Of a stretch of 64,000 bases of DNA, positions 1-64,000 are shown in pieces. How positions within the stretch are numbered: the stretch's first letter is position 1; every line of letters begins with the position of its first letter. The DNA is from Ureibacillus thermophilus (GTDB lineage: Bacteria > Bacillota > Bacilli > Bacillales_A > Planococcaceae): the NCBI RefSeq assembly GCF_004331915.1, contig NZ_CP036528.1, positions 1,807,145 through 1,871,144 of the forward strand. Reading direction: 5' to 3'. The position numbers and the translations under genes are program-made. Below the pieces are notes generated by a model. It had not been told where the DNA came from, made no database searches, and saw only the letters and a list, made by a program, of their open reading frames with translations.

Positions 1-156
1 AACCCTTGGTAACTCCTATTGGAGAAACCAAGGGCTGAAAAGTCTTGAAGCTCGTTATGAAAACTTGTGTCAATCATCTTAATTGAACCGCCGTATACGG
101 AACCGTATGTACGGTGGTGTGAGAGGACGGGAGTTAATCGCTCCCTCCTACTCGAT
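1..156 (+). mobile_element. 3' end of a group IIC intron (domains V and VI)
   Basis: The segment ends in a typical domain V hairpin at 87-118. The arms ACCGCCGTA (87-95) and TACGGTGGT (110-118) pair, an inner TACG/CGTA stem carries a GAAC loop, and a two-base bulge (TG, 108-109) lies on the 3' side. The catalytic triad position reads CGC, as in group IIC introns. A domain VI-like hairpin (GGGAG...CTCCC, 129-145) follows, and the intron probably ends at CTACTCGAT near 156. Bases 1-37 form another hairpin (CCCTTGGT/ACCAAGGG), probably domain IV or the stem after the reverse-transcriptase gene. The intron-encoded protein and 5' end lie outside the window. Confidence 0.85.
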
Positions 157-164
157 TTGGAAGA

Positions 165-500
165 ATAAAACATTGAGTGGGGATGAATAACTATTTAGTG
201 CGGATAGGCTATTAATTAGTTTATATAGAAGAATGTTTGGTTCGGGTATCTCCTTAATTGGTGCGAATGGAATCTCATTTAGTGTGGATGCCCCTTCTAT
301 TGGTGCGAATGGACACACATTTAGTTCGGATACTCCTTTAATTAGTGTGGATGGAATCTCAATTAGTTCGGATACCCCTTCAATTGATGCGGATGGAACC
401 TCAATTAGTTCGGATACCCCTTCAATTAGTGCGGATGGAACCTCATTTAGTTCGGATACTTCTTCAATGGGTGCAGATGGACCTCTATTAGTTCGACTCC
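165..500 (+). repeat. Array of about 16 tandem 21-bp units, intergenic
   Basis: A degenerate core TTAGTGCGGAT or TTAGTTCGGAT recurs with an exact 21-base period. The GTG/GTT of the core falls at 177, 198, 219, 240, 261, 282, 303, 324, 345, 366, 387, 408, 429, 450 and 471, with a last copy one base early at 491. In the better-preserved part the units tend to alternate between GTGCGGATGGAAC and GTTCGGATACCCC versions, giving a 42-bp higher-order period. Because 21 is divisible by three, a repetitive reading frame (233-556) runs through the array, but it has no convincing ribosome binding site and no recognisable domain. The array begins about 10-20 bases after the intron end. A related array in the opposite orientation lies at 19071-19238. 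Confidence 0.85.
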
Positions 501-522
501 TCCTAAATACTTTTCAAGTCAT

Positions 523-568
523 TAGAAAAAGACTGCTAGAAAGATCACCTTTCTAACAGTCTTTTTAA
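523..568. terminator. Rho-independent terminator after the 21-bp array
   Basis: The stem AAAAAGACTG-TAGAAAG pairs with CTTTCTA-CAGTCTTTTT around a short loop, with A-tract and T-tract on either side. It can terminate in both directions, including for the convergent minus-strand cluster that ends at 674. Confidence 0.8.
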
Positions 569-673
569 AATGTGGTGAGGGAATAATATAATTATAGGGA
601 ATTGCATTGCCTATCAAAAATAATTCTTTTCTTAATATACCTCTCTATTTATATCAAGAAGGGGATTTATCTG

Positions 674-1573
674 TTAAGAATGTTTTTCTGTCGCATTATT
701 CAAGATATCAATTAATGTTGAATAATGTTCTGGAGCTTGGTTATTTAAAATTTCTCGTACTTTTAAATCCACAAGCATCTGCAATTTTTCTTTAATTGCT
801 TTAGACATAGTTGCATCTACATTTAACATTTCAAGGGTACTGATGACTTCGCTCATTTCAGAAACGCGGCGCTCTACATGTATGGATGTACGGTTCAATA
901 ATAAATTGGCCGTTTCTTCCAAAGGGCGTTTTGTCACAGAATTATTAAGCGACTCCAGCACGATGTCAGATACTCCATAGATGCTGCTAGATTGAATCGT
1001 TTCAATGAGCAGCGCGGAAAAACCTTTCATGAAAATGCTTCTAAACATTTTTATGGCCGATGAACTGCCGGCTTTTTCGCTAATAAAAGTAACCTTCATA
1101 TTATACGAAGAAGCAAATTCTTCAAAAACTTTTGCTCCTGTACCGCTGATAAACATCGGCACTTGGTGCTTCCATAACGGCACGCTGTCCATTACCGCCA
1201 CATCAACAAAGGCTGCACCAGTATTTTCTAAAACTTCTGCAATTGCTTCCTTCACCATAGGGGAGGAAGCATTGATGTCAATATATACATGCTTTTCTGT
1301 CAAATAAGGAGCCACTTCCTTTGCTATCGGAAGCGCCACTTTAGCACTAGTTGCACAAAACACATAATTGCTTTTTTCCATTAACTCTTTCAAAGAATTC
1401 ACCAATTCAACACCATTTTCTTTAGCCCGTTGTTGGATGACGGCGCCTAAAGATGGATGATTGGCATTGACATCAAACGCATAAATGGATTCAATTCCTT
1501 CTTGTTTTAATCCTTGGGAAATCAAGTAGGCAGCTTCGCCATATCCAATAAAACCGACGGATGGTGTTGTCAT
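674..1573 (-). CDS. NAD(P)-dependent dehydrogenase, 6-phosphogluconate/3-hydroxyisobutyrate dehydrogenase superfamily, DUF1932 C-terminus
   Basis: The 299-residue protein has an N-terminal Rossmann fold with GFIGYGEAA at residues 7-15 (GxGxxA pattern). A helical C-terminal half follows, in which Lys175 (SAIKMFRS) matches the catalytic lysine position of the beta-hydroxyacid dehydrogenase superfamily. The C-terminal half resembles DUF1932 proteins. I chose the ATG at 1573 because GGAGGA lies just upstream; a TTG 15 bases earlier falls at the Shine-Dalgarno sequence itself. It is the last gene of a minus-strand cluster behind an aldolase and a PIG-L protein, so it probably oxidises or reduces an oxo/hydroxy acid made in that pathway. 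The substrate cannot be read from the sequence. Confidence 0.8.
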   Translation of the reverse strand: MTTPSVGFIGYGEAAYLISQGLKQEGIESIYAFDVNANHPSLGAVIQQRAKENGVELVNSLKELMEKSNYVFCATSAKVALPIAKEVAPYLTEKHVYIDINASSPMVKEAIAEVLENTGAAFVDVAVMDSVPLWKHQVPMFISGTGAKVFEEFASSYNMKVTFISEKAGSSSAIKMFRSIFMKGFSALLIETIQSSSIYGVSDIVLESLNNSVTKRPLEETANLLLNRTSIHVERRVSEMSEVISTLEMLNVDATMSKAIKEKLQMLVDLKVREILNNQAPEHYSTLIDILNNATEKHS

Positions 1574-1600
1574 TTTTTCTTCCTCCAATAAAACTTAAGA

Positions 1601-2296
1601 TTATTTGACATCGTGAATATGATCGTAATATATTACATTTTCTTTTTGAAGTACTTCTCTCAATTGATAGAAATCTAGGCTTAATTCACCCTTAGCAATT
1701 TTTTCTTTTGTACCTTGTTCTTTTTCAATTCGTTTTTGCGTTGCTTCTAATGTGGAATCAATATCTTCTTTTTTCACAACGACAACGCCATCATCATCCG
1801 CCAAAATAATATCACCTGGATTTACTTCTACTCCGCCACAGATGGCAGGTGCATTCACCCAGCCGCCGCGATTTTTTGTTGTACCTTCTGAGTAAACGGA
1901 TTTTGACCAGACAGGGAATTCTAATTCACGAATGGCTCTTAAATCGCGAATGCCAGCTTCAATAATAAGCCCTTGTACACCGCGGTACATTAATGCGCGT
2001 ACAATCAATTCCCCGATCATGCCAGAAACACTTTCGCCTATAGTGGAAACGACTAAAATATCGCCAGGTTTGCACACTTCAATGGCAGCATGAATCATCA
2101 AGTTGTCGCCTGCTGGACAAGTTACAGTAACAGCAGGGCCGCAAATCGTTTTGCCATATTGAACAGGTTTAATGGAATGATGGAATAATCCTTGTTTTCC
2201 TTGTGCTTCGTATACAGTGGAAACATCAAATTCTTTAAAGGTTTCAATGATTTTTCTAGAAGGGCGTTCAAAATCTTTTATCACATATTTTTGCAT
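1601..2296 (-). CDS. RraA-family aldolase, 4-carboxy-4-hydroxy-2-oxoadipate aldolase/oxaloacetate decarboxylase-like
   Basis: This 231-residue protein has the RraA/HMG aldolase fold of class II metal-dependent pyruvate aldolases (GalC, LigK, ProA). The substrate-binding region GELI is at residues 95-98, the Arg-Asp pair of EAGIRD is at 117-118, and the acidic ADDDGVVVV loop comes later. In characterised relatives the enzyme cleaves 4-carboxy-4-hydroxy-2-oxoadipate to pyruvate and oxaloacetate and also decarboxylates oxaloacetate. RraA-fold proteins have several functions, but the PIG-L neighbour resembling GalB supports the aldolase reading. Its start codon shares one base with the stop of the upstream PIG-L gene, which implies translational coupling. 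Confidence 0.85.
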   Translation of the reverse strand: MQKYVIKDFERPSRKIIETFKEFDVSTVYEAQGKQGLFHHSIKPVQYGKTICGPAVTVTCPAGDNLMIHAAIEVCKPGDILVVSTIGESVSGMIGELIVRALMYRGVQGLIIEAGIRDLRAIRELEFPVWSKSVYSEGTTKNRGGWVNAPAICGGVEVNPGDIILADDDGVVVVKKEDIDSTLEATQKRIEKEQGTKEKIAKGELSLDFYQLREVLQKENVIYYDHIHDVK

Positions 2297-3021
2297 TAAA
2301 TTAGCTCCTCTCCGACTAATGGGAAGAATCGGTAGAATGCTTCCGCATATTTATATTGATTCTTTCCGGAGCAGCGGCGAGCATGGTTGCCACGTAAAGC
2401 TGCTTTTGCTGCATAGTAATCAATTAAGTGTTTTTGAGCTTTGAAGCAATTCATGGCTGCTAGTTTTTGTTCATAAGTGTCTGTAATATCAACGATTACA
2501 TCTGGTTTAAAGTCGCTGATTTCAGATTGATGAGGTTCAAAACCGAATAATTTTGCTTGCTTAATGCATGGCAAGTCCACATCGCGAACCCCGTTTGATG
2601 TAGCTAAAACGGATGTTTCAAAGACGAAGCTGGATACTGTTTCATGGTCTGGATTGAACGCATCTTTAGGACCGTGGGAAAGAATGATGTCCGGACGCAC
2701 TTCGCGAATTTTTTGAAGCAATTGCAATGTACGTTCAGGTGTAATTTCCATATGGTAGTCTTCATAATCCCAAATTTCGTAATTTGTTACGCCTAGATGT
2801 TTTGCAGCTGCTTCGATTTCAGCTCTGCGAACGGCTTTAACATTTTCTAAAGTTTGCCCTTCAATATTCCAAAGGTCATTGGATTCACCGCGGGCACCGA
2901 AACTTAAAATAATTAATGTTACATTTGCACCTTCTTTTACATATTTGGCGATTGTACCTCCCGCACGCCAAATGAAATCTCCTGCATGTGCACTAACAAC
3001 TAATAAATTTTTGTTTTTCAT
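2296..3021 (-). CDS. PIG-L family protein, GalB-like (4-oxalomesaconate hydratase type)
   Basis: The 241-residue protein has the PIG-L (LmbE) fold. The N-terminal metal motif reads SAHAGDFIW (residues 10-18) instead of the HPDDE of sugar deacetylases; this SAHxxDFVWR-like form is what I recall for GalB of Pseudomonas, a PIG-L-fold hydratase rather than a deacetylase. A second metal-site segment reads FNPDHETV near residue 140. GalB hydrates 4-oxalomesaconate to 4-carboxy-4-hydroxy-2-oxoadipate, which GalC then cleaves. The immediate downstream neighbour is a GalC-type aldolase, so the pair fits the lower gallate/protocatechuate 4,5-cleavage route. No ring-cleaving dioxygenase is in the window, so the true substrate remains open. 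Confidence 0.75.
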   Translation of the reverse strand: MKNKNLLVVSAHAGDFIWRAGGTIAKYVKEGANVTLIILSFGARGESNDLWNIEGQTLENVKAVRRAEIEAAAKHLGVTNYEIWDYEDYHMEITPERTLQLLQKIREVRPDIILSHGPKDAFNPDHETVSSFVFETSVLATSNGVRDVDLPCIKQAKLFGFEPHQSEISDFKPDVIVDITDTYEQKLAAMNCFKAQKHLIDYYAAKAALRGNHARRCSGKNQYKYAEAFYRFFPLVGEELI

Positions 3022-3048
3022 TTTCTACTTCCCTTATTATGTACATTA

Positions 3049-3059
3049 TTGTTAAATAA
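3049..3059. promoter_or_regulatory. Probable GntR/FCD operator half-match upstream of the PIG-L gene
   Basis: The site reads TTGTTAAATAA, one base away from the perfect dyad TTGTTAAACAA seen at 4370-4380. It lies 28 bases upstream of the PIG-L start and fits the FadR-subfamily pattern TnGTnnnACnA except at one position. Confidence 0.5.
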
Positions 3060-3118
3060 TCTTGTTGAAAGAGTTATAATCTCTGTTGAATTTTCTGTCA
3101 ATAGTGATAACGAGAAAT

Positions 3119-3142
3119 ACTGTCCAGAAAAATATGGACAGT
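3119..3142. repeat. Dispersed hairpin, ACTGTCCA arms
   Basis: Arms ACTGTCCA and TGGACAGT flank an 8-base loop between the GntR gene and the PIG-L gene. Related hairpins starting CTGTCCAGAAA occur at 7633-7656 and 57011-57046. Confidence 0.6.
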
Positions 3143-3147
3143 TTATG

Positions 3148-3789
3148 CTACATTAAGAAATTATGGTTTTCTTCAATGACTTTTCGAATATTGGCAATAT
3201 GTGTACGCATCGCTTTTTTCGCTGCTTCTGGATCTCGATTTTTAAGCGCTTCAAGAATTGCTTTATGTTCATTGTAAGAATCAACATTTCGTCCTGGAAC
3301 AAGAATAGTGCGGAGATGGTATTTCATTAATTGCGCTATGATCATATTGACCAATTCAACGGCTTGTTGATTGGAGCAAGCTTCATAAATAATTTTATGA
3401 AACTCTTTATTTAGGGAGGAGTAATCATCAAACTTTCCTTCATTTAAATAAATTCCCATTTGTTCATGTATGGTTTCTAATTTTTGAATAGCTTCATCGC
3501 TTAAACGAAGGGTTGAACTGTTGATGATCAGTTCTTCCAATGCTTCCCTGATTTCAAAGTAATTCAACACTTCCTCCAAAGTGTATGCTTTAACGGTTGC
3601 TCCCTTGTTTTCTTCGGTTTGAACAAGATGTTCTTGTTCAAGCTTCAATAATGCTTTTTTAATTGTATTTCGACTGACACCTATTTCTTTTGCTAGGTCA
3701 CTTTCGTTTAATTTTTGGGAAGGAAGGAAAATCCCATTTAATATCCTTTCTTTAATATACTCATAAGCTAAATCCATAGGTCTCTTCAT
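3148..3789 (-). CDS. GntR-family transcriptional regulator with FCD domain
   Basis: This 213-residue regulator has an N-terminal winged helix (LAKEIGVSRNTIKKALLKLEQEHLV) and an all-helical FCD ligand-binding domain. The FCD domain has a D..H..F...I pattern (SLNKEFHKIIYEAC) and a late His near the C-terminus, suggesting metal-assisted carboxylate binding as in FadR/LldR-type proteins. I chose the ATG at 3789 because AAAGGA precedes it; an upstream ATG at 3840 has no ribosome binding site. Operator-like dyads lie just upstream of its own gene (3814-3824), of the PIG-L gene and of the TRAP remnant, so it probably autoregulates and represses the cluster until the acid substrate binds. Confidence 0.85.
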   Translation of the reverse strand: MKRPMDLAYEYIKERILNGIFLPSQKLNESDLAKEIGVSRNTIKKALLKLEQEHLVQTEENKGATVKAYTLEEVLNYFEIREALEELIINSSTLRLSDEAIQKLETIHEQMGIYLNEGKFDDYSSLNKEFHKIIYEACSNQQAVELVNMIIAQLMKYHLRTILVPGRNVDSYNEHKAILEALKNRDPEAAKKAMRTHIANIRKVIEENHNFLM

Positions 3790-3813
3790 GACTAAAACAT
3801 CCTTTGATATTTT

Positions 3814-3824
3814 TTGTTGAACAA
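3814..3824. promoter_or_regulatory. Predicted FadR-type operator upstream of the GntR gene
   Basis: TTGTTGAACAA is a dyad matching TnGTnnnACnA exactly. It lies 24 bases upstream of the chosen GntR start, a position suited to autoregulation. Confidence 0.55.
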
Positions 3825-3886
3825 TATTATTATACATCATATCACGAAAGATGTGGTATATCTAGCAATGAGTATTTTTTCAAAAT

Positions 3887-4177
3887 TCAATGAATAAAAG
3901 CCGACGACATTGACAAAGGGTAACCGTAATTGTACTGTATATCGTTCAATAAATTGGAACGAGCTTCTAATTCCTCTTTAAATTTTTCAGCAGTTGCATA
4001 TTTTACGTGGCCTTCTTTTGCTTCATGGCCGAGTTTAAATGTATAAGTTTTTTCTTCCGATCCGGCATTGTTTGAATCTGAACCGCTGCTTGAATCATCT
4101 GAACTAGAACCACAGGCCGCTAATAGAATCATGGCAATTACCAATGTGAGAACGTAAAATAATGTTTTTCTCTTCAT
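3887..4177 (-). pseudogene. Truncated TRAP transporter substrate-binding protein (DctP family)
   Basis: The first 75 or so residues are a typical binding-protein N-terminus: a lipoprotein signal with lipobox LLAAC, a Ser/Asp/Asn-rich linker, then YTFKLGHEAKEGHVKYATAEKFKEE, which matches the start of mature DctP proteins. After ..ELEARSN the similarity stops and the frame ends 20 residues later. The family is normally about 330-350 residues, and no DctQ or DctM membrane gene follows. A good ribosome binding site (AGGGGG) remains. The gene therefore looks like the stump left by a deletion that removed the transporter while the catabolic genes survived. A secreted short product cannot be excluded but is unlikely to transport anything. 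Confidence 0.75.
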
Positions 4178-4303
4178 CCCAATTAACCCCCTATATAAAA
4201 TTAACCCCTTTAATAAATCTAAATGATTTTAATAAAATATACGTATATCAATCATCTCCTCCTTTAAATCTAACATACATGTTTCAATAAATTGTAATCA
4301 CTA

Positions 4304-4380
4304 TTGTTTAACCATAATTATGACCACTCCTTTATTATTTTTGATAGAAAAACAAAATTGAAATCAAAATTGTTAAACAA
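4304..4380. promoter_or_regulatory. Two predicted FadR-type operators upstream of the TRAP remnant
   Basis: TTGTTTAACCA (4304-4314) and the perfect dyad TTGTTAAACAA (4370-4380) both fit TnGTnnnACnA. They lie 66 bases apart (start to start) in the AT-rich region upstream of the truncated dctP gene. The rest of 4178-4519 shows no gene. Confidence 0.55.
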
Positions 4381-4519
4381 TAAGTTTCCTTAAATTATAA
4401 AGGAGTAAAAAAAGCGTGTCAATGTGTATTGGGGCCGTCTCAAAAATTTTTGCAATAAATGCAGGAAAATGGATAATCGAGGGAATATACAAGGCCTTTT
4501 TAAATAACATAAAAAAATA

Positions 4520-4548
4520 CCTTCGCTACGAAGGGCTCATAGCGAAGG
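4520..4548 (-). terminator. Terminator of the EcsC-family gene
   Basis: CCTTCGCTA pairs with TAGCGAAGG, followed on the minus strand by TATTTTTTTAT. One arm lies inside the last three codons of the gene, so the terminator overlaps its coding end. Confidence 0.75.
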
Positions 4549-5340
4549 CATTTCTTTCAGCCGCTCTTTTACTCTTCTTTTTCGATAAAGCATATCTCCC
4601 GTTTCGGCAATGGTTTCAATCATGTTTTTATTCGCGATGGAGCCAAAAAGGATGCCTGCAATGGGAATCGCTTGAAAAAATTTTTTCCAGCCGAATTGAT
4701 CCCGAAACGTATAAAACACTTCTTGCCACCCCTTTAGCTGCTGAATGACATCGGCGGATGATTTCTCATCTATCATTGATAAGTCTTTTAAAATCGCTTC
4801 TTTTCCAACGATGTCCGCGTTTGCAAATTGTAAACATTTTACAATGAAAATGCGCTCTTTTTTATCTTTTGGGTCATACCCATAAATCATGGCAATCTCT
4901 TGCAACGTTTTAAGAGAAATTCCTAAAATCATAGGAATGTCAACAACAAGGGAAAACAGTCCACCGACGCCAGTAGTGGCTCCTTGTATACTTGCAAATG
5001 CGGCACGGTTTTTGGCAAGCCCCTCTGAAATTTTGATCATATCTTCTAGAGGTAAATTCTTGATGTCTCCCAAAGACTGAATCTTTTTATATGAAGAAAG
5101 CTGATTGATCCATTTTAACATCGCTTCTTCACTCACTAAGTATTTCCCGCCGGTTTGAATGTAGCTTCCCAACTCATCCACTAATTCTCCAATCTTCTTT
5201 TGAATCCACTTTGGGGTGATTCGGTCTAACAATTTAAAAGGAATTCTTCCGAGTTTTTCCCAGAAAAAAAGATCTTTTTGTTTCTTTTCCCAAGTTTCAA
5301 TTTCTTTTAAATACGCAAGCAATTGTTCTTTCGTTTCCAA
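4537..5340 (-). CDS. EcsC-family protein
   Basis: The protein belongs to the EcsC family: a hydrophobic, glycine-rich central stretch (SIQGATTGVGGLFSLVVDIPMILGISLKTLQEIAMIYGYD) sits between charged helical regions, and the C-terminal part has a short hydrophobic IPIAGILFGSIANK segment. The family is named for a Bacillus protein encoded beside an exporter ABC system; its biochemical role is unsettled. I chose the TTG at 5340 because AAAGGAGA lies 8 bases upstream, giving 267 residues. The ATG at 5400 would add 20 residues but has only a weak site. It is a single-gene unit, divergent from the hydroxyacid dehydrogenase gene. Confidence 0.8.
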   Translation of the reverse strand: METKEQLLAYLKEIETWEKKQKDLFFWEKLGRIPFKLLDRITPKWIQKKIGELVDELGSYIQTGGKYLVSEEAMLKWINQLSSYKKIQSLGDIKNLPLEDMIKISEGLAKNRAAFASIQGATTGVGGLFSLVVDIPMILGISLKTLQEIAMIYGYDPKDKKERIFIVKCLQFANADIVGKEAILKDLSMIDEKSSADVIQQLKGWQEVFYTFRDQFGWKKFFQAIPIAGILFGSIANKNMIETIAETGDMLYRKRRVKERLKEMPSL

Positions 5341-5458
5341 ATTTGTCTCTCCTTTGTAGACGTTTTTTCTATATACGAAGTCTGTGTTAAAAAGTTTCAT
5401 CTCTCTTTAAAGGATTATTTCCAGCTATAAAGAATATTAAAGGAGGGGAGTGATAGAA

Positions 5459-6430
5459 ATGTATAAGATTTTTGTTACAAGCAAAGTTAGTGATTCTGCC
5501 TTAAATATACTGAAATCTGTTGGAGAAGTAGAAGTTTGGGAAAAGGAAGAAACTTTGAATGGAAAAACTCTACTGGAGAAAATCAAAGAAAAAGATGCGG
5601 TTCTTACGATGGTGAATAATTTTGTGACTGATGACATCATCCAGCAAGCACCGAAATTAAAAGTCATTGGAAATTGCGGTGTCGGGTACAACAATATTGA
5701 TATCGCTTCTGCAGAAAAGCATGGAGTGATTGTTACAAACACGCCTGATGTGTTAAATGATGCGACAGCTGATTTAACTTGGGCGATGATTCTTGGCATT
5801 GCAAGAAGAATCGTTGAAGCGGATAAGTTTGTTCGGGAAGGGAAATTTACCGGATGGCTTCCTCATTTATTTATCGGCAATATGGTTTATGGCAAAAAAT
5901 TAGGAATTATTGGACTTGGAAGAATTGGAAGAGCTGTGTGCAAAAGAGCCAAAGGATTCAAAATGGAAGTGTACTATTATAATCGAAATCCGTTACCGAA
6001 AGCGCAAGAAGAAGCATTGAACGCAACCTATAAAAATTTAGAAGATTTGCTAAGGGAATGCGATTACATCACCATTCATGCTCCTTTGAATGAAGACTCT
6101 CACCATTTAATAGGGCGAGATGAATTAAACTTGATGAAAAAAGATGCCTATTTAATCAATACATCCCGAGGTCCATTAATTGATGAACAAGCATTGTATG
6201 AACATTTAAAAGATGGAAAAATTGCGGGAGCGGCTTTAGATGTATACGAACATGAGCCTGAAATTGTAGAGGGTCTCTTGGGATTGGATAATGTGATGTT
6301 GCTTCCTCATATTGGAAGCGCCACTTATGAGACGCGGACAAACATGGCGGAACTAGCGGCTAAAAATATCGCCAATGTGCTTTCAGGAAAAGAGCCGTTA
6401 ACTCCTGTGACGAAAGGTTGGAGAAAATGA
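5459..6430 (+). CDS. D-isomer-specific 2-hydroxyacid dehydrogenase (glyoxylate/hydroxypyruvate reductase type)
   Basis: The 323-residue protein has the two-domain fold of D-2-hydroxyacid dehydrogenases. The NAD(P) motif GLGRIG is at residues 152-157, and the catalytic Arg237 (INTSRGP), Glu266 (HEPE) and His284 (LLPHIGSAT) are all present. GyaR-type enzymes reduce glyoxylate or hydroxypyruvate to glycolate or D-glycerate. AAGGAGGGGA precedes the ATG at 5459; a GTG nine bases earlier overlaps that site. The gene overlaps the next one by four bases (ATGA). Because that gene is glycerate kinase, hydroxypyruvate reduction to D-glycerate is the most likely reaction. Confidence 0.85.
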   Translation: MYKIFVTSKVSDSALNILKSVGEVEVWEKEETLNGKTLLEKIKEKDAVLTMVNNFVTDDIIQQAPKLKVIGNCGVGYNNIDIASAEKHGVIVTNTPDVLNDATADLTWAMILGIARRIVEADKFVREGKFTGWLPHLFIGNMVYGKKLGIIGLGRIGRAVCKRAKGFKMEVYYYNRNPLPKAQEEALNATYKNLEDLLRECDYITIHAPLNEDSHHLIGRDELNLMKKDAYLINTSRGPLIDEQALYEHLKDGKIAGAALDVYEHEPEIVEGLLGLDNVMLLPHIGSATYETRTNMAELAAKNIANVLSGKEPLTPVTKGWRK

Positions 6431-7560
6431 GAATTTTAGTGGCGCCGGATTCCTTTAAAGGGTCGCTCACCTCGGCAGAACTGTGCCGAATAATTCGAAA
6501 TGGAATGGAAAAAGTGCTGGAGGCTGAAGTGATAGAGATGCCGATTTCCGATGGAGGGGAAGGATTTTTAGAAAGCATTTGTTCCATTCATCCATATCAA
6601 TTGGAATTCGTGAACGCCAAAGACCCTTTAGGAAGATGGATTCAAGCAGAAATGGCGATTGATTATGAAAAGAAAACGGCTTACATCGAAATGGCAAAAA
6701 GTACGGGATTAACCCTTGTCAACGAAAAGGAAAGAAATCCATATCAGTCTTTTAGCTATGGCGTAGGAAATTTAATTTTACATGGTTTGGACAAAGGATG
6801 CCGTACTTTTGTGATTGGACTTGGCGGCAGTGCAACCAATGATGCAGGAGTAGGAATGCTTTCAGAGCTTGGGGTGGTTTTTCGGGATGAAAGTGGAAAG
6901 CCGATGACAATCGAATTATTAGAAGATATAAGAAAAATTGCAAGACTTGATTTAAAACAGGTGGATACGCGACTCTTTGAAGCAGAGTTTCTTTTAGCAA
7001 CGGATGTCATTAACCCATTATGCGGCGAAAATGGTGCCACTTATATTTTTGGACCTCAAAAAGGAATAAAAAAGAATGACTTGTACAATATAGACCGCAT
7101 CATTTTTCATTATGGTACTGTGCTGGAAAGACAGTTTCAAAAGGAGCTGCTCACTCAAGAAGGAGCTGGAGCTGCGGGTGGCATGCCTGCTTCCTTTTTA
7201 GCTTTATTTCAGACAAAAATTTGTCGTGGTATTGAAATATTAATAGAAACTTCCAAATTAAAAGAGATATTACCATCGATTAATTTAGTCATTACTGGGG
7301 AAGGAAAGCTAGATCAACAAACCTATAATGGAAAAGTCATTAAAGGTATTAGCGATTTCGTTAAACCATCCTCTATTCCTGTTGTTGCAATCTGTGGTAA
7401 AATTGAATTATCTAGAAAAGAATTAAAAGAATTGGGGCTTACTGCAGCCTTTTCCATCTGCAAAGGACCAATTTCATTGGAAGAATCAATGAAAGAGGCT
7501 AGAGGATTTGTGGAAGAATTAGCTGAAAATATGGCGGAGCTAATAAAAGTATCGATGTAG
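6427..7560 (+). CDS. Glycerate kinase (GlxK/GarK family)
   Basis: This 377-residue protein matches the glycerate kinase type-1 family from end to end: N-terminal RILVAPDSFKGSLTSAE, DGGEGF near residue 45, GLGGSATNDAGVGML near 135, GAGAAGGM near 250 and ITGEGKLDQQT near 290. It phosphorylates D-glycerate with ATP, in this family usually to 2-phosphoglycerate, feeding lower glycolysis. The ATG at 6427 overlaps the stop of the dehydrogenase gene, so the two are translationally coupled and form a hydroxypyruvate/tartronate semialdehyde to phosphoglycerate module. A strong terminator follows. Confidence 0.92.
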   Translation: MRILVAPDSFKGSLTSAELCRIIRNGMEKVLEAEVIEMPISDGGEGFLESICSIHPYQLEFVNAKDPLGRWIQAEMAIDYEKKTAYIEMAKSTGLTLVNEKERNPYQSFSYGVGNLILHGLDKGCRTFVIGLGGSATNDAGVGMLSELGVVFRDESGKPMTIELLEDIRKIARLDLKQVDTRLFEAEFLLATDVINPLCGENGATYIFGPQKGIKKNDLYNIDRIIFHYGTVLERQFQKELLTQEGAGAAGGMPASFLALFQTKICRGIEILIETSKLKEILPSINLVITGEGKLDQQTYNGKVIKGISDFVKPSSIPVVAICGKIELSRKELKELGLTAAFSICKGPISLEESMKEARGFVEELAENMAELIKVSM

Positions 7561-7561
7561 A

Positions 7562-7603
7562 AAAGGGGCCGGCTGAAATTTATATGGAGGCGGCCCCTTT
7601 GTT
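7562..7603 (+). terminator. Terminator after glycerate kinase
   Basis: AAAGGGGCCG pairs with CGGCCCCTTT around a loop and is followed by a short T-rich stretch. Confidence 0.8.
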
Positions 7604-7632
7604 CCTATAATAGTGGAATCTTGTTAGAAGTG

Positions 7633-7656
7633 ACTGTCCAGAAAGTTTATGGACAG
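7633..7656. repeat. Dispersed hairpin, CTGTCCA arms
   Basis: CTGTCCA (7634-7640) and TGGACAG (7650-7656) flank GAAAGTTTA. The left side, ACTGTCCAGAAA, is shared with 3119-3142, and CTGTCCAGAAAG is shared with 57011-57046. Confidence 0.55.
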
Positions 7657-7666
7657 CGCCTTCTCC

Positions 7667-7701
7667 AAAAAAAAATAAAAAGCCACTGAACGCAGCTTTT
7701 T
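7667..7701 (-). terminator. Terminator of the first small membrane peptide gene
   Basis: On the minus strand an AAAAAGC/GCTTTTT hairpin directly overlaps the stop codon of the small gene and runs into TATTTTTTTTT. Confidence 0.6.
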
Positions 7702-7774
7702 ATTCAGCAAAACAGAATGAAATTAAATAAGCTAAATATAAAACAAATCCAATGGCGATTGAAACTGAGGCCAC
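7700..7774 (-). CDS. 24-residue hydrophobic peptide, paralogue of the peptide at 9187-9261
   Basis: A GTG start at 7774 follows AAGGAGGG with 7-base spacing, and the frame runs 24 codons to TAA. The peptide (begins ASVSIAIG, ends YLISFCFAE) is a single predicted membrane helix with one cysteine near the end. It matches the 9187-9261 peptide at 15 of 24 positions with no gaps, including SIAIG, LY, YLIS and CF. Conservation of exact length and sequence, a strong ribosome binding site and a terminator at the stop argue that it is a real gene. An ATG two bases earlier opens another frame of 14 codons with poorer spacing. Function is unknown. Confidence 0.7.
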   Translation of the reverse strand: MASVSIAIGFVLYLAYLISFCFAE

Positions 7775-7897
7775 ATTAATCCCTCCTTAAAGTTAGAAAA
7801 CATGGTTAATTCCTAACATATTTTACTATGAAAAAATAAAATAGGAAACCTTTTTCAATAAAAATCGTAAGTAGTTAATAGAATTGTACCAAAGTGG

Positions 7898-8506
7898 GTG
7901 AAACAATTGAAAAAGTGGTTGCAAAAAACGCTCGTATTTTTAGTCGCTTTTTTAACATTAGGGATCATCACGCCCAACCATTCAATTTGGGATTCACTGG
8001 AAAACGGTCAACAATCCAATCGAACTCCCAGCGCTGACTATAAAAATGTAGAGGCCTCAAATGATTCTGTAGAGAAAGTTCTCTCTGACGAATCGGAAGA
8101 GTCTCCGGATCCTATCGATACTATTATTCAAATGGCTAAAGAACAGTCATACATAAAATTCGGATCAAAAATCGCTCCGGTGATTGAAGATGAATTTGAA
8201 CAAAAGATTTTCCCACATATCGAAAAAGTAATTGCCTCTACTTTAGGAAGCCTTGACGATGAATCGAAAAATTACTTAACGATTAGCGAACAACCTGGAG
8301 GGAATTATTCCGAGAAGATTTTTCATATAGCAAATGGCAGAACTGGCCAAGAGCTGCTCCGCTTCCATGTACGTACAGAAAAACGCCCGCTTGAGGGGTA
8401 TTATTATAACTTCCATTATCATACCTATGAAGATGATTTTGTAACACATCATACAATCGGCGATATCTACTATTCGAAAAATACCCCGCCGAAATGGTTA
8501 TCCTAA
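7898..8506 (+). CDS. ypjP: YpjP-like protein
   Basis: This 202-residue protein has an N-terminal signal/anchor segment (KTLVFLVAFLTLGIITP), an acidic Ser/Glu linker to about residue 70, and a C-terminal globular part rich in aromatic residues and histidine (GYYYNFHYHTYEDDFVTHHTIGDIYYSKNTPP). This resembles Bacillus YpjP, a protein of unknown function encoded next to thymidylate synthase and dihydrofolate reductase, and thyA and dfrA lie downstream here too. The GTG at 7898 was kept; a TTG nine bases later is an alternative, and neither has a strong site. It is probably exported or membrane-anchored. A terminator follows. Confidence 0.75.
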   Translation: MKQLKKWLQKTLVFLVAFLTLGIITPNHSIWDSLENGQQSNRTPSADYKNVEASNDSVEKVLSDESEESPDPIDTIIQMAKEQSYIKFGSKIAPVIEDEFEQKIFPHIEKVIASTLGSLDDESKNYLTISEQPGGNYSEKIFHIANGRTGQELLRFHVRTEKRPLEGYYYNFHYHTYEDDFVTHHTIGDIYYSKNTPPKWLS

Positions 8507-8560
8507 AAATATCTTTTGTTGACGTTATTATCATAAGTTGGCCTGTCGATGGCTAGGCTC

Positions 8561-8607
8561 AAATAAGCAAATCTGGGAAACCTTGTGTTTTCGGTTTGCT
8601 TATTTTT
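8561..8607 (+). terminator. Terminator after ypjP
   Basis: AAATAAGCAAA pairs with TTTGCTTATTT and is followed by a T-rich tail. Confidence 0.8.
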
Positions 8608-8755
8608 ATTTGGTTTTGATAGTACTTTTTACTTTAAAAAACATAACCAAATGACTATAATTAGTTAATGAAATTTTATGACGATTATCTTAAATTTTTT
8701 ATTGAAATTATAATATTTATACCTATATAATAGTTGCATCAGGGGGGCCTATGTA

Positions 8756-9142
8756 ATGGAGTTTAGACAATTGATTCTCAGTATAAACGGAGCTGTAGAT
8801 GCATTGGAATATGCTACAGCCAGAAGATTTATTGAAGAAAATTTTGACATTGTTTATGAATATAGACATTTGCTTAATAGCAATGCAAGAGAAATTTTGG
8901 AATTTGTAAAAGAGAAAATGCAATCAGGAGAAGAGCCATTAACTAAGAAAGAATTAAATGCAATTACGGTCATTAATACATATGCAAAAAGAATGGATAT
9001 TCGCGGCTTAAAGTTATTTTTAAGCGAAAAAGGCAAAGAAAAAATTTTTGAAAAAAAGGATGCATTTGAAATCTTATCTTCTGATGCGAAGATTTTATTA
9101 GCGAGCTTAGGATTCATTAAAAATAAAGAATTAGTAAAATAA
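8756..9142 (+). CDS. Hypothetical protein, 128 residues
   Basis: I do not recognise this protein. It is soluble, charged and probably mostly helical: MEFRQLILSINGAVDALEYATARRFIEENF at the start, a Lys/Glu-rich middle (KEKMQSGEEPLTKKELNAITVINTYAKRM) and a C-terminal ILSSDAKILLASLGFIKNKELVK. There is no signal peptide or membrane segment. The alternating helix pattern could be a small helical-repeat or DNA-binding-like domain, but no motif decides this. The site AGGGGGG lies 9 bases before the ATG. It sits between ypjP and thyA, where Bacillus has no such gene, with a small membrane peptide gene on each side. Confidence 0.65.
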   Translation: MEFRQLILSINGAVDALEYATARRFIEENFDIVYEYRHLLNSNAREILEFVKEKMQSGEEPLTKKELNAITVINTYAKRMDIRGLKLFLSEKGKEKIFEKKDAFEILSSDAKILLASLGFIKNKELVK

Positions 9143-9152
9143 AACATAATAC

Positions 9153-9189
9153 AAAGAGCTGATTCGAAACTGAATCAGCTTTTTTTTTA
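9153..9189. terminator. Bidirectional terminator
   Basis: AAAGAGCTGATTC pairs with GAATCAGCTTTTT. It ends the gene at 8756 on the plus strand and the second small peptide gene on the minus strand, whose stop codon overlaps the T-run. Confidence 0.85.
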
Positions 9190-9261
9190 GTCCGTAAAAC
9201 AGAGGCTAATTAAATAAAGCGTATACAAAATAAGTCCAATGGCTATTGAAATGTCTGCCAT
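9187..9261 (-). CDS. 24-residue hydrophobic peptide, paralogue of the peptide at 7700-7774
   Basis: An ATG at 9261 follows GGGGGGATAAT, and the frame runs 24 codons to TAA. The peptide begins ADISIAIG and ends YLISLCFTD: a polar N-terminus, one hydrophobic helix with two or three tyrosines, a cysteine at position 21 and an acidic last residue. It has the same length as the 7700-7774 peptide and is identical at 15 of 24 positions; most differences are conservative (Val/Ile, Phe/Leu, Glu/Asp). Upstream there is a dyad TTTAGT-TTAT-ACTAAA at 9290-9305. Function is unknown; a type I toxin or a small membrane regulator are possibilities, with nothing decisive. Confidence 0.7.
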   Translation of the reverse strand: MADISIAIGLILYTLYLISLCFTD

Positions 9262-9414
9262 TATTATCCCCCCAATTCATTTGTCTATATTTAGTTTATA
9301 CTAAATTTTCAGAATAATGAACTATAATGTTTTTTATTTAGACAAATTTTAGAAGTTGTATATTACCAAATAAAACTATATATTATAAAATTTGGTATTA
9401 TAGTAGTATAATAT

Positions 9415-9674
9415 ATGACGTTACAATTACTGATGAACCATGAGGAATCATTGGGGTGGAGTATTACGAAGCAAATGGTGGAAACTGCCAAAGATGTTAG
9501 CGAAACAATTAAACAATCAAACTACTCAAGCCGACAAGTTGTGGATAGTACGGCTATAGTGAAAAAGCAGCGGATGCTCAAGAAGAAATTGTGTTGAAAT
9601 TAAAAGAATCAACGGAACATCTTTTATCGAATGTACAAATGTTTGAGGACATTTTAAATAAGTACCGGGTATAG
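9415..9674 (+). pseudogene. Frameshifted coiled-coil fragment, possibly from a chemoreceptor-like protein
   Basis: The frame from 9415 encodes a helical, Val/Ser/Lys-rich sequence (TKQMVETAKDVSETIKQSNYSS...DSTAIVKK) and then ends early after a run of five A. Adding one A to that run lets reading continue as AADAQEEIVLKLKESTEHLLSNVQMF..NKYRV to the TAG at 9672-9674. The continuation has the same coiled-coil character, so a single-base deletion in a homopolymer is likely. There is no ribosome binding site before 9415, so the 5' part also seems to be missing. The composition is reminiscent of methyl-accepting signalling helices, but the family is uncertain. Confidence 0.5.
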
Positions 9675-9683
9675 TTATTGCAG

Positions 9684-9726
9684 GTTGCCTAGAAAGGTAA
9701 GTTTTCTAGGCAACTTTTCCTTTTTG
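9684..9726 (+). terminator. Terminator after the frameshifted fragment
   Basis: GTTGCCTAGAAA pairs with TTTCTAGGCAAC and is followed by TTTTCCTTTTT. Confidence 0.85.
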
Positions 9727-9820
9727 GAAGATTATCTCCCACTTGATGGGGAAAATAGTTATAATAAAGTAGTTCACATAAAAGGATTTTTTTTAATCAG
9801 TTATAAATGAGGTGTCAAAA

Positions 9821-10780
9821 TTGGAAAAACATCCAGAATATCAATATTTAAATTTGTTGAAATACATTTTAGAAAATGGTGTAAAAAAAGCCGACCGCAC
9901 TGGAACTGGTACAATCAGCATTTTTGGCTATCAAATGCGCTTTGATTTAAGCAAAGGATTTCCACTCCTTACAACGAAAAGAGTTCCGTTTAAATTGGTG
10001 GCGAGCGAATTGTTATGGTTCATCAGAGGAGATACAAATATCCGTTATTTGCTTGAGCATAATAACCATATCTGGGATGAATGGGCGTTTAAAAAATGGG
10101 TGGAATCCGATGAATACGACGGTCCGGATATGACAGACTTCGGACTTCGCGCAGCCCGGGATGAAGAATTTGCGAAAGTGTTGGATGCGCAAATGAAAAT
10201 CTTCCATGAAAAAGTGCTTTCGGATGATGAATTTGCGAAAAAATATGGGGAATTAGGTCCGGTTTATGGCAAACAATGGAGAAGCTGGCCTGGAGAAAAT
10301 GGGGAAGCGATTGACCAATTAAAAAATGTCATTGAGCAAATCAAACGAAATCCAGATTCCCGCCGTTTGATTGTTTCTGCTTGGAATCCTGCTGAAGTGG
10401 ATGACATGGCGCTTCCTCCTTGCCACACGCTATTCCAATTTTACGTGGCGGAAGGGAAGCTGTCTTGCCAATTATATCAACGCAGTGCAGATGTGTTTTT
10501 AGGCGTGCCGTTTAATATTGCTTCTTATGCTTTGTTGACGCACTTGATTGCCCATGAATGCGGACTTGAAGTGGGCGAATTTATTCACAGCTTTGGTGAT
10601 ACGCATATTTATTTAAACCATTTAAACCAAGTGAAAGAACAGCTTTCAAGAGAACCGAAAGCTCTTCCTACTTTAAAAATCAACCCTGAGAAAAAATCCG
10701 TCTTTGATATGGAGCTTGAAGATTTATCCATTGAAGGATATGACCCGCATCCTGCTATTAAGGCACCGGTGGCGGTTTGA
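9821..10780 (+). CDS. thyA: Thymidylate synthase, long (Lactobacillus casei-like) form
   Basis: ThyA methylates dUMP to dTMP with 5,10-methylenetetrahydrofolate, giving dihydrofolate. Visible landmarks are [19 protein letters not shown] (Arg of the phosphate site), [12 protein letters not shown], the catalytic cysteine in [12 protein letters not shown], the [17 protein letters not shown] segment and the C-terminal APVAV. It has an extra stretch of about 50 residues (roughly 85-140) after HIWDEWAF, as in the 316-residue L. casei type, and differs from the short 264-residue B. subtilis ThyB. I chose the TTG at 9821 (319 residues) because GAGGTG lies 6-7 bases upstream; the GTG at 9812 overlaps that site. 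The dihydrofolate product is recycled by dfrA downstream. Confidence 0.95.
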
Positions 10781-10798
10781 GAAATAAAAAATTGTTTT

Positions 10799-10853
10799 CA
10801 CCACCTAATAATGGAAATCGCCATTCATTAGGTGGTATTTTTTGTAAATCAAT
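10799..10853 (+). terminator. Terminator after thyA
   Basis: CACCACCTAAT-ATGG pairs with CCAT-ATTAGGTGGT and is followed by ATTTTTTG. It separates thyA from the toxin-antitoxin module. Confidence 0.85.
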
Positions 10854-10867
10854 TGCTTAAAAAATAA

Positions 10868-10930
10868 TTGCTTGTGGGATAATTTTTTATTAATCTCGTA
10901 TATACTTTGTATATACAAAGTATATACGAG
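10868..10930 (+). promoter_or_regulatory. Promoter and 36-bp perfect palindromic operator of the MazEF-type module
   Basis: A promoter TTGCTT (10868)-17 bp-TAATCT (10891) leads directly into a perfect palindrome at 10895-10930, whose half-site is CTCGTATATACTTTGTAT. The dyad overlaps the -10 element and the likely transcription start, as expected for autorepression by the antitoxin or the toxin-antitoxin complex. Confidence 0.7.
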
Positions 10931-10989
10931 GTGATATATTGAGATTAGATAAATATGTTGACAATCAAAAAAATATAGGGGGAATTCAC

Positions 10990-11241
10990 ATGGCCACGGT
11001 TACGGCACAAAAATGGGGAAACAGTTTGGGCATCCGTATACCAAAAGAGGTAGCTGATAAATTAGGTATCAAGCAAGGTTCGGAAATGATTTTAAGCATA
11101 AGTGAAAAGGATGAAATCATCACATTGCAACCGAAAAAAAGACGTAAAAAATACACTTTAGAAGAATTAGTATCACAAATCACTCCGGAGAATAGACATG
11201 AAGAAATTAGCTTTGAAATTGAGGGACGTGAATTAATTTAA
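10990..11241 (+). CDS. MazE-like antitoxin (AbrB/SpoVT fold)
   Basis: This 83-residue protein begins ATVTAQKWGNSLGIRIPKEVADKLGIKQGSEM, the swapped-hairpin DNA-binding domain of MazE/PemI antitoxins. The C-terminal part (KKYTLEELVSQITPENRHEEISFEIEGRELI) matches the extended tail that wraps the toxin. The ATG at 10990 has a good site (AGGGGGAATTC). A TTG at 10939 also has a site (GAGGTG) and would add 17 residues. The stop overlaps the toxin ATG by one base, the usual arrangement for coupled antitoxin/toxin synthesis. Confidence 0.88.
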   Translation: MATVTAQKWGNSLGIRIPKEVADKLGIKQGSEMILSISEKDEIITLQPKKRRKKYTLEELVSQITPENRHEEISFEIEGRELI

Positions 11242-11627
11242 TGCCGAAAGAAGCGTTAGACAGAGGGAATTTTATTATTTTAAATTTTCATCCGCAAGCT
11301 GGCTGTGAACAAGCGGGTACAAGGATTGCTATTGTTTTGTCACCAAAAGCTTTTAACGAAGCAACGAATTTTACGGCTGTTTGTCCGATTACGAATCAAC
11401 AAAAAGGTTATCCCTATGAAGTTGAATTGCCGAAAGAAGGTATCTTCGTTAAAGATGGCCATCCAATTACCGGTTCCATTTTAACCGATCAAGTCAAAAC
11501 ATTAGATTTATCTGCACGCTACTATAAAATTTTAAAGAAGTATGATCCTAAAGATGAACAAATTGAAATTATTGACGAAATCATCGAGGAATGTTTAGCC
11601 AAAATTGAAACATTTTTAGGGTTTTAA
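11241..11627 (+). CDS. MazF/PemK-family endoribonuclease toxin
   Basis: The 128-residue protein has the CcdB/MazF barrel pattern: RGNFIILNFHPQAGCEQAGTRIAIVLSPKAFNE at the start (the G..Q.G.RP-like region, with Arg-Ile replacing Arg-Pro), CPITNQQKGYPYEV, and GSILTDQVKTLDL, which holds the conserved Asp-Gln-Val-Lys of the active-site face. MazF toxins cut mRNA at short sequence motifs; the specificity cannot be read here. Some annotated relatives are called ChpB/PemK. The pair is inserted between thyA and dfrA, which are neighbours in Bacillus, so it was probably acquired later. Confidence 0.88.
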   Translation: MPKEALDRGNFIILNFHPQAGCEQAGTRIAIVLSPKAFNEATNFTAVCPITNQQKGYPYEVELPKEGIFVKDGHPITGSILTDQVKTLDLSARYYKILKKYDPKDEQIEIIDEIIEECLAKIETFLGF

Positions 11628-11689
11628 TGGATATTACCGCTTTCAGTTAAGCAAACGATTCAAGAAAAAATAATTTTAGGAGCGAGAAA

Positions 11690-12166
11690 ATGATTTCATT
11701 AATCGTAGCCCATGACAAGAATCGAGTAATTGGTTATAACAATCAGATGCCTTGGCATTTGCCAGGAGACTTAAAATATTTTAAAGAAACGACGATGGGA
11801 AAACCGTTAATTATGGGAAGAAAAACATTCGAATCCATCGGTCGCCCTTTGCCTGGAAGAAGAAATATTGTCATTACAAGAAATAAGGAATACCACCATG
11901 AAGGAATTGAAGTGGCTTCAAGTTTAGAAGAGGCATTGAAACTTGCTGGCAATGCAGAGGAAATTATGGTGATTGGCGGGGAACAAATTTTTAAGTTGGC
12001 CCTTCCCATAGCAGACCGATTATATATTACCCAAATCCATCATGAATTTAAGGGGGATACCTATTTCCCAGAGTATGGAGATGAGTGGAAAATCGTATCA
12101 GCTAGCGAAAAATATGAAACAAAAGAAGGATATATGTATCAATATCTTGTATATGAAAGAAAATAA
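11690..12166 (+). CDS. dfrA: Dihydrofolate reductase
   Basis: This 158-residue enzyme reduces dihydrofolate to tetrahydrofolate with NADPH, recycling the product of ThyA. It shows the standard chromosomal pattern: ISLIVAHDKNRVIGYNNQMPWHLPGDLKYF, with the Trp of the Met20 loop and the active-site acid Asp, then PLIMGRKTFESIGRPLPGRRNIVITR and VIGGEQIFKLALP (the GG cofactor motif). The site GGAGCGAG precedes the ATG. Trp and Asp are intact and no obvious trimethoprim-resistance change stands out, although resistance cannot be judged by eye. A repeat element starts 18 bases after the stop. Confidence 0.95.
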   Translation: MISLIVAHDKNRVIGYNNQMPWHLPGDLKYFKETTMGKPLIMGRKTFESIGRPLPGRRNIVITRNKEYHHEGIEVASSLEEALKLAGNAEEIMVIGGEQIFKLALPIADRLYITQIHHEFKGDTYFPEYGDEWKIVSASEKYETKEGYMYQYLVYERK

Positions 12167-12184
12167 TGTATATGCAGATGATCG

Positions 12185-12518
12185 GCTGAGGCTGGGACAT
12201 AAACAAAAAATGAAAGGGCAGTTGAAAGAGTTTTGATAAACAATTGAACTAACGAAAAATTGATTGAAGTGACGGGGCGAGTTTCTGTCGCGCACGCTTA
12301 GTCGCAAAGCGGAGCAAGCTCAAGGAAGTAAATTCAAAGCTTTCCTGCAACAATCCCTCTCAAGTCCACGAGGAGCGAAGGAATGACTCAGAGGAGAGTC
12401 TAGCCGAGCCCGCGGAAAGCGTCCCCGGAACGGAAATCAATTTTAATAACATATCAAAAAAACATCATTTTCTCTTTGGAGAAAATGATGTTTTTTTTAG
12501 ATTTGTCCCAACCTCAGC
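12185..12518. repeat. Long copy of an inverted-repeat-ended intergenic element (GCTGAGGCTGGGACA)
   Basis: The element starts with GCTGAGGCTGGGACA and ends with TGTCCCAACCTCAGC, imperfect terminal inverted repeats of 15 bases (14 match). Inside are a GC-rich core (GAGGAGCGAAGGAATGACTC, GCGGAAAGCGTCCCCGGAAC) and a strong hairpin AACATCATTTTCTC/GAGAAAATGATGTT near the right end that can act as a terminator for dfrA. The copy at 47038-47294 matches almost base for base in the opposite orientation but lacks roughly 75 bases of the centre. It encodes nothing convincing. The core resembles repeat families common in Bacillaceae intergenic regions. Confidence 0.8.
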
Positions 12519-12707
12519 TTTTTTTGGAAAAAATAATAGATTATTTCTCTAAAGTTAGGGTAATTGATTTGATAAGTAAAATTTTTGTCATTTATACTTC
12601 AACAATTCGATTTCTTTATTCTATTTTTTTGCAAAAAAGTATAAAATCTTTCTATTTTACATATAAAACTATGACGAAAATGTTGAGAGAAAGGGAGGCG
12701 CTTGAAT

Positions 12708-13418
12708 ATGTCAAAGGTGTTTGCATCCTTCGATGAAGCCATTAAAGACTTGAAGGATGGGAATACAATTATCGTTGGCGGATTTGGGTTATGCGGCATT
12801 CCTGAAAAAGCCATTGAGGCGATTTTACGGAAAGGGACAAAAAATTTAACGGTTGTCAGCAACAACTGCGGCGTAGATGATTGGGGGCTTGGATTGCTGC
12901 TTAAAAATAAGCAAATTTCCAAAATTATCGCCTCCTATGTGGGAGAAAACAAAATTTTTGAACAACAATTTCTAAATGGTGAAATTGAAGTGGAACTGAC
13001 GCCTCAAGGGACGCTCGCCGAAAGAATTCGTGCAGGAGGAGCTGGAATTCCTGCTTTCTATACGGCAACAGGAGTAGGAACACCGATTGCGGAAGGAAAG
13101 CCAACAAAAGTTTTTGACGGAAAAACATACATTGAAGAAAGAGCCATCGTCGGGGATTTTGCTTTTGTGAAGGCTTGGAAAGGGGACAAGCTGGGCAATT
13201 TAGTTTATCGAAAAACGGCGAGAAATTTTAATCCTCTTGCCGCAATGGCTGGAAAAATTACGATTGCCGAAGTGGAGGAGCTTGTGGAAGTAGGGGAGCT
13301 CGATCCGGATCAAATTCACACACCTAGCATTTATGTTCAACGGATTTTAGTTGGCGACCAATACGAAAAACGAATTGAAAAAAGAACAACTCGTCAAATA
13401 GAGGAGGTTCAAGGATGA
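12708..13418 (+). CDS. scoA: Succinyl-CoA:3-ketoacid CoA-transferase, subunit A
   Basis: The 236-residue subunit has the family I CoA-transferase alpha fold, with [23 protein letters not shown] (the GGFG.CG.P signature) near residue 20 and [17 protein letters not shown] near 110. With ScoB it moves CoA from succinyl-CoA to acetoacetate, making acetoacetyl-CoA for thiolysis. The ATG at 12708 follows AAGGGAGG at good spacing. It overlaps scoB by four bases. Placement just before the leucine cluster fits, since HMG-CoA lyase produces acetoacetate; the 3-hydroxybutyrate genes at 52-54 kb would feed the same step. Confidence 0.92.
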
Positions 13419-14068
13419 CGCTTTCCACAAGAGAGAAAATTGTAAAACGGGCAGTAAAAGAAATTCAGGATGGTATGTACGTCAATTTAGGAATTGGCAT
13501 GCCAACTCTTTTAGCCAATGAAATTCCAAAGGATTATCAAGTGATGCTGCATTCCGAAAATGGTTTGCTTGGCATCGGCCCTTATCCAACGGAAGAAGAA
13601 GTGGACCCGGATTTAATTAATGCCGGGAAAGAAACGGTGACGACTGTAAAAGGAGCAGTATTTTTTGACAGTGCCGAATCTTTTGCCATGATTCGCGGCG
13701 GACATATTGATCTGGCTATATTAGGTGGAATGGAAGTATCGGAAAAGGGCGATTTAGCCAACTGGATGATACCGGGAAAGATGGTCAAAGGCATGGGCGG
13801 CGCAATGGATTTAGTGCATGGTGCAAAACGGGTTGTTGTGATTATGGAACATGTATCCAAAAAAGGGGAGCCAAAAGTCCGAAAAGAATGCACATTGCCG
13901 CTCACGGGACAAGGAGTAGTGGACCGGTTAATTACAGATTTAGCGGTCTTTGAATTTACAGAAGATGGAATGGTTTTAATAGAAAAATCAAAGGATATTA
14001 CATTGGAAGATTTAAAAAACAAGACGGAGGCAGATTATATTGTTTCTCCTAATCTAGTAGAGTGGTAA
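13415..14068 (+). CDS. scoB: Succinyl-CoA:3-ketoacid CoA-transferase, subunit B
   Basis: The 217-residue beta subunit begins with the ATGA overlap to scoA. It carries the catalytic glutamate in [13 protein letters not shown] near residue 47, which forms the glutamyl-CoA thioester, and the family segments NLGIGMPTL near 26 and [19 protein letters not shown] in the second half. Together the two genes encode a bacterial alpha2beta2-type enzyme; in animals the two parts are fused. No terminator was obvious before the downstream tetR gene, so some read-through is possible. Confidence 0.92.
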
Positions 14069-14167
14069 AAATTTTTGCTCAAATGTAAGTCATAAATTGC
14101 TAGAAAGACAAATATATTTTTACTAGTAATTTTATTTGTTTAACGTGGAACCGAAAGGCGGTAAAAA

Positions 14168-14788
14168 ATGAAAAAAACATTGAAACAAAGAATCTTAGAA
14201 ACATCTTTGCACTTATTTCAACAATACGGTTATCACGGCGTCACAGTGGATGAAATAGTAGCGGAAGCTGGGACATCGAAGGGCGGCTTTTATCATAATT
14301 ACAAATCGAAAGATGAACTTCTATATGAAATCCATGATGTATTTATTTCCTATGTAATTGAAAAAGCGGAACTTTCCTATAAGGAAAATCATACACCTGT
14401 ATTGAAACTTGCAGCCATCTTGCACTCATTTATTAAAGTATTCGATATGTATAAGCCTTATATTACGGTTTTTTATGAAGAAAGCGCTTACTTAAATGAA
14501 GAATTTAAACAAATCATCAATGAAAAAAGAGATCGCTATAGGAAATTGTTGGAAAAGGTCATTTCAGAAGGACAGCAAAGCGGCGATTTTCGAAAAGAAT
14601 TGCCAGCTAATATTGTAACAATGGCGATTATCGGCATGATTAATTGGACATATAAATGGTTTAAGCAAGATGGACCACTTTCAATGGAAGAAATTACAGC
14701 CATTTTTAAAGATTTAATTTTACGCTCCATCGTGACGGAGCAAGGATTGGAAGAAGCCAAGCAATTGCACCAGTTATTAAATCTTTAG
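14168..14788 (+). CDS. TetR/AcrR-family repressor of the leucine/acyl-CoA cluster
   Basis: The 206-residue regulator has an N-terminal helix-turn-helix (RILETSLHLFQQYGYHGVTVDEIVAEAGTSKGGFYHNYKSKDELL, residues about 8-52) and a helical ligand domain typical of acyl-CoA-responsive TetR proteins. It lies directly upstream of the acyl-CoA dehydrogenase gene, and a perfect 18-bp dyad sits at that promoter (14797-14814), so it most likely represses the following catabolic operon and is released by an acyl-CoA intermediate. This is inferred from position. The site AAAGGCGG precedes the ATG. Confidence 0.85.
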   Translation: MKKTLKQRILETSLHLFQQYGYHGVTVDEIVAEAGTSKGGFYHNYKSKDELLYEIHDVFISYVIEKAELSYKENHTPVLKLAAILHSFIKVFDMYKPYITVFYEESAYLNEEFKQIINEKRDRYRKLLEKVISEGQQSGDFRKELPANIVTMAIIGMINWTYKWFKQDGPLSMEEITAIFKDLILRSIVTEQGLEEAKQLHQLLNL

Positions 14789-14814
14789 TATAAAACAAAC
14801 CGACTAGTCGGTTT
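14765..14814 (+). promoter_or_regulatory. Promoter with TetR-type palindromic operator ahead of the leucine cluster
   Basis: TTGCAC (14765)-18 bp-TATAAA (14789) forms a sigma-A-like promoter that starts inside the last codons of tetR. Immediately downstream, AAACCGACTAGTCGGTTT (14797-14814) is a perfect 18-bp palindrome over the expected transcription start. A bound repressor there would block initiation. Confidence 0.7.
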
Positions 14815-14833
14815 TGGATTGGGGGAAATGTTC

Positions 14834-15976
14834 ATGAATTTTGAACTCACAAAGGAACAATTAATGATTCAAGAAATGGTACGAGATTTTGCGGAACGGG
14901 AAATTAAACCATTTGCTCGGGAACATGATGAAAATGCAACATTCCCGATTGAAACATTTAAAAAAATGGGGGAACTTGGCCTTTTAGGCATTCCGTTTCC
15001 GGAAGAGTATGGCGGTTCAGGGGGAGATACGATTTCCTACGTTATTGCGGTTGAGGAAATCGGAAAAGCCTGTGGTGGAACAGGATTGAGCTATGCGGCA
15101 GCCATTAGTTTAGGCGCATCACCAATCTATTATTTTGGAACGGAAGAGCAAAAGCAAAAATGGCTTGTTCCAATGGCAAGAGGGGAAGCCCTTGGTTCTT
15201 TTGGATTGACGGAGCCGAATGCTGGTTCAGACGCTGGCGGTACCCAAACAAGAGCGGAACTGGTCGGTGATGAGTATTTCATCAATGGAGAAAAACAATG
15301 GATCACAAACGCCGGCTACGCAAGACAAGTCATTGTTACAGCCGTAACTGGAAAAAGGGAAGACGGCAAGAAAATCATTACATCCCTTATCGTTCCTACT
15401 GATGCAGAAGGCGTAACGATCCGCTGCGATTATGACAAAATGGGCGTACGGGCATCCAACACTTGCCAAATTGTGTTAGAAAATGTCCGCGTTCCAAAAG
15501 AAAATGTGTTGGGCGAACCAAATCGAGGATTCAGCCAATTCTTAAAAACGCTGGATGGAGGACGCATTTCCATCGCTGCCCTTTCTGTAGGAATTGCTCA
15601 AGCCGCTTATGAAAAAGCGTTGAAATATGCAAAAGAAAGAGTTCAATTTGGTCAATCCATCTCTAAATTCCAAGCCATTCAGTTTAAATTGGCTGATATG
15701 GCAATGGAAATAGAATTGGCCCGCAACATGGTATATAAAGCAGCATGGCTAAAGGACAACAACAAACCTTTTGGAAAGGAGGCGGCAATGGCAAAACTTT
15801 TCGCATCGGAAATGGGCTTTCGAGTGTGCAATCAAGCCATCCAGATTCATGGGGGCTATGGCTATATGAAAGAGTACGATGTGGAAAGACATTTACGGGA
15901 CATTAAATTAATGGAAATCGGGGAAGGTACTTCGGAAGTTCAACGTCTTGTGATTTCAAGATTAATTGGCTGCTAA
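14834..15976 (+). CDS. yngJ: Acyl-CoA dehydrogenase, probably isovaleryl-CoA dehydrogenase (YngJ-like)
   Basis: This 380-residue flavoenzyme introduces a double bond into short branched acyl-CoA and passes electrons to electron-transfer flavoprotein. Family landmarks are GLTEPNAGSDAGGTQT near residue 130, the FAD segment WITNAGYARQVIVTAVTG, the signature RVQFGQSISKFQAIQFKLADMA, QAIQIHGGYGYMKEYDVERHLRD and the terminal GTSEVQRLVISR. The glutamate in IGEGTSEVQ is the expected base for most family members. Start 14834 is set by GGGGG eight bases upstream. It heads a gene set in the order of the B. subtilis yng cluster, so isovaleryl-CoA from leucine is the likely substrate. Confidence 0.9.
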   Translation: MNFELTKEQLMIQEMVRDFAEREIKPFAREHDENATFPIETFKKMGELGLLGIPFPEEYGGSGGDTISYVIAVEEIGKACGGTGLSYAAAISLGASPIYYFGTEEQKQKWLVPMARGEALGSFGLTEPNAGSDAGGTQTRAELVGDEYFINGEKQWITNAGYARQVIVTAVTGKREDGKKIITSLIVPTDAEGVTIRCDYDKMGVRASNTCQIVLENVRVPKENVLGEPNRGFSQFLKTLDGGRISIAALSVGIAQAAYEKALKYAKERVQFGQSISKFQAIQFKLADMAMEIELARNMVYKAAWLKDNNKPFGKEAAMAKLFASEMGFRVCNQAIQIHGGYGYMKEYDVERHLRDIKLMEIGEGTSEVQRLVISRLIGC

Positions 15977-15999
15977 TAAAAATACAAAGGAGGAATGGA

Positions 16000-17637
16000 A
16001 TGGCTGAACTTGTTTATAAAACGATCGGTCAATTGTTGGAGGAGCAAGCGGAAAAATATCCAGATAAGGAAGCGGTTGTTTACGCAGACCGCAATTTGCG
16101 TTTAACTTATAAGGAGTTTAATGCATGGGCTGACCAAGTGGCAAAAGCGTTGATGGCCCTTGGCATTGAAAAGGGCGACCATATTGCCGTTTGGACAACT
16201 AATGTGCCGGAATGGGTGGCATTGCAATTTGCCACTGGAAAAATGGGGGCGCCGCTCGTGACGGTCAATACCAATTACCGCACAGCAGAATTGGAGTATT
16301 TATTAAAACAATCCGATTCCAAAACATTGATTTTAATCGAGCAATACAAAGATCACCGCTTTATTGATACGGTTTATGAAATCTGCCCTGAGTTGAAAAC
16401 TTCCAAACCAGGCGAGTTGAATTCAAAACGTTTGCCGATGTTAAAAAATGTCATTATTATTAGCGAAAAACAATTTGATGGTGTTTACAATTGGAATGAT
16501 GTGATGAAATTAGCAGAGCAAGTGACAGACGAAGAGCTGGAAAAAAGAAAAGCTTCTTTACATTATGATGATGTTATTAACTTGCAATATACTTCTGGCA
16601 CAACCGGTTTCCCGAAAGGCGTAATGTTGACCCATTACAATCTTGTCAATAATAGCACTAATATCGCGGAATGTATGAAATTAACCCATGAAGATCGCTT
16701 ATGCATCCCTGTACCATTCTTCCACTGCTTCGGCTGTGTGATTGGCACGTTGGCGATCGTTTCTGTAGGTGGTACGATGGTGCCAATTCAAGAATACAAT
16801 CCAGTGGAAGTATTGAAAACGGTGGAAAAAGAAAAATGTACAGCGCTGCATGGTGTTCCGACAATGTTCATTAGTGAATTGAACTTGCCGAATTTCGATG
16901 AATTTGATTTATCCACTTTGCGTACAGGTGTAATGGCTGGCTCCAACTGTCCAGAAGAGTTGATGAAGTCCGTTATTCAAAAAATGAATATGAAAGATAT
17001 CACGATTTGCTATGGACAGACAGAATCTTCTCCGGTAATTACGCAAACGCGAACAGACGATTCATTTGATTTGAAAGTCAGCACAGTAGGCCGCGCGTTG
17101 CCAAATGTGGAAGTGAAAATCGTGGATCCGGTAACGGGTGTAGAGTTGCCGCCAAATACCCAAGGAGAACTTTGCACACGAGGTTACCATGTAATGAAAG
17201 GCTACTATAAAAATCCAGAGGCAACAAAAGAAGCCATCGATGAGGATAATTGGCTGCACACTGGAGACCTTGCCACAATGGATGAAAACGGCTATGTACG
17301 CATTACAGGCCGCTTGAAAGATATGATTATCCGCGGCGGTGAAAATATTTATCCTCGTGAAATTGAAGAATTTTTATATAAAAATCCAAAAATATATGAC
17401 GTGCAAATCGTAGGAGTACCTGATGAAAAATACGGGGAAGAAGTGGCTGCGTTTATTATCTTAAAGCAAGGAGAAACAGCAACTCCAGAAGAAATTCGCG
17501 CATTCTGCGAAGGAAAAATTTCAAGACATAAGATTCCAAAATATATTTTCTTTGTGAATGAATATCCAATGACGGCATCAGGAAAAATCCAGAAGTTTAA
17601 ATTGAGAGAGCAATTTACGGCAAAACTAGTTCATTAA
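16000..17637 (+). CDS. yngI: AMP-dependent acyl-CoA synthetase (YngI-like)
   Basis: The 545-residue ligase has the ANL-superfamily motifs YTSGTTGFPKG (near residue 200, P-loop), YGQTESSPV (near 338), the hinge-region GRLKDMIIRGGENIYPREIE and the C-terminal catalytic lysine in TASGKIQKF. It activates a carboxylic acid via an acyl-adenylate to acyl-CoA. In the B. subtilis yng cluster the orthologue lies in the same place; it may salvage free isovalerate, acetoacetate or other medium/branched acids. The exact substrate is not readable. A clear AAAGGAGG lies before the ATG, 23 bases after the dehydrogenase stop. Confidence 0.9.
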   Translation: MAELVYKTIGQLLEEQAEKYPDKEAVVYADRNLRLTYKEFNAWADQVAKALMALGIEKGDHIAVWTTNVPEWVALQFATGKMGAPLVTVNTNYRTAELEYLLKQSDSKTLILIEQYKDHRFIDTVYEICPELKTSKPGELNSKRLPMLKNVIIISEKQFDGVYNWNDVMKLAEQVTDEELEKRKASLHYDDVINLQYTSGTTGFPKGVMLTHYNLVNNSTNIAECMKLTHEDRLCIPVPFFHCFGCVIGTLAIVSVGGTMVPIQEYNPVEVLKTVEKEKCTALHGVPTMFISELNLPNFDEFDLSTLRTGVMAGSNCPEELMKSVIQKMNMKDITICYGQTESSPVITQTRTDDSFDLKVSTVGRALPNVEVKIVDPVTGVELPPNTQGELCTRGYHVMKGYYKNPEATKEAIDEDNWLHTGDLATMDENGYVRITGRLKDMIIRGGENIYPREIEEFLYKNPKIYDVQIVGVPDEKYGEEVAAFIILKQGETATPEEIRAFCEGKISRHKIPKYIFFVNEYPMTASGKIQKFKLREQFTAKLVH

Positions 17638-17661
17638 AAATTAGAAAGGAGACGTATGCCG

Positions 17662-19020
17662 ATGTTTCAAAAAATATTAATTGCAAACCGCGGTGAAATA
17701 GCTAGAAGAGTGATTAGAACATGCAAAAAACTGAACATTCAAACAGTTGCAGTTTACTCTGAGGCAGACCGGGATGCACTGTTCGTACGAGAAGCCGACG
17801 AAGCCTATGAAATCGGCAAACCCCCTGTTTCCTTAAGCTATTTAAATATTGAAAAAATCATTGAGGTGGCAAAAAAGGCAAAGGTGGATGCCATTCATCC
17901 AGGCTACGGCTTGCTTTCTGAAAATGCGGAATTCGCTAAGCGCTGCGAAGAAGAAGGAATTACTTTTATTGGACCGAAACCGGAAGTTATTGCGGCAATG
18001 GGAAGCAAGTTGGAGGCAAGGGTGAAAATGAAGGAAGCCGGGGTGCCAATTATTGAAGGGATGAATGTGGCAATTGAAAGTGTGGAAGAAGCAATAAAAG
18101 CGGCTGAGGAAATCGGCTATCCGCTCATGTTAAAAGCTTCTAGCGGCGGTGGTGGCATCGGCATGCAGCGAATTTATCATCCAGAAGAGCTCGAAAAAGC
18201 CTTTGAAAGCAATAAAAAACGTGCTGAATCCTATTTTGGCGACGGCACGTTGTATATCGAAAAATGTATTGAAAATCCCCATCATGTGGAAGTACAAATT
18301 TTAGCTGATGTATATGGAAATGTGGTGCCGCTTTTTGAACGGGAATGCTCTATCCAGCGCCGAAATCAAAAGGTCATTGAAGAAGCACCATCCCCAACCC
18401 TTTCTGATACGACTCGAGAGAAAATGCTGGAGACAGCTGTTCAAGCGGCAAAGTACATCGGTTATACCAATGCAGGAACCTTTGAATTTTTAGTAGATGA
18501 AAAAGAGAATTTTTATTTCTTGGAAATGAATACCCGATTGCAAGTAGAGCATCCCGTAACGGAGGCAATTACCGGTATTGATTTAGTGGAACAGCAAATT
18601 AGAATTGCACAAGGGCTTCCGCTAGAAATTAATCGAGAATCTATAAAAATGAAAGGACATGCAATTGAAGCGCGTATTTATGCGGAAGATCCAGTTACCT
18701 TCTTTCCTTCACCAGGGACAATTACCTTATTGGAGTTGCCAGAGGGAGAAGGAATCCGCCATGATTGTGCCGTTGAATCAGGTTTCAATGTAACGCCATT
18801 TTATGATCCGATGATTGGAAAATTAATTTGTTATGGCGAAACCCGTGAACAAGCATGCGAACGCTTAATTCAAGCACTAAAACAATATAAAGTGGAAGGC
18901 ATTAAAACGAATATTCCAATGCTTATAAAAATTGCGAGCCATGAAGAATTTCTAAGAGGCAATATTACGACTAGTTTTGTAGAACATTATTATTTGCCTA
19001 ATGTACAAGTAACGAAGTAA
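17662..19020 (+). CDS. yngHA: Biotin carboxylase subunit of 3-methylcrotonyl-CoA carboxylase (YngHA-like)
   Basis: The protein (about 452 residues) has the ATP-grasp biotin carboxylase fold: FQKILIANRGEIARRVIRTCKKL at the start, HPGYGLLSENAEFA near residue 75, KASSGGGGIGMQ near 160 (glycine-rich ATP loop), EAPSPTL, and FLEMNTRLQVEHPVTE (catalytic Glu/Asn/Arg/Glu) near 290. It carboxylates biotin on the separate carrier protein. It ends before any biotinyl domain, so the carrier is the small gene at 19309. Two in-frame ATGs (17656, 17662) fit AAGGAG; I prefer the second on spacing and family start. Confidence 0.9.
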   Translation: MFQKILIANRGEIARRVIRTCKKLNIQTVAVYSEADRDALFVREADEAYEIGKPPVSLSYLNIEKIIEVAKKAKVDAIHPGYGLLSENAEFAKRCEEEGITFIGPKPEVIAAMGSKLEARVKMKEAGVPIIEGMNVAIESVEEAIKAAEEIGYPLMLKASSGGGGIGMQRIYHPEELEKAFESNKKRAESYFGDGTLYIEKCIENPHHVEVQILADVYGNVVPLFERECSIQRRNQKVIEEAPSPTLSDTTREKMLETAVQAAKYIGYTNAGTFEFLVDEKENFYFLEMNTRLQVEHPVTEAITGIDLVEQQIRIAQGLPLEINRESIKMKGHAIEARIYAEDPVTFFPSPGTITLLELPEGEGIRHDCAVESGFNVTPFYDPMIGKLICYGETREQACERLIQALKQYKVEGIKTNIPMLIKIASHEEFLRGNITTSFVEHYYLPNVQVTK

Positions 19021-19070
19021 TCGAATGTTCGGGGAAAAGGGTGTTGTTTTGATTGATATTGGATGAGGAA

Positions 19071-19238
19071 GTATTCGAACGAATTAAGGTGGTATCCGCA
19101 CCAAATGGAGAAGCAAACGCACAAAAGGATGCCGTATCCGCACAAAATGAGGAAGCATACGCACGAAATGAGTAAACAAACGCACTAAATAAGGATCTAT
19201 CCACCCTAAATTGGAATCTATCCGCACGAAATAGCATT
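19071..19238 (-). repeat. Eight tandem 21-bp units inside the leucine operon, reverse orientation of the array at 165-500
   Basis: Eight units start at 19071, 19092, 19113, 19134, 19155, 19176, 19197 and 19218, an exact 21-base step with no insertion or deletion. The best-kept core is GTATCCGCAC followed by one variable base and AAATGAGGAA. Its complement (ATTT-GTGCGGATAC) equals the core of the 165-500 array, so the two arrays are the same element in opposite orientations. It fills the 288-base gap between the biotin carboxylase and carrier genes, which are adjacent in B. subtilis, and is presumably transcribed with them. Confidence 0.85.
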
Positions 19239-19308
19239 CGAATGCCTCCTCATTCACTACCCTTGCTTCCCGTCACAAACCAATAAAATTTGTCGGAGGT
19301 TGATGATA

Positions 19309-19521
19309 ATGACAATAGTAAAAGCAAATATGGCAGGATCCGTTTGGAAAATCGTTGTATCAGAAGGTGAACAAGTAGAAGAGGGACAAGATGTAGTTAT
19401 TTTAGAATCCATGAAAATGGAAATTCCTATTGCTGCAGAAGCTTCCGGTGTCGTGAAGAGAATCTTAGTGCAAGAAGGCGATTTTATCAACGTGGATGAT
19501 GCTATTTTAGAAATTGAATAG
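19309..19521 (+). CDS. yngHB: Biotin carboxyl carrier protein (YngHB-like)
   Basis: This 70-residue protein is a single biotinyl domain. The biotin-accepting lysine lies in ESMKMEIP near residue 35, with the usual glycines GSVWK and ASGVVKRILVQEGDFIN on either side. It carries carboxybiotin from the carboxylase (17662) to the carboxyltransferase (21245). The ATG at 19309 lies 9 bases after GGAGG; earlier TTG/ATG codons are too close. It follows the 21-bp repeat array and ends 10 bases before the HMG-CoA lyase start. Confidence 0.92.
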   Translation: MTIVKANMAGSVWKIVVSEGEQVEEGQDVVILESMKMEIPIAAEASGVVKRILVQEGDFINVDDAILEIE

Positions 19522-19531
19522 GGGGAAAGGG

Positions 19532-20464
19532 ATGAAGCTTCCAACAAAAGTAACCATTAAAGAAGTTGGTCCAAGGGATGGATTGCAAAATGAATCCAAA
19601 TTTATCGATACCAAAGACAAAATTGAATGGATTAACCGACTGAGCAAAACAGGTTTATCCTATATCGAAGTATCTTCCTTTGTTCATCCGAAATGGATTC
19701 CCCAACTAGCTGATAGCGAAGAAGTATTAAAGTCCATTCAAAAAAAGCCCGGGGTGACTTATGCGGCATTGGTGCCAAATATTCGAGGACTTGAACGGGC
19801 GTTAAACTGCCAGGTGGATGAAATCAGTGTATTCATGTCCGCCAGCGAAGGACATAACAAACAAAATATCAATAAAACCATTGATGAAACTTTTCCTGTT
19901 TTAAAAGAAGTGGTGGATGAAGCGAAAAAAGCCAATGTAAAGGTAAGAGGTTATGTTTCGACGGTCATTGCCTGCCCTTATGATGGCCTCGTTGCGCCGA
20001 AGCAGGTGTTAAAAGTTGCAGATCGCCTTTTTGATATGGGAGTCTATGAAGTTTCTTTAGGCGATACTATTGGCGTCGGTGTTCCAACCCAGGTGGAAAG
20101 CTTATTGGAAACTTTGTTAAAACATTTTCCACCTAACCTTTTGGCCATGCATTTCCACGATACGAGAGGAACGGCCCTTGCGAATGTGTTGAAATCGTTG
20201 GAAATGGGCATTACTACCTTCGACAGTTCTACAGGTGGACTAGGTGGCTGCCCATATGCAAAAGGGGCTTCTGGAAATGTCGCTACAGAAGATTTAAATT
20301 ATATGCTTTCTGCGATGCACATTGAAACTGGCATCAATCCGGAAGCACTAATTGACTCAGCATTTTTTATGGAAGAAAAAATTGGCAAGATACTTATTTC
20401 AAAACAAATGGAAATTGCGAGAAACGAAAGGAGCGGAAACCTTGACAACGCTCGTACAGTTTAA
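19532..20464 (+). CDS. yngG: Hydroxymethylglutaryl-CoA lyase (YngG-like)
   Basis: The 310-residue TIM-barrel enzyme splits HMG-CoA into acetyl-CoA and acetoacetate, the last leucine-specific step. It shows EVGPRDGLQNE near residue 12 (metal Asp and catalytic Arg), HFHDTRGTALAN with metal-binding His pair near 210, and the HMG-CoA lyase signature GGLGGCPYAKGASGNVATED near 240 with the catalytic cysteine. The ATG at 19532 follows GGGGGAAAGG. It overlaps the next gene by 23 bases. The acetoacetate formed can be activated by ScoAB encoded upstream. Confidence 0.93.
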   Translation: MKLPTKVTIKEVGPRDGLQNESKFIDTKDKIEWINRLSKTGLSYIEVSSFVHPKWIPQLADSEEVLKSIQKKPGVTYAALVPNIRGLERALNCQVDEISVFMSASEGHNKQNINKTIDETFPVLKEVVDEAKKANVKVRGYVSTVIACPYDGLVAPKQVLKVADRLFDMGVYEVSLGDTIGVGVPTQVESLLETLLKHFPPNLLAMHFHDTRGTALANVLKSLEMGITTFDSSTGGLGGCPYAKGASGNVATEDLNYMLSAMHIETGINPEALIDSAFFMEEKIGKILISKQMEIARNERSGNLDNARTV

Positions 20465-21224
20465 CGAAATCGAAAAAGGCATCGGGATGATTACATTAAA
20501 TCGCGCGGAAGCTGCCAATGCCTTGTCCCTTCAATTGTTGAAGGAACTGAATGAAATGTTGCAATCTGTTGGCAAAAATAGAGCAATCCGTGTGGTCCTC
20601 ATCATGGGCAGTGGAGAAAAATCCTTTTGTGCCGGTGCCGACTTAAAAGAACGAAAAAACATGAATGAACAAGAAGTGCGGGAAACCGTGAGATTAATCG
20701 GCAGCATTGTAAATCAAGTGGAAGCTTTGCCTCAGCCGGTCATTGCGGTCATCAATGGCGTGGCTTTTGGCGGGGGATTGGAACTGGCTTTAGCTTGCGA
20801 CTTTCGTATTGCAGCAACTAATGCCAAAATGGGGCTCACAGAAGTTTCCCTAGGCATAATTCCGGGAGCAGGAGGGACACAGCGTTTACCGCGTTTAATC
20901 GGGATCGGAAAAGCCAAGGAACTTATTTATACAGCAAAAAGAATTTCAGCAGCGGAAGCTCTTGATATCAATTTAATCAACGCAATGTATGAAAAGGAAA
21001 TTTTACTCGAGAAGGCTGTTGAATTTGCTCGAGAAATCGCAAAAAACGCACCGTTATCACTGATTCAAGCAAAAATTGCCATCAATAAAGGTGTAGAAGT
21101 GGATTTAACAACCGGGCTAAAAATTGAAGAACTTGCTTATAATGAGCTCTTGCACACAGAAGATCGAATGGAAGGATTAATTGCATTCCAAGAGAAACGA
21201 CAACCGCAATATCAAGGAAGATAG
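20442..21224 (+). CDS. yngF: Enoyl-CoA hydratase family, probable methylglutaconyl-CoA hydratase (YngF-like)
   Basis: The 260-residue crotonase-fold protein has the oxyanion-hole segments SGEKSFCAGADLKER near residue 55 and INGVAFGGGLELALACDFRIAA near 100, followed by GLTEVSLGIIPGAGGTQRLPRLIG, which carries the two glutamate positions of hydratases. Its position between HMG-CoA lyase and the carboxyltransferase supports hydration of 3-methylglutaconyl-CoA to HMG-CoA. The TTG at 20442 is chosen because GAAAGGAG lies 9 bases upstream. Start and ribosome binding site lie inside the end of the lyase gene, so translation is probably coupled. Confidence 0.9.
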   Translation: MTTLVQFNEIEKGIGMITLNRAEAANALSLQLLKELNEMLQSVGKNRAIRVVLIMGSGEKSFCAGADLKERKNMNEQEVRETVRLIGSIVNQVEALPQPVIAVINGVAFGGGLELALACDFRIAATNAKMGLTEVSLGIIPGAGGTQRLPRLIGIGKAKELIYTAKRISAAEALDINLINAMYEKEILLEKAVEFAREIAKNAPLSLIQAKIAINKGVEVDLTTGLKIEELAYNELLHTEDRMEGLIAFQEKRQPQYQGR

Positions 21225-21244
21225 AAACAAAGGAGGATTCGTCC

Positions 21245-22783
21245 ATGAGTGATACGGTTACAAAAAAATCCCATGCTAGTTTAATAGAAGAAATCAAAAA
21301 AGGCGGCCAAGAAAAGTATCATCAGAAAAATAAAGAGCAAGGAAAATTATTTGTCCGCGACCGATTAAAATTGCTTCTTGATGACGATGTGCAAATCGAG
21401 GACGGCCTTTTTGCCAATTGTATGGCAGGGGATTTACCTGCTGACGGCGTAGTGACAGGAATCGGAAAAATTAATGGGCAAACAGTATGCTTTATGGCCA
21501 ATGATTCTACCGTAAAAGCCGGTTCTTGGGGAAAGAGAACCGTTGAAAAAATATTGCGCATTCAAGAAACGGCAGAGAAATTGGCTTGTCCAATCATTTA
21601 TTTGGTGGATTCTGCGGGTGCCCGCATTACAGATCAGGTGGAGATGTTCCCTGGGCGGAGAGGAGCCGGTCGCATTTTCTATAACCAAGTAAAACTCTCT
21701 GGAAAAGTGCCGCAAGTATGTTTATTGTTCGGTCCTTCTGCAGCGGGTGGAGCCTACATACCTGCCTTCTGTGATGTGGTCATTATGGTGGAAGGCAATG
21801 CTTCCATGTATTTAGGTTCACCAAGAATGGCTGAAATGGTGATTGGAGAAAAAGTAGATTTGGAAACAATGGGCGGAGCAAAAATGCATTGTTCTGTTTC
21901 TGGCTGTGGAGACGTGCTTGCGAAAACGGAAGAAGAAGCCATTGAATACGCAAGAAAATATTTAAGCTATTTTCCGAATAATTACCGGGAAAAGCCGCCT
22001 GCTGCAGCGCCAAAACTGCCAGCAACCTTTGAAAAATCAATTGAAGAAATCATTCCAAAAAATCAAAACGTGCCATTTAATATGTATGATTTAATCGACC
22101 GCATTATCGACGAAGGCTCCTTCTGTGAAGTGAAAAAGCTGTTTGCAGCAGAACTTATTACAGGTTTTGCAAGAATTGATGGACAAGTGGTAGGAATAGT
22201 AGCCAATCAGCCACGGGTTAAAGGCGGAGTATTGTTCCACGATTCGGCCGATAAAGCGGCGAAATTCATCAGCCTTTGTGATGCGTTTCATATTCCGCTC
22301 GTCTTTTTAGCGGATGTTCCGGGATTTATGATAGGCACTCAAGTAGAACGGCAAGGAATCATCCGCCACGGCGCAAAAATGATTTTTGCCATGAGCGAAG
22401 CAACGGTGCCGAAAATTACGGTGATTGTGAGAAAAGCGTATGGTGCAGGACTTTATGCAATGGCTGGCCCTGCCTTTGAACCGGATTGCGTCATTGCTTT
22501 AACAACGGCGCAAATTGCTGTGATGGGTCCGGAAGCGGCGGTGAATGCGGTATATGCCAATAAAATTGCCCAGCTGCCAAAAGAAGAGCAGCAAGCCTTC
22601 ATTGAACAAAAACGCCAAGAGTATCGAGAAGAGATTGATATTTATAAATTGGCTTCAGAATTGATTGTTGATGACGTTATTGAGCCGAACGATTTGCGGC
22701 AGGCATTGGTATCCCGTGTCCATGCCTATTCTTCCAAGTATCTTCTATTCTCAGAACGGAAACATGGCGTCAGTCCAGTATAA
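21245..22783 (+). CDS. yngE: Carboxyltransferase subunit of 3-methylcrotonyl-CoA carboxylase (YngE-like)
   Basis: The 512-residue protein has the paired crotonase-like domains of acyl-CoA carboxylase beta subunits: RDRLKLLLDD and GKINGQTVCFMANDSTVKAGSWG in the N-terminal half, GPSAAGGAYIPAFCDVVIMV (oxyanion loop), and in the second half FLADVPGFMIGTQVERQGIIRHGAKM and KAYGAGLYAMAGPAFEPD. It transfers carboxyl from biotin to 3-methylcrotonyl-CoA, giving 3-methylglutaconyl-CoA. A related propionyl-CoA carboxylase role is possible from sequence alone, but the gene context decides for the leucine pathway. A terminator follows. Confidence 0.9.
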   Translation: MSDTVTKKSHASLIEEIKKGGQEKYHQKNKEQGKLFVRDRLKLLLDDDVQIEDGLFANCMAGDLPADGVVTGIGKINGQTVCFMANDSTVKAGSWGKRTVEKILRIQETAEKLACPIIYLVDSAGARITDQVEMFPGRRGAGRIFYNQVKLSGKVPQVCLLFGPSAAGGAYIPAFCDVVIMVEGNASMYLGSPRMAEMVIGEKVDLETMGGAKMHCSVSGCGDVLAKTEEEAIEYARKYLSYFPNNYREKPPAAAPKLPATFEKSIEEIIPKNQNVPFNMYDLIDRIIDEGSFCEVKKLFAAELITGFARIDGQVVGIVANQPRVKGGVLFHDSADKAAKFISLCDAFHIPLVFLADVPGFMIGTQVERQGIIRHGAKMIFAMSEATVPKITVIVRKAYGAGLYAMAGPAFEPDCVIALTTAQIAVMGPEAAVNAVYANKIAQLPKEEQQAFIEQKRQEYREEIDIYKLASELIVDDVIEPNDLRQALVSRVHAYSSKYLLFSERKHGVSPV

Positions 22784-22791
22784 TCGAAATC

Positions 22792-22834
22792 GAATGCGGA
22801 TTAGAAAAGAGGATTTTCTAATTCGCATTTTTTT
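22792..22834 (+). terminator. Terminator of the leucine cluster
   Basis: AATGCGGATTAGAAAA pairs with TTTTCTAATTCGCATT and is followed by TTTTTG; the convergent PAQR gene ends 20 bases beyond. Confidence 0.85.
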
Positions 22835-22852
22835 GTTTTGTTGTCCTCCCGC

Positions 22853-23494
22853 TTATAAATAAACCGCCACGCAATACACCATGCAAACGCAGCCTGCTAT
22901 GACAAAGATATGCCAAATGGCGTGATTATAAGGAAGCTTCCTCCAAGCATAGAATATAGAACCAATCGTGAAAAATAGCCCTCCTGCAAAAAGTACACAA
23001 AATCCTTCCCAATGAATGAAGGCATAGAGTGGTTTGACGGCGAATATAATGAGCCAACCCATTGCTAAATACAACACTAAAGAAAGCGCTTCATACCGAT
23101 GAATAAATAAGCTTTTAAATACAATGCCAAATATGGCAATTCCCCAAATGATGCATAGCAAGACAATCCCAAGCGTTCCTCCAATGGCAATCGAGAGAAA
23201 CGGGGTATATGTTCCGGCAATCAATACATAAATGGATGAATGGTCAAGGATGGAGAAGAACCTTTTATATTTTTCAGGCATGCTATGTAATAAAGTAGAC
23301 ATGCAAAATAAGATGATTAAAGAAGCACCGAAGATAGAATATGATGCAATTTGCACGGCACTATCGGATTGTGCAGCGAGAATGATTAAAAAAACACAAG
23401 TAGGAATGCTAAAGAGTAATCCCACTCCATGGGTAATGGCATTCCATAATTCTTCCTTTCTATTTTTATAATCAAAAGCATGAATGTTGTTCAT
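22853..23494 (-). CDS. Hemolysin III/PAQR-family membrane protein (YplQ-like)
   Basis: This 213-residue protein has seven hydrophobic segments and the PAQR metal-site pattern: NAITHGVG near residue 18, STLLHSMPEKYKRFFSILDHSSIYVLIAGTYTPF in the middle with Ser, His and Asp ligands, and the terminal NHAIWHIFVIAG with two histidines. The family includes bacterial hemolysin III and eukaryotic adiponectin receptors; bacterial members affect membrane lipid homeostasis, and hydrolase activity has been proposed. B. subtilis has a homologue, YplQ, in the dfrA/thyB region. AGGAGG lies before the ATG. It converges on the leucine cluster. Confidence 0.85.
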   Translation of the reverse strand: MNNIHAFDYKNRKEELWNAITHGVGLLFSIPTCVFLIILAAQSDSAVQIASYSIFGASLIILFCMSTLLHSMPEKYKRFFSILDHSSIYVLIAGTYTPFLSIAIGGTLGIVLLCIIWGIAIFGIVFKSLFIHRYEALSLVLYLAMGWLIIFAVKPLYAFIHWEGFCVLFAGGLFFTIGSIFYAWRKLPYNHAIWHIFVIAGCVCMVYCVAVYL

Positions 23495-23656
23495 TATAAC
23501 TACCTCCTATTTTACTAACAATACAGTAATTTTTCCTGAAGCAATACTATCAATTGTCATATATTTCAAATTGGTGAGAAAGATGATTATTATCACTTTC
23601 CGAAGTGTCTTTTCTCTTTGTATAATGGTTTAAATTTCATTGGAGGAAGTGGATAG

Positions 23657-24499
23657 GTGGGTAAAATTCACATTGTGACGGATTCTTCATGCGATATTTC
23701 AAAAGAAGAAGCGGTGCAAAAAAATATTCATATTGTGCCGCTAACGATCCATATCGATGGGAAAACTTATATTGATGGAGAGGATCTTCACCCAGAATCT
23801 TTTTTAAATATGATGGATGAAGCAAGGGAATTGCCGAAAACTTCACAGCCAGCTCCAGGTCAATTTCAACAATTGTTTGAACGATTAGAAAAGGACGGCG
23901 CAGAAATTCTTTCCATCCACGTTGCAGGAAAATTAAGCGGCACATTAGAATCCGCCCGACAAGGGGCAGAAATGGCAAATGCAAAAGTGGAAGTGTTTGA
24001 TTCCCAGTTTATTTCATCCGCATTGGCAATCCAAGTTCGAGAAGCGGTTCGAATGAGGGATGAAGGCGCTACGATTAAAGAAATTATAAAACGCCTAGAA
24101 GCTGTTCGAGAGAATACGAAAATGTATATCTATTTAGAAACACTTAAAAATTTGCTAAAGGGCGGTCGGATCGGGAAGGGGAGAGTGCTTTTAGGTTCGC
24201 TCTTAAACATTAAACCGATTGCGATGTTGGATCAGGGAGAGTATTTGCCCATTTCCAAAGTAAGAAGTTATAACCAAGTAGTGAAATTTCTATTTAAAGA
24301 GTTTAAAAAGCATACAGAAGGGAAAAGTGTTAAAGCAGTATGCATTGCCCATGCCGGGGGAATGGAGAATGTAGGAACACCACTAAAATCATTAATAGAA
24401 CAATCCGGATTTCATCATATCGAAGTGGCCATGACTTCTCCTATTATCAGCACTCATGCAGGACGAGGGGCTATTGCATTAGTGTTTTTTGCTGAATAA
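23657..24499 (+). CDS. DegV-family fatty-acid-binding protein
   Basis: The 280-residue protein begins KIHIVTDSSCDISKEEA, the DegV signature, and continues with TSQPAPGQF near residue 60 (fatty acid head-group Thr/Ser), LSIHVAGKLSGT near 90, SSALAIQVREA, KNLLKGGRIGKG and the C-terminal ISTHAGRGAIALVFF. DegV/FakB proteins bind a fatty acid and present it to the FakA kinase for phospholipid synthesis. No fakA is in this window. The GTG at 23657 follows GGAGG by 10 bases. It appears monocistronic, with a terminator after it. Confidence 0.9.
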   Translation: MGKIHIVTDSSCDISKEEAVQKNIHIVPLTIHIDGKTYIDGEDLHPESFLNMMDEARELPKTSQPAPGQFQQLFERLEKDGAEILSIHVAGKLSGTLESARQGAEMANAKVEVFDSQFISSALAIQVREAVRMRDEGATIKEIIKRLEAVRENTKMYIYLETLKNLLKGGRIGKGRVLLGSLLNIKPIAMLDQGEYLPISKVRSYNQVVKFLFKEFKKHTEGKSVKAVCIAHAGGMENVGTPLKSLIEQSGFHHIEVAMTSPIISTHAGRGAIALVFFAE

Positions 24500-24508
24500 A
24501 ATAAATAA

Positions 24509-24549
24509 TAAAGTGTCAACAACCTTTTAAAGGATTGGCACTTTTTCTT
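24509..24549 (+). terminator. Terminator after the DegV gene
   Basis: AAAGTGTCAAC...CCTTTTAAAGG...GGCACTTTTTC forms an imperfect long stem followed by T-rich sequence. Confidence 0.7.
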
Positions 24550-24701
24550 TTACATACTGTAAGCAAAAATATTTATAAATTAATATTAAAAATTTTATAA
24601 TAAAAATAGAAAAAGCAAGTATATTTTATAGAGTTTGAAGCATACTAAAAAATTAGTGCTGATCGATTTTGTGTTAATGCATTGATTGGAGTGTCTTATG
24701 A

Positions 24702-25280
24702 ATGAACATTTGGAAAGTCGCCTTTTTTATATTGTCAGGTACGATTATTTTGATTGCAGCTTTAGTCATTTACTGGGCGACTTCACCAATGGAAACAGAG
24801 ATTCCAACACCAAAGGCAACAGAATCTGAATCCACGGATAGTGTCTTATCCGTCGAAACGACAGCGGAAGATTTTGAAAAATTGGCGATTAAATATATTA
24901 AGCAAGAATTAAGTAGTTCTGAGATTCCTATAGATATTCAAGTGAATGATTCCGTTCAATTATCCAGTGAAATTGTTGCGTTTGGATATAATATTCCTGT
25001 TTCCATGAAATTCAATCCAGTTGTGAACGAACAAGGCAATATCCATTTAGTTCAAAGAGAAGTAAATGTAGGAAGTTTAAATATCCCACCTTCCATGGTA
25101 TTAAAGTTAATGAATCAGGCAGTTCAATTTCCAAATTGGGTCACCATACGACCTGATGAAAAAGAAATTTTTGTCGATTTATCCAAATTGACCCTTCCTT
25201 CTGGTGCGAAGGTAAAAGCGAGGGACATCGATTTAGCTAATAATCGCATTCAATTAGAAATCGTCATACCAAATCAATAG
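24702..25280 (+). CDS. ypmS: YpmS-like membrane-anchored protein (DUF2140)
   Basis: The 192-residue protein has an N-terminal membrane anchor ([22 protein letters not shown]), a Thr/Glu/Ser-rich linker to about residue 50 and a beta-rich extracellular domain containing [22 protein letters not shown] and the motif [17 protein letters not shown]. This matches the YpmS family, whose role is unknown. In B. subtilis ypmS also lies next to the methionine sulfoxide reductase genes. Only 11 bases separate its stop from the chosen msrA start, which suggests co-transcription. Confidence 0.82.
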
Positions 25281-25291
25281 GAGTGAAGAGG

Positions 25292-25822
25292 ATGGCATTA
25301 GAACTTGCTACTTTTGCTGGTGGCTGTTTTTGGTGTTTGGTCAAGCCCTATGATCGCCTTGAAGGAATTGAAAAAGTAGTGTCCGGCTATACAGGCGGAC
25401 ATGTTGAAAATCCGACTTATCAACAAGTGTGCACAGGTACGACCGGTCATGTAGAAGCAGTGCAAATTACTTTTGATTCTGATAAGATTTCTTACAAAGA
25501 TTTAGTAGAAATTTATTGGAAATTAATTGATCCAACTGATCCAGGAGGTCAATTCCATGATCGGGGCGAATCTTATCAAACAGTCATATTTTATCACAAT
25601 GAGGAGCAACGGAAAATAGCCGAAGAGTCTAAACGGCAGCTGGAAGAATCAGGTAAGTTCAGCAAGCCGATTGTCGTCAAATTATTGCCTGCCAAGCCTT
25701 TTTATCCTGCTGAAGAATATCATCAAGATTTTTATAAGAAAAAACCGTTCGATTATGAACGTTATTTTATAGGTTCAGGGAGAGCCCAATTTATTAAACA
25801 ACACTGGGGAGATATTGTATGA
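25292..25822 (+). CDS. msrA: Peptide-methionine (S)-S-oxide reductase MsrA
   Basis: MsrA repairs the S-epimer of methionine sulfoxide in proteins. The catalytic cysteine lies in FAGGCFWC at residues 8-15, with [32 protein letters not shown] and [13 protein letters not shown] following, the full family pattern. The 176-residue length is normal. AGGAG precedes the ATG at 25292; a GTG at 25283 is too close to that site. It overlaps msrB by four bases (ATGA). A second MsrA with the same GGCFWC motif is encoded at 59595. Confidence 0.95.
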
Positions 25823-26253
25823 ATAAAGAAGAGCGTTTAAAGCAGTTAACGCCAATGCAATATTATGTGACGCAGCAAAACGGAACAGAGCCGCCATATC
25901 AAAATGAATATGACCAACATTTTGAAGAAGGCATTTATGTAGATATAGTATCCGGCAAGCCGCTGTTTAGTTCAAAAGATAAATTTGATGCGGGATGCGG
26001 CTGGCCAAGCTTTGCAAAATCAATCGATCCAGATGAAATTGTTGAGAAATTGGATACTTCATATGGTATGCGTCGCATTGAGGTGCGCAGCAAAACAGCT
26101 GGCTCTCATTTAGGGCATGTATTTCCAGATGGCCCAAGAGAGCTGGGAGGGCTTCGTTATTGCATCAACTCTGCAGCCTTAAGATTTATTCCAAAGGAAA
26201 AATTGGAAGAAGAAGGATATGGCGAATATTTAAAACTTTTTGATGAAGCATAA
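25819..26253 (+). CDS. msrB: Peptide-methionine (R)-S-oxide reductase MsrB
   Basis: The 144-residue protein reduces the R-epimer of methionine sulfoxide, complementing MsrA. It contains [37 protein letters not shown] near residue 55, [11 protein letters not shown] near 97 and [13 protein letters not shown] near 115, which carries the catalytic cysteine. The zinc-binding CxxC pairs of many MsrB proteins are absent, as in other Bacillus homologues. The start overlaps the msrA stop, so the two are produced together. Confidence 0.95.
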
Positions 26254-26257
26254 AGAA

Positions 26258-26301
26258 CATGATGATCCGAACGATTCATCGGATCACCATGTTCTTTTCG
26301 T
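26258..26301. terminator. Bidirectional terminator between msrB and the germination operon
   Basis: AAGAACATG-TGATCCG pairs with CGGATCA-CATGTTCTT and serves both convergent units. Confidence 0.85.
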
Positions 26302-27444
26302 TTAAGGGGTCTCAATCGTATTTTTATAAATCGTTCTTCCTGCTTTTACTTTTTCGACAGTAACTTTTACATCTATGGAATCCTCTGTTAAAGGAATGAC
26401 GCCGTTTTTCTGAAGTTTTTTCCATACGCCTACATGCCGCCGATATAATGATTCTGAAAGCCGATACACATCGCTGTTTTTTTCTAATCCTAATTTATAG
26501 GTTTCGATTACTTCTTTTTTTACGGCTTTTTCTACCGCTTCACGGACGATCTTTTCTGATATGTTTATATCAAAGCTATTCACTAATGTACTCAATGAAA
26601 TATGAATGTGAAATTTCACTTCATTTCCTTTTACTATTGGGGTAATTTTGACACTTTTATTTTTATTTGTAAATGTAAAGTCGCTTCCATCAATGGTTGT
26701 TGTTATGTAACTAGTGATGGATTCTTTAGAAATCCATTGCAGTCCATTGGCGTCCTCCTTTTTTAAATAGCCTTTAAAATCCGTTGGTGTTGCAAGGGCT
26801 ACTCCTTCAAAATGGAAAGATGGGTCATCGCCTTTTTTCGTATTCCAGTTTTCTTTTACTGTTACATATGGGATTCTAGTGATATGGCTCGGTTCATTTA
26901 AATGAATAATTAATTTCCGCACATTGACGGGTTCAATAAAGGAATCTTGTTCATAGGAATTTAATGGGTTAGCCAGTTTCGTCAAGGTGATCGGTTTTCT
27001 CAACATAGGAGATTCAAGAAAAAATTGTTCCAATGGCTCGTTTGTAGCATAGGTCCAAGTTTGGTAACGAGTATTGATATGTCTTGTAAATGAATTGAGC
27101 ACTTCATTTAATTTTCCATATTTTAATAAATCTTCGCTGAAAATTAAGAAGGATAAATGACCGAAAAATAATTTTTCATCCACGCTTCGATACAATTTTG
27201 CAAAGGCTTCGTCGATCGTTTTTCCTTTGATGAAACCTACTTCAGATTGCATCACATCTTGATTGATTTGTTCAGCTCTTGCCACAGTGGCAAAACTAAT
27301 AATTTGCACATACACATGAAATTCCTCTTCTTTATAATCAATTCCTATTCCATGAACGTAAAGCATGCGGACGCTTTCTTCTGAATCCCAACAACCAGCA
27401 AGCAAAAAAGTTGCGATGAAGAGAAGATACTTTAAGTGTTTCAT
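26302..27444 (-). CDS. Ger(x)C-family spore germination lipoprotein
   Basis: The 380-residue protein has a lipoprotein signal with lipobox LLAGCWD at about residues 15-21, and it keeps the hallmark of GerC proteins: YVHGIGIDYKEEEFHVYVQIISFA near residue 30, LFFGHLSFLIFSEDLLKYG near 95 and the C-terminal SLYRRHVGVWKKLQKNG. It is the outer-surface lipoprotein subunit of a germinant receptor in the spore inner membrane. Its ATG overlaps the GerA stop (AATGA). As last gene of a B-A-C ordered operon it completes a three-subunit receptor whose germinant is not predictable. Confidence 0.92.
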   Translation of the reverse strand: MKHLKYLLFIATFLLAGCWDSEESVRMLYVHGIGIDYKEEEFHVYVQIISFATVARAEQINQDVMQSEVGFIKGKTIDEAFAKLYRSVDEKLFFGHLSFLIFSEDLLKYGKLNEVLNSFTRHINTRYQTWTYATNEPLEQFFLESPMLRKPITLTKLANPLNSYEQDSFIEPVNVRKLIIHLNEPSHITRIPYVTVKENWNTKKGDDPSFHFEGVALATPTDFKGYLKKEDANGLQWISKESITSYITTTIDGSDFTFTNKNKSVKITPIVKGNEVKFHIHISLSTLVNSFDINISEKIVREAVEKAVKKEVIETYKLGLEKNSDVYRLSESLYRRHVGVWKKLQKNGVIPLTEDSIDVKVTVEKVKAGRTIYKNTIETP

Positions 27445-28895
27445 TTATTTCCCTCAATATTTGTTCTTGTTTTGTCATTAGGTTTTAATATATTTGGCCT
27501 TTCTTTATAGTTTTCAGGCGTTAAACGAAGCAAGGATTTGCCAATATTGGACCAATTTAAATCAACGGAAAGACTAAAGTAAGGCACTCCAAAAATCCGC
27601 ATATTTGCCATATATAAAATGAGCAGGAAGATGCAAATGAAAAATCCAAAAAGCCCAAAGAAAGAAGTTATAAGTATAATGATGAACCGAATGATTGTAA
27701 CTAATGTAAGCAGCGACTGATTCGCAATGGTAAATGTAGCAATAAAAGATAATGCAATTACAACAAGCATTGCTGGACTTGTAATACCTGCCCGGATGGC
27801 GGCATCTCCAATAATTAACCCGCCTACAACGCTGATGGTGCTACTAATTGAGGTAGGAAATCTCATCCCTGCTTCCCGGAACATTTCAAACATGAGTAGT
27901 AGTACGATCATTTCTAACGCAGCGGGAAAGGGCAATCCTCGGTTGTTCACAACAACGGTTGCAAGAAGCTGCAATGGCAACTGATTTTGGTGAAAGGTTG
28001 TTAAAGCAAGCCAAAAGGCAGGGAATGTAATCCCTACAAAAACCCCTATTAACCGTAATATTCGTTCGAAGGCGCTGAATAAAATCGGGTATTCTAAATC
28101 TTCGCCAGTTTTTAATAAGTAAAGAAAGTTGACTGGCGTGATGATGGCATAATTGACCCCATCTACAAGAATCACAACCCTTCCTCTAACTAATGATTGA
28201 ACGGCGAAATCGGGTCGTCCAGTATCGTTGGTCCACGGCAATAGCCATCCTTTTTTATCAATTTTTTCCACCAACGAATCTCCATTGACTATTATATCCG
28301 TATCCACACTTGTAATAAGTTCTTTTATTTGATTGAGAATCTCTTTATTCGTAATATCATCCATATATAAGAGAGCCACGGTCGTTTTTGAACGAGCGCC
28401 AACGGTTATTTTTTCCACACACAAAGAATTGGTCGGAAGACGTTTTCGAATCAAAGCAATATTGGTTGAAAGATTTTCAATAAAATTATCCCGTGGCCCT
28501 TTAATGGATATTTCCAATTTTGTTTCATCAGGATTGCGGGTTGGTTTCTTTGCAATATTGCAAGTCAGGAGCAAATGTATTTCATTTAAATAAATGGCCA
28601 GCTTTCCGGTAAAGACTTCAGAGATGATGATCTCTTTTTGGTCAATTTTTTTTAAGTCTGGCAAAGGCAACTTGAGAATTTGTTCCTCGTTTATTTCATG
28701 ATCCAAATTTTCGATGAACTTTTCTATCGTCGGCAAAATATATTGAAACAATATTTGCTGATCAATCATTTCTTCACAAAAAATCAGTGTAAATGGAATA
28801 TCTTGAATTTCAAAAGGGTAGAAAATAACATCTTGAGATTTTTGGAATAGCTCTTTTAAGGTATGGAACTTGATGGCCGCTTCATCCATCTTCAT
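27441..28895 (-). CDS. GerA-family spore germination receptor subunit A
   Basis: The 484-residue protein has the soluble N-terminal GerA domain (residues about 1-250) with VSIKGPRDNFIENLSTNIALIRKRLP-like sequence, the conserved VRGRVVILVDG segment near 240, then about five membrane helices including RGLPFPAALEMIVLLLMFEMFREAGMRFP and VGGLIIGDAAIRAGITSPAMLVV. GerA subunits form ligand-gated ion channels that release cations when the spore meets a germinant. The start overlaps the upstream permease stop by four bases. Only this one receptor operon is seen in the window. Confidence 0.92.
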   Translation of the reverse strand: MKMDEAAIKFHTLKELFQKSQDVIFYPFEIQDIPFTLIFCEEMIDQQILFQYILPTIEKFIENLDHEINEEQILKLPLPDLKKIDQKEIIISEVFTGKLAIYLNEIHLLLTCNIAKKPTRNPDETKLEISIKGPRDNFIENLSTNIALIRKRLPTNSLCVEKITVGARSKTTVALLYMDDITNKEILNQIKELITSVDTDIIVNGDSLVEKIDKKGWLLPWTNDTGRPDFAVQSLVRGRVVILVDGVNYAIITPVNFLYLLKTGEDLEYPILFSAFERILRLIGVFVGITFPAFWLALTTFHQNQLPLQLLATVVVNNRGLPFPAALEMIVLLLMFEMFREAGMRFPTSISSTISVVGGLIIGDAAIRAGITSPAMLVVIALSFIATFTIANQSLLTLVTIIRFIIILITSFFGLFGFFICIFLLILYMANMRIFGVPYFSLSVDLNWSNIGKSLLRLTPENYKERPNILKPNDKTRTNIEGNK

Positions 28896-30007
28896 TCACT
28901 ACTTTCATTCATATATTGTTTTTGCTTACGAAAAGAGGTTTGATCCAACATAGCAATCAAAAGAAGCACAATTGATAAAATAAAAATGAAAATAAATGTA
29001 ATTTCTAAGAAATAATAATTGCTCCATAGAAGGAAAACCTCATCTTGAACGAGAACTAAAGCAAAATTTAAGACCATGAAAGGCGGCATCATATAGAGCC
29101 AAATTTTCTTTGGTTGTCCTGTGAAATTTAGTATGTCGCAAACGATGAATAATATGATTCCAACACGAATAAATGTTCCTGAAAGCCATTGGTAAATAGA
29201 TAAGAAATCCATATGTTCAATGAATCGGCCAAGGGATACTAATGTCCATTCTTCATAAGCCGGAAAATGTTGTTTTGCAGCTTCTTCTGGCCCAAATTCC
29301 ACGATGGCGCCAACCAAAGGTCCTATCGTTAAACCGATAAAACAAAATAATATAATGCCAAGATGATACCATTTTATAGGTTTTTTTAAATAATGCTGCA
29401 GGAAAAGGAATAGATATAATTCGATAAATCCTGAAGCGGGATAAATCATGGCATTGACTACAGGACGAAACCCGTGTTCCAAGAGAGGTAACAGGAGTTC
29501 ATGATTTTTCACTTGGATGTTGGTGATTGCTACGTAGAAACCAAAGACGATAACGAAAAAAAGAATAATCGTATTCACACTAACAATCGTTTGAAGATTG
29601 GTGGAAACTAATAGGAAACATACGATAATATAAATTATTAATAAAAAAGGAATCGGTGTATTTTCCAGAAAAGTGGAAGTCATCCAGAGAATGGTTTCCC
29701 TTAAGGTAAATGCGGCAAGGAAATAACTAAATATGACGATGCTATATAAAATGATGTTTGCTCCTATTTTGCCGATTTTTTCAGTGAGCCAAACTTTCAT
29801 TGGTTTTAATTTCGATTTTTTTTGTATATAGATTATCCACAATATCCAAGGGAATAGGAAAATGCCGGCTAATAAAACCGACATCCAACCATCTCGTTTC
29901 GCTGCTTCCAAAATCGGTGAAATGATCATGACATGGTTTTTTAAACCGATGGAAGTTAAACTGATTAAAATAATATGTAAAATGCTAATTTTATAAGTAT
30001 TCCTCAT
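28892..30007 (-). CDS. GerB-family endospore germination permease
   Basis: The 371-residue protein has about ten hydrophobic helices and belongs to the APC-superfamily GerB family (spore permease), with LEAAKRDGWMSVLLAGIFLFPWILWIIYIQ near residue 35 and the P.SGFIELYLFLFLQHYLKKP segment near 190. GerB subunits bind the germinant in the spore inner membrane. I chose the ATG at 30007 because GGGAG lies 9 bases upstream; the ATG at 30016 follows that site directly. It is transcribed first, giving an order B-A-C, different from the A-B-C of the classical gerA operon. Confidence 0.9.
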   Translation of the reverse strand: MRNTYKISILHIILISLTSIGLKNHVMIISPILEAAKRDGWMSVLLAGIFLFPWILWIIYIQKKSKLKPMKVWLTEKIGKIGANIILYSIVIFSYFLAAFTLRETILWMTSTFLENTPIPFLLIIYIIVCFLLVSTNLQTIVSVNTIILFFVIVFGFYVAITNIQVKNHELLLPLLEHGFRPVVNAMIYPASGFIELYLFLFLQHYLKKPIKWYHLGIILFCFIGLTIGPLVGAIVEFGPEEAAKQHFPAYEEWTLVSLGRFIEHMDFLSIYQWLSGTFIRVGIILFIVCDILNFTGQPKKIWLYMMPPFMVLNFALVLVQDEVFLLWSNYYFLEITFIFIFILSIVLLLIAMLDQTSFRKQKQYMNESSE

Positions 30008-30061
30008 TTTTCCCATCTCCCGATTCCTTTATAAGTATATTTAGTCTTTCCAAAAATAAAA

Positions 30062-30098
30062 AAAATTCGCCATTTTCACTGAAAATAGCGAATTTTTT
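30062..30098. terminator. Terminator after the chemoreceptor gene
   Basis: AAAATTCGC pairs with GCGAATTTTTT around an AT-rich loop, just downstream of the minus-strand chemoreceptor. Confidence 0.75.
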
Positions 30099-30104
30099 CA
30101 TTGT

Positions 30105-31907
30105 TTAAATTTTGAATTCACTGACTAAATGTCTTAAATCATCCGCCTGTTTTGCCAGTTCTATTGCGCTGGCGTTGATTTCCTGCATCGCTGCGGAACC
30201 TTGCATTGCGGCTTTTGCCGATTTTTCTGTTGCAAGATTTGTGTGTTGGCTGAGGGTATTTACTTCGTTGAAGGAAGCAGTCAACTCATTCACAATCTCT
30301 AAAGTGGAGCTGATTTTTTCCACCATGGAGATGATAATGTTCGTAGTTTTATTTGTTTGATTCAGGATATCTTTTAATGCTTCATTCGTTTCATCTGTCA
30401 CTTCCACTCCGCGTGAAATAGATTGCACCCCTTTTGCGTTCTGCATAACAATTTCATCGATTTCATGCTGGATGGAATGTACAATGTTTGTCACTTCTTT
30501 TGCTGCTTCCTGGGATTGAATCGCAAGTTTTTTCACTTCATTACTTACCACTGCAAAACCTTTTCCGTGTTCGCCGGCGCGGGCTGCTTCAATGGCAGCA
30601 TTTAATGCCAGCAAATCCGTTTGTTCAGCAATGGCTGTAATTGTTGATATGATAAAATGAATGTCTTTTGATTTTTGCCCCAATGCTTCCACCGTAGCAG
30701 TGGTGCTTTTTATTGTATTTTCGATGAAATGAATCACATCGTTTGAATCTGCTACGGATTTGCTTCCATTTTGTGCAGCAGATTGCATTTCCTTTGCAGC
30801 TTTCTGCACTTCAAAGGCTTCCTGATTCAATTCTAACATGGACTGTTCTAAAGCTTTCATTTTAACTGCTGCATCATTCATGCGCTCCATCGTTGTGTTG
30901 GAATCATCTGCAATATCATGGGTTGAGCTTGCAATCTCATCAATGGCTTTTGCATTTTCTTCCGCAAGGGCCATTAACTCTTGAGAGCTGGATGAAACAT
31001 GATCGGCTAAGTTTGCCACTTTTCTGACTAATTTAGATATCGATTCAATCAGCAAGTTCGTTGAATGGGCAATCACCGCAAATTCATCCTTCGTTGATAC
31101 TTGGACTCGTCGTGTTAAATCTCCGCCCGCTTTAGCAATATCCAAAATGGAATCATTAATTTTATCTGTATTGATTCGAATTGAACGCAATAATAGATAA
31201 CTAAAGATGACAGCGATGATTAAGGCTAAAGACGATAAAGCAATAAAGGCGATGCGGGAATATTGGGCAAATCTTTCAATTTCTTTAATAGCTTCCGCAT
31301 TTTTCTTTTCCAATAGCTTTAATAATTCTTCAGTGTGTTTCTCAATATTTTCTTTAATCGCCGGACCTTCGCTTCTTTCAAATAATTTTGCTGCCAATTC
31401 ATAACCAAAATATTGTCTAGAATCAATGATTCCAGATGAAAAGTATAGATAGGAACGGAAAAATTGTTGTATGTATGTAGCAAGTTGTTTTTCTTCTGGT
31501 CGATTTTCAAAAGCTGAAATTAGTTCATCTAGTTTTCGATCGATGGACAGTTTAATGTTACTGTAGTTCGATAAGCTTTCTTCATCCCCATAAATAATAT
31601 AGTTTTGTTCGTAAATCGTTAAATCGGATATTTCCGTTGACAATTTATAGATTTCCGTTTGCTCTTGCAGGTTTTTTTCAGAGAAATCGTGCAAACTTTG
31701 TTGTAGTCGAGTAATATTCATATAAGATAGAATAAGCATAATGGCAATAATCGTAATAAGTATTATAAAGGTGAGCAAAATTCTTCCGCGCAGTGTCTGA
31801 TAGAAACGCCCTTTCATCGAAGGGTTCTGTTTTTGTTTTTTTTCTTTTTGTTTTTTACCCCTATATTGAACTTTTTTCGAGGTATTCGAGTTCAGTTCTT
31901 GTTTCAT
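30105..31907 (-). CDS. Methyl-accepting chemotaxis protein, transmembrane
   Basis: The 600-residue protein has a Lys/Gln-rich cytoplasmic start, a first membrane helix at about 45-65, an extracellular helical sensor to about 215 (four-helix-bundle-like, with ISDLTIYEQNYIIYGDEESL), a second helix near 220-240 (IAFIALSSLALIIAVIFSYLLL), HAMP, and the signalling domain whose hairpin tip reads [44 protein letters not shown]. It signals to CheA/CheW. It lacks a recognisable Cache domain, so the ligand is unknown. The site AGGGGAT is rather far from the ATG. Confidence 0.92.
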   Translation of the reverse strand: MKQELNSNTSKKVQYRGKKQKEKKQKQNPSMKGRFYQTLRGRILLTFIILITIIAIMLILSYMNITRLQQSLHDFSEKNLQEQTEIYKLSTEISDLTIYEQNYIIYGDEESLSNYSNIKLSIDRKLDELISAFENRPEEKQLATYIQQFFRSYLYFSSGIIDSRQYFGYELAAKLFERSEGPAIKENIEKHTEELLKLLEKKNAEAIKEIERFAQYSRIAFIALSSLALIIAVIFSYLLLRSIRINTDKINDSILDIAKAGGDLTRRVQVSTKDEFAVIAHSTNLLIESISKLVRKVANLADHVSSSSQELMALAEENAKAIDEIASSTHDIADDSNTTMERMNDAAVKMKALEQSMLELNQEAFEVQKAAKEMQSAAQNGSKSVADSNDVIHFIENTIKSTTATVEALGQKSKDIHFIISTITAIAEQTDLLALNAAIEAARAGEHGKGFAVVSNEVKKLAIQSQEAAKEVTNIVHSIQHEIDEIVMQNAKGVQSISRGVEVTDETNEALKDILNQTNKTTNIIISMVEKISSTLEIVNELTASFNEVNTLSQHTNLATEKSAKAAMQGSAAMQEINASAIELAKQADDLRHLVSEFKI

Positions 31908-32052
31908 GATTTCTTCATCCCCTTTTTACATTGTTGCCTAACATTGTAGAACAATCTCGATACTATTCTACTATGAATTAAAAAACTATTCTAGTAAAAA
32001 ATAGTCTGAAAAGTCCTGAAAATTATTTGTGGTTGTGGGTAGGAGGTAATAT

Positions 32053-32283
32053 ATGAGCCAGAGTTTTTATCATTTCGCCTTAACTTATCGTGGTGGAGAT
32101 CAATCTGACCCAAAGACTAGATTCGCTGAAAAAATGTTTAAAGACCATAGTTTTCCAAAAGTAAGCACTTCTTTTGAAGAATTATCCAGCTATATTGAAA
32201 CGTTGGCAGATGATGATTTATCTGCTAATGCTTTTGACGAACTATGGGAAATGTATTGTTTAAAAGAAAATTTTGAGGAATGA
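32053..32283 (+). CDS. yozE: YozE-family (UPF0346) small protein
   Basis: This 76-residue acidic protein begins [34 protein letters not shown] and ends in a helical region [18 protein letters not shown], matching the YozE/UPF0346 family with its SAM-like helical fold. A strong AGGAGG lies before the ATG. The biological role is unknown. It is followed 76 bases later by deoD. Confidence 0.88.
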
Positions 32284-32359
32284 AGAGGAAAGGAGCATTG
32301 CATAATTCTTGAAAAAAACGTATATTTTACTTTGAAACCAATGAAATGAGGGGAAGCCA

Positions 32360-33064
32360 TTGAGTATTCATATTAATGCAAAACAAGGTGAAATTGCAGA
32401 AATTGTATTGCTGCCAGGAGATCCATTGCGGGCGAAATATATTGCAGAAAATTTCCTTGAGAACGCTGTTTGCTATAATGAAGTACGCAATATGTTCGGA
32501 TTTACTGGAACTTATAAAGGACATAAAATTTCGGTGCAAGGAACAGGTATGGGAGTTCCTTCCATTTCTATTTACATTACGGAATTAATGCAAGATTATG
32601 GCGTGAAAAAATTGATTCGCGTCGGGACTTGTGGAGCACTGCAAAAAGATGTGAAAGTGCGGGATGTGATTTTAGCTCAATCAGCTTCTACGGATTCGAA
32701 AATGAATGAAATTATTTTCAACGGTATCGATTATGCACCAACAGCCAACTTTGAGTTGTTATTAAAGGCTTATCAAGCTGGGCAAAAAGCTGGATTACAA
32801 TTAAAAGTTGGAAATGTTTATACAGCCGATATGTTTTATTCAGATGAACATCAATATGACAAACTCGCCCGCTATGGGGTATTGGCAGTGGAAATGGAAA
32901 CGGCGGCATTGTATACGTTGGCTAGTAAATTTAATAGACAAGCTCTTTCCGTTTTAACCGTTTCCGACCACATTTTAACGGGAGAACAAACGACTGCAGA
33001 AGAGAGACAAACAACCTTTCATGACATGATACACGTGGCGTTGGAGGCAGCGATAGAAGCATAA
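32360..33064 (+). CDS. deoD: Purine nucleoside phosphorylase, DeoD type
   Basis: The 234-residue enzyme phosphorolyses purine (deoxy)nucleosides to free base and (deoxy)ribose-1-phosphate. It shows [18 protein letters not shown] near residue 17 (phosphate loop), [16 protein letters not shown] near 62, RVGTCGALQ near 87 and the catalytic Asp of [10 protein letters not shown] near 204, plus [12 protein letters not shown] near 178. This is the hexameric bacterial class. The TTG start has GAGGGGAAG upstream. Confidence 0.95.
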
Positions 33065-33229
33065 TTTTACTAAATTAAAATTATGTAATGTCATATAGGT
33101 TTCTAAGAAACAATATGTCGACTGTCATAAAATGTTGACAGTCTTTTCCTTTTCGGAATGGATTGAAACTGTTAATATGAAATATGAAATTATTCACATA
33201 AGAAAGTGTATATGAGAGTGGTGAAATTT

Positions 33230-34699
33230 ATGGAAGAACAAAATCAGCAAGAGAAAGAGAAGCAGCCAGAACAAAACAAGCCTGCTGCAAGATATATTCG
33301 GTTAAAACCTTTTAATTTCATTATGCTCATGGTTTTAACGATTCTATTTACATCGGGTTTGACAATTTTCGCCTTAACCTTTGGCGATAAAAAAGTAGTG
33401 GAAGTGCCTAAGGAAAGGGAAGAGTTTTCCCAATTATACGATGCCTATGATGAACTGAAAGAAAAATATTATACAGAAATTGATGATGAAAAAATTATCC
33501 ATGGCGCTATCAATGGCATGTTTGATGCTTTGGATGATCCATATTCCGATTATATGGAGAAGGAAGAAGCAGAACAATTTAATTCGGATCTTTCATCCAG
33601 CTTTCAAGGGATTGGCGCGGAAATTCAAGAACGGAACGGCAATATCGTTGTTGTTTCTCCTATAAAAAATTCCCCTGCGGAAAAGGCTGGACTGTTGCCT
33701 GAAGATATAATCGTTTCGGTTGATGGAAAAAGCTTGCAAGGCATGAGCGCGACGGAAGCGGTGCTTTTAATCCGCGGGAAAAAAGGAACTCCTGTAACGT
33801 TAACGATTAAACGAGGCGATTCTGAAGAGTTAATTGAAATGACGATTATTCGCGATGATATTCCGATAGAAACGGTTTATGGAGAAATGGGAGATGACAA
33901 AATCGCCCATATTCAAATTACATCTTTCAGCGAAAGTACAGCAGAAGAATTAAAAGAAGTGTTGGAGCAATATGAAAAAGAAGGCATGAAGAGCATTATC
34001 TTGGATGTGCGTCAAAATCCAGGAGGCTATTTGAATGCGGCCATCGATATTTCCAATTTATTTGTTGATAAAGGAAAACCGATTGTTCAATTGCAAGGCC
34101 GCAAAGGTGAACCGGATATCGTTTTTGCAGAAGATGGCAAAAAATATAACTATCCAATCATTGTATTAATCGACAATGGTAGTGCCTCTGCTTCAGAAAT
34201 TCTTGCAGGTGCGCTAAAAGAATCTGCAGGTGCAACAATCGTTGGCCTATCTTCCTTTGGTAAAGGAACTGTTCAAACGGTTACTCAGCTTCCAGACGGT
34301 TCCAATTTGAAATATACAACAGGCAAATGGTTGACACCTAATGGCAACTGGATTCACGAGAAAGGGATTAAACCAGATGTGGAAATTCCATATCCGGATT
34401 ACTTAAGCATTGCTTATGTGGATCCAAAAACAGAATTGCAGAAAGGCACAGTATCTAATTATGTAAAATCCGTGGAGCAAATGTTGGATGCTTTAGGATA
34501 TAATGCAGGTACAATTGACGAAACTTATGATGCCTCTACAGAAGCGGCGGTAGTTCAATTCCAAAAAGATAAAGGACTTGAACGAACAGGCAAAGTTTCT
34601 GGAGACACAACTTATGCATTGATGGATGCATTGCGTGAAAAAATTCAAAAAGAAGATCCGCATGTATTAAAAGCAAAAGAATTATTGCAAAATCAATAA
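33230..34699 (+). CDS. ctpA: C-terminal processing peptidase (S41), CtpA/CtpB-like, with PDZ and peptidoglycan-binding domains
   Basis: This 489-residue serine protease has an N-terminal membrane anchor (FNFIMLMVLTILFTSGLTIFAL), a PDZ domain (about residues 105-185, SSFQGIGAEIQERNGNIVVVSPIKNSPAEKAGLLPEDII) and an S41 catalytic core. The nucleophile serine is in DNGSASASEILAGALKE and the lysine in SSFGKGTVQT. A C-terminal peptidoglycan-binding module (VEQMLDALGYNAGTIDETYDASTEAAVVQFQKDKGL) follows. Domain order and length match Bacillus CtpA/CtpB, extracytoplasmic proteases; CtpB acts in sporulation sigma-K signalling. The ATG at 33230 follows GGTGA; earlier GTG/ATG codons lack a site. Confidence 0.92.
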   Translation: MEEQNQQEKEKQPEQNKPAARYIRLKPFNFIMLMVLTILFTSGLTIFALTFGDKKVVEVPKEREEFSQLYDAYDELKEKYYTEIDDEKIIHGAINGMFDALDDPYSDYMEKEEAEQFNSDLSSSFQGIGAEIQERNGNIVVVSPIKNSPAEKAGLLPEDIIVSVDGKSLQGMSATEAVLLIRGKKGTPVTLTIKRGDSEELIEMTIIRDDIPIETVYGEMGDDKIAHIQITSFSESTAEELKEVLEQYEKEGMKSIILDVRQNPGGYLNAAIDISNLFVDKGKPIVQLQGRKGEPDIVFAEDGKKYNYPIIVLIDNGSASASEILAGALKESAGATIVGLSSFGKGTVQTVTQLPDGSNLKYTTGKWLTPNGNWIHEKGIKPDVEIPYPDYLSIAYVDPKTELQKGTVSNYVKSVEQMLDALGYNAGTIDETYDASTEAAVVQFQKDKGLERTGKVSGDTTYALMDALREKIQKEDPHVLKAKELLQNQ

Positions 34700-34708
34700 T
34701 CGTAGCAT

Positions 34709-34752
34709 GGAAAGGGCTGCATTCCAATCTGTGGATGGCAGCTCTTTCTTCT
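34709..34752 (+). terminator. Terminator after the S41 protease
   Basis: GAAAGGGCTGC-ATTCC and GGATGGCAGCTCTTTC form an imperfect stem with a short T-containing tail. Confidence 0.65.
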
Positions 34753-34768
34753 GATTGGAGGAAAGACA

Positions 34769-35665
34769 ATGAAAGAGGTTTATTTATTTAGCGGATTTTT
34801 AGGAAGCGGCAAAACTTCCATGCTAGTAGATGTTTTGCGGCAGTTAAAAGAAGAGGGGCTGAAGCCTGCCGTCATCATGAATGAACTCGGGGAAATTCCT
34901 TTTGACTCCCAAGCAGTTGATGAAGACATTCCTTTGAAAGAAATTTTAGATGGCTGTATTTGTTGTACTAGAGGGGAGAAGACGGAAGCCCAAATTCAGT
35001 CATTACTGTATGAAGCGGATTTTGATGTATTGATTATTGAGACAACAGGAGCTGCCCATCCTGTGGAAGCATTGGATGCCGTATATTCCCCATTATTTGC
35101 AGATGAGTTGAACATCAAGGGAATTGTAACGGTTGCAGACAGCCGCCGATGGATGGAAAGGAATCAACTTTCTCCCCAAGCTAGAAGCCTCTTTTTGGAG
35201 CAAATCCGCCATGCTCATCTCATACTGGCCAATAAGTGCGATTTACTGACGGAAGCGGAGCAGGCAAAAGTGGTGTTTGAACTGCAAGGTGTGAATCCAA
35301 ATGCTTTTATTTTGCAAACTAGCCATGGACGAGTGCCTTTAAAATTATTAAAGGGGTTGCAAGCAACAAAAGCCCAACAAGCAATAGAACCTGCTCAAAT
35401 CGGCAAGCACCTACATCTAAGTTCAAGAGTCATTGAATTTAAAAGAAGTTTTTCCCAGGAAGAATTTGAAGCGTGGGTAAGGGAACTCCCGGCAACGGTA
35501 TATCGGATGAAAGGATATGTGCCGATTGAAGGGATGCAGCATCCGATGTTGTTTCAATATGCTTATGGATTAGTGCAATGGCTGCCGGAATATATAAAAA
35601 TGCCTCCAAAAATCGTGATGATTGGGGAAAATGTGGACTCTATTCCTGTCATTGGGGAAATGTAA
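34769..35665 (+). CDS. COG0523 (CobW/ZNG/YjiA-family) G3E GTPase
   Basis: The 298-residue protein has Walker A GFLGSGKTS at residues 9-17, the family metal motif CICC (DGCICCTRG) near 62, the ETTGAAHP switch near 91, and NKCD for guanine specificity near 151. A C-terminal CobW_C-type domain follows (VYRMKGYVPIEG.....FQYAYG). These GTPases hand metal, often zinc or cobalt, to client enzymes. No client or Zur site is visible nearby, so the metal is undetermined. It starts just after the protease terminator with GGAGG. Confidence 0.88.
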   Translation: MKEVYLFSGFLGSGKTSMLVDVLRQLKEEGLKPAVIMNELGEIPFDSQAVDEDIPLKEILDGCICCTRGEKTEAQIQSLLYEADFDVLIIETTGAAHPVEALDAVYSPLFADELNIKGIVTVADSRRWMERNQLSPQARSLFLEQIRHAHLILANKCDLLTEAEQAKVVFELQGVNPNAFILQTSHGRVPLKLLKGLQATKAQQAIEPAQIGKHLHLSSRVIEFKRSFSQEEFEAWVRELPATVYRMKGYVPIEGMQHPMLFQYAYGLVQWLPEYIKMPPKIVMIGENVDSIPVIGEM

Positions 35666-35703
35666 AACTTGTAATGAAAATGGATGCCGGCGAAAATTTA
35701 TTC

Positions 35704-35738
35704 AAAATCATCCATCATTTGATGGGTGATTTTTTTGG
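35704..35738 (+). terminator. Terminator after the G3E GTPase
   Basis: AAATCATCCATC pairs with GATGGGTGATTT (one G-T wobble) around ATTT, followed by TTTTTGG. Confidence 0.85.
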
Positions 35739-35893
35739 AATGACTGATTCATAGCAGAAAATGGTTAAAGATTTTTAATAAATAATTCCTTCTTCCACTT
35801 CCCATTGTTTCTTTAGCCCAATATGATAAAATCAGTGATGATAGCATAATGTAAACATCAAGAATGCAGTTTCATGAGAATAGGAGAATTACT

Positions 35894-36970
35894 GTGAACA
35901 AAAAAACCATTATTTTAACTGGCGGGGGAACGGCAGGGCATGTATCTTTAAACGAAGCGATTATCCCTGCTTTAGAAGAGGAGGGCTATTCCATTCATTA
36001 CATCGGTTCCCATGATGGAATCGAAAAAGAGCTGATTTCGAAAAACTTTCCTGAAATTCCCTACCATGGAATAGCAAGCGGAAAATTAAGAAGATATTTT
36101 TCATTAAAAAACTTTACCGATCCATTTAAAGTGTTGGCAGGCATCGGCCAAGCATTTGCGATTATAAAAAAAGTAAAACCGTCCATCGTTTTTTCAAAAG
36201 GCGGTTTCGTTTCGGTTCCTGTTGTTATTGCGGCGAAATTATCAAATATTCCGGTTGTCATTCATGAATCCGATGTGACGCCAGGACTTGCCAATAAATT
36301 GGCCCAGCCTTTTGCATCGCACATTTTTACGGTTTTCAAAGAAACCTTAAACTATTTGCCGAAAGAGAAGGCGACATGCACCGGTTCTGTCGTTCGTGAA
36401 CAACTATTTAAAGGAAATAAAATGCGGGGGCTTAAGCTTTGCGGATTTGAAACGAGAAAACCCGTTTTGCTTGTGATGGGGGGCAGTTTAGGTTCCGTAG
36501 TATTAAATGATGCAATTCGCAGCAATCTGCCTGAAATATTGAAGGATTTCAACGTCATCCATCTTTGCGGAAAAGGAAATGTGGACTCAGCTTTAATAGA
36601 GTTGAATGGATATAAACAATTCGAATATGTGACGACTGAATTGCCGGATTTAATCAGCGCAGCGGATTTTGTTGTATCAAGAGCAGGTTCCAACTCCATC
36701 TTTGAATTTTTGGCATTAAAAAAACCTATGCTTCTTATTCCATTATCCTCTGCAAAGAGCAGAGGAGATCAAATTTTAAATGCGACACTCTTTAAAAAAC
36801 AAGGATTTGCGGAAGTGTTGGAAGAGGAACAATTGACGAAAGAAACGTTTATGGAATCTTTGCAAAGCTTAATAAAACATAAACAATCCATACTGGATGC
36901 AATGTCAAAAGCAGAAAGTCCTAAAACGCCAAAAGAAATGGTCCAATTAATATTACGGTATGAAAAATAA
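35894..36970 (+). CDS. murG: MurG-like UDP-N-acetylglucosamine:lipid I glycosyltransferase, outside a dcw cluster
   Basis: The 358-residue GT-B protein has TGGGTAGHVSLNEAIIPAL at the start (the MurG G-loop), FSKGGFVSVPVVIAAKL near 105, HESDVTPGLANKLA near 128, GGSLGS near 190 and the donor-site segment SRAGSNSIFEFLALKKPMLLIP near 265. It adds GlcNAc to lipid I to make lipid II on the cytoplasmic membrane face. It stands alone between a GTPase and an acetyltransferase rather than within a division-cell-wall cluster; some Bacilli carry a second murG of this kind. Whether another copy exists cannot be told here. The GTG start follows TAGGAG. Confidence 0.88.
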   Translation: MNKKTIILTGGGTAGHVSLNEAIIPALEEEGYSIHYIGSHDGIEKELISKNFPEIPYHGIASGKLRRYFSLKNFTDPFKVLAGIGQAFAIIKKVKPSIVFSKGGFVSVPVVIAAKLSNIPVVIHESDVTPGLANKLAQPFASHIFTVFKETLNYLPKEKATCTGSVVREQLFKGNKMRGLKLCGFETRKPVLLVMGGSLGSVVLNDAIRSNLPEILKDFNVIHLCGKGNVDSALIELNGYKQFEYVTTELPDLISAADFVVSRAGSNSIFEFLALKKPMLLIPLSSAKSRGDQILNATLFKKQGFAEVLEEEQLTKETFMESLQSLIKHKQSILDAMSKAESPKTPKEMVQLILRYEK

Positions 36971-37014
36971 GAAATAAACACCAAATCTTCTTATTGATTT
37001 GGTGTTTATTTCTT
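36971..37014. terminator. Bidirectional terminator after murG
   Basis: AAATAAACACCAAATC and GATTTGGTGTTTATTT form a perfect 16-bp stem serving murG and the convergent acetyltransferase gene. Confidence 0.9.
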
Positions 37015-37018
37015 TTTA

Positions 37019-37567
37019 TTAAATAACCTGTTCTTCTTCATTTTCTTTTTCATGGGCTGTAACCAAGTAAAACAAATCTTTTGGGATTTTATATAAATCA
37101 TATTTTGCTTCTCCGCTATTGATTTCCTCATATAAAGTTGGATGTAATTCATTTGCGCTGATTACATATTGCAACTTCAAGGAGGCACGTTTTGATTTTT
37201 CATTTTCTTTTCGGATTCTTAGAAATACTGTATGGAAATTGTATTTGAAAAAAATTTCGCTTAAAAATTCTCTTTTTGCTATTTGATTGTATCCCTTTCC
37301 TTGAAAAGGAGCCCCGATCCAAGTACCTAAAAATCCTGCTCCGTCTTGAATATCGTATAAACTGATCGTGCCAATCGGTTGTCCCCACTCATCAAGAATG
37401 GTTCTTGAAATTGTTTTCCCTAAAGCTTCTTCTTCGATAATCTGCTTTGTCATAAATAAATATTCCTCTGGGCTTGTTGCCTTGTGGCGGACATACGGGA
37501 AAACCGATGGATGGATCAGCAGCTGATACAATTCATTCGTTTCAAATAAGTCGCGAGGTTTTAGCAT
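37019..37567 (-). CDS. GNAT-family N-acetyltransferase (RimJ/RimL-like)
   Basis: The 182-residue protein has the RimJ/RimL variant of the GNAT fold: LLIHPSVFPYVRHKATSPEEYLFMTKQIIEEE near the N-terminus, a beta strand GTISLYDIQDGAGFLGTWIGAPFQGKGYNQIAKREFL (the Q-x-x-G-x-G/A acetyl-CoA motif, here QGKGYN) near residue 90, and IFFKYNFHTVFLRIRKENEKSKRASLKLQYV. It probably acetylates a protein N-terminus or small amine; the acceptor is unknown. GGAGG lies 8 bases before the ATG. It is transcribed alone, convergent with murG. Confidence 0.85.
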   Translation of the reverse strand: MLKPRDLFETNELYQLLIHPSVFPYVRHKATSPEEYLFMTKQIIEEEALGKTISRTILDEWGQPIGTISLYDIQDGAGFLGTWIGAPFQGKGYNQIAKREFLSEIFFKYNFHTVFLRIRKENEKSKRASLKLQYVISANELHPTLYEEINSGEAKYDLYKIPKDLFYLVTAHEKENEEEQVI

Positions 37568-38238
37568 ATAAACGCCTCCTTTTTTAGGATAACTTCAAAA
37601 ATGCCAATCAACAAAGAATAAAATACTTTCCTAATAAAATAATAAAAATAATAAATATATAGCAATTGGCAGTCGACTAGTTTATCTTATACTAAATATA
37701 ATCGAGTCTACAAGAATTTGTTTTTAAAAATACGGTATTTCCTGTGTACAGTTTGTGAACGTAATGAAACAATTTTATAAAAAAATAATTAATTACACAA
37801 CTAATATACTTAGATAGGATACAGTTGGAAAGAATTGGCCTTATTATCGAATATATTAGACATTTTTTACGAAAATAAAAGAGACATAAAAATAACATAT
37901 GCTATTACCAAAAAAAATTTACGGATAAAAAAATGCCACAATTTAAGCGGTTCTTAAACTGTAGCAATAAAGCAAAAATCCTCATGAAAAAGTGTTTGGG
38001 GTGTAATTATTAATTAACCATTTTTCATTAGGTTTAAACCTAAAAAAATTTTATTTTAAAAATATTTTAATCAAAAATTGTTCAAATCGTTGACATTTCG
38101 TTAAGAATACAATTTACAAGATGGATTGTACATTCAGAGCATAAAGGGAAGGGCATTTTCTTTATTCAATCTATAAAATTACACAAAATGATCGATATCT
38201 AAAAGGGAAGAAAAATAAATGATAAAACAGAAGCTGAA
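37568..38238. other. AT-rich intergenic region upstream of odhAB
   Basis: About 670 bases without a convincing gene. It contains an inverted repeat GCCACAATTTAAG/CTTAAACTGTAGC at 37934-37964 and a TTGACA at 38090 with no good -10 at standard spacing. Short frames on either strand are of low-complexity AT composition without ribosome binding sites. Confidence 0.5.
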
Positions 38239-38529
38239 TTGCTTGAAGTTGAATTTTCAAATGCTACAATTAGTAATGATTCCAAAAGTATGAATTTGAA
38301 AATGGATTCCCTAATTTTCTGTACATATAATGAACAAGAAAAAACAAAACAGAAAATTTTTCATTTTCAAATTTCTTTAACTGCAAATAATAATGATATG
38401 TGCTTTGATTTGAATTTTAGCCTTTTAAGGAATATTCCTTCATCCCCAAATAAACCTAAAATTATTGGAGGTGGTTGGATTTATCGGCAACTAAGAATTG
38501 TTAATTTAACAATTTTTGGTGCTTCATAA
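38239..38529 (+). CDS. Hypothetical protein of about 96 residues, start uncertain
   Basis: The frame encodes a polar, beta-like sequence (LEVEFSNATISNDSKSMNLKMDSLIFCTYNEQEKTKQKIFHFQISLTANNNDM) ending in GGGWIYRQLRIVNLTIFGAS. I do not recognise it. The TTG at 38239 has no ribosome binding site. The frame stays open upstream to 38203, where AAAGGGAAG lies 7 bases before an ATA codon, while an ATG at 38219 is in another frame. A lost start, or a single-base change near 38217, would explain this. Composition is AT-rich like the surrounding spacer, so it may be a decaying gene. Confidence 0.3.
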   Translation: MLEVEFSNATISNDSKSMNLKMDSLIFCTYNEQEKTKQKIFHFQISLTANNNDMCFDLNFSLLRNIPSSPNKPKIIGGGWIYRQLRIVNLTIFGAS

Positions 38530-38736
38530 CCCCTATCCATTACATGGATAAAAAAATTTTTTTCTTCCTTTAAAATTTTTCATTTAATTTTGTGAAAAAT
38601 AGTTGTATTTTTTGTGAAGAGTAGTAAGATTGATATGGAAAAATGGTTCTTCTTAATCTTAATATAAATGAATATTAATAGAAGAATTTGAAAATTAAAA
38701 CGGATTGCTATTCAGCAAAATTTGGAGGTTTTTCTC

Positions 38737-41550
38737 ATGTCAAACAATGTTTTTACAGCTGGATCTCCTTGGTCAGCGTTTTCTGGTCCAAACTTAGGGT
38801 ATTTAATGGAACAATATGATTTATTCCTGCAAAACCCAGAAGAAGTAGATGCAGAATTAGTTGAGCTATTCCAACAATACGGTGCTCCAGTATTAGAAGA
38901 AGCTTCAAGTAGTGCTCAAACAACTCAAACAGCTCAAACAGGAGACGTAAAAAAAGTATTGGCGGCTATTCGTTTAGCTGATGCAATACGCGCTTTTGGC
39001 CACTATGCAGCGGATGTATATCCACTTAAAGATCGGCCATTAGATTCTACAAAAATTGAGCCTACAACTTATGGATTAACAGATGCTGATTTGGCTGAAC
39101 TACCTGCTTCGTTGTTCTTTAATAATAATGTTCCTGCAAACGTTTCCAATGGAAAACAAGCGGTAGAGTATTTACGTTCGCTTTATACAGACAAAATCGG
39201 CTTCGAATATGCCCATATAGAAAATGAATCTGAAAGAAATTGGATTCAATCTAAAATTGAGTCAGGTTTCTTTAAAGCAACATTATCTGCAGACGAGAAA
39301 AAGGCAGTTTTAGAACAATTAACACGTGTAGAAAACTTCGAAAAATTCCTTCATAAAACTTTTGTCGGACAAAAACGATTCTCTATTGAAGGATTAGATA
39401 CACTTGTAGTTCTTATTGATGAAATTGTAAAATCTGCAGAACAAAATAAAATGAAATCATTGCAAATCGGTATGGCGCACCGCGGACGTTTAAATGTGTT
39501 GACTCATATCGTGAAAAAACCTTATGAAATGATGTTTGCGGATTTTGCCCATGTGCCAAACGATTATTTCTTCCCTAAAGACGGTTCAATCGAAATTTCA
39601 AAAGGTTGGACTGGCGACGTGAAATATCACATGGGAGCAACTTATTATAAGCCATCCGGTTTAACAGTCAAACTTGCTTACAACCCATCCCACTTGGAAG
39701 TAGTAAGCCCTGTTGTTGTGGGATCTACTAGAGCCGCTCAAGAAGAGACATCCAATTCCGGCGAACCAGTGCAAGATACTTCAAAAGCATTAGCTGTTAT
39801 TGTTCACGGGGATGCTGCATTCAGCGGTGAAGGAATTGTACAAGAAACTTTTAACTTGGCAGGAACAAAAGGATTCACAACTGGCGGATCCATCCATATC
39901 ATTTCAAACAACATGATTGGATTCACCACTGAATATTACGATTCCCGTTCAACACATTATTCATCTGACTTGGCAAAAGGATATGGCATTCCTGTTGTTC
40001 ACGTGAATGCTGATGATCCAGAAGCAGTTATCCAAGTAGCGAAATTTGCTTTTGAATATCGCCAAACATTTGGAAAAGACATTTTAATCGATTTAATCGG
40101 TTACCGCAGATATGGACATAATGAAACAGATGATCCAACTGTAACGAATCCGCTTACTTACTTGCTAGTGGATAAACATCCAACTGTTCGCGCATTATAT
40201 GGAGAACGTGTAGTAAATGAAGGAATCGTTTCAAAAGAATATGTAGAGCAGTTAGATAAAGATATTTATGCTGAAATGCAAAAATGCTACGACTACGTGA
40301 AAAAAGTCGGTGAAGAAAAAGGACCATTTGAAATTGAAATGCCTGAAGCGGTGAAACAGCCATATCCTGTAGTGGAAACAAGCGTTCCAGCAGATGAATT
40401 AAAACAAATCAATGAAGAATTGTTAGCATGGCCTGAAAACTTCGAGCCTCAAAATAAATTGGCAAGAATTTTAAAAAGACGTACAGAAGCGTTGGAAACA
40501 GGCAAAATTGATTGGGGTCATGCGGAAACACTAGCCTTTGCATCCATTTTACGCGAAGGAAATCCAATCCGCATTACTGGTCAAGATGCACAACGTGGTA
40601 CATTCTCTCAACGCCATTTAGTGCTTCATGATAAAAACAACGGTTCTGAATGGACACCATTGCATAATATTTCTGGTGTTAAAGCATCCTTTAGTGTATA
40701 TAACTCTCCATTGACAGAAGCGGCAATTGTTGGTTACGAATACGGTTACAATCTTGAAAATGAAAAAGCTTTAACAATTTGGGAAGGCCAATTCGGGGAC
40801 TTCGCAAATATGGCTCAAGTAATGTTCGATAACTTCATTTCAGCTGCTCGTTCAAAATGGGGAATTAAATCAGGACTTGTTCTATTGTTGCCAAATGGTA
40901 TGGAAGGCCAAGGTCCAGAACACTCTTCAGCACGCATTGAACGCTATTTACAACTATGCGCTGAAAACAACTGGATTGTTGCCAACTGCTCAAATGCAGG
41001 AAACTACTTCCATTTACTTCGCAGACAAGCAAAAATGCTTGGAACAGAAGCTGTTCGTCCATTAGTGGTGGCTACACCAAAATCATTGCTTCGCCATCCA
41101 TTGGCAGCAGCAACTTTAGAGCAGTTATCTGAAGGCAAATTTGAAGAAGTCATTGAACAACCAGGACTTGGACAAAATCCTGAAAAAGTAGAACGCATCA
41201 TTTTAGCATCAGGCAAAGTGACAATCGACTTGGCTGAAGCTGTAAATGATGGTGAAGGTTTCGACAAACTTCACATCATTCGCATTGAACAATTATATCC
41301 ATTCCCAATGGCTCAATTAAAAGAAATCATTGCTCGCTACCCTAATGCAAAAGAAATCGTTTGGGTGCAAGAAGAGCCTAAAAACCAAGGGCCATGGAGA
41401 TTTGCACTTGAATATTTACTTGAACTTGCTGAAGGCAAAAAAGTTCGCTATGTTGGTCGTCCAGAAATGTCTTCTACTTCTGAAGGCGACACTGATTCAC
41501 ATAAAGTAGCTCAAGCGAAAGTAATTTCTGAAGCTTTAGCAGATTTATAA
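38737..41550 (+). CDS. odhA: 2-oxoglutarate dehydrogenase E1 component
   Basis: This 937-residue thiamine-diphosphate enzyme decarboxylates 2-oxoglutarate and succinylates the lipoyl group of OdhB. It shows an N-terminal SPWSAFSGPNLGYLMEQYDLFLQNPEEVDAELVELF (E2-binding region), QIGMAHRGRLNVLTHIV near 250, HGDAAFSGEGIVQETFN near 355 with the ThDP/metal residues, DLIGYRRYGHNETDDPT near 455, and GQDAQRGTFSQRHLVLHD near 620. Length and motifs are normal. TTGGAGG precedes the ATG at 38737. It is followed 63 bases later by odhB. Confidence 0.96.
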   Translation: MSNNVFTAGSPWSAFSGPNLGYLMEQYDLFLQNPEEVDAELVELFQQYGAPVLEEASSSAQTTQTAQTGDVKKVLAAIRLADAIRAFGHYAADVYPLKDRPLDSTKIEPTTYGLTDADLAELPASLFFNNNVPANVSNGKQAVEYLRSLYTDKIGFEYAHIENESERNWIQSKIESGFFKATLSADEKKAVLEQLTRVENFEKFLHKTFVGQKRFSIEGLDTLVVLIDEIVKSAEQNKMKSLQIGMAHRGRLNVLTHIVKKPYEMMFADFAHVPNDYFFPKDGSIEISKGWTGDVKYHMGATYYKPSGLTVKLAYNPSHLEVVSPVVVGSTRAAQEETSNSGEPVQDTSKALAVIVHGDAAFSGEGIVQETFNLAGTKGFTTGGSIHIISNNMIGFTTEYYDSRSTHYSSDLAKGYGIPVVHVNADDPEAVIQVAKFAFEYRQTFGKDILIDLIGYRRYGHNETDDPTVTNPLTYLLVDKHPTVRALYGERVVNEGIVSKEYVEQLDKDIYAEMQKCYDYVKKVGEEKGPFEIEMPEAVKQPYPVVETSVPADELKQINEELLAWPENFEPQNKLARILKRRTEALETGKIDWGHAETLAFASILREGNPIRITGQDAQRGTFSQRHLVLHDKNNGSEWTPLHNISGVKASFSVYNSPLTEAAIVGYEYGYNLENEKALTIWEGQFGDFANMAQVMFDNFISAARSKWGIKSGLVLLLPNGMEGQGPEHSSARIERYLQLCAENNWIVANCSNAGNYFHLLRRQAKMLGTEAVRPLVVATPKSLLRHPLAAATLEQLSEGKFEEVIEQPGLGQNPEKVERIILASGKVTIDLAEAVNDGEGFDKLHIIRIEQLYPFPMAQLKEIIARYPNAKEIVWVQEEPKNQGPWRFALEYLLELAEGKKVRYVGRPEMSSTSEGDTDSHKVAQAKVISEALADL

Positions 41551-41613
41551 TTTTACACATTCTAGAATAGAGAAAAATAAGATTTGTGTGGAGAATTAAA
41601 GGAGGAACCTAAA

Positions 41614-42861
41614 GTGGCTGAGATTAAAGTCCCTGAATTAGCAGAATCGATTACAGAAGGTACCATTGCACAATGGGTGAAAAAAGTTGGAGATCGCGTT
41701 GAAAAAGGCGAATTCATCGTTGAATTAGAAACAGATAAAGTAAATGCAGAAATTATTTCTGAAGAAGCAGGCGTGTTAACGCAAATTTTGGCTCAAGAAG
41801 GCGACACTGTGCTTGTTGGCCAAACAATTGCAATTGTGGAACCAGTAGAAGGAGGGGCAGAACCTGCTCCAGCACCACAAGCAGAGCCAGCAAAAGAAGC
41901 TGTGAAAGAAGAGCCAGCTGCTCCAGCACAACCTGCTCAAGCAGCACCAGTTGTTGAAGAAACAACAAGCGGACGCGTTGTAGCTTCCCCTGCGGCTCGT
42001 AAACTTGCTCGTGAAAAAGGCATTGACTTGGCAGCAATTTCACCAGTTGATCCACAAGGCCGTGTTCGCGTTCAAGACGTTGCGGCACATGCGGCACAAC
42101 CTGCTCAACCAGCAGCGCAACCTGCTCAACCAAAAGCACCAGCTGTTGCACCAGTTGACGATTCCCGCGTAACAGTTGAAAGAATGAGCCGCCGCCGTCA
42201 AACAATTGCAAAACGCTTGCTTGAAGTAAAACAAAGCACAGCAATGCTTACAACATTTAACGAAATCGACATGACAAACGTGATGGAACTTCGCAAACGC
42301 AAACAAGAACAATTTGTAAAAGAAAACGGCATTAAACTTGGCTTCATGTCATTCTTTACAAAAGCCGTTGTTGCAGCATTGAAAAAATATCCATATGTCA
42401 ATGCTCAAATTGTTGGCGATGAAATCCATAAGTTCAATATCTATGATATCGGTATTGCCGTTTCTACAGAAGAAGGCCTAGTTGTTCCTGTAGTACGCGA
42501 TGCAGATCGCAAAAACTTCGCTGAAATTGAAAGAGAAATTGCAGAACTTGCTCAAAAAGCACGTGAGAAAAAATTGGCTATTTCTGATTTGCAAGGTGGA
42601 ACATTCACTATTACAAACGGCGGTGTCTTTGGTTCATTAATGTCAACACCGATCATCAACGGTACACAAGCAGGTATTCTTGGTATGCACTCTATTGTGA
42701 ACCGACCAGTAGCTGTGAACGGTCAAGTTGAAATTCGTCCGATGATGTATGTAGCACTTTCTTACGACCACCGCATCATCGATGGAAAAGATTCTGTAGG
42801 ATTCCTAAAAACTGTAAAAGAGTTAATTGAGAATCCAGAAGATTTACTTCTAAATTCTTAA
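41614..42861 (+). CDS. odhB: Dihydrolipoyllysine-residue succinyltransferase (E2 of 2-oxoglutarate dehydrogenase)
   Basis: The 415-residue E2 has one lipoyl domain (residues 1-77) with the lipoylated lysine in ETDKVNAEI, an Ala/Pro/Gln-rich linker, a peripheral-subunit-binding domain ([33 protein letters not shown]), a second Ala-Pro-Gln linker with repeats of QPAQPA, and the catalytic acyltransferase core ending in [17 protein letters not shown], which carries the His and Asp of the active site. It builds the multimeric core of the complex and transfers succinyl to CoA. The GTG follows AAAGGAGG. The E3 gene is not in the window. Confidence 0.96.
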
Positions 42862-42874
42862 TAGCGTAGTACAG

Positions 42875-42912
42875 ATATACTCCCCATCTAATTTCTTGGG
42901 GAGTATATTTAA
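42875..42912 (+). terminator. Terminator after odhB
   Basis: ATATACTCCCC pairs with GGGGAGTATATTT around a loop of about 12 bases. Confidence 0.8.
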
Positions 42913-42929
42913 TGATTGCCTATGTATTA

Positions 42930-42959
42930 TTGACAACTAAGTATAATTTACGGTATTCT
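42930..42959 (+). promoter_or_regulatory. Promoter of the lysine-riboswitch transcript
   Basis: TTGACA (42930-42935) followed after 18 bases by TATTCT (42954-42959), about 35 bases before the riboswitch P1 stem. Confidence 0.55.
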
Positions 42960-42994
42960 TTTTGTAACAATTAAATAATTACTAGCCTCACTTT

Positions 42995-43170
42995 GTGGGG
43001 ATAGAGGTGCGGTATTTATTAGGTTCTCATTTAGCTGAGCGAGCGATGAGGTGGGAAAGTAGGAAATACCGCCGAAGCATAGTTGCCTGCTCAAACAACT
43101 ATGCTGGGGTTGCAGTGAATAACTGCAGCACTGTCTTACATAGTAAATATGTAAGGTGAGCTATCCAAAG
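42995..43170 (+). ncRNA. Lysine riboswitch (L box)
   Basis: The leader carries the conserved L-box landmarks: GGATAGAGGTGCGG at the 5' side, AGTAGGAAATACCGCCGAAG, the hairpin CATAGTTG...CAACTATG followed by CTGGGGTTGCAGT, ACTGCAGCACTGTCTTACA and the 3' side GTGAGCTATCC. The P1 stem pairs GGATAG (42999-43004) with CTATCC (43161-43166). Lysine binding stabilises P1 and favours the terminator at 43202. The downstream genes encode an amino-acid ABC transporter, so this aptamer points to lysine as its substrate and to off-regulation when lysine is plentiful. Confidence 0.93.
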
Positions 43171-43200
43171 TGGAACTAGGGGTATTTGTTTAACAATGAT

Positions 43201-43232
43201 GCGACCTTAAGTTCTTCTTAGGTCGCTTTTTG
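43201..43232 (+). terminator. Riboswitch-controlled terminator
   Basis: GCGACCTTAAG pairs with CTTAGGTCGC and is followed by TTTTTGTTT. It lies 31 bases after the aptamer and 49 bases before the binding-protein start. Confidence 0.85.
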
Positions 43233-43280
43233 TTTGCAATGCTGCTAAACGAAATAACAGACGGAATTAGGAGGAAGCTT

Positions 43281-44138
43281 ATGAAAAAGAAACTTTGGAC
43301 GTTGCTATTAACCATGATCACCATTCTAGTACTTGCAGCTTGCGGCTCAAGCGATGATTCAAACAGCGGTGATTCAAAAGATTCAGAAACTTCATCAGAT
43401 TCTAAAGGTGTATTGCGCGTAGGAATGGAAGCAGCTTATGCGCCATTTAACTGGTCTCAAAAAGATGATTCGAACGGTGCAGTGCCAATTGCGGGTTCGA
43501 AAGAATATGCAAACGGTTATGATGTGCAAATTGCAAAACGCATCGCCGAAGGACTTGGTATGAAACTTGAAATTGTGAAAACAGATTGGGATGGATTGAT
43601 TCCATCACTTCAATCAGGAGCCATCGACCTTGTAATTGCTGGTATGTCTCCTACACCTGAACGCATGGAAGTCATTGATTTTACGGATAACTACTATACA
43701 AGCGACTTTGTTATCGTTGTGAAAAAAGATGGTCCATATGCTAATGCAAAATCCATCCACGATTTTAAAGGAGCAAAAGTTACTGCTCAACAAGGGACAA
43801 CTCACTATAATGTAATCGATCAAATGACAGGTGTTCAAAAACAAGTACCTGCTACTGACTTTGGTCAGATGCGTATTCAATTATCTTCTGGAGCTATTGA
43901 TGCTTACATCTCTGAACGCCCAGAAGGAATGTCTGCAGAAGCTGCTATTGAAGGATTCACTTATATCGTTCCAGAAGACGGCTTTGAAGCAGATGAATCT
44001 GATACGGCCATCGCGGTAGGATTGAAAAAAGGTTCTGAATTAAAAGAAAAAATAAATGAAATCTTGGCAGGAATTTCTGAAGAAGAACGCCAACAAATCA
44101 TGGAAGAAGCTATTAAAAATCAACCATCACAACAATAG
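43281..44138 (+). CDS. Amino-acid ABC transporter substrate-binding lipoprotein, predicted lysine-specific
   Basis: The 285-residue protein has a lipoprotein signal (lipobox LAACG near residue 20), an Asp/Ser/Asn linker and a family 3 (SBP_bac_3) solute-binding fold: LRVGMEAAYAPFNWSQ, GYDVQIAKRIAEGLG, DGLIPSLQSGAIDLVIAGMSPTPERMEVIDFT and the inter-lobe QQGTTHYNVI segment. It would bind the amino acid outside the cell and deliver it to the permease. Lysine is inferred from the riboswitch. GGAGGAAGC precedes the ATG. A terminator lies between this gene and the permease, so the binding protein is probably made in excess. Confidence 0.92.
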   Translation: MKKKLWTLLLTMITILVLAACGSSDDSNSGDSKDSETSSDSKGVLRVGMEAAYAPFNWSQKDDSNGAVPIAGSKEYANGYDVQIAKRIAEGLGMKLEIVKTDWDGLIPSLQSGAIDLVIAGMSPTPERMEVIDFTDNYYTSDFVIVVKKDGPYANAKSIHDFKGAKVTAQQGTTHYNVIDQMTGVQKQVPATDFGQMRIQLSSGAIDAYISERPEGMSAEAAIEGFTYIVPEDGFEADESDTAIAVGLKKGSELKEKINEILAGISEEERQQIMEEAIKNQPSQQ

Positions 44139-44143
44139 TGTGG

Positions 44144-44189
44144 TGAAAGGTTGTCTTGAGTTTTTCAGTTTACAAGACAACCTTTTTCC
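44144..44189 (+). terminator. Intra-operon terminator after the binding-protein gene
   Basis: AAAGGTTGTCTTG pairs with CAAGACAACCTTT and is followed by TTCC. It probably reduces transcription into the permease and ATPase genes. Confidence 0.75.
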
Positions 44190-44256
44190 ATTTCCCACCC
44201 TTTACTTAAAACTTCAATGATGAGCAAAACTAAACTATGAACAAGGAGATTTCTTT

Positions 44257-45003
44257 ATGTCTTTCTTAGAAACAGTATGGAATATTTTCCTGAATAACTG
44301 GGATCTCTTTTTACGTGGTGCATGGATCGCTTTAATTCTTGCCATTCTCGGCACCATTTTCGGAGCGATCATCGGTTTTTTCATCGGGATTATGCACACC
44401 ATTCCAATGCCAAAAAAAACTTTTAAGACTGTTATATTAAAAATTATTAATTTTATACTAACTTGTTATGTGGAATTATTCCGTGGAACGCCAATGATGG
44501 TACAAGCTATGGTTGTTTTCTACGGATTGTACGCCATTGATATTCAATTAAACCGCTTCGTTGCCGGTTTAATCGTCATTAGTTTAAATACGGGAGCTTA
44601 TATGGCGGAATATGTTCGCGGTGGTATTGTCTCCATTGATAAAGGCCAATTTGAAGCCAGTGAAGCCATTGGGATGAGCCACTTTCAAACAATGCTCTAT
44701 ATCATCCTTCCTCAAGTAGCTCGCAATATTCTGCCTGCGACTGGGAACCAGCTTGTTATGAATATTAAAGACTCTTCTGTATTAAGTGTTATCAGTGTTG
44801 TGGAATTGTTCTTTACGACAAACTCAGTTGCGGGAAGTACATATCGTTATGCGGAAGCTTTCTTGATTGCCTGCGTATTGTACTTTATTATGACGTTTAC
44901 TGTAACGCGTATATTGTTATGGTTTGAAAAGAAAATGGACGGTTCAGATTCATATCGCGTTGAGCTTGTAACAGGCAACAAGCCAAAATTAGGTGGTGAG
45001 TAG
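44257..45003 (+). CDS. Amino-acid ABC transporter permease (HisM/GlnP type)
   Basis: The 248-residue protein has about five membrane helices and the HisMQ-family signature ELFRGTPMMVQAMVVFYGLY near residue 70. The EAA loop GQFEASEAIGMSHFQTMLYIILPQVARNILPATGNQ, which contacts the ATPase, lies near 130-165. It forms the membrane channel, probably as a homodimer because only one permease gene is present. AAGGAG lies before the ATG, and the ATPase gene follows three bases after its stop. Confidence 0.93.
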   Translation: MSFLETVWNIFLNNWDLFLRGAWIALILAILGTIFGAIIGFFIGIMHTIPMPKKTFKTVILKIINFILTCYVELFRGTPMMVQAMVVFYGLYAIDIQLNRFVAGLIVISLNTGAYMAEYVRGGIVSIDKGQFEASEAIGMSHFQTMLYIILPQVARNILPATGNQLVMNIKDSSVLSVISVVELFFTTNSVAGSTYRYAEAFLIACVLYFIMTFTVTRILLWFEKKMDGSDSYRVELVTGNKPKLGGE

Positions 45004-45006
45004 CGA

Positions 45007-45744
45007 ATGTCAATAGTCATCGATATACGGCATTTAAATAAAAGATTCGGCAACCATGAAGTATTAAAAGATGTGAACTTCCAAGTAAAAAAAGGGGAAG
45101 TGGTGACATTAATCGGTTCTTCCGGTTCAGGAAAATCCACATTATTGCGATGCATCAACTTGCTGGAAATTCCAACAGCTGGGGAAATTATTTTTAATGG
45201 CCAAAATATTTTGGATGAAAAACATGACAGAAAACAATACCGCACTCATTTGGGTATGGTGTTTCAACAGTTTAATTTATTCAATAACTTAGATGTGCTA
45301 GGAAACTGTACTATTGGTCAAATCAAAGTTCTGAAACGTTCAAAAGAAGAGGCTATAAAAAATGCCATGAAATATTTAACCGTTGTTGGAATGGACAAAT
45401 TTAAACATGCAAGACCTCGCCAGCTTTCCGGTGGACAAAAACAGCGGGTAGCCATCGCAAGAGCGCTAGCCATGGATCCGGAAGTGATGTTGTTTGACGA
45501 ACCAACTTCCGCCCTTGACCCGGAAATGGTAGGGGAAGTGTTGAAAGTAATGCGGGATCTTGCCAATGCTGGGAACACAATGCTCATTGTGACTCATGAA
45601 ATGGAATTTGCAAGGGAAGTTTCCGATCGCGTGGTCTTTATGGACAAAGGAGTCATTGTGGAGGAAGGACCGCCTGAACAAGTGCTTGTCAATCCAAAAC
45701 ATGAAAGAACAAGAGAGTTTTTAAGACGTACATTAAATAAATAA
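45007..45744 (+). CDS. Amino-acid ABC transporter ATP-binding protein (GlnQ/HisP type)
   Basis: The 245-residue ATPase has Walker [10 protein letters not shown] at about residues 37-45, the Q-loop FQQFNLFNN, the signature [16 protein letters not shown] near 140, Walker [15 protein letters not shown] near 160 and the switch His in VTHEMEFA. It powers import through the permease encoded immediately upstream. The polar amino-acid subfamily assignment is clear; the lysine specificity comes from the riboswitch, not from this protein. Confidence 0.94.
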
Positions 45745-45746
45745 TT

Positions 45747-45785
45747 AAAAGGACCGTTTTCATTTTCAGGAAACGGTCCTTTTTA
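45747..45785. terminator. Bidirectional terminator after the lysine transporter
   Basis: AAAAGGACCGTTT pairs with AAACGGTCCTTTTT. The convergent hydrolase gene ends at its edge (stop at 45783-45785). Confidence 0.88.
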
Positions 45786-46541
45786 ACTTACTTTATTTTG
45801 ATATTCCTGAATATGGCTGGAGATAGCTGAATTAAATAGTTCAGGTTTTTCAATATTTGATAAGTGTCCTGCATTTTCAAAAATAATCAAGTTGGAAGAT
45901 TTAATCATGTAGTGCATCAGATAGGCGTTTTGAATCGGCACTACCTTATCTTCTAAAGAACCGATGATCAGTGTTGGAACGTCAATGGAGAATAAATCAT
46001 AAAAGTAATTTCTTCCTAAAGCTGATTGAATGGACCTAAAGTAAGTATCTTCCCGGATATAAAAGGCATCTTTCGCTAATTCATACACTTTTTTCTCTTT
46101 TGGATTGTATAAACATTTATTGATAAGACGTTCATTTAATTGGTCGATCGTATTTCTTTTCAAAAATCGTTTTGTTTTTTCAAGGGTTAAATTTCCAAAC
46201 AATGTTGGTATATAATAAGTAGTATTACATAAAATAAGCGATTTCACACGTTTTTTAAAACGCTTACATATTTCTAATGCAACAATACCACCGAGAGAAA
46301 GGCCGACAAAATGCGCTTTTTCAATGTTTAAATAATCCAAAACTTCAATAATATCTTTTGCAAAGTATTCCACTTGAATATTTTCTTTTTCCGGAGAGTA
46401 ACCATGTCCCCTTAATTCAATCATAATGAGACGATATCGCGTTGTCAGTTCCAGCTGCGGAGCCCAAGCCTGGATGCGATTGCCCAATCCATGAATAAAG
46501 ACAATTTCCTCGCCTTTGCCGACATCCAAGTAGTTTAGCAT
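45783..46541 (-). CDS. Alpha/beta-fold hydrolase
   Basis: The 252-residue protein starts MLNYLDVGKGEEIVFIHGLGNRIQAW, with the HG oxyanion motif. The nucleophile is the serine in VGLSLGGIVAL near residue 91, the acid is probably the Asp in IIGSLEDKVVP near 200, and the base is His in FENAGHLSNIEKP near 229, a complete triad. The family covers esterases, lactonases and carboxylesterases such as 3-oxoadipate enol-lactonase; the substrate is not inferable. I chose the ATG at 46541 by AAGGTG six bases upstream; longer starts (to 46625) add a non-family leader. Confidence 0.85.
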   Translation of the reverse strand: MLNYLDVGKGEEIVFIHGLGNRIQAWAPQLELTTRYRLIMIELRGHGYSPEKENIQVEYFAKDIIEVLDYLNIEKAHFVGLSLGGIVALEICKRFKKRVKSLILCNTTYYIPTLFGNLTLEKTKRFLKRNTIDQLNERLINKCLYNPKEKKVYELAKDAFYIREDTYFRSIQSALGRNYFYDLFSIDVPTLIIGSLEDKVVPIQNAYLMHYMIKSSNLIIFENAGHLSNIEKPELFNSAISSHIQEYQNKVS

Positions 46542-46832
46542 CGTCATCACCTTTTCGAAAAGAGTTATAAATAGCTTAGGGATGGTGTACGCTATAGTTT
46601 TTTCCACTAATCCATTTTTATACATAATTTTGGAAAAGCAGATCGGTTTATTCCTATTATATGTAAATTACACAGAAGTGTGTTAGACAGCTGTCCTCAT
46701 TATCAAATTTTAGGGGAAAATGGAGAATCGGTATCTTCAGGCTGGGACAAATTTGAAATCTTTTATGTATAAACTCTAGAATTTGATGTTATAATGATAG
46801 ACGATAGATTAAAGAAAAGAGAGGGTATGAGT

Positions 46833-47030
46833 ATGCTAAATCTGAAATGGAAGGATGCACCTACCATCCGTAAAGTCAAATGTGTGAATACAAATGCCAA
46901 AAAATATTTAGTATCCAATGTGTTAACGGTTGGAAAAGAATATGAAGTAAAAAATGAAACAGAAGAATTTATTTTCATTATTGATAACACTGGTAAAGTG
47001 GGCGGATATTATAAAGAGTATTTTGAATAA
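46833..47030 (+). CDS. Small DUF6501-like protein
   Basis: The 65-residue protein reads LNLKWKDAPTIRKVKCVNTNAKKYLVSNVLTVGKEYEVKNETEEFIFIIDNTGKVGGYYKEYF, a compact beta-rich domain of a small family common in Bacillaceae that I believe is DUF6501; function unknown. The ATG at 46833 lies 7 bases after GAGAGGG. The gene is bracketed by GGCTGGGACAAAT sequences (46741 and 47040), the end motif of the repeat element that begins 8 bases after its stop. Confidence 0.7.
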   Translation: MLNLKWKDAPTIRKVKCVNTNAKKYLVSNVLTVGKEYEVKNETEEFIFIIDNTGKVGGYYKEYFE

Positions 47031-47037
47031 AAAAATC

Positions 47038-47294
47038 GAGGCTGGGACAAATCTAAAAAAACATCATTTTCTCCAAGGAGAAAATGATGTTTTTTTGATA
47101 TGTTATTAAAATTGATTTCCGTTCCGGGGACGCTTTCCGCGGGCCCTCCTCTGAGTCATTCCTTCGCTCCTCGTGGTCTCGAGAGGGCTCGTCGCAGGAG
47201 TCGCCCCGTCACTCCAATCAATTTTTCGTTAGTTCAATTTTTTATCAAAACTCTTTCAACTGCCCCTTTCATTTTTTGTTTATGTCCCAGCCTC
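47038..47294. repeat. Short, inverted copy of the GAGGCTGGGACA-ended element at 12185-12518
   Basis: The element begins GAGGCTGGGACAAAT and ends TATGTCCCAGCCTC. Read on the minus strand it matches 12185-12518 nearly throughout: the leading ATAAACAAAAAATGAAAG segment, the GACGGGGCGA core, GACTCAGAGGAGGGCCCGCGGAAAG and the final ATCATTTTCTC hairpin. It lacks roughly 75 bases of the longer copy. Its right end runs into telA: the last four codons and the stop of that gene (EAGT-stop) are spelled by the terminal repeat. Confidence 0.8.
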
Positions 47295-48338
47295 TTTATT
47301 TTTTTCGATTGCATGAATGGTTTTTTCAAACACTTGCTGTTTTTCGTTTTGATCTTTTTGGATTTTTAATGTTTCTTCAATTGATTCAATGAGTTGGTAT
47401 TGAGTTTCTTTTAATTGTTCCAAGTCAGCATGTTCGGCATTGTTAATAGTTTCAGCCATTTTTTCAGAAGCATTGGCCAGACGTTTCGTAGTTTCATTAG
47501 CCCGATGTTGGCGATTGAGGTTGACGAGCATGGAAATTTGTGATTGCCATAACGGGATGGTCGATAAAACGGAAGATTGGATTTTTTCAATGAGCATTTC
47601 GTTCGTTGATTGAATCATCCGAATTTGAGGAGCTGTTTGCAACGAAATTTCCCTTGATAATTGCAAGTCATACATGCGCCGGTCTAACCATTCCACTGCA
47701 TTCCGCATATCGGCTAATTTCTGTTCCAATAACGGGTTGTTCAAGTCGCCCCCTTTTTCTAATCGCTGGATTTCCTTTAAAACATCCAGTTTTTTCATTT
47801 CTAAGGCCGCGATATGTAAATGAATGTGTTGAAAAAATTCTTCATTTTTTTCATAGACTTTATTTAACAGTTCATTATCAGATAATAAATTTTTCTGCGC
47901 TCGCCTTAAATGAACGGTTAAACGGTCGATTTGCACACTTAAACGATGATATTGGGAAACCAGTTGTTGAATCGGTTGTTTCCGCTTAAATAATTTGCCG
48001 AACAAGCCTTTTGCTTGGACTTTAAAATCATCTAAATGAATGGAATCTAATTGTTCAATCAACTGGGATAAAATTTCACGAATCGGTGACGTATCGCTCC
48101 TTTGCACTTCTGTTAATAATTGATGGGTAAAATGTTTTAAAGAATTTTGAACCTCTTCTCCAAAACGAAGGATCGTTTCATATCGAGTAATATCCAATTG
48201 GCTTGCTAAATATAATGCTTTAGACTGCTCTTCTTGCGTGAGGGTAGGGAAGATATTTGCATCCCTTAAAGAAAAAGAGCTCCCATCATTATTTGAAATG
48301 GCTTCTAAAGATGATTGTGAGCTCTTTTTCAAGTTCAT
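47280..48338 (-). CDS. yaaN: TelA/YaaN-family toxic anion resistance protein
   Basis: This 352-residue, largely helical protein contains the TelA-family segments QAKGLFGKLFKRKQPIQQLVSQYHRLSVQIDRLTVHLRRAQKNLL, LDRRMYDLQLSREISLQTAPQIRMIQSTNEMLIEKIQSSVLSTIPLWQSQI and NRQHRANETTKRLANASEKMAETI. TelA proteins are linked to tellurite and envelope stress resistance; the mechanism is unsettled. It overlaps xpaC by four bases, as in the B. subtilis xpaC-yaaN operon. Its last four codons plus stop lie in the end of a repeat element, so its natural C-terminus may have been replaced. Confidence 0.9.
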   Translation of the reverse strand: MNLKKSSQSSLEAISNNDGSSFSLRDANIFPTLTQEEQSKALYLASQLDITRYETILRFGEEVQNSLKHFTHQLLTEVQRSDTSPIREILSQLIEQLDSIHLDDFKVQAKGLFGKLFKRKQPIQQLVSQYHRLSVQIDRLTVHLRRAQKNLLSDNELLNKVYEKNEEFFQHIHLHIAALEMKKLDVLKEIQRLEKGGDLNNPLLEQKLADMRNAVEWLDRRMYDLQLSREISLQTAPQIRMIQSTNEMLIEKIQSSVLSTIPLWQSQISMLVNLNRQHRANETTKRLANASEKMAETINNAEHADLEQLKETQYQLIESIEETLKIQKDQNEKQQVFEKTIHAIEKNKEAGT

Positions 48339-48985
48339 TGGTCTTCCCTCCGAAATTCAATTTGCTGCTGTTTCTTTTCTCTTTCCATTTTGACATAATC
48401 CAACTCTAACTTTAAATTCTCAATATCCGCACTAAGAGCAGCTTTTAAATCCTCTTCCATTGTGTCTTGCAAGCTTTTCATGGCTTTCCGCGCTTCTTCT
48501 AGGGCGAGGTTCACATCTCTATCTTTGATTTGCTGTTGCACGAGCATTGTATAATTTTTGCTAAGTTGCACTGCTGATGGAAGATGGGAATAAAAAAATT
48601 CTTCTACGGTGTAAAATTTTTGCGGATTTGCTTGAACGATATTCACAATTCGTCTTGATAATTTCGTCATTTCATTAATCAATTTAAAGGATCGGATGGA
48701 ACGCACCCGAATATATTGTTGAGTTAATGAATTGATATGACTTCTAGCCTGCTTTATTTGCGATTCAATTAAAGAATATTCTGAGCGAGTCAGGCCAAAT
48801 GCTTTTGATTTTTTATATTTTTGAACGTTTTTGATGCTGACATTGCTGATTATATATATCAATATGGCTGCAATAATTGAAAACCATCCGTCGACTATAT
48901 CAAAATAATCTAATAATACGACTGAAATGATGGTAAATAAAAAATTTAATAAATGGCGCACTAAAAAATTCGTTAACCCCAGCAT
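48335..48985 (-). CDS. xpaC: XpaC-family protein (5-bromo-4-chloroindolyl phosphate hydrolysis family)
   Basis: The 216-residue protein has two N-terminal membrane helices (LLNFLFTIISVVLLDYF and WFSIIAAILIYIISNVSI), then a cytoplasmic helical domain with EYSLIESQIKQARSHINSLTQQYIRVRSIRSFKLINEM and a long charged coiled coil at the end. It matches XpaC of Bacillus, named after a chromogenic phosphate phenotype; a direct enzymatic role is doubtful. The AAGGAGG site and the ATGA overlap with yaaN show an operon. Confidence 0.88.
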   Translation of the reverse strand: MLGLTNFLVRHLLNFLFTIISVVLLDYFDIVDGWFSIIAAILIYIISNVSIKNVQKYKKSKAFGLTRSEYSLIESQIKQARSHINSLTQQYIRVRSIRSFKLINEMTKLSRRIVNIVQANPQKFYTVEEFFYSHLPSAVQLSKNYTMLVQQQIKDRDVNLALEEARKAMKSLQDTMEEDLKAALSADIENLKLELDYVKMEREKKQQQIEFRREDQ

Positions 48986-49094
48986 AAACTGACCTCCTTG
49001 CGTTCTTAGTATAATTACGTATGGTGGAGGGGAAAAGTTTCAAAACGGATTAATTTCATCATACAACTTTTATCATACTTTTCAAATATGAAAA

Positions 49095-49135
49095 TGAGGA
49101 TGTCCTAAAAGCATAAAACTTTCAGGACATCCTCT
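49095..49135. terminator. Terminator downstream of the acylphosphatase-like gene
   Basis: GAGGATGTCCT pairs with AGGACATCCTC around an AT-rich loop. Confidence 0.8.
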
Positions 49136-49191
49136 CTTATATAGACAACCTCAAAGATAGCGCCTCAAATTGGCTTTCCAGACGCCGCCAT

Positions 49192-49476
49192 TTAAACAAT
49201 ATCAATTTCCATTTTCTCATAACCTTTAAAATGGTCAAACATTTCAATGGAAAATAAATTAGATGCCTTTTCATCCCTTGTTCCTTTTTGCACAAAACGA
49301 ACAAATTCATCAATTGAAATTTCTTTTCCTTCCACTTCGATTTCAAGAAGGTTGTTTTCGTTGATTCTGCAATATCCCTTCAATCCTAATGTCTGCGCTT
49401 TTTGTTTAATGAAAAAACGGAGACTAATTTCATTATTTAGGTAACCATTACAAAGGATGCGCACTCTTTTTGCCAT
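49192..49476 (-). CDS. Acylphosphatase-like protein with altered active-site loop
   Basis: The 94-residue protein has the length and strand/helix pattern of acylphosphatases: VRILCNGYLNNEISLRFFIKQKAQTLGLKGYCRINENNLLEIEVEGKEISIDEFVRFVQKG. In the family the first loop is GxVQGVGFR; here it is GYLNNEISLRF, so the arginine is kept but the glycine/valine loop is lost. The Asn of the next strand may be in RINENN. It is either a divergent acylphosphatase or a non-catalytic relative. The ATG at 49476 follows AGGTGG; a GTG at 49485 is too close to that site. Confidence 0.65.
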   Translation of the reverse strand: MAKRVRILCNGYLNNEISLRFFIKQKAQTLGLKGYCRINENNLLEIEVEGKEISIDEFVRFVQKGTRDEKASNLFSIEMFDHFKGYEKMEIDIV

Positions 49477-49499
49477 CGATTCCACCTATATTAGAATTA

Positions 49500-51221
49500 T
49501 TACTTTCGTAAAGTTTTTAACATATGAATTAAATCGTTTAAATAGTAAATTACTTTATCGGATGCTTTCTCGATTTCTGATAAATGGAATTCAGCTTTAT
49601 GAGTATTGCCTTTCGTTAATTCAATGACAGCATTTTTAGCTGCTATATGCACAAGTTCATGATAATGATCTAACTCTTTAAAGGATTGTACATCTTTAAA
49701 CTGTGCTTGGGTTGTTTCTGAATAATACCATTTTCCTAAACGGCAATCTTTATGAGAAGATACTTCATCAGGAGATAATGTTTCCACTCCTAATAACATG
49801 TTGTAAACTCGCCATTTCCATAATAAATGGTCGGTTTTTGACAATTGCAGAAGTGCTGTATTTGATAATTGAACAGGATTGTTTTCCACCACATCGTTTC
49901 GGAAGCGAGTCATTTCTTTACTTAGTTCATAGACGCTTTCGGATGTTTGTTTACTTAATTGATGAATTTGTTCTTGTAAATTGCTCATCTGTGTCATACG
50001 TTGCGTAATTTCATCCACCGCAGCAGCCTGCTCTTCTGTAATAGCAGCCGTATTGGCGACATCATCCTGAATACTTTCAATGGCCGTGACAATTTGGTTT
50101 AATAAAGGCAGTGACTGTTTTGCTTCTGTTGTAGCTTCCTTAATTTTTTGAGAAGCTTCCGTGATGGAAAGGGAAACAGTATTGGAATAATCTTTTAAAG
50201 CGTTCACATTTTGGATTACATTATTTAGAGCATTGACTGTTCCTTCTGCCAGTTTGCGAACTTCTTGGGCTACGACGGAGAAACCTTTTCCGTGTTCGCC
50301 GGCACGGGCTGCTTCAATGGATGCGTTTAGTGCAAGCAAATTCGTTTGATCGGCAATTTCATTAATGAGCGTTACGATGTTTTCAATTTCATTCACATAA
50401 TTTTGCAAATCATAGAAAGATTTCACAATTTCTTGGAACGTTTCATCGGTTTCGAAAATATCATTTAATGCTTTTTCAATGGTATTTTTCCCGTTGGTGA
50501 TATTGCTCACAGATTGAGTCGTTTTTTCAGAAATTTCGGATGAAGAACGGGCTACCTCGCCGATGGAAGCTGAAATTTCTTCGGTCGCTGATGTAGAATT
50601 TTGAATTTCTACCGTTTGTCGGTCGACGCTATGTATTAAATCTTTCATAAACATAATTTTAGTGTTTGTTTCAATGAGCGAAGAAATTTCTGTAATGACA
50701 TTTTCGATCATGCTCTCTGTCAGCACTTCGACAAGCAGTTCTTGGTCCACATTCATCGCAGCGTTTAATGAGCGCAAATATTCAAAAGCTTTTTTAGGTT
50801 TCAGACCGAAGTTATATAAAATGTGGGTGCTAATATAAAAAGCAAATTGATTAAATAATACGATTAATTTACCTGTCTCAAATTTATGTATTCGAAATAA
50901 CTGGAAAAATGCTATCGTGTTCTCGACATATTCATTGTTTCGTTCAGATTGGAAAAAGCGCTGCAAATATTGATCGATGTCATCCTTTGAAAATGGATTT
51001 TGCTCTATCGGCGAAATTTCTTCCAGATAATGATGGAAAATGTTGCTCATAGTCGGTATAAAGTTTTCTATTTTATTATAGATTTCTTTTAAATTTTCCT
51101 GATCATTTTTGGTAAAATGATTATATTGAAGCGTTTTTAAAAAGCGGCCGGAAGCTTCAATATCTGTTCCGCGCTTCAATAAATCATCCAAATGGGCTCT
51201 TGGTTTAAATACTGAAATCAT
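49500..51221 (-). CDS. Globin-coupled soluble chemoreceptor (HemAT-like) with C-terminal CZB zinc-sensing domain
   Basis: The 573-residue protein has no membrane segment. Residues about 20-185 form a protoglobin/HemAT-like domain, with a candidate proximal heme histidine in [11 protein letters not shown]. Residues about 190-450 are an MCP signalling domain with hairpin tip [43 protein letters not shown]. The C-terminus is a chemoreceptor zinc-binding domain: [29 protein letters not shown] and [14 protein letters not shown] carry the His/Cys ligands. It would couple oxygen (or another gas) and zinc/redox sensing to CheA. AAAGGTAGG precedes the ATG. Confidence 0.88.
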
Positions 51222-51305
51222 TTATAAACCTACCTTTCCATAATAAATTCCTTATCATCAATATTTTAACATAAGCTAAATAAGAAGATTGGGGTTTTTT
51301 TAAGT

Positions 51306-51602
51306 ATGTATAAAATAATTTATATGAAAGCAGATTTTGAACCGTGGTGGCAATTGGAAGACTGGGAAAAACAGATTGTTTCTGAATATGTTTATGATAC
51401 AAAAGAACAAATGGAAGAGGCGCTGGAGAAAATGCTAAAATCCTTCCGTGAAAAATATCAACATGAGGAAAGTAGGGAAGGGAAGTATTTTGCCTTTTGG
51501 TCTGATAATGAAAAAAGCTTTTGTGAAGCCTGTGATGAAGATTTACAAATTTTTCATGGTTTAATTGTGCAGGAATTGGGAATAATGTATAATGGAAATT
51601 GA
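51306..51602 (+). CDS. DUF1033-family protein
   Basis: This 98-residue acidic protein begins YKIIYMKADFEPWWQLEDWEKQIVSEYVYDTKEQMEEALEKML and ends with a Cys-containing segment FCEACDEDLQIFHGLIV. It matches the DUF1033 family of Firmicutes, of unknown function. The ribosome binding site is poor (TTGGGG at long distance), so expression may be low or the start imprecise. It is divergent from the globin chemoreceptor. Confidence 0.8.
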   Translation: MYKIIYMKADFEPWWQLEDWEKQIVSEYVYDTKEQMEEALEKMLKSFREKYQHEESREGKYFAFWSDNEKSFCEACDEDLQIFHGLIVQELGIMYNGN

Positions 51603-51657
51603 ATAAAGACATTCCCGATCCAATTATCAACGATTAAAAATATATTTAAAAAATCGT

Positions 51658-51805
51658 TTGACATTTTGTAATATGATGGTATATAATGATTATACAATTG
51701 AATTGTAAGGCCGGAAACATAGATTCACATATTACAAAGAGTGATCGGTGGTTTTTACGGTACTCTTCGTAATATGTGAATTTTTTATTCTAGGAATAAA
51801 AAATT
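51658..51805 (+). promoter_or_regulatory. Promoter and structured 5' leader of the cold-shock gene
   Basis: TTGACA (51658)-18 bp-TATAAT (51682) gives a start near 51694 and a leader of about 150 bases. The leader holds a long hairpin (ATTCACATATTAC-AAGAGT with ACTCTT-GTAATATGTGAAT, 51723-51781) running into TTTTTT, which looks like a terminator. A second palindrome (AATTTTTTATTC-TAG-GAATAAAAAATT, 51779-51805) overlaps its T-run. The two can compete, so the leader may act as an attenuator or temperature-responsive switch. Confidence 0.7.
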
Positions 51806-51846
51806 CCATATTGTAAAATATTTTTATCTTTTTGGAGGTTTTTTAA

Positions 51847-52047
51847 ATGAAACAAGGTACAGTAAAATGGTTTAACTCAGAAAAAGGTTTTGGATTCATC
51901 GAAGTTGTAGGTGAAAACGACGTATTCGTACACTTCTCAGCTATTCAAGGTGAAGGCTTCAAAACTCTTGAAGAAGGTCAAAAAGTGGAATTTCAAGTGG
52001 TTGAAGGTAACCGCGGACCACAAGCTGCTAACGTAGTTAAATTATAA
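51847..52047 (+). CDS. cspD: Cold-shock protein (CspB/CspD family)
   Basis: The 66-residue single cold-shock domain has both RNA-binding motifs, KGFGFIE (RNP1) and DVFVHFSAI (RNP2), and the typical ending [10 protein letters not shown]. It binds single-stranded RNA/DNA and melts mRNA secondary structure in the cold and in growth transitions. TTGGAGG lies before the ATG, downstream of a long structured leader. Length and sequence are fully typical. Confidence 0.95.
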
Positions 52048-52063
52048 TTTGAACCTAAGCTAA

Positions 52064-52098
52064 TTAAACGGGGCTTCCTTTGGGAGGCCTCTTTTTGT
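52064..52098 (+). terminator. Terminator after cspD
   Basis: GGGGCTTCC pairs with GGAGGCCTC around a short TTTG loop and is followed by TTTTTG. Confidence 0.75.
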
Positions 52099-52100
52099 TA

Positions 52101-52140
52101 TGAAAAAAACAGTGAGGAACAAAAATCCCACTGTTTTTTC
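52101..52140. terminator. Bidirectional terminator before the 3-hydroxybutyrate genes
   Basis: GAAAAAACAGTG pairs with CACTGTTTTTTC; it ends the minus-strand bdhA unit. Confidence 0.82.
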
Positions 52141-52143
52141 ATA

Positions 52144-52908
52144 TTATTGCGCCGTATAGCCAGCATCTAAAACGATGGATTGCCCAGTGATGCCTTTAGC
52201 CGCATCGCTTGCAAGGAAAAAGGCAAGGGAGGCAATTTCCTGGGGAGAAATCAGCCGTTTTTGCGGCACTAAAGGATAAAGCACTTCTTCCAACACATTT
52301 TCAACGGGAATATTACGGGTTTTGGCTAGATCTTCAAATTGCCCCCGCACTAATTCCGTATCTACATAACCAGGACAGAGCGCATTTACTGTAATAGGGT
52401 AGGATGCTGTTTCGAGCGCTGCTACTTTTGTTAAGCCGATGACACCGTGTTTGGCGGCGTTGTAGGCTGATTTTCCAGCAAATCCAATCAAACCGTTGAT
52501 CGATGCAATATTAATAATTCGGCCAAAGCCATTTTTCTTCATGTGTGGAATTGTATATTTCATTGTAAGAAATGGAGCCGTCAGCATAATTTTAATCATC
52601 AATTCAAATTTTTCAGTAGGAAAGTCTTCAATGAATGCCACATGCTGAATGCCTGCATTATTGATTAATATGTCAACAGATCCGTATTTTTCCACGGTTA
52701 AATCAATGGCTCGTTTGATTTGCTCTTCACTTGTCACATCGCAAACTACGCTGGATGCATGATGGGGCAATTTTTTCAAAGCTTCATCCAGTTTTTCTTG
52801 GTGAATATCAGAAATAACGACATTTGCTCCCGCTTCAAGAAAAGCTTTAGCAATGGAAAAGCCAATCCCTTGAGCACTTCCGGTTATAAATAGTGTTTTC
52901 CCTTTCAT
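52144..52908 (-). CDS. bdhA: 3-hydroxybutyrate dehydrogenase (SDR family)
   Basis: This 254-residue short-chain dehydrogenase oxidises D-3-hydroxybutyrate to acetoacetate with NAD. It has TGSAQGIG at residues 10-17, NNAGIQH near 89, the catalytic Ser of NIASINGL near 140, YNAAK near 153 and the PGYVDTELVRGQ substrate-lid region, all close to characterised 3-hydroxybutyrate dehydrogenases. Upstream in the same unit is a GntP-family permease. The acetoacetate formed can be activated by ScoAB (12.7-14.1 kb). GGAGG precedes the ATG. Confidence 0.9.
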   Translation of the reverse strand: MKGKTLFITGSAQGIGFSIAKAFLEAGANVVISDIHQEKLDEALKKLPHHASSVVCDVTSEEQIKRAIDLTVEKYGSVDILINNAGIQHVAFIEDFPTEKFELMIKIMLTAPFLTMKYTIPHMKKNGFGRIINIASINGLIGFAGKSAYNAAKHGVIGLTKVAALETASYPITVNALCPGYVDTELVRGQFEDLAKTRNIPVENVLEEVLYPLVPQKRLISPQEIASLAFFLASDAAKGITGQSIVLDAGYTAQ

Positions 52909-52930
52909 CTATAAGACCTCCGCAGTGATT

Positions 52931-54253
52931 TTATAATCCGAGTGTGAATAAGATAATGGCGAGTATGGTTCCTAGCAATGGGATGATGACGGTCAAAGCT
53001 CCCATGGCTGGATAAGCCTCTTTGTGGGTTTCTTTTGCAATGGCAGTAATGGTTGTGACAACATATCCGCTATGTGGCAACGTATCCAAGGAACCTGAAG
53101 CAATGGCTACAACACGGTGCAATTGTTCTGGTTGGACGCCCATATCTAAATAATGGGGTGCAATTAAAGGTAAAGCGATGGATTGTCCCCCAGATGAGGA
53201 ACCTGTTAAACCAGCTAATACTGCAACCGCAATGGCGCCGCCAATCAGCGGATTGCCCGGAATATTTGTCATATAATCAACGGTAGTTAAAAATGCTTCT
53301 GTTTGCTTCACTACGCCGCCATATCCGACAACAGCCGCGGTATTAGCAATAGCAATCATGGCACCCATTGCACCGTCAGCAATTGCTTTTTCGCGATTTT
53401 GCATATATTTGAAACTGATGAGATAAGTCGTAATGATTCCGCCGAGCAAAGCAATGATTAATGCAGATGTTCCTAAAGAATCGTGGAAAATAAATGAAAA
53501 TCCTAATACCACTACCAATGGTAATAAACTAAGTAAAGGGCTTGGAAGCGGACGATGTACTGTTTGGTCGATTTGATCGGATAACTTTTCAACAAAGGTT
53601 TCTCCCCGAGCGATTGCCCGATGAATCATCCACTTTAACCAGAAGTAGCCTGCTACAGCCATAAAAATGGCAACAATTAGACTGACTTCCCAACCTGCAT
53701 AAGGTGTCGTTCCTAAATATTGAATAGGAATCCAGTTTTGAATTTCCGGCGAACCAGCTGAAGTCATAGTGAAGGTAACAGAACCTAAGGCAAGAGTGGC
53801 AGGAATAAATCGTCTAGGAAGATTAGCTGCTTTAAATAAACTTAATGCCATCGGGAAGACTGAAAAGGCAACGATAAATAAACTAACTCCTCCATATGTT
53901 AAAACAGCGCAGGCAACAATGACCGCAAGAATCGCATGTTTCGCACCGATTTTTTCGATAATCCATTTGGATACACTATCGGCAGCACCGCTATCTTCCA
54001 TCACTTTTCCGAAAATTGCCCCCGCTAAAAACATCAACCACCAGGAACCAATTAATCCTGTAAAGCCGCCCATATAGCTTGTAATAAAATCAGGTGAACC
54101 TTCAGATGCTAATTGCGGAAAAATGGTTATCCCGCTAAAGATAGCCGCAATGAAGGCCGCAAAAGGGGCTGCAATGAGCAAGTTGACGCCTCTCATTGTT
54201 AAATAAATCATTAAAGCTAAGCTTCCCAACAATCCAATAAACCCAATAACCAA
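52931..54253 (-). CDS. GntP-family permease, probable 3-hydroxybutyrate uptake
   Basis: The 440-residue protein has about 12 membrane segments and GntP-family features (YGGVSLFIVAFSVFPMALSLFKAANLPRRFIPATLALGSVTFTMTSAGSPEIQN and TGSSSGGQSIALPLIAPHY). The family moves gluconate and other carboxylates by proton symport. Location directly upstream of bdhA, like the B. subtilis YxjC-ScoA-ScoB-YxjF group, suggests 3-hydroxybutyrate. I chose the TTG at 54253 because AAAGGGGGG lies 6 bases upstream; longer frames to 54301 add a non-membrane leader without a site. Confidence 0.85.
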   Translation of the reverse strand: MVIGFIGLLGSLALMIYLTMRGVNLLIAAPFAAFIAAIFSGITIFPQLASEGSPDFITSYMGGFTGLIGSWWLMFLAGAIFGKVMEDSGAADSVSKWIIEKIGAKHAILAVIVACAVLTYGGVSLFIVAFSVFPMALSLFKAANLPRRFIPATLALGSVTFTMTSAGSPEIQNWIPIQYLGTTPYAGWEVSLIVAIFMAVAGYFWLKWMIHRAIARGETFVEKLSDQIDQTVHRPLPSPLLSLLPLVVVLGFSFIFHDSLGTSALIIALLGGIITTYLISFKYMQNREKAIADGAMGAMIAIANTAAVVGYGGVVKQTEAFLTTVDYMTNIPGNPLIGGAIAVAVLAGLTGSSSGGQSIALPLIAPHYLDMGVQPEQLHRVVAIASGSLDTLPHSGYVVTTITAIAKETHKEAYPAMGALTVIIPLLGTILAIILFTLGL

Positions 54254-54440
54254 ATAGTTCCCCCCTTTGATACTGAATAAGAGATTTCTATTGTATTTCA
54301 AAGATTTGTATTAGATTTCTATGTGGATGTAAATGAATTTATTCTTTTCAGTACTTCATTTCATATAAATTAGCAAAAAGTCTAATGGGGAAATGGCACC
54401 AGTAGTTCTTTTCTGATTGGTTGGAAAGAGAAGAGGATAA

Positions 54441-55088
54441 TTATTCTATAGTTGTGATGGATTGTAATGCAGAAGTAACTGTATAGGTTTCCCCTTGATT
54501 GGTGTCCATGATTGATTCCGTCTTGATTTCTCCAAGACCTTCAACAAAATATTTTCGATTCACATAATTTTCTCCCTTTTCTTCAAGAACAATGGCCTTT
54601 TTAAAAGTTTTATAAGGGGTTTCAACAGTTGTATTCGTTTCTACAATTTTCCATTTACCAAAAGACGTACCTTTTTGAATCGGTGTTGCCAGATAGGTTT
54701 CGACAGGTTGAAGGTGTTCAAGCTCTTCTATTGTTGGAAAGGGTGTGTCGAAATCTATCGGTTCTTTGAAAATAATTTCGATTGCATCCTCTGTGATTTT
54801 GTAAATGGTCATTAATGAAACACCGCCATTATCAACAATCGTTCCCACAAATTGTTCATTTAACCAATTGGTTTTCTCCGTATAAGAAGCAAATTCGTTT
54901 CCATCGCCTAAAAAATTTGCAACTGTATTATCTGGCTTGAAAAAATTTTTTAAATCCACTTCATTTTGTTTTCCCGCTTCTTCTGTTATTGTTTCTTCCT
55001 TCCCTTTATCTGGCATATTTCCTTGTTCCTTTGATTGACAGCCAAATAATAGAACAAGAAGGCAGAGAATTGAGGAAAATGCCCGCAT
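54441..55088 (-). CDS. Lipoprotein of unknown function
   Basis: The 215-residue protein has a lipoprotein signal (AFSSILCLLVLLFGCQ, lipobox LLFGC) and a Lys/Glu-rich linker, then a beta-rich domain with IYKITEDAIEIIFKEPIDFDTPFP, GTSFGKWKIVETNTTVETPYKTFKKAIVLEEKG and NRKYFVEGLGEIKTES. The repeated pattern of thresholded strands is like secreted Bacillus proteins of unknown role, and I do not recognise the family. The ATG at 55088 is set by AAAGGAG ten bases upstream. It lies alone between the permease and ABC-F genes. Confidence 0.75.
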   Translation of the reverse strand: MRAFSSILCLLVLLFGCQSKEQGNMPDKGKEETITEEAGKQNEVDLKNFFKPDNTVANFLGDGNEFASYTEKTNWLNEQFVGTIVDNGGVSLMTIYKITEDAIEIIFKEPIDFDTPFPTIEELEHLQPVETYLATPIQKGTSFGKWKIVETNTTVETPYKTFKKAIVLEEKGENYVNRKYFVEGLGEIKTESIMDTNQGETYTVTSALQSITTIE

Positions 55089-55240
55089 CGAGTTCATCTC
55101 CTTTCGATATTATTACTAATCATTCTATTAGGTGAAAGAAGGGCTTACATTTATTTTCAAATAATATTATTATGTAAACTTAAAGTGATAATATTGGAGT
55201 CAACGATTCAAAAGCAGGGGAATATAATATTTACAAAAAA

Positions 55241-55273
55241 GGCCGTTAAAAAGCTATAACTTTTTAAGCGGCC
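55241..55273 (-). terminator. Terminator of the ABC-F gene
   Basis: GGCCGTTAAAAAG pairs with CTTTTTAAGCGGCC; on the minus strand it is followed by TTTTTTG. Confidence 0.85.
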
Positions 55274-55295
55274 GGTAATCCAACAATTCAATTTA

Positions 55296-56936
<1,641 letters not shown>

Positions 56937-57010
56937 TTACACATAATGCTCCAATTATATCAAGAAGTGAGGAGAAAAGCTATAAATGGTTGAAAGAATA
57001 AAATAAAAGT

Positions 57011-57046
57011 GGCTGTCCAGAAAGTCGAACACTTTCGGAAACAGCC
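57011..57046. repeat. Dispersed hairpin, GGCTGTCCAGAAAGT
   Basis: GGCTGT-CC-AAAGT pairs with ACTTTCGG-ACAGCC. The left side, CTGTCCAGAAAG, recurs at 7634 and, up to CTGTCCAGAAA, at 3120. It lies between the ABC-F and oxygenase genes and may also act as a terminator. Confidence 0.6.
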
Positions 57047-57135
57047 TTACTTCTTATTAGTAAGTAATATTCTCTTAAAAAATTTGCTCCATTAAACGCG
57101 CCTCCTCGTCGCAATTATCTGCGGCTGTATGTCAA

Positions 57136-57792
57136 TTAAATAAGTTTTTTTCTTCTAAACCATAGCGTTGCAATCCATTTTTCGCCTGTAACAACCGGAG
57201 CACCGCCATGTAATGTCAGTTCATTTAGCATTTGGTCATTGTAGAAGTATTCAAAGTAAACAGCCATTCCTTTTTTCGGAAACACTTTAAGGCCAAGTTT
57301 CGGAAAATACGTTTCACCGCCGTCTTCTACATCACTTAAATATAAAACAAAAGTGCAAATTCGGTTATTGCTCGCTGCTCGGCTCGTTTCTGCAAAATAA
57401 TCGAAATGCTCTTTGTATTCTTGGCCTGGTTTATAGTTGATGACATGCAAACCTTCTGCATGTTCAACCGGGATGCCGACAATTGAAGCCACTCTTTTTT
57501 CAACCCTTTTTATGATTTCGTCATTCACATCTGTTAGAAAAGCTCCACTGCTTGTTCGAATATCGCTGACGATTTTATCAGCGCTGATTTTCGAACGTTC
57601 GAGGCGATTTTTAGACAATTCAATCAGCCGGTCGCATTCTTCTGCATCTAATACAGAATCCAACACAACAACTAGAGGCTGTTCATACTTAACAAGTACA
57701 TCAATTTTCTTGTCCTCAGTTTTGATTTTATTTCCAGTGAAGTTGAAGAGATTTTGTTCCTTTGAAAGAGTATCAGCTATAAATGTCGTCAA
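57136..57792 (-). CDS. 2-oxoglutarate/Fe(II) oxygenase, prolyl 4-hydroxylase type
   Basis: The 218-residue protein belongs to the P4Hc family and resembles the Bacillus anthracis-type prolyl 4-hydroxylase in length and pattern. The iron ligands are His and Asp of KEHFDYF near residue 131 and His of LTLHGGAPVVTGEKWIATLW near 197, with the lysine of GEKW expected to bind the 2-oxoglutarate carboxylate. SSGAFL near 83 and GGETYFPKLGLKVFPKKGMAVYFEY complete the core. It hydroxylates prolyl or similar residues in a protein substrate that is unknown here. The TTG start follows GGAGG. Confidence 0.88.
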   Translation of the reverse strand: MTTFIADTLSKEQNLFNFTGNKIKTEDKKIDVLVKYEQPLVVVLDSVLDAEECDRLIELSKNRLERSKISADKIVSDIRTSSGAFLTDVNDEIIKRVEKRVASIVGIPVEHAEGLHVINYKPGQEYKEHFDYFAETSRAASNNRICTFVLYLSDVEDGGETYFPKLGLKVFPKKGMAVYFEYFYNDQMLNELTLHGGAPVVTGEKWIATLWFRRKKLI

Positions 57793-57948
57793 TGCTCATT
57801 CCTCCATTTAATGGGATTAAAAGGAATAAAAAGGAATTTATATTTACATCTAAATTTTACAATAAATTTTTAGATTAAGCACTACTAATGTGAAAAATAG
57901 TTGCTTAAAGTACGATATTAGCTAGGAATGAGCATTATTCTCTTTTAT

Positions 57949-59316
57949 TTAATTGTGTTTCAGCGACACATCGGCTCCTAATACGCCGATTACTTCTCCT
58001 TCATTCATAATGGGGAAGGAAAGGGTAATGCAATACTTTTTTGTAACAGCAGAAATGTATGGTTCTGATACATACTCTTTGCCGGACATCGCTTCTATAA
58101 ACCAAGGGCGCATTTTTGCGTTGACAAGCCCAGCAGGCGGATTGGAGTAGATAAATGTTCCATCGTCCCGATTCGTCCATATCGTTTCCAGCTGAGGATT
58201 AGAATATAAAATTTCATCAAGTATTTGTTTATGAACTTTTTCCTCCAGATTTAATAGTTCTTTTAGTTGGACTTTTGCGGAAAGCATTGTTTTCATTTGG
58301 TTCAATAGTGTTTCATCATATTGGATGCTTTGGCTGTTTTGATGCACTAATGTTTGCAGTTCGGCTGAAGTTTTTGTTAGCGACTGATTAATAGAACGAA
58401 TATCTTCAATATTTTTATGTTGAGCTTTTAAATCTTTTGTTACTTGGTCGACGTATTCTTTATTTTCAATCGCCATTTGGGCAATTTCTTGAAGAAGATT
58501 GGAAATATCGACTACATTATCTCTTTGTTCGTCAACTGATTCTGAAGACTCTTGAACCATTTTTGTAATGATGTTCAGCTTTTCTTTGAAGGACTGTAAA
58601 GCGATTAAAATTTTGTTCATTTCATTGGAACCTTCGTGCACTTGAACTGTTTCCGTTTTTACTTTCTCCGCTGTCGATTTGATTTCTGTTTGAATGATTT
58701 GAATGGTTTCTCTTGTTTCTTCCACAGCTTTGGATGTTTGATTAGCCAAATTTCCAACTTCTTTTGCAACTACTGAAAATCCTTTTCCACGTTCACCGGC
58801 TCTTGCAGCTTCAATGGAGGCATTAAGCGCTAGGATTTTCGTTTTTTGTGAAATCGCCCCAATAGTGAAAACAATGTCTTGGATTTTGTTGGAGTATTCG
58901 ACTAATTGCTGCATTTGTTCAAGCAATAGATTGTGGCTTTGGCTCAGGGCTTCAAATTTCTTTTGCAACAATTGAAAGGATTCAAAGGAGTTTTGCAATT
59001 CATCATATGAAGTTTGGCTATTTGATAAAATTTCTTGAGAAAAAGAGGATATATGAAGAGCAGAAGCTTCGATCTTCTTCATTTTTTCTGATGCCCGCTG
59101 AGAGAAATTCATGGTTTGTTCACTGTGGGAAAATAGGCGAGAGGTTTTTGCGGCTGTGGATTTGGAAATTTCCTCAAGAGACAGGGAAGTTATATTCATT
59201 TGCTCCACAACGCCTTTTAATTGGTCTACAGCTACTTGAATTTGTCCGCCAATAAGTGAAGAAGTGCTTGTTTCTTTCGTTTCAGTCACTTCCGGTTTCT
59301 TTTTTGTAAATAACAT
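57949..59316 (-). CDS. Soluble methyl-accepting protein with C-terminal Cache/PDC sensor domain
   Basis: The 455-residue protein has no membrane segment. An MCP-type coiled coil occupies about residues 20-330, with a tip [40 protein letters not shown]. The C-terminal 110 residues ([77 protein letters not shown]) form a Cache/PDC sensor, placed after rather than before the signalling module. The domain must therefore sense a cytoplasmic ligand. I chose the ATG at 59316 (GGGGGAT upstream). The QK rather than QT in the tip is a minor deviation. Confidence 0.85.
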
Positions 59317-59570
59317 AACCGCATCCCCCTTATATAACAAAAAGTTAGAAGTATATAGTATAAATATAACATTATTAGTTTCTTTTTCAATAAAATATTC
59401 CGAATAAATGGAAAATTCTAATTATCATTCAGTATTTGAGATGGATTTCATCAATAATTGATGCCGATGAGGAATATATTCACTTATCATATAGGGATTA
59501 TGTATTGAGTCTGCAATTTTATTGATGATAAAATAATTATGTAAACTAATAACGTGCGCCAAAAGAAATA

Positions 59571-59588
59571 AGCGGCTGGAGTGCCGCC
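59571..59588 (-). terminator. Terminator of the second msrA
   Basis: GCGGC pairs with GCCGC around a short loop; on the minus strand TTATTTCTTTT follows. Confidence 0.7.
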
Positions 59589-59594
59589 TGTTCT

Positions 59595-60113
59595 TTAAAT
59601 TTGCCAATGTTTTTGAATGAATTCATCTCTCCCAGATTTTCTGCGGTCTTCTTCATAATGTTCCGGATTTTTTTTATAATAATCTTGATGATATTCTTCC
59701 GCTTCATAAAAAGTGGTTGCAGGACGAATTTCTGTCACGATGGGCTTTTTAAAACGACCGCTTATTTCAAGGGCCTTTTTTGATTTTTCCGCTAATATCC
59801 GCTGTTCTTCAGTATGATAAAAAATAGCTGTTTTGTATGATTCCCCGCGGTCATGGAATTGGCCCCCATCATCTGTCGGGTCAATTTGCATCCAATAAAT
59901 TTCAAGGAGTTTCTCATACGGGAAAATTTCAGGATCAAATTCAATTTGCACCACTTCTAAATGTCCTGTTTTCCCTGATTTCACTTGTTCATAGGTTGGG
60001 TTTTCTACATGGCCTCCCATATATCCAGAAGTGACTTTTTCAATCCCTTCCCATTCCACGAAAGGCTTCACCATGCACCAAAAACATCCACCGGCAAAAG
60101 TTGCTTTTTCCAA
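59595..60113 (-). CDS. msrA: Second peptide-methionine (S)-S-oxide reductase MsrA
   Basis: The 172-residue protein has the catalytic [15 protein letters not shown] near its start, [33 protein letters not shown] and [13 protein letters not shown], the complete MsrA pattern. It is close to the MsrA at 25292 but clearly different, so the two are diverged paralogues, not a recent duplication. No msrB accompanies it. AAGGAAG lies upstream of both a GTG (60122, too close) and a TTG (60113, preferred). Confidence 0.93.
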
Positions 60114-60306
60114 TTTTTCCACTTCCTTCTGCTTAAAATCCTATATTTTGTCACAACCTATATAGTAACAAAAATAGGGCATTCATATATAGTTGAAAGC
60201 TTTTCGAGATAGAACATAGTATAATGATTGGTAGAACTTCTCCGTTGTTTTTATCGTTTATTCTATTATGAATATTAAAGTTAAGCAAATATAAGGGGAA
60301 TAAGAA

Positions 60307-61251
60307 ATGGAAGAACATGAAATCCGCAGCCGAAAAGAAAAAAGAATAAAGAAAAAACGATTAAGAATAGGAAGATTAATCGTCGCCTTATTTTTATTGA
60401 TGATTATAGGGGTCATTGCCTATTCAGTTCATCAATATCGAATGGGATTGGAGCTTGCAGGAGATGTTGAAAAGGAAGAAGTGGATTTTCTCCCGGATGA
60501 AGACAACGAAGGGTTTGTCAATTATTTAATCATCGGTGTAGACAGTAGGGGAGAAGAAAAGTCCCGTTCCGATACAATGATGCTCCTTTCCTGGAACAAA
60601 GAAACGAATGATGTAAAACTTGTTTCATTTATGAGAGATATTTATGCGAATATTCCAGGATATGATTCATGGAAATTAAATACGGCCTATTATTTAGGCG
60701 GCGTCCAATTATTGAAAAAAACGTTAAACGAAATGTTTGATATTCCAATTCATCATTATGTGGTGATGGATTTCAAAAGTTTTGAATCCCTCATTGACCT
60801 GATTGCGCCAAATGGGGTTGAAATCGAGGTGGAAAAGGATATGTCTGCTTATATTGGCGTCACTTTAAAAAAAGGTGTACATCGATTAAACGGAAAAGAG
60901 CTTCTTGGATATGCCCGTTTCCGTCATGATGAACAAGGGGACTTCGGACGAGTAGAGCGGCAGCAAAAGGTGATTGAAGCATTAAAAGATGAAGTGTTGA
61001 GGCCAGCAAATATCAAAAATTTGCCGAAGTTGATTGGAGCAGCGCAAGGATATATACAGACGGATATGACGTCCGGCGAAGAAATCAAAACCGTTTTTTC
61101 TGTATTAAAAGGCGGTGTGCCTGATCTCCAAAAAATGACGATTCCTGTCGAAGGAACTTATCGTTTCAATTCTTATCAACATGCAGGTTCTGTTATTGAA
61201 ATCGACTTGGAAGCAAACAAAAGGAAGTTGCATGAATTTTTAGGCTATTAA
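60307..61251 (+). CDS. LytR-CpsA-Psr family glycopolymer-peptidoglycan ligase
   Basis: The 314-residue protein has a basic cytoplasmic start, one membrane helix (LIVALFLLMIIGVIAYSV, about residues 24-42) and an extracellular LCP domain: YLIIGVDSRGEEKSRSDTMMLLSWN, with Asp/Arg residues that bind the polyprenyl pyrophosphate, VSFMRDIYANIPG near 105, LNTAYYLGG near 125 and the conserved GYARFRHDEQGDFGRVERQQKVI near 200. LCP enzymes attach teichoic acids or capsule to the cell wall. Which polymer is not inferable. GGGGAATAAG precedes the ATG. Confidence 0.92.
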   Translation: MEEHEIRSRKEKRIKKKRLRIGRLIVALFLLMIIGVIAYSVHQYRMGLELAGDVEKEEVDFLPDEDNEGFVNYLIIGVDSRGEEKSRSDTMMLLSWNKETNDVKLVSFMRDIYANIPGYDSWKLNTAYYLGGVQLLKKTLNEMFDIPIHHYVVMDFKSFESLIDLIAPNGVEIEVEKDMSAYIGVTLKKGVHRLNGKELLGYARFRHDEQGDFGRVERQQKVIEALKDEVLRPANIKNLPKLIGAAQGYIQTDMTSGEEIKTVFSVLKGGVPDLQKMTIPVEGTYRFNSYQHAGSVIEIDLEANKRKLHEFLGY

Positions 61252-61321
61252 GAGTTGAAAAGTTTTCTTCCATTATTATTCATGCTAAAATAAATTTGTC
61301 GAAATATGATGAGGTGGTTTT

Positions 61322-62536
61322 TTGAAAAGAGAGAAAGAATTAGAAGGCGAAATAAGATCCAATCATTCCATCTTTACTTCAACGAAATTTATACGTTTTC
61401 TTGGCGGGAAAAATCTATTATTCTCACTCCTTGTGCTCTTGCTTTTAGGTCTTGTGATTTATATTTTTAATAAAATTTCTTTTATTTTCTATCCGTTCCA
61501 AGTGCTGTTTGAAGTGGTGATTTTGCCAGGAGTACTAGCGGGTATTTTATATTATTTATTTAGACCTATATTAAAAATATTGGAACGGTGGATTCCAAGA
61601 GTCTGGTCCATTTTTTTGATTTTCTTGCTTGCTGCCGGGGCAATTACACTGCTTGTACTTTTGGTCTTTCCTTTTTTGCGGGATCAATTTACAAATTTAG
61701 TGTATGAATTTCCTGTTTATTTCAAGGCAGCTGTTGAAGGAATCGTAACGTTTTTAAATAACTCAGGCGTGAATGAACTGTTTTCAAAATATAATATTAA
61801 TTATGACCGAGTTTTAACGGACGTAACCAACAATTTGATTACGACGGTTAGAGAAACTTTCACCAATTTAGCAACGAAAATCGCGAGCGGCATCACGGGA
61901 CTAGTTTCGGCCGTAACAGGCTTTATTCTATCGCTGGTGACGGTTCCGTTCATTTTATTTTACTTATTGTATGAGGGGGAGAAACTTCCAAAATTTATTT
62001 TAAGTATTTTTCCTCCGCGTACACGGGAAGATGCTTCAAGAGTTATGAAGGCAATGGACCATCAAATCAGCCATTACATACTTGGACAAATTTTAGTTTC
62101 TTTCTGTATCGGTGTGATGATGACAATCGGCTTTTTAATTATTGGTCTTGATTATGCCTTCTTATTAGGTTTTATTGCAATGATTACAAGCGTCGTTCCA
62201 TATTTAGGACCAGCAATTGCCATCACGCCTGCCATCATTATTGCGTTGGTTAATTCGCCTTTCATGGTGTTGAAGCTTATTATCGTCTGGACGATTGTAC
62301 AATTAATCGAAGGAAAACTAATTACACCAAATATCATGGGTTCATCTTTAAAAATACATCCAATTACCATTATTTTTGTGCTGCTGACTGCCGGTTCATT
62401 ATTTGGCGTGGCAGGTGTAGTACTTGGAATTCCAGGCTATGCTATATTGAAAGTGTTGGTTTCTTATTTATTCGAACTGTTTAAAAAGCGCTATAATCGT
62501 TATGAAGAGGACGAATCATACAAATATAAAGTATAA
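61322..62536 (+). CDS. AI-2E-family transporter (TqsA/YtvI-like)
   Basis: The 404-residue membrane protein has about eight helices and the family pattern: a central soluble stretch, then GFILSLVTVPFILFYLLYEGEKLPKF, HYILGQILVSFCIGVMMTIGFLIIGLDYAFLLGFIAMITSVVPYLGPAIAITPAIIIAL and QLIEGKLITPNIMGSSLKIHPITIIFVLLTAG. Family members have been linked to autoinducer-2 export, sodium/proton exchange or other small-molecule efflux, so the substrate is uncertain. The TTG start follows GAGGTGG at short spacing, 70 bases after the LCP gene. Confidence 0.88.
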   Translation: MKREKELEGEIRSNHSIFTSTKFIRFLGGKNLLFSLLVLLLLGLVIYIFNKISFIFYPFQVLFEVVILPGVLAGILYYLFRPILKILERWIPRVWSIFLIFLLAAGAITLLVLLVFPFLRDQFTNLVYEFPVYFKAAVEGIVTFLNNSGVNELFSKYNINYDRVLTDVTNNLITTVRETFTNLATKIASGITGLVSAVTGFILSLVTVPFILFYLLYEGEKLPKFILSIFPPRTREDASRVMKAMDHQISHYILGQILVSFCIGVMMTIGFLIIGLDYAFLLGFIAMITSVVPYLGPAIAITPAIIIALVNSPFMVLKLIIVWTIVQLIEGKLITPNIMGSSLKIHPITIIFVLLTAGSLFGVAGVVLGIPGYAILKVLVSYLFELFKKRYNRYEEDESYKYKV

Positions 62537-62568
62537 AATCGGCTGTTCATCGGCCGATTTTTTTCGTT
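62535..62568 (+). terminator. Terminator after the AI-2E-family gene
   Basis: AAAATCGGC pairs with GGCCGATTTT and is followed by a run of T. Confidence 0.82.
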
Positions 62569-62610
62569 TTGCAAATCCTATGCTGGATGTTGTTTACGGA
62601 GATGAAAAAA

Positions 62611-62652
62611 AGGATAAGCTATACATCCTAATTTTTTGAATGATAGCTTATC
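62611..62652 (-). terminator. Terminator of the aminotransferase gene
   Basis: GGATAAGCTAT pairs with ATAGCTTATCC; on the minus strand the stem is followed by TTTTTTTCATC. Confidence 0.82.
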
Positions 62653-62660
62653 CGGAAAAT

Positions 62661-63827
62661 TTAACATTTTAATTTGCGCAATCTTTCTATTGCTTCCTGC
62701 AACCGCTCTTTTTCTTGAAAAAGGGCGATGCGCACATAACCTTCGCCTTCAGAACCGAATGAAGTGCCAGGCACCATTACAACGCCAGCTTGCTTAATCG
62801 CTTGAAATGCAAAGGAAACGCTGTCGATGGCAAATGGATATTTAGCCCATACAAACATGCCGCCAGTGGATGGGGCATATTCCCATCCGATGTTTTCAAG
62901 CCCTTTTGTCATGATGCGATGTCTTTCGGCAAAGGTTTTGCGCAAATGATCAGTAATGATTTCAGAATGGTCTAATGCAAGGGCTGCAGTTGATTGAATA
63001 GGTTCAAAAATGCCATAGTCTAAATTGGACTTGAGTTGTTTCATAATTTGAATCATTTCACTATTTCCTACGATGTAAGCCACTCGGGCGCCGGCTAAGC
63101 TGAAACTTTTCGATAATGAATTGATTTCTATTCCCACATCTTTTGCGCCCGGAGCGTTTAAGAAGCTGATTGGGCCGTTTCCGTCAAAGTAAAATTCAGA
63201 ATAAGCAGCATCATGCAATACGATAATATTATATGTTTTGGCAAATTCCACGACTTCTGTGAAATATTCTAATGATGGCATTGCTGGCACGGGATTGCCC
63301 GGCAAATTCAAAATCATTAATTTGGCGTGTTTTGCCATTTCCTCAGGAATGGCCGACAAATCTGGAAGATAGCCTCTTTCTTTATTTAATGGTATGTAAT
63401 GGGCTTTTGCGCCTGCTAAATGAATTCCGGCCATATATGCCACGTAGGCGGGATTGGTTGTTAACACTATATCGCCTGAATCGCAAAAGGCAATTGGAAG
63501 ATGCACTAATCCTTCCTGGGAACCCATTGTCAACAACACTTCTGTATCGGGATCAATATCCACTTTATTGACCCGTTTATAATAGCGTGCAACGGCTTCA
63601 TTGAATTCTTTCGTTCCGGTTAGTGTATATCCATAGGCATCCGGATTTTTGCTTTTTTCAGCCATATGATTTCTCAGCAATTCATGGGGAGGCAGGTCTG
63701 GGCTGCCTAGACTTAAATCAATAATTTTCAGTCCTTTCGCTTCTTCCGCTTTTGCAGCTTCCTTTAATTGTCCAAATATCGCTGGTTCAAATAAGGACAT
63801 CTTCTTCGATGGAACTATTTTCAACAT
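62661..63827 (-). CDS. Class I/II PLP-dependent aminotransferase, LL-diaminopimelate aminotransferase-like
   Basis: The 388-residue fold type I enzyme has SLGSPDLPPHELL near residue 40, GYTLTGTKEFNEAVARYY near 70, the Asn/Pro/Gly segment LNLPGNPVPA near 173, HDAAYSEFYFDG near 205 and the PLP lysine in EINSLSKSFSLAGARVAY near 235, ending with a conserved Arg in EGYVRIALFQ. It resembles DapL-like and AlaT/PatA-type enzymes; the exact amino donor and acceptor are uncertain. The ATG at 63827 lies 5 bases after AAGGAG; a GTG at 63833 overlaps the site. Confidence 0.85.
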   Translation of the reverse strand: MLKIVPSKKMSLFEPAIFGQLKEAAKAEEAKGLKIIDLSLGSPDLPPHELLRNHMAEKSKNPDAYGYTLTGTKEFNEAVARYYKRVNKVDIDPDTEVLLTMGSQEGLVHLPIAFCDSGDIVLTTNPAYVAYMAGIHLAGAKAHYIPLNKERGYLPDLSAIPEEMAKHAKLMILNLPGNPVPAMPSLEYFTEVVEFAKTYNIIVLHDAAYSEFYFDGNGPISFLNAPGAKDVGIEINSLSKSFSLAGARVAYIVGNSEMIQIMKQLKSNLDYGIFEPIQSTAALALDHSEIITDHLRKTFAERHRIMTKGLENIGWEYAPSTGGMFVWAKYPFAIDSVSFAFQAIKQAGVVMVPGTSFGSEGEGYVRIALFQEKERLQEAIERLRKLKC

Positions 63828-63972
63828 AAACACTCCTTAAGTCTAACAAATTCAAACAGTAAAAATATTTTAGCATATTTTGATTCTTTCAAAATTATAG
63901 AAATTAAGGATTTTGCTTTCCGTTCATATTTTGTTTATGATACAAGAAAGAAAAGGTGTTGGAGTGAAAAAA

Positions 63973-64000
63973 ATGAAAGTTTATTCATTAAGCGGCCCAA
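63973..64000 (+). CDS. Start of a further gene, cut by the window end
   Basis: An ATG at 63973 follows GTTGGAGTG at 6-8 bases and opens MKVYSLSGP before the window ends. The start resembles P-loop ATPases of Bacillaceae whose N-terminus continues into a GxSGTGKST-type loop, but only nine residues are visible, so this is a guess. Confidence 0.45.

What the first reader, a model, noticed from the sequence alone, without database searches (positions are those of the whole stretch)
165..500. 16-unit array of 21-bp repeats with exact two-helical-turn phasing
The core TTAGTGCGGAT/TTAGTTCGGAT recurs every 21 bases for 15 steps without a single insertion or deletion, with only the last copy one base early. 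The bases between the cores vary, yet spacing is strictly kept. Twenty-one bases is close to two turns of B-DNA, so all cores face the same side of the helix, as a cooperative protein-binding array would. The units alternate in two flavours (42-bp super-period). It makes a spurious repetitive reading frame that could be mis-annotated as a protein. I know of no described element with this core. Function is inference; spacing is observed.
Basis: partly seen in the sequence, partly recalled or inferred. Interest (0 to 1): 0.75.

Follow-up and report, generated by a model that had tools for sequence, protein, structure and literature searches.

The report
Helix-phased 21-bp arrays between genes
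Between the genes of some Ureibacillus- and Sporosarcina-like soil bacteria sit arrays of a short DNA word repeated every two turns of the double helix; related species change the word but keep the spacing, which points to an unknown factor that lines up along one face of the DNA.

Summary
The window array (about 165-498; 16 units, last one base early) belongs to a family of which I read 41 array segments (39 places, 734 units) in this 3.02-Mb genome. It is not coding: relatives also use steps of 20, 31, 41 and 52 bp. At one Sporosarcina site two species keep the cores (49 of 56 bases) and the spacing over seven units while spacers are near random (33 of 91). Of the 15 closest relatives examined there, 6 carry 21-bp arrays, with three or four different cores, and 9 carry none. 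A core-blind scan of 1.2 Mb of seven genomes, ORFs masked, found phased stacks at period 21 only: 9, against 0 at 20 other periods. Best explanation: sites on one helix face for an oligomerising DNA-binding factor, geometrically like plasmid iterons but dispersed over the chromosome. The factor and its role are unknown; no binding was shown. Ten paper searches (open-access library, listings) showed no earlier description.

The parts
165..498 (-). the 21-bp phased array; core CGNACNAA on the minus strand (TTNGTNCG on plus); 16 units, 14 steps of 21 and a last step of 20
   Evidence: genome-wide family
233..556 (+). spurious repetitive open reading frame of 107 aa across the array
   Evidence: frame openness of arrays follows from column composition; relatives break the frame
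526..566 (.). hairpin with A-run and T-run (terminator-like, by eye) between the array and the 3' end of the minus-strand gene 674-1588
   Evidence: read; no terminator program was run
86..156 (+). group II intron domain V; the 3' end of the intron lies just before the array
   Evidence: Rfam RF00029
19013..19230 (+). second array of the same family, between a biotin carboxylase-like and a biotinyl carrier-like reading frame (names by eye)
   Evidence: genome 1826157

Best explanation
The array is a DNA-level element: a row of 8-10-bp sites, all in one direction and on one face of the helix, for a sequence-specific DNA-binding factor that oligomerises along DNA with a contact distance of two helical turns (sometimes three). 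Shown by computation: the family is genome-wide and intergenic; core and spacing are kept while spacers drift; departures from 21 bp favour other whole numbers of turns; the core differs between genomes, and at one site it was replaced while the 21-bp phase stayed. Arrays also grow and are homogenised by duplication in multiples of 21 bp.
For: Own genome 495 pattern matches against 2 for the control. Unforced neighbours of strict pairs in Sporosarcina (52 pairs): a core (at most 1 of 6 bases wrong) at -21, -42, -63 in 71, 63 and 58%, and 0% at the offsets one base off that were printed. Orthologous G168/G181 arrays: no gap over 7 units, core 49/56, spacer 33/91. Consecutive spacings other than 21, 42, 63 in 11 genomes: 60 of 92 within 1 bp of a multiple of 10.45 (15.5% of integers are), best period 10.35-10.45. 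Core-blind scan, ORFs masked: period 21 only, 9 against 0, at each of two settings. Same-site core replacement. Core by genome in sampled stretches: G187 3 of 3 ACCG[AC]TCAT; own genome 5 of the 6 noncoding stacks found in 400 kb; G247 3 of 5 TGGCGGAT-like.
Against: No reader was found and no binding shown. Two cores coexist in G212 and probably G253, and the own genome has one TGGCGATTA stack. 32 of 92 unusual spacings are out of phase. Duplication alone keeps multiples of 21: G251 has an 84-bp higher-order repeat, and adjacent spacers are 49% identical in G181 and 53% in G000. Arrays are dispensable: 9 of 15 relatives lack the one studied site and most family genomes show control-level counts of this core. 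G255 (60 kb) and G184 (140 kb) gave no stack in the masked scan.
Confidence: 0.6

Rival explanations
1. Ordinary minisatellites: neutral or selfish 21-bp tandem repeats spread and homogenised by slippage and recombination in tolerated intergenic places, with no host function.
For: 84-bp higher-order repeat and about 70 units in G251 against 9 in G253 at one site (a collapsed assembly of G253 is possible); alternating units 74% identical in G000; patchy presence; orthologous sites differ in copy number.
Against: Adjacent spacers 27% identical in G168 while cores keep exact phase; gapless orthologous footprint; period 21 and no other in the masked core-blind scan; spacings of 20, 31, 41, 52.
Confidence: 0.22
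2. A protein-coding heptapeptide repeat gene.
For: Units of 21 bp give long open frames: 25 of 41 arrays are overlapped by a called ORF, 21 of them only by ORFs lying at least 60% inside arrays.
Against: 20/21 and 21/31 alternation breaks the frame in relatives; 14 of 92 unusual spacings are multiples of 3; stops are not consistently depleted against column shuffles: 8 of 174 frame tests at 0.02 or less, mostly in frames that still hold many stops.
Confidence: 0.03
3. An RNA-level element (3'-UTR or processing signal) that acts after transcription.
For: At the Sporosarcina site the array lies between a stop codon and the terminator, so it may be transcribed; L241 folds below shuffles on both strands (z about -3.5 and -3.2).
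Against: No fixed strand relative to flanking genes (13 ++, 11 --, 12 +-, 4 -+, one without both neighbours); no consistent folding in the 12 arrays tested; spacing fits B-DNA turns.
Confidence: 0.07
4. Phased intrinsic DNA curvature is the selected property and no specific reader is needed.
For: Predicted bend exceeds dinucleotide shuffles in most of 12 arrays (z 1.7 to 11.5); 2 of 9 exceed column-permuted 21-bp arrays at 0.04 or less.
Against: The long G251 array L209 shows no excess (z about 0); 7 of 9 lie within column-permuted 21-bp arrays (0.08-0.68). Wedge parameters were recalled, not looked up. A sequence-specific core should not be needed.
Confidence: 0.08

Closest known systems
Iterons of iteron plasmids (Rep-binding direct repeats; PMC4980987, passages read)
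   Same: Direct repeats of 17-22 bp bound by a monomeric initiator cooperatively; separation by half a helical turn abolishes cooperativity.
   Different: Iterons number two to seven in one plasmid origin; here 4-64 units in about 39 chromosomal places, no Rep gene among the flanking genes I scanned, and spacers that may be unrelated.
TAACTGA intergenic direct repeats of Beggiatoaceae (PMC4679880, abstract and passages read)
   Same: Many sets of a short word in intergenic DNA of one genome, with an unknown reader suggested.
   Different: [quoted passage not shown] here 8-10-bp cores with 11-13-bp spacers and changing words.
Bacterial minisatellites / VNTRs
   Same: Tandem 21-bp units with copy-number change and higher-order repeats.
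   Different: Spacers can be unrelated while core and phase are kept; other steps are whole helical turns.
DNA uptake sequence dialects of Neisseriaceae (recalled, no call)
   Same: Polar short words whose letters differ between related species.
   Different: Uptake sequences are dispersed singly or in inverted pairs, not in phased arrays.

Membership tests
Iterons | direct repeats of about 17-22 bp in helical register | tested here: met
Iterons | lie in a replication origin with an initiator (Rep) gene | tested here: not met
   about 39 dispersed chromosomal places; ten flanking proteins scanned, no Rep domain
Iterons | bound cooperatively by an initiator | not testable with these tools
   needs binding assays
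Minisatellite | units related by tandem duplication throughout | tested here: inconclusive
   true in G000 and G251, not in G168 (27% spacer identity)
Protein-coding repeat | reading frame kept between units and between species | tested here: not met
Beggiatoaceae-type heptamer repeats | short tandem heptamer copies, mostly upstream of start codons in forward orientation | tested here: not met
   21-bp step; gap types 24 tandem, 12 convergent, 4 divergent and mixed strand
Polar chromosome-guide motifs (KOPS type; recalled) | orientation follows the replichore | tested here: not met
   right replichore 13+/11-, left 9+/8-, replichores placed by GC skew of 20 samples

The most novel reading that the evidence does not exclude
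A new class of bacterial chromosomal element: dozens of same-face arrays per genome of a lineage-specific 'word', read by a factor whose sequence specificity evolves quickly while its oligomer geometry (two helical turns) stays fixed; a fast-turnover, satellite-like addressing system of the chromosome.
Probability: 0.35. Interest if true: 0.9.

Novelty: new variant of a known kind. Interest (0 to 1): 0.78.

Why it matters
If true, members of a bacterial family carry an unrecognised chromosomal binding system with hundreds of sites per genome in the richest ones, liable to be annotated as hypothetical repeat proteins.

Tried and rejected
Coding repeat protein: rejected. Curvature: not a shared property. 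RNA structure: no consistent signal in 12 arrays. Phage or plasmid copies: one array (L203:8165-8440) gave no blastn match in plasmids or phages. The viral-contig scan gave 65 three-core hits; many of those printed are near-identical units, some are not, and none was followed. Phylum sample of 398: no genome but the own one above 3 matches. Class sample of 398: outside the family at most 10 (G690, one identical interspersed unit; G994 9, G966 7, G661 6). The order search repeated the family's 261 genomes (wasted). In one search the rows from L369 on used a different, longer ORF, so only the first 15 rows of that tree are used; core changes on it were judged by eye. One search masks ORFs of 130 aa or more and so drops 4 of the 5 core arrays of the own genome's unbiased stretches (their spurious ORFs). 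Own-genome arrays outside the unbiased stretches were chosen by their core, so they say nothing on core uniformity. Literature: ten searches; listings and abstract starts seen, passages read of PMC4980987 and PMC4679880 only.

Full report
Observation. Fourteen steps of exactly 21 bp are followed by one of 20. The period-21 stack score is 57 of 64; the other periods from 15 to 30 give 31-38, and 5000 Markov resamples at most 44. Units alternate in two flavours (58% against 82% identity). Read on the minus strand the core is CGNACNAA. The window's second array (about 19013-19230) has the same core on the plus strand. A group II intron domain V (86-156) ends just before the array.

Genome-wide family. 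The window lies in a single-contig 3.02-Mb genome. The two-core pattern occurs 495 times there, against 2 for its reversal. BLAST with two arrays gives 31 and 93 matches. I read 41 array segments (39 places; 4-64 units; 734 units). Sixteen overlap no called ORF by more than 25 bp; 21 overlap only ORFs that lie at least 60% inside arrays. Four overlap an ORF that lies mostly outside: a 69-aa, a 101-aa and a 311-aa ORF (the last two without a Pfam match) and, by 62 bp, an IS66 transposase fragment. Of 40 with neighbours called on both sides, 24 lie in tandem, 12 in convergent and 4 in divergent gaps; background gaps of at least 100 bp in unbiased stretches are 119, 28 and 40 (p=0.037 for convergent and 0.12 for divergent). 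Strand relative to genes and replichores is mixed. Ten flanking proteins scanned are a mixture: metabolic and envelope genes, a SNF2 helicase, a transposase piece and an AAA fragment. Two clusters (12 of 41 at 957-1167 kb, 8 of 41 across the contig ends) exceed uniform placement (simulated p 0.003 and 0.005); by GC skew the origin and terminus lie elsewhere.

Organism. Four listed pattern matches of G240, of the window's genus, are found letter for letter in a locus of Lysinibacillus endophyticus, which NCBI places in Ureibacillus, so the genus is probably Ureibacillus. G212 shares a contig with a Sporosarcina MAG (L054 and L240 identical over 7000 bases).

Not coding. Related genomes keep the core but use other steps: 20/21 alternating in G238 and G239, 21/31 in G001 and G006. 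Consecutive spacings other than 21, 42 and 63, pooled over 11 genomes: 60 of 92 lie within 1 bp of a multiple of 10.45, where 15.5% of integers do; the best period is 10.35-10.45 bp, with 10.25-10.5 nearly as good; 14 of 92 are multiples of 3; 32 are out of phase. Stop codons are not consistently depleted against column-shuffled arrays: 8 of 174 frame tests at 0.02 or less.

Spacing beats sequence. Because my pattern forced one 21-bp pair, I looked at unforced neighbours. In Sporosarcina (52 pairs) 71% have a core at -21, 63% at -42 and 58% at -63, and 0% at the printed offsets one base off; in the own genome (434 pairs) 92, 84 and 76%, and 0-3% one base off. Spacers of adjacent units are 27% identical in G168, 38% in G212, 49% in G181 and 53% in G000, so copying explains much of some genomes and little of G168. 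All 5 G251 arrays that I fetched sit, in the same orientation, beside the same flanking DNA as an own-genome array: both flanks match for three, one flank for two. Units and copy numbers differ: 71 against 47, 23 against 13, 15 against 7, 17 against 8, 18 against 5. In reverse, one own-genome array (957627) has no counterpart in G251, while G253 has, downstream of the same gene, a 21-bp array with another core, CTTGGGCRGAT.

Same-site core replacement. Downstream of one 365-aa gene, G168 and G181 arrays align without gaps over seven units (core 49/56, spacer 33/91). A match to the gene was found in 68 of 68 Sporosarcina genomes. In the 15 closest, 6 carry a 21-bp array and 9 do not. The six form one clade (SH-aLRT 100, quick tree). 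Their cores are CGCTCATA (G198 with only three units, and G194), CGMKCSAA (G182, read by eye; below the stack threshold), CGMACCAA (G181, G168) and YGMTCATA (G212, sister of G168). G212 has CGMACCAA arrays elsewhere, so two cores can coexist.

Core-blind scan. Stacking units at every period from 15 to 35 gave 15 peaks at 21 and 2 at the 20 other periods together in 0.86 Mb; at least three of the 15 lie in ordinary coding frames. With ORFs masked, seven genomes and 1.2 Mb, it is 9 at period 21 and 0 elsewhere, at each of two settings. G247, with one core-pattern match, has TGGCGGAT-like cores in 3 of its 5 arrays; G187 has ACCG[AC]TCAT in 3 of 3; G198's one stack agrees with its CGCTCATA array. 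In 400 kb of unbiased own-genome stretches there are 5 CGNACNAA arrays and one TGGCGATTA stack. So each genome tends to favour one core, on small numbers, with exceptions. G255 (60 kb) and G184 (140 kb) gave none.

Mechanism. A word that is predominant within a genome, exchanged between relatives, and held at whole helical turns is what a genome-specific, oligomerising DNA-binding factor would leave. The geometry is that of iterons, where displacement by half a turn abolishes cooperativity (PMC4980987, passage read). I could not find the factor. I think an architectural role behind gene ends likelier than promoter control, because arrays tend to avoid divergent gaps, but that evidence is weak (p=0.12).

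Limits. Counts in draft genomes are lower bounds, since contigs may break at arrays. The searches by core see only arrays with that core. Wedge bending parameters and some family definitions are recalled. The paper library is open-access only.

Noticed in passing
window 86-156; L261 first 190 bases: Group II intron domain V abuts the window array. At the G254 counterpart of array 957627 a sequence like a group II intron 5' end (by eye) follows a terminator-like hairpin at a contig edge.
   Followed up: partly
window 42994-43171: Lysine riboswitch (RF00168).
   Followed up: no
own genome 957-1167 kb and 2990 kb to 63 kb across the contig ends: Arrays are clustered (12 and 8 of 41), away from the origin and terminus suggested by GC skew.
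   Followed up: partly
L369, L372, L371, L370 (Sporosarcina): Further 21-bp arrays behind other genes with cores like AACTGTMAKGGC, AACGAGAACT, AAGTACTCAAC and TTCATGG; the first two scored in the stack, the last two were read by eye.
   Followed up: no
G060, G071, G178, G180, G199, G224, G260: The reversed control pattern itself is raised (6-10 matches on one strand) in these family genomes; cause unknown.
   Followed up: no
G690: One identical 29-base unit occurs ten times in a genome outside the family: an interspersed repeat, not an array.
   Followed up: no
L176 5954-7282 (own genome 1130954): A 64-unit array lies between a DDE transposase piece and a SNF2-type helicase gene.
   Followed up: no
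L131 (Metabacillus mangrovi): Array of CGGACAAA-like units with an apparent 102-bp higher-order repeat behind a terminator-like hairpin (by eye).
   Followed up: no
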